Shown: piece by piece, positions 1 through 64,000 of the stretch
Layout of the letters: every line of letters begins with the position of its first letter
Numbering within the stretch: position 1 is the stretch's first letter
Assembly: GCF_002865645.1 (NCBI RefSeq)
Contig: NW_020194519.1
Span: 1,175,542-1,239,541 of the forward strand
DNA: 64,000 nucleotides
Direction: 5' to 3'
From: Hyaloscypha bicolor E
Lineage: Eukaryota > Ascomycota > Leotiomycetes > Helotiales > Hyaloscyphaceae
Translations under genes and position numbers: made by a program
Notes under the pieces: generated by a model
Told to the model about the DNA's origin: nothing
Databases searched by the model: none
Seen by the model: the letters and a program-made list of their open reading frames with translations, nothing else

Positions 1-370
1 TTGACTTGCCAGTTGAGGACCTTGACTAGCGACTTCTCTAGAAGGACAAGTTTTATTTAATTTTCATTTGAGCCGAATTGGGAGAAACGTTCTTTATTAC
101 TCTTGTCCTGGACTGTTTGGGCAATAGGCCAAGCCATTTGAGCCTATACAGACAACAAAGTCGGCACCTCACGGAGCAGTGATGCCAAATGCCACCTATG
201 GTAGTGACATGCGTCTTTGCAGTAGTGCCCTTGGGGCGATAAATACGTGCGACATTTTTAATAGCATGCTAGCAGCAAGCGGCTTTGCCTTCAAATTTGG
301 ACGCCATGAAGTTAATCAAGCTATTGACAGCCGATAACCCAGGAAAGAAATAAAGCGCCATGTCAAATCG
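1..370. other. No gene seen; 5' edge of window
   Basis: Balanced base composition. I see no convincing reading frame or RNA gene here. It lies downstream of the stop of the small minus-strand gene that ends at 371, so part of it may be that gene's 3' UTR. Confidence 0.4.
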
Positions 371-683
371 CTACTGCTTCGAGAGCTCGCTTTTATCAAC
401 CTGAGCGCCATTCTCATAACTCTGAAACGTGTCAGGATAGCAGAGAGTATATTTTCCGCCATCAACAACCGTTTCAATGAGGTAAGGACCCCTTTTCTGT
501 CCATCCGCCGACGTGACATAAACTGAATCGCCGACACTGAAAGCACTCTCCTATATGATGATATCTTAGTTTTGGGGATCTAATACAAGTTTCAAGGCAG
601 CATGCGACAAACTTCTTTAGGTGCGAGACTCCTCCCCTTTCCACCCTTATCGACAGTGAAATCTGGGGTCGTGCGTCTTCCAT
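371..683 (-). CDS. Small two-exon gene, hypothetical protein (83 aa)
   Basis: I read exon 1 as 613-683 (ATG at 683-681) and exon 2 as 371-551, with the stop at 373-371. The 61-bp intron (552-612) has a GTTTGT donor, a CTAAG branch-like site and an ATATAG acceptor. The phases join exactly to 83 codons plus stop. Exon 2 carries FSVGDSVYV (residues 28-36), GPYLIETV (45-52) and GKYTLC (56-61). This resembles a short fungal hypothetical-protein family with a VGDxVYL...GPYLI...GKYTLC core, possibly a small beta-barrel fold. That family resemblance is from memory and no function is known to me. The fragments that stay open without splicing are in the wrong frame for exon 2. An alternative donor in exon 1 would change only the N-terminus. 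Confidence 0.55.
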
Positions 684-1458
684 TCGAAAGTTATTATTAG
701 CTTCATAGCCAGCTCTAGCTAGAGAAGCACCTGTACTTACCCGTCGGACGAAGACATCTTCGCTAGACTAATCCACGAGGCAAACAATGGAAGGCAGCGA
801 GAGAGCTGCGGTTCTTATGTTGCCCGATTGCTTCTTGTCATAGCCTAATAGGTCAATAGTCTGGTCTACACTCCAGATTGGTTGCCTTGCAGATTACTGC
901 TCACTGCAACCCAGCCCCGCTAAGGCGGACCACGACAAGACACTTTGCTCAAATGCTTGTCGTTAATCCAGGACCGCATGAAAGCACGCCCGGCTACAGT
1001 GCAGCGCGTGCTTGTGGTCCGGCAGCGTTCCCATTCTCCCGACCTACTCCTATCCTGGCCCTAAGATAGGAAAGGAAAGGTAGGGATCTAGGATAGGAAG
1101 AGGTCGGGTTGCCAAGAGGTTAGGAAGATGGGAACGCTGTGGCCCGGTGGAGTGGAGCACAAGAACTGAGCGAGCACGTCTCGCTGGCAAGGCATCCCAT
1201 CAGGCATTGAAGAAGTCGTAGTAGAATTTGTGTAGAAGTAGCAATAAGACCTCTCTGACAAATTGAACTTTTGAACCTAGTGTTGCTGGGAGGAATAAAC
1301 GCTTCATTCATTCAATATTGAATGGAAACGTGGACTTAGGCATGGATGTACCGCTTTGCAATATCCCAAGCAGTTTGCGCCACCACGCGAAGCTTTTCTG
1401 TGATATTATATGGCTTGGGTGGGACAGAAAGGGCAATTCAGAAGCCTGCGACATAGAA
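684..1458. other. Intergenic, contains an imperfect inverted repeat
   Basis: No protein or RNA gene is recognised. The short open frames here show no family features and partly read through the inverted repeat at 1022-1140. The right part is the presumptive promoter and 5' UTR of the DUF6594 gene. Confidence 0.4.
1022..1140. repeat. Imperfect inverted repeat (foldback)
   Basis: The left arm at 1022-1056 is the reverse complement of 1090-1140. The matching blocks are AGGATAGG(A)..AGGTCGGG and GATGGGAACGCTG. The right arm carries about 18 extra bases (1109-1126). The loop is a purine-rich tract. It could be a decayed small transposon or a foldback formed by local duplication. No target duplication was identified. 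Confidence 0.6.
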
Positions 1459-2578
1459 ATGAACCCGAGAGAAACGGAATGTCGTCCGCCGACCAAAACA
1501 AGTACGTCCATCCCTTCATTTTCCTATAGCTGGCTGCGCATGGTTTCCCCGGAAGAAATTGTACCAACCGTTTGCATCAGTTGAAGATTATAGGGCCGAC
1601 TATCCTCGATTCTGCGCTTATGTCGCTGCCAACCCCGACTTCCTAGTATGTCGACGATTTCTCCGACTCAGGTCCTGGCTCCTCTGCCTCAAACAGGACA
1701 AGTTGTCACAGCTCGAGGAGCAACTCGACAACCTTGACCAGAACGAGGCCTCTCCCTTGTTTCTCGGCATGAGCAGGTGTGATAGAAACACAGCCCGAAC
1801 CTCTCTTCTCTCTCAGGCTTCTGTTCTTCTAGATGACTACGGTAAGACACATACATGACTACTCGACTGTGATACTCTAGACATTTGACACGGAGACACT
1901 AGACTCCTTTCTGGAGAAGACCCATCGAATACTCGGTTACGTCCATGCTCTACCACGGGATGTGACTAGCCTTAGGAACTGGATGATGAATGGGAGTTTG
2001 AACAAGGATGAGCGAAGATACTTAGATCAACAGCAAGATCTCATCAGTCTCGGATCCTCAAGTGACGCAGCGAAGAAGAATCTTGAGAATTGGGTGGAGG
2101 ATCTTTTGGTCGACAATTGGGAAGGATTTCGATCGGTAAGAACCCAGTCAATGGATTCAATCCCAACCCAATAGGTAGCCACACAACTGACTAGACGGCC
2201 TGGGCCGTTCCGTCTAGATTCCGGGGCACGAGGCATCAAACGACCCCAGCGTCTACCTATACTCGGGATCTTTGATCAGGAGGATCACTGATGTGTTGAT
2301 GCTATCCCCGATCGCTCTTCTTCTTCTCTGCCCCATCATTATTTGCGTCCTCATCACTTCCACGTGGGCTCGGATCGCTGTCATAACTTTAGCAACTTTG
2401 ATATACTTGTCCATCTTATCGCGACTAACGAAGGCTAAAATGATCGAGCTGGTATTGGCTGGGTCAACGTGAGTGATTCTCGCCGGTAAGTTCATTGACT
2501 TGCTTACAAAAGCTGACGATATCCCGCAGGTTTGCTACGATCCTCAATGTCTTTGTTGCGGGCGTGAATAGCAACTGA
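1459..2578 (+). CDS. DUF6594-domain membrane protein (278 aa, five exons)
   Basis: Exons are 1459-1501, 1581-1841, 1903-2135, 2218-2468 and 2530-2578. All introns are GT-AG (79, 61, 82, 61 bp) and the phases add up to 278 codons plus stop. The N-terminal part shows the DUF6594 pattern: DYPRF at about 21-25, a RRF motif at 39-41, a KQDKLSQLEE helix at about 52-61, then LFLG..RCDRN. The middle has a SLRNW block. The C-terminus is a string of hydrophobic helices at about 208-226, 229-248 and 256-275, ending FATILNVFVAG, which exists only after the last intron is removed. DUF6594 is a fungus-specific family of unknown function, predicted to sit in a membrane by its C-terminus. The start at 1459 was chosen because the spliced frame opens there; an upstream in-frame ATG near 1342 is possible. 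The gene shows no RIP-type damage. Confidence 0.85.
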
Positions 2579-2967
2579 AGCTGCCTGTACACTACCCCAA
2601 AAAGGAATGTTTAAATTGACTGACGTATTTTGTGACTGTACTTGCTAGTAGTAGCTAGCATTGCTAATCGTGGACGAAGCTGTGGCGTTCTGACGAACTT
2701 GTGATATCTTCCATGTTGTCTTTGAAAGGTTATGAAGGAGGTCTGCGCACTGCCGCCCAATGATTATTGTAGTTCCAGAGTAGAATCAGCGATGGTTACT
2801 AACCAAGTAAGGGACAAAGAATGACGAATTAGAGCCACACTACCAATAAAATACCTAGATATATTTTCGAGTTGTCCTTGTCAGAATTTAAATGTGAGCT
2901 AAAACAGCGGAAGATTTCTCACCAAGCCCTTTATAAGAGCTACAACAGAGCTATAAGACCACAGTGG
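2579..2967. other. Intergenic between convergent genes
   Basis: The region between the DUF6594 stop and the v-SNARE exon stop holds no open frame of note. It presumably contains both 3' UTRs. Confidence 0.4.
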
Positions 2968-3153
2968 CTAATAGCGCCGTAGCAGCACAACGGCAGGTAC
3001 CGCAATGGCCACAGTTAATAGGATGACAATACTGCCCACCAAACACAGACGCCATTTTATACTCCTCCATAACATCTTCTTGCCTCTTACAAGGGCATCG
3101 CCACGATATTCTTGCAAAGATACAACCAGACTCTTAGCCATCTTGTTTAGAGA
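2968..3153 (-). pseudogene. Last exon of a synaptobrevin-type v-SNARE, gene truncated
   Basis: Reading the minus strand from a TTTTCAG acceptor (3159-3154) gives 61 codons to the stop at 2970-2968. The peptide aligns without gaps to the end of the SNARE motif and the tail anchor of Snc1/synaptobrevin. It has SL....L.VS.Q.YR..A (the SNARE layer spacing), then KKMLWRSIKWRLCLV, then one hydrophobic segment ending in VPAVVLLRRY. R-SNAREs are anchored in secretory vesicles by such a C-terminal helix. The upstream exons with the zero-layer arginine should lie above 3160, but that DNA is AT-rich and shows no SNARE coding. I infer the gene is broken there, unless its earlier exons lie beyond a long intron. 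Confidence 0.65.
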
Positions 3154-3240
3154 CTGAAAAATCTCTCTATATTATAACCCTCTCTAAATGTTTTCTCGTA
3201 CTATACCAATAGTGGCCTTAAGCGGCTCTTAGAATGCAAT

Positions 3241-3740
3241 ATTCGCTATTTTAATTAATAAAAGAATAAATTCTTTATAAATTATATAAGAAAGGAAATA
3301 GCTTATAAATATATATAAATATTTATAAATAAGCTAAAACTATTCTTTTAATTTATATTTTATATATAATTTCTTTTAAATTTTAAGTTTAATTAAATTT
3401 CTTTTTAATTATTATTAAAATATTTAATAAAATTTAAAAAATTATTTAAAATATAAACTTTTATAATATAATTATATATAATACTAAATTATATAAAAAA
3501 TTCTTAATATTTTTAATTATTAAACTTTAATAATATAAATATTTTAAATAAAAACTAATATAAATAAGTTTAAAAAACCAAAGAATATTAATTTAAAATA
3601 TTAATTTAAATATATATAAATTATTAAAAAAAGGGTTATTAGATTTTATATAATATTTAAAATTAATTAATTATTAAAAATATTAAAATAATTTTTTTAT
3701 ATTTAAAAAAAAGAAATTTAATTATTAAAATAAAAAATTC
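3241..3740. other. AT-rich RIP-type sequence, no gene
   Basis: This stretch is almost entirely A and T, with stops in all frames. No recognisable element relic was found. Confidence 0.6.
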
Positions 3741-3742
3741 TA

Positions 3743-3971
3743 ATTTATTATTTATTATTTATTATTTATTATTTATTATTTATTATTTATTATTTATTAT
3801 TTATTATTTATTATTTATTATTTATTATTTATTATTTATTATTTATTATTTATTATTATATTTTATTATTTATTATTTATTATTTATTATTTATTATTTA
3901 TTATTTATTATTTATTATTTATTATTTATTATTTATTATTTATTATTTATTATTTATTATTTATTATTTAT
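3743..3971. repeat. 7-bp tandem satellite (TTATTTA)n
   Basis: About 30 tandem copies of a 7-base unit TTATTTA. One interruption occurs near 3855-3865, where the phase shifts. Confidence 0.95.
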
Positions 3972-3984
3972 ATTTATATTAATT

Positions 3985-4870
3985 AATATTTAAGAGCTTT
4001 TATTAAAATATTTAGCCTTTTATCTTATATACCGGATCCGGTTTACTTTCTTATTTTATTCTTAATATATATTATATATAAAAAACCGGCTAAAGTCCGT
4101 AAAAGGCTTTTTTCGATTATAAGAGGAATAGTATTACTTTTACGGGCTTTTCCGGGGCTTCTATAGGCTCTTTCGGCTCTCTTACGGGCCCTCCCAAGCC
4201 TTACTAGCCCCTGCAAGCCCCTTACTACCCGTACTTTTGCCTATAACTCCCTCCTAAGCCTTATTCCCGCCTATAAAGTCCTCTCTTTCCTCCTATAGAC
4301 CCTCCCAAGCCTTATTTTCACTTATAGAGCTCTCTTTTCCCTCTTGCAAGCCCTCTCAAGCCTCACTCTTACTTGCAAAGCTTCCCCTTCCCTCTCGCAA
4401 GCCCTCCCAAGCTTTACTCTTACTTATAAAGCTTCTACTTATAGAGCTCCCTCCCATTTACGGGCACTTCCAAGCCTTATTTGCCCTAGAATTAAAGCTA
4501 ATAATTATTATTATATTTATATTTATCTATATTTATCTCCTCTTGCCTCTCTCTCTTCTCTTATACTTCCTTCTCTTGCACTTCCTTCTCTAGCTACTCT
4601 GCCTACCTCTCTCTCTTCCTCCTCATTTTTCTCCTTATACTCTACTCCTCTTTTAAATACTTATATTCTATTTATTTCTTTTTTTTATTCTCTTTCTACT
4701 ACGCCTTAAACTCTCCCTCTTCTAGAAACTGGCCCTCTCGTACCCGCAGCTCCCTTATCCACTCTTTAGTATCCGCTTCCCAAATCCTTCTTTATATCTT
4801 TCCGTTCTTATATTACTACTACCGGTCCTGGAGCTCTTGCTCCTCCTCTTAGGTCGGCTCCCATATATAA
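3985..4870 (-). pseudogene. RIP-mutated copy of the cysteine-cluster/repeat ORF
   Basis: This is collinear with 29290-30200 in the same orientation. Both share a GAGCTTTTATT start, a CGGTTTRCTTTC block and the CT-rich CAAGCC(C/T)(C/T)CC tandem part. Relative to the 29-kb copy, changes are nearly all C-to-T or G-to-A; for example TGCATTGCATG in that copy reads TATATTATATA here. On the minus strand near 4720-4850 an N-terminal region with many Trp, Arg and Glu codons can be traced, broken by stops at positions that look like mutated Gln or Trp codons. The plus-strand open frame at 4344-4709 is an artefact of the low-complexity tract. Confidence 0.7.
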
Positions 4871-5542
4871 TTATTAATTATAATTACCCGATATCCGGTA
4901 AACCCCCTCTCCTTCTTACTAGTAGCCTACTACTAGTACTAAATATAATTTGCAAGCTTAGTATAGGTAAAAGGAAGATTTAGATTCTGAGTATAAGATT
5001 AATAATAATTTGATTTAGTATTCCGGTACCGGTAAGGCTTATAGGTAAGGAAGCAGCCAAGATTACAGAGTTATAAATAGCTAGAATAACGGGTTTATGG
5101 GCCTAGAAAAGTTAGCCTGCCTGTAAATAGGTCCGTTAACTTACCTATATACTCTTCTTCCTCTTATTATTTATTTCTCTTTTATTCCTAAATTACTATA
5201 TAGTATAAGGCCTGCCGCTCTAGATATAAAGTATATATTATAGTTTGCTAGCTATCCTTAAAAGGAAATTAGAAGATTAACCGAGGGTAATAATACTCGG
5301 AATAATAGAATTAATTTAATAAAGATATTATAAACCATAAACTTAAGTAAAGTAAAGTATAAGAAATATAAAAAGTATAAAAAGTATAGGTATCCAGAAG
5401 TTTTAATATTCCTATATAGACCTATTTATATAATAGTATTAGGTTTTATAGATCTAAGCTTAATATAATAGAAGAAGTTATAGAAATATAGAATATATTA
5501 AAGATATACTATTAACTAGTATTAAGATATAAATTATAAACT
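4871..5542. other. AT-rich RIP-type sequence, no gene
   Basis: Stop-dense repeat-derived sequence. I found no boundary or domain signature in it. Confidence 0.5.
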
Positions 5543-6048
5543 TATAAAGTATATAATAGCAAGGTAATATATAAGTAATTAAGATAAGTAAGCTATAGAA
5601 TAATACTTATAAGTATAACTAATTTCAAGAATTAATTCTAATAAAAAACTAATTAATACCTCTTTCTAAAGCTAGAAGTATCTCTTTATATATTCCCTAG
5701 TACTTAGCCAAATATATAAAGCCTTTTACTTAATTAGGAAACATAATCCTATATAATTTATATAATTCTAATTGTTTATATATATTATAAAACCGGGTCT
5801 CTGGGCTTGAAAAGCAAAGTAAAGTGGCTCTTAATTCGAGAATTCTAAACTAAGAAAAAAAGCTTATAAATATAGGAGCTTTAGTATTCTAAATACTAGC
5901 TAGCCATATATATTATTGCAATTATATAATACTAAATTTACTAGTAAAGTAGTAAAGTATAATAATATAATTCTAATTATAAACTTTATTTAAAAATAGA
6001 GAACTAGATTTATAATATTTAGTATTTATTTATATATTATAATATATA
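5543..6048. mobile_element. Solo LTR of family A with an inserted small repeat
   Basis: From 5543 (TATAAAGTATATAATAG) the sequence follows the LTR seen at 37209, 44048 and 59171. The match breaks at about 5786 and resumes near 5935 (AATTCTAATTATAAACTTTA), ending near 6048. The insert at 5786-5935 begins CTGGGCTTGAAAAGCAAAG and is a member of the small repeat family also found at 18028, 31127 and 63826. No A-type internal region flanks it, hence solo LTR. Confidence 0.6.
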
Positions 6049-6400
6049 TATATGAATTATTTATTCTATATATTATATAATTATACTTATATAACTAGAG
6101 AAATTAAAACCCCTATTATAATACTTATTTATAAAGATAAGTAAAGTGAGTAAAGGCGAGATACTAGCTATTAAGCCTATAATAGTAAGGTAATATCTAA
6201 ATTAGGGTAAAATATGCTTTACTTTTATACTATAATACTTATATTATTTTTATAGCCATATATAATAATATATAACCCAGTAATTAATTATATTTAATTA
6301 AATTAAGCAAATAATTAATTATAATTTAATTACTATAATTCTGACTTAATTTAATTTGATTACCGGCCAATAATTATAATTAATTAAATTATTTGATATA
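6049..6400. other. AT-rich RIP-type sequence, no gene
   Basis: A short stretch at about 6175-6195 resembles the first 20 bases of the family A LTR. Otherwise nothing recognisable. Confidence 0.4.
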
Positions 6401-7449
6401 CTGGGCGCGTGGCCCAATAATACTTTGCTCGTGACTTGCGCCACGTCATACTAAGCCCTTTCAGGTTAGTAGGATCCCTTCAACGAATCCTCCCGGAGGC
6501 TCCAAACGAGCACGAGGGTCACACGGATCCTAAGAGTGTGAGCCAAAGGCCGCCATAACGATGTAATACCATCGCTTGTCTTACTTAAACCAACGTTCAG
6601 GGTGGGAACAATCCGAGGTTCGTCGTAAATGTTGGATTTACTCAACCTGCAAGAGCCTCCTCCTCTATTGCCGCTCAGCGATGCATCAAGAATTCGAGAA
6701 TTGTGGGCGGCTAAAAATAGATGCGCCCAAAAATGGGCCCTTCTTCAGGGTCGGGCTCCCCAATGACGCGAAAACCCAATTAATACAACATACTAATACC
6801 AATTATTTATTAGATTTATATATACTTTTAAGGCTTTTTAATAAAGGGTACTAATTAATAGCCTAAAAAGTATATATTTATCTAATAAAGTATTAGTCCC
6901 CCCTTGAAGAATAAGGGTCTTTTTAAGGATTTCATAAATTATAAGGGTATTTGATAAGGTTTGTTTTAGATCTGAGCTGACTGAGCCGAGCTTGAGCCGA
7001 GCCTGAGCAAAGGCGGCGCTGGTTACGTGAGACAGAGAGTCGGGACGAGCAAACATTGCCGTCAGGAAACTCTGTTTCCCCCGCCCAAAAGTCCTTGCAT
7101 TGCCAAAGACATCCCGCCGTTAATAGTTGCTTCGGTGCATCAACAAGATAGGAGGAAGGCCTTCCCTTAATCCTTGCTCTCTGCCAGCGCCCTCAAATCT
7201 TGTCGCGAGATCCGCTGAACCACCGGAAACTTGCCTCTAAAAATGCCCAGCTCCTTGAACTTTCTTCAACACTACTTCAGATTCTCAAACCTCTGTCAAA
7301 CGGGTGCTTGTTGGATATCCCTCTAAAATAGTACCGTCTCCAAGTTCCTAAAAAAAAACCCTACATAACATTCCAAAAATGCCAAAGATAAATGGCTCCA
7401 GACAGCCCATAAGCAGAAGTCTGACCTTATCCTCAACATCTGCATCCGA
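6401..7449. other. Balanced-composition islet without a recognised gene
   Basis: GC returns abruptly at about 6405. The region includes a long imperfect hairpin (6807-6889). A 43-codon frame at 7379-7510 (ATG with A at -3) could be a first exon, but it continues nowhere that I can follow. Confidence 0.35.
6807..6889. repeat. Imperfect hairpin, arms about 28 bp
   Basis: The arm TTATTAGATTTATATATAC..AAGGCTT is mirrored by AGCCTAAAAAGTATATATTT..CTAAT, with about 26 bases between. It could be a small foldback element or a transcription end site. Confidence 0.6.
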
Positions 7450-8010
7450 TCAAGTTCTCAGCAAAGTTTTCGGCGAGGGAATGCTGGAGAAGTACAGAAT
7501 GTCAAGGTGAAGCTGAAGTAGATCTCCCCCAGGAGTCAAGAGCCGAATGTCTAGGTATGGTGTTCGAGGGTAATCAATCTTGCCGGTCTCTTCGTGGGTT
7601 GAGACGATATCAAGTATTGCGTCATCGTTGATATAGGCATGTGGGACGTTATGTCTGGAGCCGGCTACGTCGACGACGTGTGCAGCTGGCACGACAAACT
7701 CCCAGGTCGTCGCTCCCAGGTTCGGGAGAGTTTTGTAAAGAGAGTAAATGGTTGACAGGATTTTGCCATTGGTTGCTGGCTCTCTATCGAAGACATCGTA
7801 GGTGCTATTGTACTGATTGCTAGGTGGCCTTGAGATTGCGTATATGAAAATTGTCACAGACCTACAAAGGGAGCCCACGGATGAGGCACTTGTAGGAGAA
7901 CTGTTTATCGAGAAAACTAAGCTAAGGAGGAAAGGGAGTCTCGAGCTGAGGTCCCTTAAGTATTTACAGTTCTTCGCTTGTGGCTCGGCCCAATGGGGCT
8001 TAGTGTTCTA
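7450..8010 (-). CDS. Unrecognised open frame, no ATG in it
   Basis: A minus-strand frame stays open for about 186 codons, from a stop at about 8011 to the stop at 7452-7450. The frame contains no ATG, so if real it must be joined to an upstream exon or be a fragment. The N-terminal third has a hydrophobic stretch (LPFLLSLVFSI) followed by Ser/Thr-rich sequence. The C-terminal part looks protein-like (YDVFDREPATNGKILS..., PYLDIRLLTPGGDLLQLHL), with normal codon use and no runs. I do not recognise the family. A splice acceptor near 7827 could make only the C-terminal 120 codons coding. Confidence 0.4.
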
Positions 8011-8068
8011 AATTTCCCAGAGTGCAGCTTCCCTTAGCTTCGTCACGTGCAACCATCATGTGACCCCA

Positions 8069-8122
8069 GATGCCAGATGCCAGATGCCAGGCTCAGATGC
8101 CAAATGCCAGATGCCAGGCTAG
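8069..8122. repeat. Short tandem repeat (CAGATGC)n
   Basis: Several copies of CAGATGC(C), interrupted by CAGGCT. The same repeat in RIP-converted form (CAGATACC) occurs at 54485-54612. Confidence 0.85.
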
Positions 8123-9426
8123 GTGGAGCGTGGAATCGTGACAAAAATGGTGGAAAAAATTATAGGGTTTACGAGATAATCATTGTAAATAGTGCGGAGT
8201 TTTTGACCTGGTGATAGCTCTTTGAAGAGATGCCGAGCTCAGTTCTTAGAAGGCGCGGCTTCAAGCGTATCAAAAAAGCACTATTGGAATATACAAAACA
8301 TGTTCACATCGAGAGGTGGAATTCTTTTGGAGACTCCTAACTTCTTTTACATACTAACAAGAGGAGGTCTGACATTCGAGTTGCTCTATCCTACCTAGAG
8401 TTCTGTGGATCAAGTTCAATTTTTAATTCCTTCTCATAATGAATAATTCTTAATAATAGATATTTTAAAGATGAAACTGTAACCCTACTAGTGAGTAAGA
8501 CTTGCCTATATACTAAGGATGCGAGGTGGTTATAGGTAAGCAATAAATCAAATAGAAATGGTTGCATTTAGAAGTCAGGTAATAGATTTAGTATAGAACT
8601 AATCTCTATTTCTCTTGAGAAGTCTAGGAGGGCGCCTTCTAAATAGAGAATACAACCGATATAATTACAAGAGTATATTATAGATATATATATATATTAG
8701 TAATATAAGAAGTAATATAAAGGTTATACTAATTGTTCTAATTATTATAATTAGCTTAATTAACCTAAAAGTTAATAATATTAATTCGGGCTATTTTTAT
8801 TTATATAAGAATTAATTAAAGTAAAAGTATAGCTAATAAATTTACTAGAAATATAAATAATCTTGAAATTCTTTAAAAAATATAAATTAGTATTACTTTA
8901 TAGATTATTCTTGATTTAAACTAATTAGTTATTAAAAACTTTATAGTTTTTAATAATAAAAGTTAAATTTAAAAAAAGCTTAGAAAATAAGAGATTTTAG
9001 TAAAATTAAAATAATTTAAAAGAAATAAAGAGCTAAAAAAAAAACAGATATAACTAGTTTTTATATAAGTTAACTTATTATATTCTTATAATATTAAATA
9101 TTTTTCCCGAGTTTAGTATTATAAAGTTTAATATTCTCGAAAATACCTTTAGTATTTTTATATCTTATTTTATAAGTAATTAATTTCTTAGTAATTTTCT
9201 AATAACTTTTAATAATTATATAAATATTTTTAAAGAAGTTATTAGAATCTTTAGCTTATTTTCTTATATTATAAGTAATAATTGGGTTTTTAATATCTAG
9301 AATCTTTTTATTAAAAGAAAAAACTTCTTTCTTTAAAATTTATTTATAAAGTTTTTAGAAATATTAATAAAATATTTGAATTAAATAAAGCTATTAATAA
9401 AATAATTTAATTTAATAAAAGTATAT
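8123..9426. other. Transition into AT-rich DNA, no gene
   Basis: Composition falls gradually up to about 8660, then becomes RIP-type AT-rich. No element domain is traceable. Confidence 0.45.
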
Positions 9427-9430
9427 TTGA

Positions 9431-9668
9431 AAGTTAATATTTTTTATTATTATATTTTTTATTATTATATTTTTTATTATTATATTTTTTATTATTATAT
9501 TTTTTATTATTATATTTTTTATTATTATATTTTTTATTATTATATTTTTATTATTATATTTTTATTATTATATTTTTTATTATTATATTTTTTATTATTA
9601 TATTTTTTATTATTATATTTTTTATTATTATATTTTTTATTATTATATTTTTTATTATTATATTTTTT
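9431..9668. repeat. 15-bp tandem minisatellite
   Basis: About 16 copies of ATTTTTTATTATTAT, with a few copies one base shorter. The Phe/Tyr/Leu-only peptide it could encode is an artefact of the repeat. Confidence 0.95.
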
Positions 9669-9901
9669 CTAATAATTTTATTATTAGTATATATATAAGA
9701 ATTATAAGATTTTAAAATAAGACTTATTATTAATAATTAAATTACTAGCTTATAAGTATTTATTATTCTAGAACTTAATTAAAAAGTAATTTTAAAGAAA
9801 GATTTTCGGTTTTCGGTTTTTAAAAAAAGATTTAAATATATAATTTCTTTAAAGATTTTAAAGGTTTTGCTTTTATTAATTTAAAGCATTTTACTTATAT
9901 T

Positions 9902-10106
9902 TATAATAACTAATATAAGGGTATAATCTGCTAAGAATAGGATATTAGAAACAGGTATAAAATAAAGCTAAGCCGGAATTACTTGGATGAAATAATACTA
10001 AAGGTTAAGGCATTCTCTCTACTTTATTTCATAGCTTAGTATTTTCTAATATATAAGATTCTTTAAACTTTAAGCCTTTAACTATTATATTAATCCCGCT
10101 ATTATA
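9902..10106 (+). repeat. 5' LTR of element B
   Basis: Same length (205 bp) as the 3' LTR. Shared blocks include GGATATTAGAAA, AAGCTAAGCCGGAATTACTT and TTTAAACTTTAAGCCTTTAA. An unmutated partial relative lies at 19611-19707. Confidence 0.9.
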
Positions 10107-11863
10107 TAATACTAAGCTTATTTAATTTAGCCTATAGAGGTAATATAATACTGCCGGTAAAGGACCTATATTTATTCTTGGAAAGTAAAGATAGAATACT
10201 GCTTTTAATATTTAATAACTTCCTTAAACTATAAAGAACTAGAGAGTTTAACTAGAAATATAATATTTTCTATAATCTAGTTAATCTCGAAGCCTGACCC
10301 TTAACTAAAGCAGATAATATTCCTTTTCTAGTAATTAGTTCTCTACTAATATAAAAGAAGAAAGATATTATTCTCTATAATCTAGTTAATCTCGAAGCCT
10401 GATTCTTAACTAGAGCAAATAATATTTCCTTAATACTAATAAGAATAAAAGAACTAGCTCCCTCTCCTAATATAGAAAGAATTAGTAGTAGTTTACTAAT
10501 TTAAACTAAGAAAAGATAATAGTCGGTTTTAGTCTATTAACTTAAAACTAGATAAAATAATAATTAGTTATAGTTTACTAATATTAAATAAGAAGAACTT
10601 ACTTAGTATTTATCTTTATAACTAATATCCTTTCTAAAGCTATTATAAATAGCCCGGGACTAAGTACTACTATTATAGATATATTAGATAAAAGGCCCTA
10701 GTATAATAAAATAAAAGAGCCGGATTTTAATATTATAAATCTATATTACTAGGAAAGCTATTATAATACTATTCCGGAAGAAGATATTAAGGAATAGCTA
10801 GCTAACTTAGAACTCAAAATTAGTATAAATACTTCGAAAATAAATAAGGCCTAGTAGAAATTACTTATATGAGATAACTTTATTAATAAATATTACCTTA
10901 TAACTAATAAATAAGTAAAATACTACTAGAAATTTCACTTATATATTAACTAATTTACTAAGAAAGTTAATGAGCTAGAGGTAATTACTAGTTAATTTTA
11001 TATAAGAAAAAGACTAGTATAAGAAAAAGTAATAAAGTAGAGATCTAAATAAGTAAATATTTAGGAATACTATAAATCCCTATTAGGAGAACTATTTAAT
11101 AGCTAATACTAAGACTTCCTTTTGCTTTTAATTTATAGTAATTAATTATAGCTTATTAGAATTAAGAATCCTGCCCTATTTATAAGTAAGGATAATTACT
11201 AGATTAATAATTAGATATTTAATATAAGAAATAAACTAATATAGAATTTCTCTGAATTTAATAGTAAACTACTAAAAATTACTTATATAATATAACTAGT
11301 TACTAGAAATACTCGTAACTTTATTCGTAATTAACTAGAACCTGAATTAGTTAGATAGATCTCGACTACTAAATAGTTTTTTAAGATTCTCTAATAAGCT
11401 TATAGTAAAAGCAAAGAGATAGAGTACTAGGAAATAAAAGAGGTATATTAGTACCTAAAGTAAAGAGATAAGTTATTCCCGGTATTTTAAATAGAGTTTA
11501 TTTATTTAATAATAAAACTAGAAAAGTTATTAGATAACTAATATAATAATTTAATAAATAAAATAAATCTCGAGCTATTTAAGAGCTTGGATAATAAGAA
11601 GTTTAATATTTTTAGGGACCTTACTAAATAGTATATAGAATAAGAGAATAGGCTTCTCTTAATTAAAAATTAGTAATTCTAGAAGAAATAACTAGTAGAA
11701 ACTACTTGCTATTAAATACTATTTCAGGCTAGAAAGCCTGCCGGAATTCAAAGAGCTATAATAATTCTATATCTAATAAATTAATCTTAGTAGCCGGTAT
11801 TTTTATAACTAAAGAAGATAGTTTATTAAGAATTTGAAAAGAAACTAGACTAGCTAAAGAGTC

Positions 11864-11914
11864 TTTATTATTATAGCTATAGAAAGCCTGGATATATAAA
11901 AAGTATTTGTCCTG
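11864..11914 (+). pseudogene. Gag CCHC zinc knuckle remnant of element B
   Basis: The frame reads YYYSYRKPGYIKSICP. This fits the CxxCxxxGHxxxxC spacing with the first two Cys and the His converted to Tyr, as TGY-to-TAY and CAY-to-TAY changes would do. Confidence 0.75.
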
Positions 11915-13228
11915 ACTTTAATAAGGTTATATTTATTAAAGAGAATTATTTAGAAAAAGCTAATAATTTAGAAGTAAATAATAAGAATATTAATTTCTAT
12001 CTATTATTTAATAAGAAATATAATATTAATAAATTAGGAAAAGTCTAGCTCTAGATATAGAAATAGCCCTCCTAAAGTAAGAACTTTACTAAAAACTTAT
12101 AGATCTTATTTAGCTAATTAGCGGGAACTAGTTCCTTATTAATTATAAAATAAGCTAGAAAAGCAAAACTATAATTTTCTAGTATCTAATAAATACTAGA
12201 GTAAATATATATATTTTAATTAACTAAAAGCATATTTGCCCCTTAATAAAAGTATTATAAATGCCCTTATATAAATTTAAAACTCTCGTTTCCTTATAAG
12301 GTTTTAATAAATAACCTAGTAAAGCTATTTAATATCTAGCTATTTAATATCTAGCTATTATAGATCTAGCTATTAATTAGTATTCCTAAACTCAATAATA
12401 CCTACTTATTACTAACCTTAGCTCTTATAATATAATTCTGGAAAAGAAATAGCTAGTAAAGTATAATATTTTACTAGACTATTAATAGAATTAACTCTAT
12501 TAGCCAGAAAACTATAAGGTAAATTAGCCGGATCTTACTTAGAAAATCCGATATTTTAATAAGAAATATTAAAAAAATAACTATTTTAAAGATACTTTAA
12601 CTAGGATCCTAAAAGAAACTAGTAAAACCAGATTTGAGAAATAAAAGAATATATTTCTTACTTTTTTATAAAACCTTTTTATAAGAAAAGCTAAATACTA
12701 GATAAGAAAGAAAGAGCTAGACCTTAATACTCTCGAAATAGTCGAGCTACTAGACTATTCTTACTATTTTATTAGAATAGCTATTTTCTAATTAAGTACT
12801 AAAGACTCTAGTAACTTAATTAGATTAGTTACTATTAATAAGATTAACTATATACTTGAGAAATAGAGTTATAAACCAAAGAAATATTTACTACTACTTA
12901 TAGTAATTAGATAACTAATACTATAGTCTATCGGATACTATATTTAAACTAGTAACCTAATATATTTCCTAAATATAAACAAACCCAATATTCTTAATAA
13001 TATATTATCTTTTAATCCTAAAGAACTTTAAGAGCTCTAAATATTTCTTCTTATATAGCTATATAATATAACTAGGGTATTTTCCAAAAAAAGTAGTAAA
13101 TAAGCTTCCCTAGTCTCAATTCTTTAACTATAAGCTCCGTTTTAATAGACTAGATCCTTTAATAAAAATAGCTTATTTTTATAAGATAAGCTCTAGTAAA
13201 CTCGAAAAAATAAAAGAATATCTTATTA

Positions 13229-13760
13229 AGAACCTAAAAAAGGGATTTATTAAGTTATTTAAATCTTTTTTCTTATTACTAGTTTTATTTATTAAAAAGA
13301 AAAATAATAGCCTATAATTTTATATTAATTATTAATAGCTAAATACTATAATAAAAAAGAACTATTATTTCTTATTATTTATTACTAAGACTTTTAACTA
13401 ATTAGCTAAATTATTAGTATTTACTAAATTAGATATTTAATATACTTTTAACTAAATTTATATAGTACTAGCTTCTATAGTATAAATAGCTTTTAGAATA
13501 AGATATGAATTCTTTAAACTAGTAGTTTTATTATTTAGATTCTATAATAGTCTAATAATTTTCTAATAATATATTAATACTATCCTAATAAACTATTTAG
13601 ATAACTTTTATTTAGCCTATATTAATAATATATTAATCTTTTCTAAGAATAAGAAGAAGTATTAATAGTATATTAGAATGGTTCTATAGAAGCTTTAGGA
13701 TACCGGATTATAAATTAATATCTATAAATACGAATTTAAAGTCTCTAAAATAATATTTTT
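13229..13760 (+). pseudogene. Reverse transcriptase domain of element B
   Basis: The trace starts with NLKKGFIKLFKSFF and LFIKKKNNSL. It continues with FTKLDI, a RYEFFK block and YINNILIFSKN at 13618-13650. The last is the Ty3-type YxDD catalytic box with both Asp changed to Asn. Stops lie between these blocks. Confidence 0.85.
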
Positions 13761-14034
13761 AGAATTTATTATCTCGGATTGAGATATATAAATAAACTTT
13801 ATTAAAACCTCTATTATCCGAAACTAGTACTAACCTATAATAAAAAGAGAAATATAGTCGTTTTTAGGCTTTTATAATTTCTATTATAGGTTTATCCAAG
13901 CCTATAAATATATCTTCTGCCTTTTAAATTACTTAACTAAAAAGAATATTTCGCTAAAGTTTATATTTAATTAGCTTAAAGATTTATTTCTTTTTATTCT
14001 TATATTTCTCTATTTTAAATATAATAAGGAAACT

Positions 14035-14300
14035 CGCCCGAAAACTAATTATTTAGACCTAGCTACTACGGGTATACTCTCTTAAAAAAGCTTAGAGAAT
14101 AGATAATAGTACCCGGTCTTATTCTATTCTAAAGCTTTTTAAGAAGCCAAAAGCTATTATAAAATTCATAATAAGAAACTTCTTATTATTATCTAAGAAC
14201 TTCAGAAATAATAAGTAGAACTAATTAGCTTACCTAATTTTCTAATTATTATTAACTATAAAGCTCTCGAGTATTTTAGTACTAAGAGGCTCTTAAATAA
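14035..14300 (+). pseudogene. RNase H domain of element B
   Basis: The blocks FYSKAF, KLLIII and LIIINYKALEYF follow the Ty3 RNase H order (FYSRKL..KELLAI..TDHKALEYF). Asp positions have been replaced by Asn. Confidence 0.75.
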
Positions 14301-16469
14301 ATAATAAATCTAATAAATAGATTTCCTATTATAATTTTATTACTAGATTACCTATTAGCTAAGTAAAAATAATATTATTACTAATATCTTATCCCGAAAG
14401 AATAAGCTTATACTAATTTAGAAGCAGGCTAAGAAAGCTAAAAGAACTAGATAAGTTATTTTATTAGACCTAATTCTCGCTTTTACTAAAATAATAAATA
14501 TAGCTTATATTTCTACTAAAATAAAAGAAATAGACGAGCTATTTATTATAGTTAAAGTTCTATAAACTAATTAAACGAACCTAGCCCTAAAAAACAAATA
14601 TAAGAAAGCCCGGGAAAATACAGATTTATAGGAAATATTAAATAGCTATATATTTTATAATAAAAGACTTATTATATTAGATAGATATAATAATCTATAA
14701 ACCAGGCTCTTATAATAAATCCATAATATAATAACTATTATATATCTTAGTTAAAATAAGACAAAAATTCTAGTTTAGAAACTTTACTAATAGCTTACTT
14801 TTTTTATAAATATTAATTACTTTATAATAAACTACTATAAATATTAAAGGTCTTATAAGCTAAGAAATAGAATACTAGGCCTATTATATCTATTACTAGT
14901 TCCTCTAAGAATATAAGACAATTTGTTTATAAATTTCTATATTTCTAGTTCTATAAATAAGAAATATAATAATATATTTATTATAGTTAATTAATTATTT
15001 AAATAATATATAAGCCTACTAATAACTAAAAATACTATAGCCAGAACTATTACTGGCCTATTTTACTATTATATCTAGTAATTCCGAGAATTTCCCCTTA
15101 TTATTATAAGTAATTAAAAACCCTAATTTATTTTAGACTTTATAAATAAACTATTAAGATTAACTAGAACTAAGCTAAAACTCTTAACTATAGAATATAT
15201 TTAAACTAATAGATAAACAGAAATTATTAACTAGATTATTAATACTCGACTTTACTCTTTTATTAATTACTTCTAGAATAATTAAGTAAATTTACTCCCG
15301 GTATTTAATATTATAAGTATTACTTATTTATATAAATTAACTGGCTTATTTTCCTTAATAGCCGATTATAGATATAAACCCAGGCTAAACTTTAACTAGA
15401 TATTACTAATAATAAAGTTTAAAATACTAAAAGAAAAACTTAATTAGGAAAAAGTATAATAATAGGCTAAGAGAATTAATACTACTATTAATTATACCCG
15501 AGAATATATAGTAATAGTTTAGAAATATTAAGCTAAATAAGCTAATAAGAAATAGTAAGAACTAGACTTTAGTTTAGGAAATATAATCTATATAATTAAA
15601 AAGATATAGAAAACAAACTATTTATTTAATAAATTAGACTATTTCCTTACTAGACTATTTAAGATTAATAAAATAGTCTGCTATTTATATTAATTAGACC
15701 TTTTTCTATTATATAGGATTTAGATAATTTTCTATATAAATAGACTTTATAAGAATTCTATTAACCTATTATCTAGTTAGACTAATAAAAAACCTGGTTC
15801 TATTAAAGTTAATAGTAAACTCGAATAGGAAGTCGAAAAGATCCTCTTTTTTAAGATATTTTATAATAAGCTTTATTATAAGATTAAATAAAAGAAATAG
15901 AATATAAATAATAAATAATATCTTATATTAAACTTTAAGAACTTAGTACTTGAATTATATAAATTCTATAAGCAGAATTCTAGTAAAGTAGAATCTCTTA
16001 TCTAACTAAATAAATGAATTTAGTATACTAAAAAAAACGAGTTTAATAAAGATTACCCAGATAATAATAAATCTTAATAATAAGGCCTTTATAACTAAAA
16101 GAAAAGAAAAAAAACCTAGATATTTTCCGGGTTTTATTTAAATCCTAATATATTTCCTTTATTTTATTATATTAGTATTTATTTTCTTTTCCAGAAATCT
16201 GGATAAAATATTTTCTTTTATTATACTAGATTATATTTTACTATCTAGGTAAATTATATAAAAAAAAAGTGAATTCTTAAAGCTAAGCTAAAGGTAAATA
16301 CTTGCCTATATTAGTTCGAAATATTATTAAAAATTAAAGGAAATCTTCCTAACTACTTTAACTTTTATAATCTTAATTATTTATATTATTATTATTATCT
16401 TAATAGAATTATTAATAAAGACAAAATAAATAAGAAATTCTAGTAATATATTATTTATAACCGGATTAA

Positions 16470-17560
16470 ATAAGGCTATTTACTAGATTCTGGATAACTT
16501 AAGTAATAGTAATAGTATCTCAAGTTTAGTAGCTACTACTATTATTAATATAATTACTAGCCAAACTACCTTTATAAACGAAAATAGTAATTCTCTTATT
16601 TAAGAATAAATTAATATATAAAATATAGCCCGTATTACTCTTAAAAATATATCTGAAATTATTATAGAAAATATCTTAGTAAAATATTCTAAGAATAATA
16701 AAATAGAGGTTTTAGTTACTAGTAATAATAAGTCTAATAGTCTAATAAGCGAAATAAATAGTACTAATAAGGGCTTTTTTATTAATCTTATAAAGCCAAA
16801 TACTAAGAAAGTTAAAAAGAATAAGGCTAGCTTATTTAAGAAATATAAGATATTAAATAATAATAAGAATTCTAATAATAAAAAAACTAAGAATAGAAAG
16901 ATTTCTAGTAATAAAAGAAACTCTAATTATAATAAAAGTAGCTAAACTAGTATTAAGATACTTATTATAACTAGAAAATATATAGTACTAAATAATAATT
17001 ATTATATAAAGTACTAGTCTGAAACTAAGAGCTAGTAAATAATCTTAAAGGCCGAATTAAAGAAGTAATACCTTATAAATATTAATGAATTAGTATATAA
17101 TACTATTTAGGAAGTCGAAAAACCTTTTAGAAGCTTTTATAAGACTAAAATTATATAGCTTAAGGCCCGGGAATTTAATAATAAAGTAGCTCAAGTAGCT
17201 GCCTTTAATATATAAGTTTTTATTATAAAGAAATAACTTGAGAATATATATATTAAGCTCGAGAAGGCCCAGAAGTTAATTAAATAGCTTAGAAATAGTA
17301 TAATTAAACCAAATATTACTATTCTAACTAAGAAGAAAGGTAAGCAAGCTACTATATTAAAGCCTATATTAATAAATGGACTTAATCTATTACTTTTATT
17401 TAAAGACCGCCTAATAATAATAGTTCTAATATTAGCTATAGCCTATATAGTACTTTTAGACTATATTATTAATATAGGTATAGGTATAATACAAGTAATG
17501 AATACTAAGAACTAGCTAGAATATACTAGAAACTGAGTTATTCTAGTAAAGTTAAGATTA
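16470..17560 (+). pseudogene. Possible extra 3' ORF of element B
   Basis: Downstream of pol and before the 3' LTR, one frame keeps long open runs very rich in Lys, Asn and Ser (for example around 16790-16945), followed by blocks such as KAREFNNKVAQVAAF and LEKAQKL. I do not recognise it. It may be a third ORF of this family, or gag-like material from a nested insertion. Confidence 0.35.
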
Positions 17561-17699
17561 TACTTTAATTATAAGTAAGCTATAGGAATTAGATAGAATA
17601 GGATTAATAGCTATTATTTCTTCTTTTTTCTTTTTCTATACTATAGCTAAATAATTCCCTAAATAAGGATATTTAGACTTCTTTTTAGAAGAGAAGTAA

Positions 17700-17904
17700 T
17701 ATAATAGCTAGTATAAGAGTATAATCTACTAAGGACAGGATATTAGAAATAGATATAAAACGAAGCTAAGCCGGAATTACTTAGACAAAATAATACTAAA
17801 GGTTAAAGTATTCTTCTTATTTTATTTTATAGCTGAGTATTTTCTAATATATGAGATTCTTTAAACTTTAAGCCTTTAATTATTATATTAATTCCGCTAT
17901 TATA
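17700..17904 (+). repeat. 3' LTR of element B
   Basis: Direct repeat of 9902-10106, followed by the ATATT target duplication at 17905-17909. Confidence 0.9.
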
Positions 17905-18027
17905 ATATTACTAAAGTTTTATTATTTTACTAATACTTTTATTTTGAGTTCTAAATTAGTTTATTTGAAATCTTTTATAAAATTAAAGAAATTAAGCTTT
18001 AAATATTATTATAAATATAATAATTAA

Positions 18028-18212
18028 AGCTTGAAATATAAAATAAAAGAGTTCTTATAAAAATAAGTTAAAGCTAAAAAGAAAAAACTAGAATATAAGA
18101 AGTTATAAAAATATAAGTATAATTTATAGCTTATATAAGGCTTTATATCTTAAATTTCCTTATATATATTTCATATATTTTTCCTTAATAATATAACTAT
18201 ATTATATATATA
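18028..18212. repeat. Small repeat family copy, RIP-mutated
   Basis: It aligns with 63836-64000 and 31178-31366: (A/G)GCTTGRAA, GCTAAAAA, AAACTAGAATATA, then an arm ending TAATA..ATAACTATATTATATA. The left terminal repeat is not clear here. Confidence 0.55.
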
Positions 18213-19308
18213 ATTATAGAACTTAAAAGTAACTAGTAATAACTAGAAGTAATAAATATAAGTAATATTAGTTAAATAATTAGATTGGAAACTAAATTAT
18301 AATAAATATATTATAAAAGTTTTATATTAAATATTTTATTATTTAAAAAAATTATTTATAATAATTTTTATTTATTATTTATAAAATACTAATAAAAATA
18401 AATAAAATTCTTAAAAGAGAAATTAAAAAATTATAATTAATAAATATAATATTATATTTAAAGAATTTTTTAAAATGTATTTTTATTTTAGTTATATAAA
18501 AAAGTAATTTAGAGTTATTATTTATAAGTTTCGAATTACTTATTAAATAATATTATATAAGCTAAATTAATTCTTATATAAGGCTATTTAATTTTTGCTT
18601 TTCTATTATTAAAAACTAATGCTTTTCTTTAAATAAAACATTATCTTAAAACTACTTTTATTAGATTTATTAAGTAATTTAAATATAATAAAAGTACTTT
18701 AAGAAAAGAATTTCTTTTTAATAACTAAAGAACCTTAAAGATATTATTAAAGTTTATTATATTTATTAAGCCTTATTATTATTTATATAAATAATATAAT
18801 AGTATTAAGCTTAAGTTACCTCGAAGTCTTATTAAATTAGGCTAACTTATTATGTGAAATATTATATATAGTATTATATATATATATATTACTTAATTAT
18901 TTTAAAATATTTAAGAGTAATATAAATAAAGTATTAAGTAAAATATAAGTAATAAGAAATATAAGTAAATAGAGAGTATAAGTAAAACTTACTACTTTAC
19001 TTTACTTTACTCTTTTCTTATACTAGTTTAGAGGAAATTACCTTTTTTTAAATTATAAACAAAGTTTTGGAATTAATAAATTATTAACGAGTTCCTGCCT
19101 AAATTCCCACCCCGCTTATAGCTCGCTTTTTTACATATCCGTAAAGCAGAATAACGAGGAAAAGGAGGGAATTAGCAATCGTCTGAAAATATATCACCGC
19201 CAAACGCGTATCTGACAAGGTCGGGCTGTAACGGCGCTGGCTAGGGCCAAAGGGGGGGTGGCTGTCACATGACTAGTTTCACCTAGCTAGCCGGCGTTTC
19301 AGTGGTTT
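18213..19308. other. AT-rich DNA passing into the gene island
   Basis: RIP-type sequence to about 19080, then balanced composition. No reading frame of note lies between 19080 and 19308. Confidence 0.45.
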
Positions 19309-19576
19309 TACGAGCCCATTCTCACTAGTCTGTGTTCTACAGGCCCATTTTCAGGCCTCGCTAAATTCAAGTCAATAGTTTTATGTCGCTTTTAATAGAT
19401 AACCGCTTATTGTTTTTCTTTTAAACTAAAGCGCATAATATAGAAGTAGTTAAATTTATTTATTGACAATACTAGAATAAATTGAGTAATAGTTCAAAAA
19501 GTTGGGAATTCCCTTCAGTGGTCTTTAGCGAGGAAATTGCCCTGTACCGCACAGACTAGTGAGAATGGGCTCGTTA
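19309..19576. mobile_element. MITE-like element with about 55-bp terminal inverted repeats
   Basis: The left arm at 19310-19365 is mirrored at 19523-19576. The outer 25 bases (ACGAGCCCATTCTCACTAGT onward) are perfect, and the inner part is similar down to CCTCGCTAAA. The 157-bp centre is AT-rich and non-coding. The phrase TTCAGTGGT occurs just outside the left arm and just inside the right arm, which suggests local duplication. A simple TA duplication is not clear. Confidence 0.75.
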
Positions 19577-19610
19577 GCTAGTACTTCCCTCCCTTTATCC
19601 CCTTCTTCTT

Positions 19611-19707
19611 CCCTCTCTCTCTCCTTCTTCTCTTTAGCTTAGTATTTTCAATATATGAGATTCTTGGATCTTTGAGCCCTGGCCATTGCCTCGATCCCGC
19701 CGTCACA
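19611..19707 (+). mobile_element. Partial solo LTR related to element B, little mutated
   Basis: It matches the last 95 or so bases of the B LTR: TAGCTTAGTATTTTC.AATATATGAGATTCTT, then TTTGAGCCCTGGCC.. in place of TTTAAGCCTTTAA.. It ends GCCGTCACA where B ends GCTATTATA. It shows what the LTR looked like before RIP, including its CA end. It lies 85 bp beyond the stop codon of the large gene, so it may sit in that gene's 3' UTR. Confidence 0.75.
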
Positions 19708-19791
19708 CGGGCCTCCCCATTTCCAAGGCCTTAACAAACGGGCATCGACCACTCCGGTTCTATCATCTCTTCAAGGCCTCGTGTTCATATA

Positions 19792-22700
19792 TTAATGCAA
19801 TCGTAGCATTCCTTTTCCAATAACCTTTCCGGCAGGGAACCTTATTCCTTCGCCGTTCATCATGCCATGGACGTAACATTCTCCAACAAGTTGAAAAGCG
19901 CCGTGTGTTTTACTGCTTCTTGTAATGAACGGTACTGCACCACCATGGAAGATAGTGATAATGTCATCCCGCCTAACGCCAGGCGGGGCAATTCCGGCAT
20001 ATCCCTTCTCCGTAATCAAGAACTTCCATCCCTTGAAGTTTTCCTGGAGTGCCGAAAGATAGTTTTGAGCTTTTGCCTTTAGCGACACGAGACCCAGATT
20101 TGCCACGCAAACCCCAATTTCGCCAGCCCTTGGTTGTATCCGGGCGGGTGGACCTGTCGCAACGGATTTTTCCTTCACTCCCTGAGCCAGATAATCTCTC
20201 AGAGCTTCGTAGGACAATCTCATATCGAGGTTAGCAGAAGAGAGAGTTCTAGGGTGCGATGCTCCTGCGATGGGGATTTTCCACTTCAAATCTGCGGAGT
20301 TCTCCTGAGAGTAGAGCGAAAGCGAGTCAACCATTAAGTTGACCTCGTCGACATACGACTTCAACTCCTCGGGTAGGTTACTGGCGAAGCTGACTGAGGC
20401 TACTCTATCCACGAGAAGGCCGTAGATTTTCAACTCATCACTATTAGGATCGCATTGGAAGTTTGGCTCTGTGTCCAGTGCAGCGGCCCATTTAGTCCCT
20501 CGGCTGGACAACGAATAGAGACTATCCTGTTTTGTTTCTGTCCAGTTAGGAATCCAAGATGGAAACCTTGCCTCTTCAGAGTTGATCCCTGCCCGATATA
20601 GCAGCTCCACGACCCCTTCTTTCTTGGCCAGGGCACATGCAAATCTACGAACGATGACCTCGAAATACGAGCTGTAATCGGGGTCGTAGGCAGAATTTTC
20701 CCCGTCGCTAGCGAGCCCTAACAGCGCGAAGAAGTGGTCTCGCTGCCAAGTAGACTCGGTATATCGGAAAGATTCGAGGAGCTCAAACAGGGGCAATCGC
20801 GTCTTGTTTGCTTCGAGCTCGCGTTGCTTTGCTAAGGTAATGAAGTAGGCCCAATTCTGTCGAACCAGTGAGAACACGTCGGATGAGACGTCGGATACAC
20901 GTTGGATGACCTCGACGGCGCTGAAGAGATCGTTCCAGTCCACAATCCATGCCCCGCAGATGACCCGAACACTAGGAGCAACGACGACCTCTTGAATCAC
21001 CCATGCCCGGCGGAACCAGGGGCGTTCGAACAGAGCACCGATCGCTGTCCATATCGGATCGTTTTGGAGCGGTATGGGCTGTCCATCCCAGGAAGGTGGA
21101 ATTTTGGAGAGGCCATCAGGCCACTCTCCGGAGTTCTCCTTGATGGCATCCTTCGCCTGTATTTGCATCAGTGTCTCTAGGGCAGCATCGCTTTGCTCGT
21201 CATTTCCAAGGAACGCCAGGACGCAGGTGGAGTTCTGGAAGATGCGGGGGAGGAGTCTAATTTGCTTAGCTTTCTCCGCTCTCGCTTCCTGGTCGTTCTC
21301 GTCTTGATTGATACAGAGCGCGTCAACCCATAGCACCATGGGCTCTTTCGGGTGTCGCACACATTTCAGAGCAGCATGCAAGGACAACGTTAGTTTAATG
21401 GTACCGTCTGGCGTCCACATGGAATTCGTCATGTCCGTAGTGCCCCATGTGTACGAAAGTGCTCTGAAATCCCCAGGGTCCTTCAGCGAAGCGTGGTAAA
21501 CTACACCCCGAAGCTCCGCGTCCCTTGGTCCAGGCAAGAGGCTTAGAAGACGCATCTGACCGTCCTTCAAGTGCTTGTATTTGTAATTTAGCGGTGGGGC
21601 TGACTTCCTTGACGTATTGGAGACCTTCAGGGGTTTCATGAATTGGGTTGCGTGAGAGGCAGGTTCTGCTACAGATGGAGTTTCTGAAGACTGGTTTAGA
21701 CCATTGACATACCCGAAAAACGGACGTAAATCATATAATGTAGGCTCCATGTTATCCCACATTGATTGATTCGGTTGCCATGGCGTGTCGACAGGCGCCA
21801 ATCTTTGAGTAGTGTTGCACCACGAAGACTGGTGGTTTCTGTGAGCTCCTGCATTAGAGGTCGGCGATGGGGGCTTGTCCTCAATGCTTGCAGTCAAGCC
21901 CCAGAGTTGGGGCAGAACAAATCGATCGGAAGTGTACAGGCTCCAAGGATCAACGAAGAGGTCAATGCGGGGGTCGACATAGGCGTTGCAGACCCTCACT
22001 AGAATGAGCACATCCTTTGGCATTTCCTTTAATTTCGAATCCATCCGAAATTTTCGCATCTAAACGGTTGCCATGGTTAGAAATTACTTTCCAAGCAGGA
22101 GGTACACCTTCAAAGGCAGTCAGTAAGCGAGACTTACTCTCTCAAGCTGGGAAGTATCCCAAGAAAAAGTCGACTTCTCATCTCCAGGCGTCACAGCAAT
22201 ATCAAAGTGAAACGTCGGCGGCCCAGTCAAGCTATTCATTGGATCCTTCCAACATACAGCGGCCCAATAGCCACTCTCAGTAAGAAATTCCGCTACCTTC
22301 TGTGCCGTACGCCTATCTGAGATTGTGAAAGAAGCAGAAGTTCCGGTGTCACCCGTAAATGGCTTATAGCCTGCTCTGTGTCGCAACAGGCTTGTCCAAT
22401 GAATTTCTGGGTCGTACTGTTTTCCTAATGCATTCTGGAAAAGATTCGAGGTCTAGATCGGGTTCTATTAGTAGGAGCGCCTTCAATTCTTCATACGCCC
22501 TATGAATCGCGTCTGTTTTACTCACAATGAGTTCACCGAGATATAAGATTTCTATTAAAGTGGCTCGTGTGGTGATGGCGCAATTATCTCCACGATCGGT
22601 AATGCCATTGAAATGAAGTTTTTGAGAATTTACTTTTGTGAAATCCATGAATGGCAGACTCCTGCTGGAATCTACGCTCGGAGAGTCCCCATACCGAACG

Positions 22701-25700
22701 ATGCCGGATAGGGTTCGCCGAAAACTAGACGATAATCCGTCAAGAAAAGCGCTTAAGTCGTCTTCTAAATCCATCTCTGGGAACGGAGATTTGCTCGTTG
22801 ACACGTCCCCTGAAAGGGCGGCATATTTTGACTTAGGATTCGTCGATTTCATAGCATCTGTATTTAGTGTTAGATTTACGTCCACTCAAGGAACGAAGGG
22901 AGTTTGAATGCCGTACCTCTTAGTGTAGTCTCGTTGACATGGATGCCTCGTTTTCGGAATTCTGATATGAGTTTGCTGGGTTGGGTGTTGCCCAAGGCCT
23001 TTTGCAGCAGACTTCGATGACTTGCATCCTCTATGCCGCAACGGTCCGCAATTCCCTCGACTAGGGCGAGAGGTGGTTCCCAATCGGAAATCTCCTCCGC
23101 TGTCATGAATATTTCCAAGCTCTCCGTGGTTGAAATGAATGCAACCTCGCCAACCCCGCTACCAACAAACTCGACACCATCGGGAGCGAGCAAGACATTT
23201 CTTTGTACAATTCTTTCTGCGCTCTTGACCTTAGCTCGTCGTATCTGGCTGCATATGGCGTCTCGATTTGCCTTCGCCTTAGGAATTAAGCTGCACTCTA
23301 TCAGAACGACATGTCGTCTATAAGAATGGGCCGGATGGTATTTAGTTCAGGCGAACAAGAAGCGTATGATAAGAACACGACTCACGGTATAACAAAACCA
23401 GATCTGGCTCGTAGAAACTCCGTGCAAGACCAGTCCATGCTGGTAATGCCCCCTGCTGTAGTCTCACTTTTGACGAGAAGTGATAGCCGGCGGAAATCAA
23501 GGTCAAGAGCCGATAAAAGGGTATCCATGGATTCTAGGTCGTCCGCCGAAAATGCGAGTAGGCCTACGACGCCAAGAAAGCATTCTCTCAAGTGATCAAG
23601 ATCAGCGACAAACCAATTGTTGTCGTCGCCCAGCACCTTAAGCGAGTCAAATTCTGCGTCGCCTTTACGTTCAAGTATCGGAAAGACACGCCTCGGCCTT
23701 AAAGGATTGACAGCTTGGGTAATCTTTTTGCCACTCATTCCCGCCATCGCTTGGTTTGCTTTGGTGAAGAGCTCAGATATTCGACTTAGTTCAGTCGAGT
23801 CTTTGATCAACGTAATTTCCGCGATCAGAGATCCAACTTCGCCTTCACCGCCCGCCAAAAGGCACCGAAATAAGGTAGTGCATTGGGGGTACTCCGCTTC
23901 AATGTTGAGTTTCCTGGCAATACATTCATCCAAACTGAGCCAGCACGATGTTGGTGTAGCCTCTGCTGATCCGCGTTTCGTATATATCAAATTATGCTTC
24001 TGAAAGGTCGTGCTGCATGCCGTTAGCGCTTGCTCTAGTACGTTCGTGAACTGCGCATACAAGATGAGTTCCCCGTTATTATTTGGATACTCATACTGGA
24101 TTCGTTCGTATATGTGAGTAACTGTTTTCTCTGGGATGCCCTTAGTACCTGTCATGTGCTTTAGACATCGGAGATAATAGTGAATATCTCTCTTCACGGC
24201 GACCCCAAAGTGTTTAAGGAACTCCCATTGCTGATTTTCCGGATCTCTAATTTTCAGCGTTCGAGCAAAAGGGGATTCGTCCACAATATGATCAACCGCC
24301 GGCAGGAGTGTTCCTTGTAGGGGGAAACAGCCATTGTGGCAGACCGCTTCGAGAGCGCCTATAGCTGCTCTTACTGCAACCTTAGAGGCACGGCATGCTG
24401 TGTCCTCAAACGCACCGCCATCTTCAATCCATCGCGAATAATGCTGCCAGTGGTCTCGCAGTAGCTCAAGAGCGTCTACTGATGTGCAGCTATCGAAGAC
24501 GAATTTAAAATCCTCCGAGAGTTTAAAGTGGTCAGGAGAGTTAGCTGACAAGTTGGTGACAAGTCTAGGCATCCGCTCGAGGCCGAAAGATTTGCAGAGA
24601 AATATCAGCCAACCAGTGTCATTTGAGACAGCCTCGAGGTAACTAGGGTGGACGAAGAGATATCTTTTCTCGAGCTGCTTTGTAATATTAGCCAGCGTCG
24701 ACTCCTTGTCGAAGGTTCCATGGATATATAGATCTAAGCTCAGGCGAGAGACGCCCTTCTTGGTTGTAGCGAGCCAGAGGGTCGCGCGTTGGTCACCGGG
24801 CCGCGGGCACCACGAAGACTTGTAGAGAAACAAGGCATGTGAGAGCAACTGGCCAGCGTCGAGCCTTAGGGACTTAAACCATTCCTGGCTATGCATTTCT
24901 ATAATCAGCTTGCTAATTTCAGCAGTGTCGCAATCCGTCACATGCAGATGTCGGAACAAACTCTGTCGCTCAAAGTCGTCCTCGGCTTCTTGGTCCACGA
25001 TGTCTGCCATGACGATGACGCTGCTTGGGATATCAAGGCCACGGGCATTCTTCGAGAAAAAAATTCTTCTGTTGCGAGCCGAGACCCATTCGACAGAATG
25101 TTGCGGTGGTTGGCTCCTTCTCAGCGGTATGATTTCCATGTCTAATATCAATTCTCTGTAAGCGCGTTCCGTTGCTAACTTCAGTAGGACCTTCGCAAGT
25201 TGTGAATGCCATTCCTTGGGCATTCCTCGGAAAGTCCCAGGTTCGTGTGAAATCATCCATGCGAGGTGACGCAGAAACTGCTCAGGAGACAAGATTTTGA
25301 CCTTGAGAGTGCAGAGTTTGTCAATCACCCAGTCCGGGTACTTTAGCGATAAGTAAGTCGTGGCCGTGTGGGAGCTTAGCGTAAAAGGGGTGCCGTCAGC
25401 TCCCGCAAACTTCTTTTGTGGAACATAAATGAGAGACGACGGGATGGCCATAATTTCCGCAGAGGGTTCACAGGAATGTAACAAAGGTTCCTTAGCTAGC
25501 CGCTCTAGGATTTTATTCTTCACCGGGTCGAAGAAAGAATGAATGTCATCAACAGGTAGGTATCTCGGCCAATAGTACTTCAGCTTTCCCGAGTTCAAGC
25601 GTTTCATGGTCTTTACAAATGCATCGGCCGCCGCGTTACGGATGACACGATTCCATGAAGAAGAAGTGTCGATATCTTGTCGACTAGCTGTAAGCAGAAA

Positions 25701-26731
25701 CTCTCCATGTAACAGGAACTAGGACACGGTTAAACACAGGCCTTAATTAACCCCCTTGGATTCTTACCCGAAAACCATAGCTTTTGATGGGCAAGAAAGC
25801 ATACACGCTCTGAGAATCTAGCGTTGATCCCGTATTGAAGTCGGTTACTGGAAATGCGAGTAGGATTTCGGATTCTGAGCATTTGGGACGTTTGGGCTCA
25901 ACAGGGAGCCCAATAACTCGATGTTTCGTGACGAGATACTGAGAATCTCTGTTGTCTTCATGCAGCGTCGTGATCTTGATATCAGTTTCCTCCACGTCAG
26001 TCCTTTGGAGCTTTCGATGCGACGTTTTCCCGTTCTTGTCCGTGATCGTGATATTTATTTCCTTCAGTTTCCGAAGAAAAATGAGTACCCTAGGATCAAG
26101 GTTCTTGAGTTCCTGGACGAGTTCTTCTTCATAGTTGTCTAGCTGTAGATGAAACGACGTGAATCCAGGGAGAATCTTTTCGGGAAACGCGGCCCATATT
26201 GGTGCAATCAGACCAAGCTGCTCCGCCTTGTCGAATTTGAACGAAAAGTTCCCAGACGAAATAGATACCACTTTGGCCACACGGAAGACTGACTTGAAGC
26301 CGATACCCTTTTCGCCGATATGCTGCTTTGAAAAGCCGATTCCATCCTTGGTGCTCTGACCGATTGTACAGATTGCTTGGACATTTTCAATGGAAAAGCC
26401 GACCTCATTGCTATCAACTCGGAAGACACCTTTCTTATAGGTGAAATTCAGGGTTGGTCTGGCATCGGGTTTCACAAGCTTGAACGTGTTGTCGTCGGCA
26501 TTTTGGATAAGTTCCCTAAGAAAATGGGTTGATGTGTTGTAGATTTGTTGGGACAACCTGTTTAGTTCAGTATTGAGACAATAGTCACGATGGAATTATA
26601 GGCTGCTAGTACACTTCAAGTGCATTTTCAAGCGCCAGGAGAATCGATTTCTCCTCGCCGATAGATCCATCCAATGTGATATCCCGCCTTATGTCTTCGA
26701 TAACCTTCCTAGCTTTCGCCGCGGAAGTCAT
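19792..26731 (-). CDS. NOV-type GHKL ATPase fused to a HET domain (2179 aa)
   Basis: Seven exons, 5' to 3': 26731-26613, 26557-25768, 25718-23386, 23317-22917, 22857-22526, 22434-22138, 22059-19792. Introns are 55, 49, 68, 59, 91 and 78 bp, all GT-AG. Phases agree throughout: 6540 nt, no internal stop. Residues 1-40 are the helical lead of NO VEIN (NOV) proteins. The GHKL ATP site has an N-box LRELIQNADDN (53-63), G1-type NEVGF (90-94) and GEKGIGFKSVF (121-131). A FLPI..YGFR/FLLHGEFLLTASRQDI block spans exons 2-3. Residues 400-1300 are a family-specific region. The NOV C-terminal domain runs about 1326-1474, with HWTSLLRHRAG, FHFDIAVTPG (1400-1409, where the family has an E-x-K) and VRVCNAYVDP..FVDPW. 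A Ser/Pro-rich linker (about 1475-1581) leads to a HET domain: FRALSYTWG (1622-1630), LWVDALCINQ (1667-1676), WFRRAWVIQEV (1772-1782). The C-terminal HET-protein region ends GECYVHGMMNGEG. HET domains trigger incompatibility cell death; GHKL ATPases act as ATP-driven clamps. A self/non-self sensor is inferred. Confidence 0.85.
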
Positions 26732-26868
26732 TGCCGATACTGTATTATAAATTTGCTAATAAATATGAAAGGAATATATAAGAAGGCGAGATACAAATCC
26801 TAGGAATTCAAGTTCGTATTCCGAGGGCTGTACTACAGCAGTGAGTAGAGCTGTTAGCGCAAATGTTG
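26732..26868 (-). promoter_or_regulatory. Remaining proximal 5' region of the ATPase-HET gene
   Basis: Only about 137 bp separate the start codon from the LINE target duplication at 26869-26881. The stretch is AT-rich near the ATG and has no clear core element. Pre-insertion upstream DNA resumes at 28873, so distal promoter sequence has been moved about 2 kb away. Confidence 0.45.
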
Positions 26869-26881
26869 CTGCCTGATAGAT

Positions 26882-28859
26882 TTTTTTTTTGTTTTTTTTT
26901 TTTGTGTTCCATTAACCGAGATCCCTAGTCAATGCACACCCCAAGCGAATGCACACCCTTTTCCCACCAAAACCACCCATTTTTAGACCTTAATAATTAA
27001 GTAACTAATAATTAGATTAACTTTAAAATTTGTATATCATTAGTTTTATATATACTAAGTAATATTATAGTATAAAGTTTACGTAATATTATATATTGCG
27101 TATTTAATATTAAGCTTAAAGTTTATAAATTACCAGAATTTAATATTATTTAAATAAAATTATAAATAGAATTAAAAACTAAAAACTACTTAATTTTATA
27201 GTAATAATATAATTTAGTGAAGGCTTTTATTAACTGGTTTTATTAATATATCCTTATAATAATAAAGTATATTTGAAATATAAACTTTTTTAAAAATATA
27301 ATTAATATTTATATTATAAAAGTTAATTTTAAAGCTTTTAATAAAGATTTTTATTTTTATAATATAAAAGACAAATCCAAAAGAAGTACTTAATTTTATA
27401 AGAATTTATAATATATTTCAAATTCTTAAGTTTTAAAGTCGAATTTATATTTAAATTAATTATATTATATTAAATAAAAGAGTTTCTTATAAAACAAAAT
27501 TCATAATATTATAAATTAGTATATAGAATATAAAATAAATTAATGGTTTTATTAAAACCGGGCTTATATATATTTTTATATTTAATAAAAACTTTTATAT
27601 TATTTTTTACTAATAATATTATACTTATTATAAGATTATATAAATATTTTATATATTAGAATAGTCGCTTTTAGCTAACTTTATATAAGGAAGATTAATT
27701 TTAATTTTAATTCTTTTTAGTTTTTAATTTAAGTTTCTTTTTTAAAAAAAAGAAATCTTTAAATAAATTTTATATATAAAATTAGAATTTCATATCTAAT
27801 ATATTATTTTATATAAAAATAATGGTATTAACTTATAGCTATATATAAGATAAAGTGAACTTATAAAATTGAAGCTAAAAGTATTTATATATATAAAGAT
27901 ATTAAGTTTTAAATTAAAGAATTTAAGATTTTTGAAAATTTAAATAAAAGCTAATTTAAATAAACTTAATATCTAAAAATAGCTACATATAATATATAAA
28001 AGAATACTCTAGCTTCTTCTCTTTTTAACTATAAAAAAATTATATTATTATTATTAATAGTTATTAATACAGGCAAAAATGCGCTCTCTGAGGAGCATAA
28101 ATTGGGTGCTCCTGGAAGCTTATATAGGGGTGAAACATGCCCAGAAGCTAAGCCCCTGAACACGTGATATTGCACGCACAGGGCGCACCAAGGGGGGGGG
28201 TCCTGGTGCTACAACAGTTGTTTAGTAAATAACTATTTAATAATATAAGTTCGGCTGAAATTAGGGTGTGCATTGACTAGGGATCTCGGTTAGTCTTTTT
28301 AGCTGCCTAAGGCGCTCTGCAGACACACTATATAGGGTTAGGCTACAGAGGTGGTCACGAGTCCTCGACTCCGCTCCAGAGCTGACAAAGCAAAAAGGAA
28401 ATCTAAAAATCTAAAAATCTAAAATCAAAGCACCTCCCACTCCATGTGACCTTGCCCCTTGCCCTCCCTTCCGTTTCTATGTGATTTGTTACAATATAAC
28501 AGCCCCCAGAGGGCTTAGTTGGCCCAGTGTACAATCGTCGCCTTGATCGGCCTCGTCCCCTATTCCAATGGTGAAAGTGTCTTTGTATAGCTCGCAAACT
28601 GATCCAGGAGACCAGTGGCAAGCATGAATTTGACGGTTTGGGTATGAGCTTTGTGTCTCTCAGGAAGAGCCTGGCATCTCTGACAATGCTCTTCCCCAAG
28701 TACTTGAAACGAGTATCTTCAAGACACTCACAGTCTTCAATGATGTGGCGCACTGTTTGGTAGGCCTGTTCACAGCCGCACCATGGATCTTCTGTACGCT
28801 TAATAGTGTTGAGGTATCCGTGGAGCCCGATTTTCTCCGTCCGCATCTGGATCAGGACC
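26882..28859 (-). mobile_element. 5'-truncated LINE (Tad1-like) with poly(A) tail, interrupted
   Basis: Minus-strand insertion. The 13-bp CTGCCTGATAGAT occurs at 26869-26881 and again at 28860-28872 as target duplication. The 3' end on the minus strand is GGAACAC followed by A13 C A10 (26882-26905 on plus). The 5' end is truncated inside the C-terminal region of the second ORF. Coding is at 28403-28859: VLIQMRTEKIGLHGYL, then a Cys-His cluster CGCEQAYQTVRHIIEDC typical of the tail of fungal Tad1-type reverse-transcriptase proteins. The frame runs out in a short TTTTTAGA-type repeat. The TIR transposon at 26915-28290 sits in its 3' UTR, so about 600 bp is LINE. It is much less mutated than the transposon inside it. 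Confidence 0.85.
26915..28290. mobile_element. TIR DNA transposon (Tc1/mariner-pogo type), RIP-mutated
   Basis: The 27-bp terminal inverted repeats are perfect, beginning ACCGAGATCCCTAGTCAATG (26915-26941 and 28264-28290). They are flanked by TA on both sides (26913-26914, 28291-28292), as for Tc1/mariner/pogo elements. A second AATGCACACCC follows inside the left end at about 26948. The interior (about 26990-28075) is RIP-type AT-rich and no transposase can be read. A 160-bp balanced stretch near the right end (28076-28235) is not mutated. It lies inside the LINE, so it is the younger insertion. Confidence 0.85.
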
Positions 28860-28895
28860 CTGCCTGATAGATATTTCAAATAAATTTAGGCGAGT

Positions 28896-28938
28896 ACTCG
28901 ATCTCCCGTTTAAATGCACGGCCCGCTTGAATGCACGC
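28896..28938. repeat. Possible end of a second, related TIR transposon
   Basis: After a TA the sequence CTCGATCTCCCGTTTAAATG.. has the same layout as the TIR at 26915: two AATGCAC motifs about 16 bp apart, separated by CCC. I did not find a matching inverse end in the window. Confidence 0.4.
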
Positions 28939-28965
28939 CTTACTAGAAAACTAAAATATTTAATT

Positions 28966-29051
28966 ACGAGATCAGGGCCGCTTCGCTAAAATTCAAGCCT
29001 GGCGGCCCTATGCAAGCTCCGGGGCCAGTCTTTAATTTTGCCCTGATCTCG
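28966..29051. repeat. Foldback, 12-bp perfect arms plus AAAATT
   Basis: CGAGATCAGGGC at the left and GCCCTGATCTCG at the right enclose about 60 bp. Each arm is followed inward by AAAATT/AATTTT. It may be a tiny MITE. Confidence 0.6.
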
Positions 29052-29299
29052 ATTCGAGATTAATTAGATAAAGCTCTCTATTTTTATAAATTACTATATT
29101 CCTTAATTATATTTGCAAAGCTCCCCCTTCCCTTTTATAGGCCATTTTAAGCCTTACTTTTACTTATTAAGCTCTCTCTCTTACTTAACCCCCCCTCCCT
29201 TTTTTTTTTATTAAATATAGCCACATTGCGCTCGCAAGCTCGCAAGCTCGCACTAATGTGACGTATAAGCGTACGGGAAATTAGTTTTTTTAAGAGCTT

Positions 29300-30207
29300 T
29301 TATTCAAGTAATCCTCTATAGTTACAGGCCGGATTGCAAAGTTTAAGCCTATACTCGCTAGTAGGAGCTAGAACTTGGATCGCATACTCTAATTGCTCGT
29401 TTGTGGCCTTCGGGCGAGGGGGAATGGCTCTCTTTTGCTTTGCTTTCCGGACCCGGTTTGCTTTCTTATTCCGTTCCCGGTATGCATTGCATGTAAAGAA
29501 CTGGCCGAAGTCCGTAAGAGGCTTTTTTCGATTGCAAGAGGAGCAGTATTACTCTTGCGGGCTCTCTTGGGTCTCTTGCGGGCCCTTCCAAGCCTCACTT
29601 GCCCCCGTAAGCCCCTTACCACCCGTATTTTCGCCCGCAAAGCTCTCCCTTTCCTCCCGCGAACCCTCCCAAGCCTTATTCCCGCTCGCAGAGCCCTCCC
29701 CTTCCTCCCGCGAACCCTCCCAAGCCTCACTCCTACCCGCAGAGCTTTCTCTTTCCTCTCGCGGACCCTCCCAAGCCTCACTCGCCCCTGCAAGCCCCTT
29801 ACTACCCGTACTTCCACCCGCAAAGCTCCCCTTTCCCCTCGCGAGCCCTCCCAAGCCTCACTTGCACCCGCAGAGCTCTCTCCCTCTCGCAAGCCCTCCC
29901 AAGCCTCATTCTCACCCGGAAACCCTCCCCAGCCGTCTTGCAAGCCCGTAGAGCTCCCTTCCTCGTCCGTCAAGCCTTCCCAGCTCTCCTCCCGGTCTAT
30001 ATCCCCCCCCTCTTCCACTTGAGAACCCTCTGCCACACTCTTCTCTGCTTGCAAGCCCTCTCGTAAACTCTCTATATTCGCAGAGCCTGCCCAGCCCTCT
30101 CCCACACCTATAGAGCCCTCTTATAGGTCCGTATACCCTATCTACTACTAATACGGGCCCTTATAATACTCCTCTCCCTTTTGCTAGCTCTTAATCTCTT
30201 TTTGCAT
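29300..30207 (-). pseudogene. Repeat ORF with C-terminal cysteine cluster, lightly RIP-damaged
   Basis: On the minus strand a degenerate tandem of about 15 residues (core EAWEGSREE) runs from about 30100 to 29545. In the frame that is open at 29854-29549, a TAA is met at about 29547. The same frame goes on at once with YCSSCNRKKPLTDF, then FFTCNAYRERNKK, and ends CNPACNYRGLLE before TAA at 29302-29300. The spacing CxxC...CxxY suggests a four-Cys zinc-binding site with one Cys changed to Tyr (TGC-to-TAC). The internal TAA could come from CAA. Both are RIP-type changes. Upstream, an ATG at 30207 starts a frame broken by further stops. A second, heavily mutated copy lies at 3985-4870. Function unknown; probably part of a transposon or a multicopy family. 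Confidence 0.6.
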
Positions 30208-31126
30208 TATATCCTAGCCTTCTATAAATTCCCCTTATATCTACTATTCTTATATATCTAACTATCTTTACTTTTTCTTCTCTTCCTATATTTATATTTA
30301 TAAGGCCTTCTTTACTATCTATTATATTTATATAAACTATTATATTTATTTCTTTTATAAAACCGGTTTATTTCTTTATTTATAATAAGAATTATATAGA
30401 ATATATATAATATATAGAATATATATAATATATAGAATATATATAATATATATAATATATATATATCTATAAAAAGGCTTAGTTAAAAAAGAAATTAATT
30501 ATTAAATAAATATACTTATATATTAAATAGTAATTCGAATTATAAATAAATTATAGAATCCGGTATTTTTTCTTATAATATATATATAAGAATTTAGAAA
30601 TTAAAGAAATAAGGCAAGTTTAATATTTATAATAATAATATAAGTAAGCTATTATAAAAAGAAAATAGTATATAAATAAAGTTTATAAGTAGAAATATAT
30701 AAGTAAAGTATATAAATAAAATATATAAGTAAAAAATATAAGTTTTAGTAATTTTATATAAATAAAAACTAGTTATATAATAATATTTAAATTATATAAA
30801 TCTCATAATAATATTGTATAGATTTATATTTAAAAGTTTATTTTAATTATTTAAGTTTTTATTTTATTTTAATTATTAGAATTCTAAATTTGTTTTAATT
30901 ATTAAAGCTTTATAAAATAATTTTTTTTTAAATAATACTTTTATAATTTTTAATTTTAATAAATAAATAAAATAAATATATATTATAATATTATAAATTA
31001 TATTTTATTAAAATTACTTTATTTTAATAATTTTATAAAATATAGAATATATAAGTTATTATAATTCTTAAATATCTAATATCTAAAATACCTAACTAAA
31101 TATTAAATACTTTATATATATATATA
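30208..31126. other. AT-rich RIP-type sequence with a 16-bp tandem repeat
   Basis: About 30392-30470 is a tandem of TATAGAATATATATAA. Nothing else is recognised. Confidence 0.6.
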
Positions 31127-31366
31127 TAATATAACTACTTTACTAAAAAAGTATATTTGAAATATATTAGAAATATTTAGGGCTTAGAAAATAAAATAAA
31201 AGATCTTTTATAAAAATAATTTAAAACTAAGAAAAAGAAAAACTAGAATATAAGAAATAATAAGAAAATATATATATCTTATAATATATTAGTTTCAAAA
31301 AAGCTTAGTTTTCTAAATATTTCTAGTATATTTTAAATACACTTTTTTAATAAAGTAATTATATTA
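31127..31366. mobile_element. MITE-like element with about 53-bp TIRs, RIP-mutated
   Basis: The left arm (31127-31180) is mirrored by 31314-31366. Both contain ACTTTA.TAAAAAAGTRTATTT and TAGAAATATTTA. The centre (AGGGCTTAGAAAATAAAATA.., AAACTAGAATATAAG) matches 63836-63925, which retains GC bases at the same positions. Confidence 0.75.
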
Positions 31367-32467
31367 TATATATCTAGAAGATATCTAATATCTAATTAGA
31401 TATTTTAGTTACTAAATATCTAGAAATTGTAATATTATTCTCTTTTTTTAAATAAGTTTATTTCTAAGCTTTATAAAAGTTATTAATTTATCTAATTTTA
31501 TATTATTTTCTTTTCTAAAATAAATTAGTATTTCAAATATAGCTATTATATATAAAAAGCAAGTATTTTTAATATAATAAAGAATTTTAGAAGTTCTTTT
31601 ATAACTTTTTTATATATAAAAAACTAAATATATTTTTATAGTTTCTAATAGTTTTAAAAGAAATAAATAGCTATATTATTCTAGAATCTTAAATAGGCCT
31701 TTTATTTAATTTCCTAGTTTCTAGTTTAAATAATTGAATTTCTAATATTTTATTTTCGATTTTAAAATTAATTAGATAATAGTATTTATTAGTTTATATT
31801 ATATATTATTCTTATATTTATTTTATATAATTTATATAATTAATTTATTAATATTTTAGCTTTATTTCTATTTGGTTTTTTTTTAGATAAGCTAATTTTA
31901 ATAAAAGAATTCTAGTTTAGAGAAATATAAAACTTATAATTCTTTTTAATTATAAATAGAAATTAGCTAATAGTTTTATACTAAAAAAAGGCTTATTAAT
32001 AATTATATTATAATCTAATTTGCTTTTAAAATAGCTTTTAAAATTTATAATAATATATTACTAAAAGTAATTAGAAACTAGAAAAAAATAAAATAAATTA
32101 GATTTCTTATTTCTAAATATATATAATTTCCTATAAATATAATAATTATTATAATATTAATTAATATCTTTATTTATAAATAACTAGTAATATTTTTTTT
32201 TTAATAATTAATAAAACTTTATATATCTAGAATATTTAGAAAAAGATTTATTATATATTTCATAAATTAGAACAATTTATAAAAATAATTAGGAAATTAT
32301 TTTATTTTTTATAATATAAAGTCTTTTATAATATTTAAATATTATTTTTAATTTAGGCTATTATATATAGCTTTTCTAAATCTAATAATATATAATTATT
32401 TTATAGAATTTTATTTATAGATTATAAACTATTATATTTTTATAAAAGTAATTATAATAGAATTTAT
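31367..32467. other. AT-rich RIP-type sequence, no gene
   Basis: Stop-dense with no recognised domain. It ends at the target duplication of element C. Confidence 0.55.
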
Positions 32468-32642
32468 TATAATAGGGGCACTAAAAGGTTACTAAAAGAA
32501 GCAAGTCAGGGAGTACTTCTAATATAGTTAATTAACTAAAACTTAAGAAGGAAAGTAAGTCGTGGGAGGTACAAAGCCTTAAGGGCTTATATATGAACTA
32601 CTAGTATATATACCCGCTAGGATATCCAGGTACTCTCTAATA
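32468..32642 (-). repeat. LTR of element C (3' side)
   Basis: Direct repeat with 48302-48476. Shared blocks are ACTAAAAGAAGC.AGTCAGG, GTCGTGGGAGGT and TATATACCCG.TAG.ATATCCAGG. Start TATAATAG and end CTAATA suggest mutated TG..CA termini. Confidence 0.9.
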
Positions 32643-35600
32643 CTGCCCTCTCCTTTTTATAATTCTTTCCAGAGGCTCCCGGGTCTAGTAAGAAAAAAAA
32701 AAAAAAAAATAAATAATAATAAGTAATTTTTCTCCTTTCCCAAATCCGTATAACTTCTATAACCCCTATTATAAGCAAAGCGAAAAATAACTACCCTTAA
32801 TTTCCTATCTTTTCAGATTACTAAAGACTAGAACTTAATATTCTAATAAGAAATCCTAAAAACTATCTCTTCTAAAATATTCACCTGAAAATTAAAATAC
32901 TATAAGGCTTCTTCTCTTTCTATTTCAACTATTAAAAGCCAGAAAATAAGAATAATATAAGCCAGGATATATATATATTAGTAATATTATAATCCGGGAT
33001 ATTCCGGAATTCGATTTAGGATTATACTAGCTCGTTTTCTAATAGGCTATTATCTAATAATTCGGGTTTAAAGATACTGCCTTTATTAGATTTATCTTTT
33101 TTTATATCTTTATTACTATTTATACCTGGTTCTTTTATATTAATATTAATAAATAAATATCTTAATCTATTTATCTATTTCTTATTAATATTTACTATTA
33201 TTTTTTATAGTACTAGTACTTTTTAATTATAAATCCGTAGGTCTATAGCTATTCTTACCGGTTCTATAGTGCCTGACTTTTGTATTATATTTAAAGTATT
33301 ACTATTTAGGTTAATTACTAAGCCGCTAGCTACTTTAAGATTCATTAATAATACGAATTCGAATATTTATTATATAGTTTATAATAGATATATAAGTTCG
33401 AATATTAATTCCTCTAAAATATTATAGTAGGTAATTTAATAATTCTATAGTTTTGCTTCTTATATTATATATTAAGAGTATAATTAGTAATATATAAACT
33501 ATACTAGAACTTCCTTATTTATTTACTAGTAGGATACTATATCTCATTTATTATAGTTTACTAATACTACTAGTAAGTAGTTTCTAAATATATAGCTTCT
33601 TTCTAAAATAATATTCTTATTATTATACTATTACTACTTTTTATATATAAACTCCGACTTAGTATTTAGTTAAGATAGAAAAACTTTTAGATATATTATT
33701 TATTTCTTTCTTTAGTCTAGTAAAGATTTAAATCTTAATTCTCCTAGATTCTTTCCGGTTTTTTCTATTGCCTTTTTTTAAGCCTTATTATATATATTAT
33801 AAGTAAATACTTTATATAGGATACCTGTATTTATAGCTACTATCTTAGCCTTTACTAGTCTATCTATAGGTCTAGTAATAGTATTTCAATTACTAGTAAA
33901 TATTACTTATAGGAATTATTATTTATTTAGATTAGTATAATATTAAGCTAGTTTAATAAGGTTATTATTACTATAATATAAGTATTTAATATCTTATTAG
34001 GTTAATTATATTACTTTTCTTAGAACGAATTTACTATATATCTTATTATATTATTAGAAATATTATCTTGAATTTTCTCGGTACTAGAATACCTTATTAT
34101 TCTTATTTATTTTCTTTATTTATAATTCTATTTATTCTTTATATTACTTATTAATTTCCATTTCTTTATTAAATAAGTCCGGCTTCTTATTCTTAAAAGA
34201 TCCCGGGTTATTATCCGAAACCGAGTTTATTTATTTCTTCTTACTTTTTTCGGACTTATAATTCTTCTTAAGTAAAAGTTTATTTAGCTAAAACTAAATT
34301 ATCTTTACTTTCTTTAATTCCCCTAATCCTGCCCGTATAAGCTTCTTTATAAAGTTTAATATTTCTTTTTAGTATTACTTTTATATTATAATACTTGGAA
34401 AGTCTAATTTCTTTATATTTTTCTTTAAAGAGATTTTTATTATAGGATAATTTATCTTAGTAAAAGTTTCTAGTATTACTAGAGTAGGCTTTAGATAATT
34501 CTTAGGTATTTTATTTATTTTCGGAAGTATTTATATATTTACTACTTTTAGTATTTTTAGGGTCTATAGTTTAAATAACTTTATAGGTATTTCTGCTTTC
34601 CCGGCTTTTTCCGGGCTTCTTTTCTAAATTAACTAGAGTTATTTTAGTAATAATAGAATCTTATTTTCTTTTTAATTTTCATATTTTTCTTACCTGCTTT
34701 ATTTTCTAGTACTATTTCCTTATTCTCTAAATTATTCTTTTTTAACTAGTTTTGAAACTATATCTAGCTAGTATAATACTTATTTAAGTACTAGTTATAA
34801 ATATACTAGATAGCCTTTATACTAGCTATTAGGGAATTTATCTCTAGATTTTCCTTTTTACTAAACTTGCTTCTCTTTACTAAATAGGCCAAGAATCTGT
34901 AATTATTTTTATTATTAAAATTAGGGCTTTATAGGGTAATTCTTCCGTTTATTATTTATAGAGCTTTAATATTAGCTTCTCTTATAATATTATTTTTGAA
35001 GTCTATATCTGGTTCTGGTTTACTAAGAGCTCCGGAAAAATATACTATTATTATAAAGTTATTAGATTATATAAAAGAATTATTTTTAGATACTACTTTA
35101 TAAGAAAACTCTTATATTTTATCTTATATATATAATAGCTTGCTTTATACTACTATAATATCTTTCCGAGAGATTTCCCGGAGTTAGTATGGCTATTATT
35201 ATTTTTATTAGGTATATTAGGGCTATAAAGCTCTAATTTATAATAGAGGTTTACTAATAGGTATTATAGTTATATATTTTTCTTTTTAGGGAATTTAAGG
35301 AAATAAAATTAATAAAAGTAAGCCTTACTTTTTTAGTCTTATAGCAGGCTTCTTACTAGACTCTTTCTCATTACTTGACTTTTCTTTTTCTCTTACTTTT
35401 TTTTGACTTTGAAATTTTCTTTATAAAGTTTTAATTAATTCTTAGTTTTTAATACGGTTTTAGTCTTGGAATAAATATTCTTATATTATTATAAATAGCT
35501 CTTTAGTAAGAATAAATATCTATATCTTTTAAGACTTATCTTTTCTTTATAAGTATAATTATATTACTTTTTAGTATCTAGCCTTGGCTTAAAAGAATAT

Positions 35601-37208
35601 TTCTTATAAAATAATAAAATTACTTTTTATATATATTTCAGGTTTTTAGCCTTATACTAGCTATTATAATCTACTATCTAGCTCTTTTAATATATTAAAT
35701 AATATAGTTTCCTCTATTATATTTAATATTAAGAATTTATAATTACCTTAACTTTCTATTTCTCGACCTCTTTTCCTTAGTTATTTAATATAATTTTGGC
35801 TTCGGGTCTCTTTATATTAGCTATCTCTTTTAGGTTCCGGAAGAATTCCTAGTACTTTATTAGAAGATTTATATAAAAGATATTATAGTATTTCTATTTT
35901 TCTAGTAAATAGAACTAGTATATTTGGTTTCTAATTTTCTTATTTATTCTAAATAGTTTAGCTTTCTTTAGGCCCAGTTTTTTATAAGGCTAATTCGAAT
36001 TCAGGTTTTTTATATTAAATATTATTAAGTTCCTAATCTTGAACTTTATTCTCTTATATTTTATATTATAGTATTTTACTTATAAGTTTTATATATAGAT
36101 TAATATCTCTTTTAGTTAGGTATATATCTTTTATAGTCTTTTTATTAAGTCCTATACTAATTCTAACTTATAGTTTTATAGTTTTACTAGCTAAAAAGGT
36201 TTTATAGTTTTTCCGTTTATTTTAAATAGGAATACTTTTATTACTAGTAATAGGCTACTTTCTTATATAAATTCTACTAAATTAAATAAGTTTATCTAGT
36301 TCTTTTAGTTAAAATTAATAAATATTTTCAGAAAACTTTCTAGTATTATATTTATTTTCTTTATTTAGCTATTTATTTATAAGTAAAATACTATTGAGAT
36401 TTTTCTTTTTATTCTAATATTCTTAGTAAAAGTTTCCTAAAATATAAAAGTAAATAGTTTTATTTTATTTATTATTATATTATCTAATATCTCGTATTTA
36501 GAAAATATATAATAAAGAAATATATAAGTAAACTATTTCAAATCTATATTCTTTTGAATTAAAATAAAGTTTTCTTTTTTTATTAACTTATATATTATAA
36601 TAAGAATTATATTATATAATACCTGTTTTCTTTTCTTCTTATATAAGAAATCTATTAATTACTTGGCTAGTAGCAGGTCTATAATTATATCTAGTATAAT
36701 TAAATCCTAGAGTCTTTCCGGAATTAGAAATAGTTCTAATTTCCCAGGTATTAAGATTCTTAAGAGCTTATTTCTCTAGTATACTAGATATAAGCTAATA
36801 AAATTATTAATATCTATATCTATATCTTTCTAAAATAATAATTTCTTTATTATAAGAATTATTTTATCTCTCTTAAAATAGCCTATAATTAGGCTATTAT
36901 AAAATTTCTTTAAGAATTACTTTCTTAGATTTGCATTTTCTAGTATTTATAATTAAGTTCTTTTATAGATTTATAGGCCATTCTTATATATAAATTTGTT
37001 TCTTTCTAGATTAAAGTAATTTTTCTATATATTCTAGATATCTATTATTATATTTTTAAATATTTAATTATTTTTTTTAATATTTCCTAGAAATTCTCTT
37101 ATTATATATAAGTTTTTATAGAAGTTATTTTATTTTTATTCTAAGATTTTTTTAAGCTTCTATAATATCTTTTCTTTTTCTTATTTTATTTATAAATAAG
37201 TATTCTAG

Positions 37209-37663
37209 TATAAGGCATATAATAGTAAAGTAATATATAAGTAATTAAGATAAATAAACTATAAAGTAATACTTATAAATATAACTAATTCCAAGAATTA
37301 ATTCTAATAAAAGACTAATTAATACCTCTTTCTAAAGCTAGAAATATCTCTTTATATATTTCCTAGTACTTAGCTAAGCCTATAAAGTACTTTACTTAAC
37401 TAGGAAATATAATCCTATATAATTTATATAATTCTAATTACTTATATAATTCTAATTACTTATATAATTCTAATTACTTATATAATTCTAATTACTTATA
37501 TAATTCTAATTACTTATATATAATTCTAATTACTTATATAATTCTAATTACTTATATAATTCTAATTACTTATATAATTCTAATTATAAGCTTTACCTAA
37601 AATAGGAAACTAGATCTATAATATCTAATACTTATCTATATATTATTATATATATTTATTATA
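37209..37663 (-). repeat. LTR of element A, lengthened by an 18-bp tandem
   Basis: It is 128 bp longer than the partner LTR, because about nine copies of TATAATTCTAATTACTTA occupy 37427-37585 where the partner has two. Confidence 0.9.
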
Positions 37664-40600
37664 TTAATCTCCTCTCTAGGCCCTTATTTTTAAAAGGCCT
37701 AAAAGAACTATAAATAGCTTTATAAATAATTCCCTGAAATTTTTCTAGCTATTAGTTCTTTCTAAAAACTTTCTATAATTACTCTATTATTATACTAGGT
37801 AATAGACTTAAGAATATAGTTTACTAATTCTACCTAGCTAATTTATAAATTACCTCTAGTAATTTTCTCTTATAAAAATAATATAAATATAATATATATT
37901 ATTAGATAGAAAGCTTTTCTAATCTTCTAATTAGTTTATAAATCCTAACTTAGCCTCTATTTATAAATAAATTATTACTCTATAGGTCTAAGAGCTTAGA
38001 AAAGTTAATCTAATCTTCTAGTTTATTTATAAATTCTTTTTTTAGAATTTTCTAGATATTTCTAGTATAAAACTAGTTCCAAATTCGTAATTACTATTTA
38101 GAGAGAAAGTATTATAAAAAGGCCTCTCTTTTCTTACTAACTAATCTTCTCTTTTCTTAACTATAATACTATATCTAGCTCTTTCTTATCTCTTGCTTTT
38201 CTTCTTTAAATTTTCTTTAAGCTTCTTTAAGCTTTTTTAAGCTTTATTTAAGCTTTATTTAAGTTTTCTTCTAATTTCCTCTTTTATTTCTTTATTTATT
38301 AAGATAAATACTTCTCTTAGTACTTATTAGCCTATTATTACTTATTTAGCTAATATTCCTATATTTTTAATTTGCCCTTATTATTTTTAATATTCTAAGA
38401 ATATTACTAAGTTTCCTAATCTTACTTATATTAAAAGTAATAATTATTTAGTATATAATTAATATTACTTTAAAAATAAGAAATATAATCTTATAAGTTA
38501 TAATTTCTTTTATTTATTTCCTATTCTAATATTATCTAAGATTTCTTAAGTATATATAATATAGTTAAATTATTTTTTTAAGCTATTAATATATATAAGT
38601 ATTTTTCTTATTTTTTGCCTAAAAGAAAAAAAACTATTATTACTTTTTTTCTATACTAAATAATATATATTTCTTATATTAAAGCTATTATTTGAGGCTA
38701 ATAAATTCCCCTAATAATTCAAGAAATAAGTTAAGTAATTCTTATTAGCTTAGTATAAGTATAAAGTACTCTTAATAATATAATTAATATTCTTTAGTAT
38801 TAAATAAGCTTATTTCTTTTTTATTTCTTACTAATAGCTAATAGCTTTATAGGCTAATTTATTATCTATTTCTCGAGAGAATCCTAATAAGAATAATAAT
38901 AAGAATAATAAAAAGTAATTATAAGAGTAAGGTATTTATAAGATATAGAAATTAGAGTTTTTAGAGTTCTTAATAATTTTTATATGGTTTTTTTAAAAAT
39001 AAATATATAGTTTTTAATAGTTTCTTAATAAAAGCATTTATTTTTTATATTTCTATTTAGTTAATAGTATTATAATATTATTCTTTTCTAAGTATTCTTA
39101 TAATTCTTAAGCTATATTCTCTAGATTACTTAGTAATTCTTATGTATTATTTACTAGTAAGTAGCCCTTTTAATAAATAAGATATTTCTTTTCTTTTCTA
39201 TTTTCTCTATAAGCTATAATAAATTCTATCTCGAATTCTTTTTTGCCCTTAATCTTAACTAGTTCTAGTTCTATTATAGTATTAGCTTATAAATATTATA
39301 GTTCTAAGAAAGAAATATAGAAAATATTATAGATCTAATATAATAATAGTAATTTCAAGTAATATATTTATTTATATATTCCTATAACTTCTAGAACTTT
39401 AAAAAGGCCAAGATATTTATTTACTAGCTTTATATTAGGTTATAGCTATTAAATATTCTTTATATAAAGCATGACTTTATTATATATATTAAACTTATTA
39501 ATATATTTCTTATTATAATACTTTTTCTATACATTTACTACTTCTTACTATTACTTTTCTAGTATTTCTCATTTTACTTAAATTCTCTATATTCTTTCCT
39601 ATATTACTAGTACTCTTCTTTCTAGAATATTATTCTTAATATATAGTTTAATACTAGAATAAAATCCATATAATATATAAAATAGAGAAATTCTTATTAT
39701 TAAATATATAAAGTTATTATATATGAATTCTATAAGAATAAGCTTTATTATCTAGTTATTTTACTAATAGCTAATATAGTACCTTAAGTACTATTTTAGA
39801 GTTTAGTTTAGATTCTCCGTTTATTTATTAGTTTATAAATAAAATATTATATTTAGCTATTATTAAATCTTTAAATAAAAATATAGACTTAACTAGAACT
39901 TACTTATAAAAACAGATCCTTTATTAGAGATTATATCTATAGGTATACTAAAGTCTTTAATAATATAATATATAAATAGCTTTATTAATTCAGGAGCCAA
40001 GATTTTCTTAGTAATTAAAATATATTATACTATTTTCATATATTTATTAATAATAATAAATATAGAATTATATATCTTATTATAAAACCTAGAAAAAGGC
40101 AGCCCTATAATAAAGTCTATAGTAATTTCTTATTATAGCTTAAAGAAAAGAGAAAACGAACTAAGTATATTATATAATAGATATCTTTTTATCTTATTTA
40201 TTAATATATAGGACAAGTTCTAATATAGTTTTTTATATTCTTTTTTATACTTTATTAGAAGTACTTTCTCTAGAAAATCTTTAGTATCTTACTAGTACTA
40301 AAATACTTATAGGATTATTATAATTAGCTTATAATAATTCTTTTTTAAAAGCCGGCTTATTTAGTATATAAATAGTACCCTAATATCTTAATAACCTAAA
40401 TATATTAAATTCCCAAGTCTTAATAGCTTTAGTAAAGGTTCTCTTTAAAAACTATTTATATTACTAGTATTATACTAATAGATTAAGCCTTTAGTATTAT
40501 AATAGTAGTTTAAGTAATATTTCTTTACCTTTCTTATATATTATTTCGGATCTAGCTACTTATATAGCTAGAATCCGTAATATATACTATTTATAACTAG

Positions 40601-43600
40601 CTATATTAGTAATAGGCTTAAGTAATAGTATTTCCGGTACTATTTTATTACTAAAATAGACTTCTCTTTTAGAATTTCTTAGTATCTCACTAATTAAGAA
40701 ATACCTATTTCCTTTTTCCTAGGCCTTAAATTACAGTATTATAGAAATAGTATAATATCCTATTACTATTACTTATAGGGCTTTCTATTCTATATTCTAT
40801 AGCTTATTATAAAATATAAGTAATAAAGTATTTTTATTTATACTTATTATAAAGTCTAGCCTTCTTAATAGCCTATTAGTAAAGTTACTATATCCCGGCT
40901 AGTATTCTAAAATAAAGTTAAAGATAGCTAGCTTCTCTATTTATCTTATTTATTAATTATTTAGTTTTCTCTTGGTTATAAAGTATTTTAAGTTATTATA
41001 ATCTATCTTAATAATAATAATATACCAGATATATACTAGGTAATACTACTAAATACGAAATACTAAAATAATAGCCAAGAGCTTAGAATTATATATCTTA
41101 TACCTGCTTTTAATTATAGTTATTTTCTTTAAATAAAAAGTAATAGAATATTATCTAGCTTTTACTCTTTTATTAAAGAGCTAGGAAATTATACCTATAA
41201 TTATAAATCCTGAAATATTTATTTCTATATAAATCTTTAAGGCTAGATTAAAATAATAAAGAATTAGTACTATTATAAATATAATTTATAGCTTCTTAAA
41301 AGCCCTATTTGCCTTATTTATCTAGCTAAAATAATATTATAAGTTTTTACTAGTTTTTAATAAATTAGTTAATTCTTTTACTATTCTAGAGTATTTATAA
41401 ATAAACTTCTAGTAAAAATTAATAAAATCCAAAAATATTTGGATTTCTCAGATATTATTCTTTAGAACTAGCTATTCCCTAATAGCTATAACCCTATTAG
41501 CTTCTATTTTCATATTATCTAGGCTAATTACAAACTCTAGGAACTTTATTTTCTCTATATTAAACTCGCATTTTACTAAGTTTATAAAAAGCTAGTATTA
41601 TTATAATTACTTAAATATATATTAGACTACTATTATATATTATTCTGGATTCTCTAAATAAATTAAAATATTATCTAGATAAACTATATAAATAATATTT
41701 ATAAGGCTTACTAGTATATAATTAATATATACCTAAAATATTACTAAAGTATTAAATAGTTTAAAGAATATAATATAATACTTAAAATATTTATAATATA
41801 TTTGAAATACTATTTTTTACTTATTATTTTCCCGTATTTATAACTAATAATAAGTATTTTTTAAATCTAGCTTTATATATATCTTTATTTTATAAAGCCT
41901 ATTTATAGTCTTACTAATAAGTAATAATAGTATTTGGTTCTTAATAGTAATCCTATTTAAATCCTAGTAATTAATATATAGATATAGGCTATTTTCTTTT
42001 TTTAAAATAAATATAATTAGGGTACTAGCTAGGCTAGTAAAATAATAAATCTATTTTTTTTTAGGCTAGTATTAAGATATTCCCAAAGAACTTTAAGCTT
42101 TCTTTCTAATAAAATATATATAGGATTATATAGTAATTAAAACCCTGGTTTCAGATCTATATAATACTTTATTATATAATAGTCGGGTAATATACTTATA
42201 GCCTTTATAAAGAATATTTAGAAAAGATCCTAATATTTCTTGGGAAATATAATTATTCTATTAATAATAATAGTAATAACCCTTTAGCTATTTATTATAG
42301 AATAGGTAATTAATAGAAAAACATATATCTTATACTTTACTACTTTAGTAAACTTCCTAGTATTTAGAACTTTAATTTTCTATAATTAAATCTAGTATTT
42401 TTATATTATTTCTCTAAAGAAAATTAGGGAATTAATCTAGTAAAGCTATAGGAATTTAAATATTATATTAATATAATTTAGATTAAAATTATATAATATA
42501 AAGTATATATTAGCCTTTCTTTAGTTCTCTAGTATATTCTTAGTAATAATCTCAAGAATATAATCTCTATATAAATAGATTCTTCTTTTTTCTGGTAAGA
42601 ATAAGGAAATTACTCTTAATATTAATAGAATACCTATATCTAAAGCTAATTTCTTTTTTATATAATTAGCCTTTATATTCGAGTTTACTAATATTCTAAC
42701 TCTTTATTTATCTTTTATTATCTTAATAGTAACCTTAATTACTATCCTCGTTTTAGAAGCCTTATTTTCTATAATATAAACGAGTATAATTATTATAAGG
42801 CATATCCGTTTTTCGGCTTCTTTAGTTCTAGGTACTTATATACTTTATAGCCAGACTTATTATAGTTATAGTAAGTCGGTTTCCCTTAATTAGGGCAAGT
42901 AGTAATATAATAACTTTTCTTCTAGTAAATAAAGCAAATTATACCCGGTTTTATAGATTCTAATATAAGTATTATATTAAATCCTATTATTATACCTTTA
43001 CTATTCCGGTTTTATAAACCTTATAATAGGAATATATTTCTCTTTTATTTTCCTTTATTATTCTTTTTCTTTTTTCTTTTATTTCCTTTCTTTTATTCTT
43101 TTATTAGCTTATTATTATATTTTTATTAAATAAATAGGTTTAAATTATTCTTAATTCTTATAATTATAGAAATAAGCTTCTTTTTTTCTTATAAAGTATT
43201 TCCTTAATAATTAATCTTATTCCGAATTTCCTGCCTTAAACTACTAAATAAGTTATTTTATTCTTATAGTAAACCCATATATCCCAAGTTATTTAATAGG
43301 CTATCTAAGTAAGATATAAAGCTTTAAATATTCTGGCCTAGCTATTATTTAGTATTCTTAAACTTAGTAAGGGTATTATTACTATAGTTCTCTGGATCTA
43401 AGATAGAATTCTTTATAAATTTAATAAAGATTTCCTAATCCGTAGTATTAATACTTACTAATTACTCCCTATACTTCTAGATATTCCTGGCTATATTCTT
43501 AAAACAGGAAGTATAATATATAACTTTTATTATATTAATAGCCTAGATAATTCTGCTATCTTTATACTATTTTAACTCTACCTAATAGAAGAAGTCCTAG

Positions 43601-44047
43601 GCTTCTTTAATACTCTTTCCCTAGTAAGTAAGTAGTTCTCGGGTTTTTGGAGCTCTCTGAACTAAGAGTACTACTAGAAATATAACGGATTCTATACCGG
43701 ATATCCGAATATCTTTAAGATAACGGATTTAAGCTTCTAGCTTCTCTAGATTTTCTTTTTATTATATCTCTATTTCTAACTTAGTAATATAATAGCGAGC
43801 TACTACTAATTTCTCTATTATTATTATTCTATTTACTAGTTCTAGGAATATTTGAGTTCTATTTCCTTCTTTTAATTAGGTAATATGAAAAGTGCTTAAC
43901 TAGGCGCTTTCCTAAATACCCGGTTAGGTTACTCTAGTAATAGTAAAGGTACTTCTCCTAGTTAATACTCTAGCTATTAATATTTTATCTATTAATAGCT
44001 TAACTATCTTATAATAAACTACTTCCCGAAAGTTAGATTAATTAGAA

Positions 44048-44374
44048 TATAAGATATATAATAGTAGGGTAATATATAAATAGTTAAGATAAGTAAGCTA
44101 TAAAGTAATACTTGCAAGTATAACTAATTCCAAGAGTTAATTCTAATAAAAGACTAATTAATGCCCCTTTCTAAAGCTAGAAGTATCTCCTTATATATTC
44201 CCTAGTACTTAGCCAAGCCTGTAAAGTACTTTACTTAACTAGGAAACATAATCTTATATAATTCATATAATTCTAATTACTTATATAATTCCGATTATAA
44301 GCTTTACCTAAAATAGGAAACTAGATCTATAATATCTAATACCTATTTATGTATTATTATATATATCTATTATA
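44048..44374 (-). repeat. LTR of element A (5' side)
   Basis: A 327-bp direct repeat of 37209-37663. It is less mutated than the 59171 copy (for example AATGCCCCTTTC here against AATATTTCTTTT there). Confidence 0.9.
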
Positions 44375-47300
44375 TCTAGATAATAAGATATAAAAGATCC
44401 GGGGCTTTTTCTAATTTAATAAGATTATTTATTTCTTATTCTCCCGAATTAAGTAATAGTTTTTAGAATATTACTAGACTTCTTATATAGTCCGGTTTTT
44501 ATAATAATTTATTTGCCGGGTTTTTTAAACCCGTTCTATATATAATTTCGAAGTTAATTATAAATAAGATTATTACCTAATAAGCTTAGTATTTTATAAG
44601 TACTTTTATTATTATAAAATATTTCAAGTTATTATAATCTGAGATAATTATAATCTTCTCTTATACTTTTTCTAGGAAATATCTCTAGTATTTAATACTT
44701 TTTACTATTACTAGTAATTCTTAGTTAAAGATTAAGTAATTAATCTCGGCTAAAATAAATTTTCTCGAATAAAATACTATTAGATATAAGTAATAGTTCT
44801 CTTGTTTTTATAATATAATTCCTATTAATATAAAAACTAATATATTATATTCGAGCTATTATTTTAGCTTAGGGCTAAAATATATAAGAAGTAAAGCGCC
44901 CTTGAATTTATTCTTTAGGTTTTTAAAAGTAATTATTATATTCTCTATTTATTTGAATTATTATTTGCCTTTTAGTAATATTATTATTTCTAGTATTACT
45001 AAGCTATACTAGTAAATAAAATATTTATAGAAATTATAGAATCCCAGAAAAGCCAGGGTTTTCCTAGCTATTTCCGGAACTAGCTAATATTAGATTATAG
45101 CTATTCTTGTTTTATTTATTCTTATTTCTTCTTATAAAATAATATATTTAAGGAACTTTACTTCTTTTATATTAAATTTGTATTTCTCTAGTTTATAAAA
45201 AAGGCTATATTTATCTAGCTATTCTAAGACTTTACTTATATAATTTATATATAATTATAAAGATATTAATAAATTCTTTAAGATATTAATTAATATATAC
45301 TTGAAAAGTTACGAGTCTATTACTTAGGCTAAATAGAAGTATTAGGTATTTAAATAATCCGAATCTTGTCCGAAATACTATTATTTACTTATATTCTTCT
45401 TTAATTCTAATTAAATAATATATATTTTATAAGTCAAGCTTTATAAAAACTATTATCTAGCCAAGTTAATTAAGTATTTCGGAAATAAGCGGAATTAAAT
45501 ATCTATTTAGGATTATACTATTATTTAGACTATAATAGTCTATATATAATCTATAGCTTCTATTTTTCTTTTTTATAAATAAGAGAGATATTATTACTAG
45601 TAATTTAGATCTCTAAATTATTTCTAGTTTTAGTATTTTCTCTAAATAATCCTTGAGAATTCCTAGTTCTTTCTTTAATAAATTATAGATTAGTTTCTAT
45701 AGTAATTTGAAACCTGGCTTAAGAAGTATTTCATAATCTAGCCCCGGTCTATATAAAGAAAATCTCTCTATTTTAGCTTTATTAAATATATATTTATATT
45801 TCTTGTATTTTATAGGTAATCTAGTTTTTATTATTTATTTCTCCGGGAATTTTCCGGGAATATTCTCGATTAAATTCAGGATTTTGAAATAGATCTATAA
45901 TTTCTTTTTTACTAATAGTTTTTTTATAGTTTTACTATTCTCTCTTTTTTTTATAAGATTAAATATATTAAGTATTATTACTATCTGGGCTAGTATTTCT
46001 ATATTATACTTATTATTATATCTTATAAGTTTCCCGGTTTATTAATTAATCTTTAGGTTATATTTCTTTAGCTATAATAGTCCAAAAATAATATCTGCCA
46101 TTTTTAGTTCTATTTCTCTAAATTTTATTAGTTTTAGTATTTATATCTGGCTATAATTAATATTAATTTCATATATTACTATAAAAGAGGCTAGAGCTAA
46201 TACCCGGTCTTTTATATCTTTTATTACTAGATAATATTAATATAATATAATATACTAAAAAGTTTCTTAGAACTTGCTATTAATAAAATTTACTATAGCT
46301 ACTAAGTTAATAATTACTTTAATTCTTATATTATTTCTATTTCGGGTTTTTACTAATAATTATATTATATAAAAGTCTGGATATATTTCTATAAAATTAA
46401 GAAAATTGTTTTCCTAAGAAATATCTTTCTATAATTTGAGTACTTTAATATCTAGTAATTATATATTCCTAAATAATTCCAGGTTTATAAGTTCTTGGTT
46501 TCCTAATATTTTTGCTTCTTTTTCTCTAATTATTATAAGTATTATTATTTGGTTTTCTATTATTCGGGAATTATTCTTTAATAGTAATATAGTATTACTA
46601 TAAGGGATATATAATAGGAGTTAAAGTAATTAATAATCTAATATTATTATAAAATATATAATATTAGTTTATTAAATAATAAGAGCTCTTTTTATATTTC
46701 TATTATCTTAATTATTAAAAGAGCTTGTTTTATTCTATATATTTATTAGTAAAGTATTTAGGGTATTAATATTTGAAATATAGCTTTTTTTTCTATATTT
46801 TCTTTCTTTAATTTACTAGGATATCTGGAAATAATATTTCTTTATATTTATTATTTGAATTTCCTAAAAATAGTCCTAAGAAGTTCTGGGAAATCTGAGA
46901 TATAATATTTAATTCTAAAGCTAATAGGTTAAATTTAACTTTATATTTATAATAAGGTTATACTAGTACTAGTAAAGTATTATTATTCTTTAGTATTAGA
47001 AATAATCTAGCTATAGCCTATAGAAACTCTTTTATAATAAAGGCTATTTATTTAAGTCTTATATAAGTAAAAGGAATTATTTTATTTAAAGTAATTAAGA
47101 TTCTTTCTAGAATCGGTTTTATAAGTTTTAATTAGTAATTTAATTATATTATTCTTTTCTTATAGCCCTATAATATATCTTATATCTTGAGTTTAAAATA
47201 ATTTATAAAGTTTTAAACTAATTAGTTTTCGAATATCTTATATTATTATATTTTCAGGTTAGCCTTAATAATAGTATTTCTTAGTCTATATTCTTTAAAT

Positions 47301-48301
47301 AGCTATATTTTTAGCTAGATCTAATTATTAAATTTAGCTATATTTTATAATAGCCTATTAAGTCTTACTATTATAACTCTTAGTTTAATTAATTATATAA
47401 GATAGTCCTATATAATTAGGGCTTATATTACCGAATTAGTAATATATTTTATTATAAGATAGTTTTCTATCTCTATAATTTATAATTAGATATTATTTTT
47501 TAGTAGGCTAAAAATAGATAGTATCTTTGCCCGGAAATAGTTCCGGATAATAATTAGATATTAGCTATAATTAGTAATTATAGGTTCGGATCTTATAGCT
47601 ATATTAAAGAAAGTTAGGGACTCCCGGATACTTGGTAGTAATTATCTAGTAATTTGACTTCCTAGATATTGAGTTTGGGCTAGAACTAGGATAGCTCTAC
47701 TTATAAAGAAATAAGTACTATTCGGTTATTCTTTTTCTATTTATTACTATTCTATTACTAGGATTCTCTTCTCTAATTCCCGATTTATTTCTCGTATAGC
47801 CGCAAGCTCTCTTTCCTTCTCTACTATTAGTCTTTATAATATTATTAATTAAGGAAAGAAGCGAGAAGTATATTAGACCTTAATACTAGGCCAAGGAGTT
47901 CCGGATAGGGTATTAGCTACTTTATTATTTCGGATTTGGTTAATACTATTAAGATTACTTATTATTCTGGGTTATATAAGTTAATTATTAGGCTAGTTCT
48001 TTTCGAATTCCTTTTTTATCTTTTTAATTCTTTATAGGCTCTCGAGTTTATAGGTTCTTTAGGGGTTTGCCTCCTGGCCCTTTAATTACTAATACTATAG
48101 AGCTAGGGCAACTATTTCCTTTATATTTATGTATTCTCTTTCCTTAATAACTTGACTTCTCTAAGAAGGATTCCGGGATAAGGAATAAATCTGCTCTAGT
48201 AGTTTTCTCTTTATATATTATACTTTCTTATACCTGCTTCTTGAGTAATTTATATATTAGTATTAGATTACTATACTAACTCCAAAAGAGAAGTTTTAGA
48301 A

Positions 48302-48476
48302 TATAATAGGAATACTAAAAGATTACTAAAAGAAGCGAGTCAGGAAGTACTTTTAATATAATTAATTAACTGAAACTTAAGAAGAGAAGTGAGTCGTGGG
48401 AGGTGCAAAGTCTTAAGGGCTTATATACGAACTACTAGTATATATACCCGTTAGAATATCCAGGTACTTTCTAATA
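48302..48476 (-). repeat. LTR of element C (5' side)
   Basis: Partner of 32468-32642 with the same length, followed by the TTTAT duplication. Confidence 0.9.
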
Positions 48477-48481
48477 TTTAT

Positions 48482-48933
48482 TAATAAAGCTTTTAAAAAA
48501 TACTTTTTTTTAAAGAATTATATTTTTAGAATTAAATTCTAGATTAAATAAGCTAGTTTTATAAAATATTATTATAAGCTATAAATTATTTTTATTTTTA
48601 AATAAAAATATTTTAATTTATAGCTTTTTTTTAATTTAGCTTTAAATATTTATTTTATTTTATTTTTATAATAAAATATATATTTATTTATTTAATTTTT
48701 TAGAATAATATATAAATTTAAAATAATAATAAAATAAAAATTTAATTTATTTAATAAATATAAAATATTCTAAAATATAATAATTAAAATAAATTTTTTA
48801 AATTTTTTTTATTAGTATAGCTATAGTTATTAATAATTATATAATATAGTTATATAATATAGAAATAATTAGAAATAATAAAATATAAGTAATAATTATA
48901 TAACCTTATATTATATTAATAATTTAACCGGTA
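48482..48933. other. AT-rich RIP-type sequence, no gene
   Basis: Nearly pure A/T spacer between element C and the inverted LTR fragment. Confidence 0.55.
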
Positions 48934-49175
48934 GCTAGTCTTTATTAGACTTAGTAAATTTAGGAATTATATATTAATATTATAATATTATAATTTCTAT
49001 TTCTAAATAATAATAACTTTATTAATTATTAGTTTATTAGAAATATATAATACTATTATATAATTATAAAATACTATTTATATAAATTAGTAAAGTTATT
49101 ATTTAAAAATAGAAATTATAGTATTATAGTATTAATATATAATTCCTAAATTTACTAAGCCTAAAAGAATCTAGT
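48934..49175. repeat. Large inverted repeat of LTR-D sequence
   Basis: 48934-49025 (CTAGTCTTTATTAGACTTAG.., TAAATTTAGGAATTATATAT..) is the reverse complement of 49086-49175. So part of the D LTR is present head-to-head with itself, with about 60 bp between arms. Confidence 0.75.
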
Positions 49176-52100
49176 CTACTAGTCGAGTTACTAATAGAAT
49201 GCGAGGTTATATAACTATATCTCGTATTTTATATCTTATTACTTATATTTTATTACTTATATCCCGTATTATATATCCCGTAACTATATATATAACTTCT
49301 AAAGAAATAGCTATATTAATACTAGAAACTTTCTAAAAAACCCGAAAAATAATATCTTTTTCTAATTATATATAAATTCCCTAATCCGGCCTAGTATTAG
49401 ATTTTCCTAAATACTTTATATATTTATATTACTTCTAAAGTTTTAGTTATATACTAAAGGCTATAGTCTTTTATATATAATTTCCTTTCTTATAATATTC
49501 TTTTATCTCATATATTTATTTTCTATTCTATTTGTATTTAATCTATTTCTTTATATCTAATTATATAGTATTTATATTAATTAGGTACTTGAGGATATTT
49601 ATTAGCTTTAATTTCGTTATAAAATCGGCAGGATTTAATTCTTTCTTAATCTATTTAATTTTTATAATCTCTTATTATTTATATATCTAGTAAAAATATA
49701 TTATATTAATTATTAGATACTTTTCTCGAGTAATTCCTAATTTAATAAGGCATTTATATAATAACTTCAAATTTATATAAATAACTAGTAATAATTCTAT
49801 TTCTAGTACTTTATTAATTATAGATTTAACTAAAGTACTTATATTAAAGCTATAAGCCATATTATAAAGTTCCGAAGCTAGAATACTTCTAGTAACTCTC
49901 TTTTATTTAATAAAGAACTAGTAAATAATATTAGTATATCTAGTTCCGTTTACTAGAACTAGAATATATCTAATTTAAAAAAAAAGATTTCTATTATTTA
50001 TAAATAAAACATTTATAAAAATAATTAAATATAAGAACTTCTTTACTAGTTTTATAAATCTCAGTTCTCTAGTAGCATTTTTAATTTACTATTAAATATA
50101 CTTATTAAGTATCTTTATATTAGTTTTCGAGGATTTAATAGCTTAAGTAATAATTAATAAATTATATAAAGCTTCTAGTTAATAGACTAATATAATATAT
50201 GCTTTTCTAATATATTAGGTAATATATTAGTTCTTAATAAAGAGATCTTAATAAATAGTATTTCTATTACTTATAATAGTAGTATTTTTTATAAAAATAA
50301 TTTAGAGGTTTTTATATTAGTATTCCTATATAAGAATAATTCTAATAATATTTATATAAATAATACCTCTATTAAACTTGAAATTATAATTAATAATAAG
50401 GTATTTATATTCTTTAGCTAAGAACTTAGTCTTATAAAACTTTAGTTATTTTATTTTTATAAAATTATTAGTTCTAATAAATAGGATATTATTAGTTTAA
50501 AGGCTAATAATTCCGAAAAGTTATTTATTATAAAGGAGGCAAGAGTTATAAATTAACTATTCTATAGAAAGCTTATTAATATAATAGGAATAGTAAGTTT
50601 TAAACTAGTAATTTCTAGTTTCCGGTATACTATATAGTAGTTTTATAATTTTTAGAACCGAATTATTATTTAGATTTAGCTTTTTAATAAGTTTATAAAG
50701 TGAATTAATATAAAAATTATAGTTAAGTAAGGTTATTAATTAGATATAAGCTTATAAAATATTATATAAATATAGTTCTATAGTATTTATTATTATAATA
50801 GTAATACTAAGAATAATTCTCTAGCTAATATATTAAATAATAAGTAATTATATTAATATTATATATTTCTTATTATTATTATAAGCTTAAATAACTAGTC
50901 TTAACTTCTTAAACTCTTTTTCTATATCCTTATTCTTAATCTTATTAATAAACCGAGAGTTAAAAATATATACTTCTTTTAGTATTTGAGATCTGAAAAT
51001 AACCTCAAATATATCTTTTTCTAAAAAGCTAGTAATTTTAACTTAGTAAGAGTTTTTATATAAGTTATTATTTTATAGAAATACCGTAATATCTGGAATT
51101 TTATAAGGATATTCTTTGCTATACTTTAGTAAAATAGCGGGAATAATAAGAGAAATTATATCTGTATTACCTTTAGCCTTATTATAGTATTCGGGAATAG
51201 ATTTAGGTTTAGGGCTATTAGTAATAACTTTAATATTTCTTATATAAAAGGGCTTTATAGAAGTTAAATAGAAAATAGTATTACTATATAGTAGAGCTAG
51301 TATATAGTTCTCTTTATTAATAGCTACTAGCTTATATAGCTTATTTTAATTACTAGATTAACTAGTATTTCCTTTATATTATATAAGAATATCCGAATTT
51401 AAAAGAAGTTTATAAATATTAGTAATACTAGAACTATTTCAGGTATTTAGAGTATTCGTAATCTGATATCTAGCTTAAAGCTTCTAAATTTCTACTATTG
51501 CCTTTTTAAGTATTACTAATTACTATAATATAATTAATAATAGGATATTATATTTAGTTATTTAAAATAAAGTACTATAAATTAAAAGAATTAGAATAAT
51601 ACTATTAAATCTAGCGAAATTATTAATAGCCTTAAAAGCTATTTAGAATATAATATTCTTATTAATTCTATTAATTTTAGCTATAATAATAAGATAAATA
51701 TATTAAATTAGGCTATAATAATATTTTATAATTCTAATAGAATTATAAGCTTTTATAGAAATAATTTTAATTTTAATTCCTATAATATTTATAAGTTAAA
51801 TAAACTTCTTATTAGTAAACTACTTTCTGGTATTTACTATAATCTAATTAGGAGAATCTAAATAGATATTAATCTAATACTACTTTAGGATATCCCAAAT
51901 ATATAATATACTAATATTTTAAAGCTATTAGCCGGCTTAATATTAAGTGCCTTTATTAATAATATAGAATATAGGCTTATTAGAAATATAGAAAATATTA
52001 ATAATAATAAAATAATTAAAGCTAATATTATTTCTTAAATTAAACTTGAATTATTCTAGTAATTATCCGAATTTCTGGTATTACTTATAGTATTTTATAA

Positions 52101-55100
52101 GGTATTTAAGGGCTTTTATATTAATATTATAGCCTATTTATTCTAGTATATTTCGGAGTTTACTAATAAATAAATAACTAAAATAATAATATAAATATTA
52201 TAATTTGACCTTTATAAGAAAGCAGGAATTATAAGTAAAGAATTCGGAAATAAAGCTTTATAGAATAGTATTCTAAAGTAGAAAAGAATATCTAAAACAT
52301 TATATTATAAGTATAAAATATCTATTAGAAATAATAAGATAATTAGTAAGATTATTAAAATAAATTCCTAGCTTGTTTATATTAGTTAAGCTAAATAGAA
52401 ATAGAGTTTTTATAAATATAATATAGAATTATACTTATCTAATTAGTATTTTTATTATTATAGATTTAATAGAGAATATAGATCTAATACTAAACTAGAT
52501 ATTAACTTAATCTTTAGTAATTTCATTAAGTTTAATACTATTATTAGTTTGCTATAAAGCTTGGAATTAGTTAGAACTAGTAATTAAGAATCTAAAAACT
52601 CTAGTATTAATTATAACTTTATAAAAGTAGTAAATATTATATTTTAATATATTATTAATTATAAATATTTAAGTATCTTTTATTTATTTAATAGGTTCTA
52701 AGATATAGTTTTTGCCTATTATCTAGTATATAAGAGAAAGGGAAATAAAGTTATTTATAAGGGTATTAGTTATAGAAATAGTAGAAATAGGGGCTATAGA
52801 AGTAGCTAAGAAGCTCTTAATAGAAATAAAATAGGAATTAAAATAATATTTCTTTCCTTTATTTATTTCTACTAGTAAGGCTTTAAAAGTATTACTTACT
52901 AGTTTATTCTTATTACTCTTATTATTTTCTTTTTTTTCGAATTTAGTAATATACTATATATAAGTATTACTAAAGTATTTATTAAAGTTACAAGTATTTC
53001 GGGATCTAAATTAGTAAACGTTTCTATTCTTAAATTAAGTCTTTTTAGCCTCTTATTTCTCTAATATATACTTCTATAAATAGTATTCGGGTCTCTTATA
53101 TATAAAATATAACTTCGGAATATAATTATTATAATTATAGGGCTTGAAATAGTTATTATAGGTTCCAAAGTTATAACTAGATCTATATTAATAATTTCCG
53201 AATAAATAATAGTTTAGAGGATTTTGAGAATAGTATTATTAATTAGTAAAATAGGTTTTAATAATAATTTATTACTTCTTCTTATAAATAGTAATAAATA
53301 ATTAGAGCTTATTAATAAGCTAGCCAAGATTATTAGGAAAGTTCGAGACTATATATTAGTATACCGGTAAGCCTTAATAAGAGATAATAATCTTATTATA
53401 TAGGAATTTAATATTTTATAAAATAGGAATAAGGCTATACTATAATTTATATAGGTTATTAATTAGTATTTAAATAAGCTTAAATATTATCTTTTCAGGA
53501 TTTTTTACTATTATAGTTACTAAGGTAATAGTATTCTATTTATTTAAATTTTAATAATAGAAACCGGGGCTTTTAAAAAAGCTATAAATATTTATATAGG
53601 CTTCTTTATATATATGGCTTAAGAGCTAGTTATTATAGAAGTAGTCTTATACTAGGTTTTTTAATATAGTAAGAAAAGCTCTTACTAGTACCTTTTCTAG
53701 AAGCTTTATATATTAGTAAATATTAAGGAAAATAGTGAGTTTATAATTAAAACTACTATTAGTTTTATTATATTTCTATATTTTGGAATATATCTTTACT
53801 ACTTTCCTAATAAGCTTCCTAGTAGAAATAGTAAGTACTAATTAATAATAGTTCGGGTTTAATAGTAATACTAGTAGTAGTAAAAGTAAAAGTAATAAAT
53901 AGCTTTAATTTAGAAAAAGTAAATAGATAGCTTGATTTCTTAACTAAGATTATCTAGTTCCCTTATATCTAGTTCTATCTAGAATAAGATAAACTAATAT
54001 AATAGGTCTCTAGAGAAGATCTATTCTAATTAGATTATTATTAATAATATTAGCTTTATTCTATATATTTTTTATTTCTTCTTAGGTAAGATTAATAAAA
54101 GATTATATAATAGTAAGATTTCTATAGTTTTATTTAATATAAATACTATTATACTAAAGTTAGGCTCGAAGATTTTATATAAGTATATAATTAATTAGAC
54201 TATATACTATAGTATTAAAGTTTTTGAAGTTATCCTAGAACAGATTCTATAGATTATTATTACTTTTCCTATATAAGATATACTAATATATCTTAGTAAT
54301 TATATATTCCTAAAGTTTAGCCTTTATTATTAATCCGGTAACTTTTCCTTTCTCTTATTAGTATTTATACTAAACCGAGTTTAGGTTCTCTCTAGTATAT
54401 ATATATAATTCGTAGCAGGAGGGATTTAAAGGTAAGGTAGTTTATAGTAGGTTTATAGAAAGGGTTTAGTAGTAAATGTATTTAGATACCTGGTTTAGAT
54501 ATCTAGTTCAGATACCAGATACCTAGCTCAGATACCTAATTAAGATACCAGATATCTAATTATTAAGATACTAGATACCTGGTTTAGATACTAGATACCC
54601 CAGATATCCAGGGATATTATAGGTATTAAAGTAAATATTTTGCCCTTAAATATTTTATTTATAATAAGAAATTTAGAAAATAAAATATTATAATTCCGGG
54701 AGAGTCTAAAACTTAAAGAACTCGATTTAATAGTAAAATCGAAATAGTAGTTAAAGAGCTTTAAGGATATATATAGGATATATATTTCGGAAAGAGAGTT
54801 CTATAAATACAGGTATTATATAAATAGAAAAGATTATTTCTAAAAAAGTAGTCTTAGGGCTAAAAGAAGTTAGTTTTAAAGAATAATAGAAGTTAAATAA
54901 ATAGATAATTAAATAGCTAATTACTTATTAATTAGTAAGAGCTAGATATTTTTTTTATAAGTTACTAAATACTTTTATAAAATTAATAAATAGTTTCCTC
55001 CTTTAATATAAAATAAACTAGATTTGTCTTAGGCTACTAAATACTTTTAGGACTAATCTAAAATTTTCTCTAATCTATATATATAAACTAATTAGTATTA

Positions 55101-55376
55101 GTTTACTAGTAATATATAGTATTATTATATAAGTTATTATTATTTAGAAGTAGGAATTATAGTATTATAATATTAATATATAATTCCTAAATTTACTAAG
55201 CCTAAAGGGATCTAGTTTACTAGTCGAGTTACTAATAGGATATAAGGTTATATAACTATATCCCGTATTCTATATCCTATTACTTATATCCTATTACCTA
55301 TATCTTATTACTTATATCCCGTATCTCGTATTTTATAACTATATATATAACTCCTAAAGAAATAGCTATACTAATA
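49027..55376. mobile_element. Probable LTR element D, RIP-dead, class undetermined
   Basis: Direct repeats of about 280-295 bp lie at about 49027-49321 and 55096-55376. They share GTATTA.TATATAATTCCTAAA, TTTACTAAGCCTAAA, CTAGTCGAGTTACTAATAG and an ending AAAGAAATAGCTATAYTAATA. I found no clean target duplication. The 5.8-kb interior is too mutated for me to place a reverse transcriptase with confidence on either strand. Confidence 0.55.
54485..54612. repeat. Degenerate AGATACC minisatellite
   Basis: Repeated (C/T)AGATACC(A/T/C) units with TAGCTCAGATACC between. This is the same pattern as CAGATGCC..CAGGCTCAGATGCC at 8069-8122, with G-to-A at each unit. Confidence 0.8.
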
Positions 55377-58300
55377 ATAACTAATAGCTTTCTAATAAAA
55401 ATAATAATAAGAATAATAAAGAATAATTATAAAAATAAAATATTTATAAAATATAGAAATTAGAATTTTTAAAGTTTTTAATAATTTTTATATAGCTTTT
55501 TTAAGAATAAATATATAGTTTTTAAAAAGTTTCTAATAAAAGTATTTATTTTTTATATTTCTATTTAGCTAATAGTATTATAATATTACTTTTTTTTTAA
55601 GTATTCTTATAATTCTTAAACTATATTTTCTAGATTATTTAATAGTTTCTATATATTATTTATTAGTAAATAGCTCTTTTAATAAATAAAATACTTTTTT
55701 CTTTTTCTATTTTTCTTATAAACTATAATAGATTTTATTTTAAATTTCTTTTTATTCTTAATCTTAACTAGTTCTAATTCTATTATAATATTAGCTTGCG
55801 GGTATTATAGTTTTAAAAAAGAAATATAGAAAATGTTATAAATCTAATATAATAATAATAATTCTAAATAATATATTTATTTATATATTTTTATAATTTC
55901 TAGAACTTTAAAGAAACTGAGTTATTTATTTACTAGCTTTATATTAGATTATAGTTATTAAATATTCTTTATATAAAATATAACTTTATTATATATATTA
56001 AATTTCTTATTAATATATTTTTTATTATAATACTTTTTAATATATAATTTAATACTAAAATAAAATTTATATAATATATAAAATAAAGAAATTTCTATTA
56101 TTAAATATATAAAGTTATTATATATAAATTTTATAAAAATAAACTTTATTATTTAATTATTTTACTAATATCTAGTATAGTATTTTAAATACTATTTTAG
56201 AATTTAATTTAGATTCTTTATTTATTTATTAGTTTATAAATAAAATATTATATTTAATTATTATTAAACTTTTAAATAGAAATATAAACTTATTTAGAAT
56301 TTATTTATAAAAACAGATTTTTTATTAGAAGTTATATTTATAAATATATTAAAGTCTTTAATAATATAATATATAAATAGCTTTATTAATTCAGAAACTA
56401 AAATCTCTTTAATAATTAAAATATATTATATTATTTTTATATATTTATTAATAATAATAAATATAGAATTATATATTTTATTATAAAACCTAAAAGGAAA
56501 TAGTTCTATAATAAAGTTTATAGTAATTTCTTATTATAGCTTAGAAGAAAAAAGAAATAAATTAAATATATTATATAATAAATATTTCTTTATTTTAGAT
56601 TATTAATATATAAAACAAGTTCTAATATAATTTCTTATATATTTTTTTATATTTTACTAAAAGTATTTCTTCTAGAAAGTTTCTAGTATTTTACTAGTAT
56701 TAAAATACTTATTTATGGAATTATTATAGTTAGTTTATAGTAATTCTTTTTTAAAAACTAGTTTATTTAATATATAAATAATACTTTAATATTTTAATAA
56801 TTTAGATATATTAAGTTTCTAAATCTTAATAGCTCTAATAAAAGTTTTTTTTAAGAATTATTTATATTATTAGTATTATATTAATAGATTAAGCCTTTAA
56901 TACTATAATAATAATTTAAATAATAATTCTTTATTTTTCTTATATATTATTTCGGATTTAGCTATTTATATAACTAGAATTTATAATATATACTATTTAT
57001 AACTAGCTATATTATTAATAGATTTCTTTTTTAGAATTTCTTAATATTTTACTAATTAAGAAATATCTATTTCTTTTTTCCTAAATCTTATATTATAATA
57101 TTATAGAAATAATATAATATTCTATTACTATTATTTATAAAACTCTTTATTTTATTTATTAATTATTTAGTTTTCTTTTAATTATAAAATATTTTAAGTT
57201 ATTATAATTTATTTTAATAATAATAATATATTAGATATATATTAGATAATATTACTAAATATAAAATATTAAAATAATAACTAAAAGTTTAGAATTATAT
57301 ATCTTATATTTATTTTTAATTATAATTATTTTCTTTAAATAGAAAATAATAGAAAATTATCTAGCTTTTACTTTCTTATTAAAAAGCTATAAAATTATAT
57401 CTATAATTATAAATTCTAAAATATTTATTTCTATATAAATCTTTAAAGCTAGATTAAAATAATAAAGAATTAGTACTATTATAAATATAATTTATAATTT
57501 CCTAAAAGTCTTATTTGCTTTATTTATTTAGCTAAAATAATATTATAGATTTCTATTATTTTTTAATTAATTCTTTTATTATTTTAAAATATTTATAAAT
57601 AAATCTTTAATAAAAATTAATAAAATCCAGAAATATTTAAATTTCTCGAATATTATTTTTTTAGAACTAGCTATATTCTAATAGCTATAATTTAATTAAC
57701 TTTTATTTTTATATTATTTAAGCTAATTATAAATTCTAGAAACTTTATTTTTTTTATATTAAACTTATATTTTATTAAGTTTATAAAAAGCTAGTATTAT
57801 TATAACTATTTAAATATATATTAAACTATTATTATATATTAATCTAGATTCTTTAAATAAATTAAAATATTATTTAGATAAACTATATAAATAATATTTA
57901 TAAAGCCTATTAGTATATAGTTAATATATATCTGAAATATTACTAAAGTATTAGATAATCTAAAAAATATAATATAATATTTATAACTAATAATAAGTAT
58001 TTTTTAAGTTTAGTTTTATATATATTTTTATTTTATAAAACTTATTTATTATTTTATTAATAAATAATAATAGTATTTAATTTTTAATAGTAATTCTATT
58101 TAGATTTTAGTAATTAATATATAAATATAAACTACTTCTTTCCTTTAAAATAAATATAATTAAAATATTAGCTAGACTAATAAAATAATAGATTTATTTC
58201 TTTTTTAAACTAGTATTAAAATATTTTTAAAAGACTTTAAGTTCTTTTTCTAATAAAATATATATAGAATTATATAATAATTAGAATTCTGGTTTTAGAT

Positions 58301-59170
58301 CTATATAATATTCTATTATATAATAGTTAAATAGTATATTTATAGCCTTTATAAAAAATACTTGAAATAAATTCTAATATTTTTAGAAAATATAATTATC
58401 TTATTTATAATAATAATAATAATAATTCTTTAGCTATTTGTTATAAAATAAGTAATTAATAGAAAAATATATATTTTATATTTTATTGTTTTAATAAACT
58501 TTCTAGTATTTAGAACTTTAATCTTTTATAATTAAATCTAGTATTTTTATATTACTTTTCTAAAAAAAAAAATAGACAATTAATCTAATAAAACTATAGG
58601 AATTCAAATATTATATTAATATAATTCAGATTAATATTATATAATATAAAATATATATTAGTTTATTTTTAGTAATAATTCTAAAAAGATAATTTTTATA
58701 TAAATAGATTTTTTTTAATATTAATAAAATATTTATATTTAAATCTAATTCTTTCTTTAAATAATTAACTTTTATATTTAAATTAACTAATGTTTTAATT
58801 CTTTATTTATTTATATTTATTTTAATAATAATTTTAATTATTATTTTTATTCTAGAACCTTTATTTTTTATAATATAAATAAATATAACTATTATAAAAT
58901 ATATTTATTTCCTGGTTTCTTTAATTCTAAATATTTATATATTTTATAGCTAGACTTATTATAATTATAATAAATTAATTTCTTTTAATTTAGATAAATA
59001 ATAATATAATAACTTTTTTTCTAGTAAATAAAATAAATTATATCCGGTTTTATAAATTCTAATATAAATATTAAATTAGATTTTATTACTATATTTTTAT
59101 TATTTCGGTTTTATAATCTTATAATAGAAATATATTTCTCTTTTTTTCTTTTTTTTCTTTCTTTTACTAT
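55377..59170 (-). mobile_element. Element A internal body, copy 2, truncated
   Basis: Collinear with about 38880-43090 of element A but more mutated. It includes a YLDN-type reverse transcriptase at about 57870-58200 and the CCHC region near 59000. It lacks about 1 kb of gag-side sequence before the LTR at 59171, and its own 3' LTR. Confidence 0.75.
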
Positions 59171-59456
59171 TATAAGATATATAATAGTAAAATAATATAT
59201 AAATAATTAAGATAAATAAGCTATAGAATAATACTTATAAATATAACTAATTCTAATAAAAAATTAATTAATATTTCTTTTTAAAGCTAGAAATATATTC
59301 CTATATATTCTTTAATATTTAGTTAAGCTTATAAAATACTTTATTTAACTAGAAAATATAATTCTATATAATTTATATAATTCTATTTATAAGCTTTATC
59401 TAAAATAGGAAACTAAATTTATAATATCTAATATTTATTTATATATATTTATTATA
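59171..59456 (-). repeat. Family A LTR shared by two bodies
   Basis: A 286-bp LTR matching 44048-44374 with small deletions. Internal A sequence lies on both sides. Confidence 0.85.
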
Positions 59457-62400
59457 TTAATTCTTTTTCTGGGTTTTTATTCTTAAAAGGCCTAAAAAAA
59501 CTATAAATAGCTTTATAAATAACTTCTTGAAACTTTCCTAATTACTAGTTTTCTCTAAAGATTCTCTATAATTATTCTATTATTATATTAGGTAATAGAA
59601 TTAAGAATATAATTTACTAACTTTATTTAATTAATTTATAAATTATTTCTAGTAATTTTCTCTTATAAAAGTAATATAAATATAATATATACTATTAGAT
59701 ATAAAGCTTTTCTGGTTTTCTAATTAATTTATAAATCTTAATTTAGCTTCTATTTATAAATAAATTATTATTTTATAGGTCCAAGAATTTAGAAAAGTTA
59801 ATCTAATTTTCTAGTTTATTTATAAATTCCTTTTTTAAAATTTTCTAAATATTTCTAATATAAAGCTAGTTCCGAATTTGTAATTACTATTTAGAAAAAA
59901 AATATTATAAAAAGGCCTTTCTTTTTCTACTAACTAATCTTTCTTTTCCTTAACTATAATATTATATCTAGCTTTTTTTTATTTTTTGCCTTTCTTTTTT
60001 AAGCCTTTTTTAAGCTTTTTTAAGCTTTATTTAAATTTCTTTCTAGTTTCCTTTTCTATTTCTTTATTTATTAAAATAAATACTTCTTTTAGTATTTATT
60101 AGCTTATTACTATTTATTTAGCTAATATTTCTATATTTTTAATTTGTTTTTATTACTTTTAATATTCTAAGAATATTATTAAGTTTCCTAATCTTATTTA
60201 TATTAAAAGTAATAATTACTTAATATATAATTATTATTATTCTAAGAATAAAAAATATAATTCTATAAATTATAAATTTCTTTTTTTATTCTCTATTTTA
60301 ATATTATCTAAAGTTTCTTAAATATATATAATATAATTAAACTGCCTTTTTTAAGCTATTAATATATATAAATATTTTTTTTAACTTCTACCTAAAAAGA
60401 AAAAGTCTATTATTATTTTTCTTTTATATTAAATTATATATATTTCTTATATTAAAGCTATTATTTAAGGCTAATGAATTCTTCTAATAATTTAAGAAAT
60501 AAATTAAATAATTCTTATTAGCTTAATATAAATATAAAGTACTTTTAATAATATAATTAATATTCTTTAATATTAAATAAGCTTATTTCTTCTTTATTTC
60601 TTACTAATAACTAATAGCTTTATAGGCTAATTTATTACTTATTTCTCGAAAGAGTCCTAATAAGAAAAATAATAAAATTAATAGCAAATAGTTACAAAAA
60701 TAAGATATTTATAAAATATAGAAATTAGAGTTTTTAGAATTCTTAATAATTTTTATATAGTTTTTAATAATTTCCTAATAAAAGTTTTTATTTTTTATAT
60801 TTCTATTTAGCTAATAGTATTATAATATTATTTTTTAAAGTATTCTTATAATTCTTAAATTATATTCTCTAGATTACTTAATAGTTCCTATATATTATCT
60901 ATTAGTAAATAGCCTTTTTAATAAATAAGATTTTCTTTTTCTTTTTTATTTTCTTTATAAGCTATAATAGATTTTATCTCGAATTTCTTTTTATTTTTAA
61001 TCTTAACCGGTTCTGGTTCTATTATAGTATTAGCTTATAAGTATTATAATTCTAAAAAGGAAATATAGAAAATATTATAGATCTAATATAATAATAGTAA
61101 TTTCGAATAATATATTTATTTATATATTTCTATAATTTTTAGAATTTTAAAAGAACTAAAATATTTATTTACTAGCTTTATATTAAGTTATAGCTATTAA
61201 ATATTCTTTATATAGAATATAATTCTATTATAATACTTTTTTTATATATTTATTATTTTTTATTATTATTTCTCTAGTATTTCCTATTTTATTTGAATTC
61301 TTTATATTCTTTCTTATATTACTAGTATTTCTTTTTCTAGAATATTATTTTTAATATATAATTTAATACTAGAATAGAATCTATATAATATATAAAATAA
61401 AGAAATTTCTATTATTAAATATATAGAATTATTATATATAAATTCTATAAAAGTAAGCTTTATTATCTAGTTATTTTATTAATAGCTAATATAATATCTC
61501 AAGTATTATTTTAGAGTTTAGTTTAGATTTTCTATTTATTTATTAGTTTATAAGTAAAATATTATATTTAGCTATTATTAAATCTTTAAATAGAAATATA
61601 GATTTAACTAGAACTTGCTTATAAAAACAGATCCTTTATTAGAAATTATATTTATAGATATATTAAAGTTTTTAATAATATAATATATAAATAGCTTTAT
61701 TAATTTAGAAGCCGAGATCTTTTTAGTAATTGGAATATATTATATTATTTTTATATATCTATTAATAATAATAAATATAGAATTATATATTTTATTATAA
61801 AACTTAAAAAAGAATAGTTTTATAATAAAATCTATAGTAATTTCTTATTATAGCTTGGAAAAAAAAGAAATAAATTAAATATACTATATAATAAATATCT
61901 TTTTATTTTAGTTTATTAATATATAAAACAAGTTCTAATATAATTTCTTATATATTTTTTTATATTTTACTAAAAGTCTTTCTTCTAGAAAGTTTCTAGT
62001 ATTTTACTAGTATTAAAATACTTATTTATAGAATTATTATAGTTAGTTTATAATAATTCTTTTTTGAAAATTAGTTTATTTAATATATAAATAGTATTCT
62101 AATATCTTAATAATCTAGATATATTAAATTCTCAAGTTTTAATAGCTTTAGTAAAGGTCTTTTTTAAGAACTATTTATATTATTAATATTATATTAATAA
62201 ATCGAGCCTTTAGTATTATAATAGTAATTCAAATAATTTTTCTTTATTTTTCTTATATATTATTTCAGATCTAGATATTTATATAACTAGAATCCGTAAT
62301 ATATATTATTTATAACTAGTTATATTAATAATAAACTCAAGTAATAATATTTCTAATATTATTCTATTACTAAAATAGATTTCCTTTTCGGAATTCCTTA

Positions 62401-63815
62401 GTATCTTACTAATTAAAAATATTTATTTCTTTTTTTCTTGGCTTTAAATTATAGTATTATAGAAATAATATAGTATTTTATTATTATTATTTATAAAGCT
62501 TTCTATTTTATATTTTATAGTTTATTATAAAATATAAATAATAAAGTATTTTTATTTATTTCTATTATAAAATCTAGTCTTTTTAATAGCCTATTAGTAA
62601 AGTTATTATATTCCGACCAGTATTCCAAAATAAAATCAAAAATAGCTAGTTTTTTTATTTATTTTATCTATTAACTATTTAGTTTTCTTTTAGTTATAAA
62701 TATTTTAAATTATTATAATTTGTTTTAATAATAATAGTATATTAGATATATATTAAATAATATTACTAAATATAAAATATTAGAATAATAGCTAAAAGTT
62801 TAGAATTATATATTTTATATCTATTTTTAATTATAGTTATTTTTTTTAAATAAAAGGTAATAGAATATTATCTGACTTCTATTTCTTTATTAAAAAGCTA
62901 GGAAATTATATCTATAATTATAAATTCTGAAATATTTATTTCTATATAAATTTTTAAAGCTAAATTAAAATAATAAAGAATTAGTACTATTATAAATATA
63001 ATTTATAACTTTTTAAAAGCCTTATCTGTTTTATTTATCTAACTAAAATAATATTATAGGTTTCTATTAGTTTTTAATAAATTAGTTAACTCTTTTATTA
63101 TTCTAAAATATTTATAAATAAATCTCTAATAAAAGTTAATAAAATCTAGAAATATTTAAACTTTTCAAATATTATTCTTTAAAACCAGCCATTTTCTAAT
63201 AATTATAACCTAGCTAGCTTCTATTTTTATATTATTTGAACTAATTATATATTCTAGAAACTTTACTTTTTTTATATTAAACTTATATTTTATTAAGTTT
63301 ATAAAAAGCTAGTATTATTATAACTATTTAAATATATATTAAACTATTATTATATATTATTTTAAGTTCTTTAAATAAATTAAAATATTATTTAGATAAA
63401 CTTTATAAATAATATTTATAAGGCCTATTAATATATAATTAATATATACCTAAAATATTACTAGAATATTAAATAGTTTAAAAAAATATAATATAGTATT
63501 TAAAATATCTATAGTATATTCGAAATACCGTTTTTTATTTATTATTCTCTTATATTTATAACTAATAATAAGTATTTTTTGAATCTAGCTTTATATATAT
63601 TTTTATTTTATAAAGCCTATTTATTATTTTACTAATAAGTAATAATAGTATTTGGTTCTTAATAGTAATTCTATTTAGATTTTAGTAATTAATATATAAA
63701 TATAAACTACTTTCTTTTTTTAGAATAAATATAATTAGAATACTAGCTAGATTAGTAAAATAATAAATCTATTCTTTTTCTAAACTAATATTAAGATATT
63801 TCTAAAGGATTTCAA
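59457..63815 (-). mobile_element. Element A internal body, copy 3, truncated
   Basis: Collinear with 37664 to about 42100, starting at the 3' end of the element. Reverse transcriptase traces lie near 63390-63760. The match ends abruptly at about 63815, where much less mutated sequence begins. Confidence 0.75.
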
Positions 63816-63825
63816 GTATTACGGG

Positions 63826-64000
63826 TACGGCATTCAGGGCTTGGAAAACAAGGTAAAAGGTCCCTTACGAAGACGATTTAAAGCTAAAAAAGGGAAAACT
63901 AGAATATAGGAGGCTGCGAGGGAGTATATACATCCCATAGTATACTAGTCCTAAAGGGGCTAGCCTTCTAAATATCTCTAGTATATTCCAAGCATATTTC
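63826..64000. repeat. Little-mutated copy of the small repeat family, cut by window end
   Basis: ACGGGTACGGCATTCAGGGC.., AAAGCTAAAAAAGGGAAAAC, AGGAGGCTGCGAGGGAGTAT and TCTCTAGTATATTCCAAGCA correspond to GC-stripped versions at 31127-31366, 18028-18212 and 5786-5935. The window stops inside what should be the right terminal repeat. Confidence 0.7.

Follow-up and report, generated by a model that had tools for sequence, protein, structure and literature searches.

The nucleotide-switch death receptors of fungi that are described in the available parts of PMC10197012 and PMC4986451 are STAND proteins. In fungal NLRs (HET-NACHT-WD40; HET-E, HET-D and HET-R), a HET death effector and a nucleotide-binding module belong to one multidomain protein, as outlined in portions of the same two sources, and the HET domain is N-terminal (PMC4986451, in part). 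The available part of PMC10197012 presents the HET domain as able to cause cell death by itself and as a remote relative of TIR. Two further precedents are found in the accessible sections of PMC3710099. The sacsin-like-DEATH proteins of the sponge Amphimedon join a sacsin-type ATPase to a death-pathway domain in one protein, and the paraMORC GHKL ATPases have a C-terminal effector, a HEPN fusion and restriction-modification neighbourhoods.

The gene described here, K444DRAFT_554213 of Hyaloscypha bicolor E, is found in a 64,000-nucleotide stretch of DNA (the window), and its layout plausibly parallels the NLR switches, as the first-pass annotation had proposed. However, its product has a GHKL ATPase in place of the NACHT or NB-ARC domain of fungal NLRs, and its HET domain is C-terminal. 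A Pfam scan (E up to 1) gave HET and SACS only, with no NACHT/NB-ARC, WD40, TPR or ankyrin repeats, which places the protein outside the NLR (STAND) class as defined by a NACHT or NB-ARC domain. The Amphimedon proteins differ from it in using a DEATH adaptor rather than HET and in belonging to animals, and paraMORC is another GHKL family with an RNase-type effector and prokaryotic neighbourhoods. No published description of a sacsin/NOV ATPase-HET class was found among the matches listed in the literature searched; sacsin and heterokaryon incompatibility are both named in the available part of PMC8195603, but in separate places.

Gene structure and domain order

The gene occupies 19792..26731 on the minus strand, from start codon to stop, as defined by the match to the database protein P0001 (2160 aa) and by the homologue alignment. 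P0001 is matched letter for letter by a model of eight exons (26731-26613, 26557-25768, 25718-24061, 24012-23386, 23290-22917, 22857-22526, 22452-22138 and 22059-19792), all introns being GT-AG. Seven exons of consistent phase and a 2179-residue frame had been annotated at first pass. Such a frame can indeed be read on the minus strand from 26731 to 19792 with GT-AG introns, yet the homologues favour eight exons and the seven-exon structure was rejected. The 8-exon model has an extra intron (24060-24013), and its introns 23385-23291 and 22525-22453 replace 23385-23318 and 22525-22435. Within the 16 alignment rows viewed, homologues agree with P0001 at the first two of these places, and the extra residues at the third are present in most rows.

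From N- to C-terminus, the predicted protein consists of a sacsin/Hsp90-type GHKL ATPase, a long middle region, a NO VEIN C-terminal domain (NOV_C), a disordered linker, HET and a C-terminal barrel. The ATPase domain lies in exon 2 (25768..26557, minus strand, as are all features below) and is identified as sacsin/NOV-type by Pfam SACS (PF25794, 35 bits against a cut-off of 32.8; residues 46-149 of the 2179-aa frame, E 1.7e-8), by the bacterial models discussed below and by its N-box (ELIQNADD), G1 (DSNEVGF) and G2 (GEKGIGF) motifs. In the aligned columns of 110 HET-carrying ("fused") homologues, the N-box E and N are each kept in 108, the G1 N, E and G in 109 each and the G2 glycines in 109-110, while the first G1 D is kept in just 84; these counts supersede an early regular-expression scan that gave all three boxes in 89/120. 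The middle region (exons 3-5, 22917..25718) is common to unfused NOV proteins, being matched in own-genome paralogues by the profiles MID1 and MID2, which span residues 304-1064 only.

The restriction-nuclease-like NOV_C domain (21895..22452) is split over exons 7 and 8 and is followed by a linker (21601..21864) predicted to be disordered, as pLDDT stays below 50 between residues 66 and 153 of exon 8. The HET domain (PF06985, 20989..21468) is complete, matching profile positions 1-146 of 146 at residues 1622-1781 of the 2179-aa frame (E 1.3e-27; 97.4 bits against a cut-off of 22.5), and its signature columns are conserved among 104 aligned fused HETs. The C-terminal region (19795..20577), which we take to be a barrel, corresponds to PF26639 in the precomputed Pfam assignments of many homologues and is matched by a family profile that includes the gene's own sequence. 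With the 755-residue multidomain model of the last exon as query, no TIR chain appeared among the best 50 of 126 Foldseek matches or among 50 entries by VIA-align. The first-pass calls of a sacsin-type ATPase, a complete HET domain, a last exon open through the linker into HET and a NOV_C domain crossing the junction before that exon are all upheld by these data and those that follow.

Since the last exon opens exactly with ATG, two adjacent genes could have been merged by gene prediction, with a HET gene starting at this codon. This is extremely improbable and the two-gene model was rejected, because NOV_C straddles the junction and would be halved, and because the fusion recurs in three diverged H. 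bicolor genes and in 110 of 160 distinct homologues listed (all gene predictions). With profiles made without the gene's own sequence (other family profiles include P0001), the NOV_C halves on the two sides of the junction match the family with E values of 1.7e-33 and 8e-15; for the last exon against the HET profile, E is 9.4e-79. The corresponding exons of the other two fused genes, L031 and L036, are likewise open through the linker into HET. In all 110 fused homologues HET is C-terminal, starting at 0.60-0.86 of protein length.

By the predicted proteins, then, one gene joins the ATPase half to HET; the fusion is genuine, but it is not the only one of its kind. A domain-architecture search, as suggested at first pass, gave HET in 103 of the 120 best among 1934 homologues (self included), C-terminal every time; because of this frequency the fusion is not due to chance, and the earlier view of it as an oddity gives way to that of a recurrent architecture in sequence databases. 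GH16, NUDIX and RTA1 domains occur on single homologues and were taken as gene merges.

Relationship to bacterial TmtA and to chaperone ATPases

The first-pass annotation contained no link to bacterial defence. The PADLOC models PDLC03964-03972 represent TmtA, which we take to be the single-gene anti-phage system Tiamat, and are built on known or candidate anti-phage proteins. They match P0001 strongly but partially (E 4.7e-77, residues 33-701 of 2160), and on these profile matches the N-terminal third of the window protein is homologous to TmtA. The best TmtA models score 749-1058 bits against six bacterial or archaeal relatives, each matched over nearly its full length by at least one model, and the same 6/6 have an N-terminal SACS and a C-terminal NOV_C in Pfam. 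MID1 is matched in 12/12 bacterial or archaeal ORFs and MID2 in 6/12. The fused fungal form differs in being eukaryotic, in its broken NOV_C motif and in the addition of HET and the barrel. No paper on TmtA with phage was found in the literature searched.

A role as a proteotoxic-stress sensor, in which a sacsin-like chaperone ATPase would trigger HET death upon protein-balance failure, would make the protein something other than an immune receptor. A profile of 26 unfused relatives does match Hsp90/TRAP1 and sacsin chains, and sacsin paralogues with DEATH domains are conceivably part of a suicidal unfolded-protein stress response (PMC3710099, in the part available). However, the Pfam scan shows no J domain in the window protein, the TmtA models match far more strongly, and the closest homologues have a patchy distribution (Lasiosphaeris 49%, Lepidopterella 48% and another Hyaloscypha 38%), which, if weakly, fits conflict genes. 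We consider the stress sensor unlikely.

Loss of the nuclease motif in HET-carrying proteins

By definition, an active PD-(D/E)XK nuclease carries [DE]-x-K on one of its core strands. At this position, on strand 91-99 of the predicted model, the window protein has a degraded D-I-A (22195..22203) in place of the [DE]-x-[K/R] of most unfused relatives, and by that definition falls outside the active nucleases. The closest fungal comparison is with NOV-only proteins (for example P0100, P0101 and P0103, annotated as "Protein NO VEIN C-terminal domain-containing protein"), which have the same ATPase, middle region and NOV_C and are 32-34% identical, but are without HET. The motif is intact in 35/40 members of the main unfused fungal clade, whereas it is broken in 108/108 scorable fused proteins (110 rows, 2 gapped) and in 6/6 scorable scattered unfused proteins (9 rows). 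Within the H. bicolor genome it is intact in 6/6 unfused paralogues and in 0/3 fused genes. EVK or EIK is found near the C-terminus in 9/12 bacterial or archaeal relatives with a main ORF. Motif loss in fused forms whose ATPase and HET residues are still conserved is, in these alignments, a new finding, as is the match of the ATPase half to the TmtA models.

The NOV_C region of the window protein aligns with that of the unfused fungal proteins. The Pfam profile PF13020 has no match in the window protein; 4/26 unfused fungal relatives match it within a limit of E 1 (9.9e-5 at best), as do 6/6 bacterial or archaeal relatives. PDB sequence searches gave weak matches only (best E 1.1 for the NOV_C profile and 0.27 for the HET-half profile), and the structural matches of NOV_C are nuclease-like but weak. 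Because of these structural matches and of the motif loss in fused proteins relative to the unfused clade, NOV_C is read as a pseudo-nuclease, in agreement with the first-pass annotation.

Alternatively, NOV_C could have kept nuclease activity or nucleic-acid binding by means of shifted active-site residues, with HET serving only to regulate it. Several of its positions (W, F, H and DPW) remain conserved in fused proteins, and the first motif position is acidic in 78/110 fused rows. Against this, none of the 108 scorable fused proteins has an intact motif, the place of the lysine is taken without constraint by A, V, I, H, Q, C and other residues, and the six fused proteins that have K there all lack the acidic residue. 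We regard a working NOV_C as very unlikely.

A candidate immune switch and its origin

On balance, the window gene probably encodes an immune ATP switch of the Tiamat/NO VEIN type in which HET replaced the nuclease effector; it would be a death switch of NLR-like design, with a GHKL ATPase taking the place of the STAND one. The GHKL ATPase and middle region, homologous to TmtA and of the NO VEIN kind, would sense or clamp on a putative trigger; ATP hydrolysis, with conformational rearrangement or dimerisation, would bring the C-terminal HET domains together, and the assembled HET domains could carry out or signal cell death, in an immune or allorecognition role. NOV_C may represent the ancestral effector. 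After addition of HET at the C-terminus, it would have kept its fold, lost its active site and become a structural adaptor; the direction of this effector change is our inference, and the swap can be read from sequence because the motif is lost in HET-carrying forms.

Plant NO VEIN is reportedly a developmental or silencing regulator, and the fungal proteins, which share its domain family, could act likewise, with HET as a protein-interaction module rather than a killer. Most HET gene functions are unknown according to the available part of PMC10197012. This reading is nevertheless decidedly unlikely: the several diverged copies in this genome (the window gene, L031 and L036 fused, six unfused with NOV_C and one incomplete) and the AT-rich, repeat-flanked surroundings of the gene are, if weakly, unlike those of a core developmental gene.

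For the immune switch, a broader proposal is possible but more tentative: the fused proteins may form a widespread, unnamed class of fungal immune receptors derived from a Tiamat/NO VEIN anti-phage ATPase, in which one ancestral event retired the nuclease and attached the TIR-like HET. Fungi would then own a second, non-STAND NLR-like switch, and a direct line would connect the immunity of bacteria with that of fungi. The Hsp90-like GHKL ATPase is of a family in which some bacterial proteins are catalogued as anti-phage. Two questions become accessible together: the role of the many HET genes outside allorecognition, and the mechanism of Tiamat/NO VEIN ATPases. The pairing of one sensor with either of two effectors, nuclease or HET, also constitutes a natural experiment.

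In a FastTree phylogeny of 159 rows, the fused label changes 9 times: 40 unfused rows make up a single clade, and the other 9 are dispersed over the fused side of the tree. Of the latter, P0047 and P0108 look like merged or damaged models and P0095, P0245 and P0251 are short; true HET losses are possible. Two smaller trees left out these 9 rows. In a tree of 81 rows rooted on bacteria and built from the first 900 residues (root not trusted), fused and unfused proteins interleave, with 4 changes of which the starred branches force 1. For the whole NOV part (57 rows), a tree that keeps the fused proteins in one group improves on the free tree by 7.9 log units (p-AU 0.68), which is no proof of a single origin. 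The HET parts of the fused proteins form one group relative to 28 other HETs of the H. bicolor genome, with a support of 99.

Structure and spread of the fusion

The gene lies on the minus strand (26731-19792) as one spliced gene; its host belongs to the helotialean ascomycetes. The first-pass annotation had a single gene joining a sacsin-type ATPase to a complete HET domain, and this holds: one frame encodes both the SACS domain (Pfam, E 1.7e-8) and a full-length HET match (E 1.3e-27), with no other Pfam domain found at E up to 1. The seven exons then proposed do give a 2179-residue translation, every intron being GT-AG, and this is 99% identical to the database protein of Hyaloscypha bicolor E, K444DRAFT_554213 (P0001, 2160 aa). 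However, an eight-exon splicing of the window sequence reproduces P0001 exactly; it differs by one additional 48-nt intron and two acceptor sites, and is better supported by the homologue alignment (16 aligned rows viewed).

A protein search with the window protein scored 7981 candidates, with 1934 at E 1e-3; by family profile, HET is present in 103 of the best 120 of these 1934 homologues, self included. The best 120 matches of a second search, with the unfused relative P0100, added 40 proteins. Among the 160 distinct proteins listed, 110 contain HET and 50 do not, a ratio that reflects two best-120 lists, one queried with a fused and the other with an unfused protein, rather than natural frequency. 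HET is C-terminal in all 110 fused proteins listed, starting at 0.60-0.86 of their length. Apart from a few metagenome proteins, the named owners among the listed matches span many genera, which we take to be ascomycetes. The fusion, earlier regarded as an oddity, is a standing architecture and not unique to this protein. Database labels of the fused proteins are mostly hypothetical, uncharacterized or heterokaryon incompatibility protein. No description of the fungal fused class was found in the literature searched, which mostly excludes subscription papers; the class is real, conserved and, in that literature, apparently undescribed as such. Madurella fahalii P0260 (2309 aa) is a NOV protein without HET by family profile; its chain is long, PF28131 is annotated, and it is possible that it bears another C-terminal module.

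A SACS search of the H. bicolor genome gave 17 exon hits, and 12 regions around hits outside the window were extracted. Three genes, namely the window gene, L031 (contig 46) and L036 (contig 45), encode ATPase, NOV_C and HET together. Six more (L029, L032-L035, L037) encode ATPase and NOV_C with no HET within the extracted stretch. L030 lacks a NOV_C match and looks incomplete. L026, L027 and L028 are SACS genes of other kinds, without a match to the fungal NOV-family profiles. The genome holds at least 150 HET domains (150 of 785 candidates scored, all matching).

Loss of the NOV_C motif

The restriction-nuclease-like NOV_C domain of unfused proteins has a [DE]-x-K motif, for example in YHLDVKTT. 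After P0279 (849 aa) had been dropped, the NOV parts of the other 159 proteins were aligned, and the midpoint-rooted FastTree phylogeny places 40 unfused rows in one clade (support 95), with nine further unfused rows scattered among the 110 fused. In aligned columns, [DE]-x-[K/R] is intact in 35/40 rows of the unfused clade, in 0/108 scorable fused rows (two of 110 are gapped) and in 0/6 scorable scattered rows (three of nine are gapped). Excluding R leaves 30/40 and 0/110, respectively; six fused rows keep K with the acidic residue gone. Within H. bicolor itself the motif is intact in all six unfused genes (EVKST, EVKTT, EIKTT, EVKST, EVKST, EVKCT) and broken in all three fused ones (DIA, EVV, QVV). 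The breaks in 108 of 108 scorable fused rows support the earlier description of NOV_C as a pseudo-nuclease-like module. Since its W, F, H and DPW positions are still conserved in fused rows, the domain appears to be kept as a fold. Because the fused rows are related, the breaks may represent one loss followed by drift. The motif's absence from the scattered unfused rows would fit either fused ancestry or damaged gene models.

At 12 of 13 columns checked, residues of the ATPase N, G1 and G2 boxes persist in 105-110 of the 110 fused rows; the exception is the first G1 aspartate, present in 84/110. In the 40-row unfused clade the same residues persist in 35-39 rows. A profile of 26 unfused relatives, run against the PDB, matched N-domains of Hsp90/TRAP1 with a best E of 5.1e-6 and sacsin with an E of 0.0097.

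Prokaryotic relatives, origin and possible mechanism

Scanning genomes with the unfused alignment yielded 182 relatives in prokaryotes; 80 were kept and 13 examined, 12 of the latter having a main ORF. EVK or EIK lies close to the C-terminus in 9/12 main ORFs; neither is found there in L062 and L070, and L068 is doubtful. All six relatives scanned contain both SACS and NOV_C and match the TmtA models (best 749-1058 bits) of PADLOC, a model set covering anti-phage proteins, whether known or candidate. The TmtA models also match P0001 (E 4.7e-77, residues 33-701), P0100 (1.6e-80) and the homologue P0114 (5.9e-91). TmtA is the gene of Tiamat. Published work names Tiamat among systems of unknown mechanism, or sites it in defence hotspots. 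The motif is common to bacteria and unfused fungi, which argues that the nuclease-bearing NOV protein is likely ancestral and the fused form derived; the tree root was not trusted for this. The fungal NOV_C profile reaches just 1/12 bacterial or archaeal ORFs (L065, E 1.3e-6), so that a wide distance separates NOV_C of fungi from that of bacteria, and our confidence in the verdict is slightly lowered.

In three proteobacterial loci (L060, L063, L066) the NOV gene is directly followed by a gene encoding a NERD nuclease-related domain and a UvrD-like helicase (PADLOC RTasNERD-Hel), and the pair could form a two-gene defence unit. An integrase lies upstream in L060. No PADLOC model matched the single neighbour scanned at each of L059 and L071.

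When the HET parts from 112 fused rows are compared with 28 further HETs of H. bicolor, they come out as a single group (support 99); the strength of this is limited by long branches and by how few HETs served for comparison. Constraining the fused rows together in a 57-row tree of the whole NOV part changed the likelihood by +7.9 and was not rejected (p-AU 0.68). Against one origin, a tree of N-terminal parts rooted on bacteria requires four fused/unfused changes, and further changes in the 159-row tree come from the nine scattered unfused rows, which neither sample included. A single origin of the fusion is the simplest, though tentative, reading.

In GHKL clamps, ATP binding closes the N-terminal dimer. 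By analogy, ATP binding would close that of the window protein; recognition could reside in the middle region, and NOV_C, now presumably inert, and a linker predicted to be disordered (pLDDT under 50) would connect the ATPase part to HET. Death would start once the HETs are brought close; the switching, its trigger and the killing are all inferred. Two papers describe HET as able to cause death on its own and as a remote relative of TIR (PMC10197012, PMC4986451). Precedents for death or toxin domains on ATPases of this superfamily are sponge sacsin with DEATH domains and paraMORC ATPases with HEPN, according to PMC3710099. The window protein would be a new version of a design that pairs a switch with an effector, one in which the effector replacement can be checked.

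Genomic setting

At 48% GC, the gene stands out as an island in mostly AT-rich surroundings (13-27% GC), where TpA/ApT is 1.20-1.38 and (CpA+TpG)/(ApC+GpT) is low (0.21-0.65), ratios as expected for RIP. Exceptions are 28200-30000 (49% GC) and the first 3 kb of the window (48%). The 34 kb at 30000-64000 (18% GC) have RIP-like ratios, and the 20 longest stop-to-stop frames of the window include none that falls entirely within them. The nearest relatives among the matches listed (49% and 48%) belong to other genera, while a Hyaloscypha variabilis protein stands at 38%, which suggests a patchy descent of the kind shown by conflict genes.

A segment resembling a mobile element (26913-28292) lies some 180 bp from the start codon on the gene's upstream side; its 32-nt terminal inverted repeats are 97% complementary. 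Allowing up to 2 mismatches, the genome has 30 occurrences of its end sequence, which often form facing pairs spaced 1.2-2.8 kb and in a few cases more widely. Just downstream of the gene is a 265-bp MITE-like element (19310-19574) with 41-nt inverted ends (88% complementary); its end sequence has 20 occurrences at the same tolerance, mostly as facing pairs about 265-275 bp across. On the minus strand, a 160-aa open frame (28403-28885) resembles, by eye, a LINE-type retroelement protein at its tail end.
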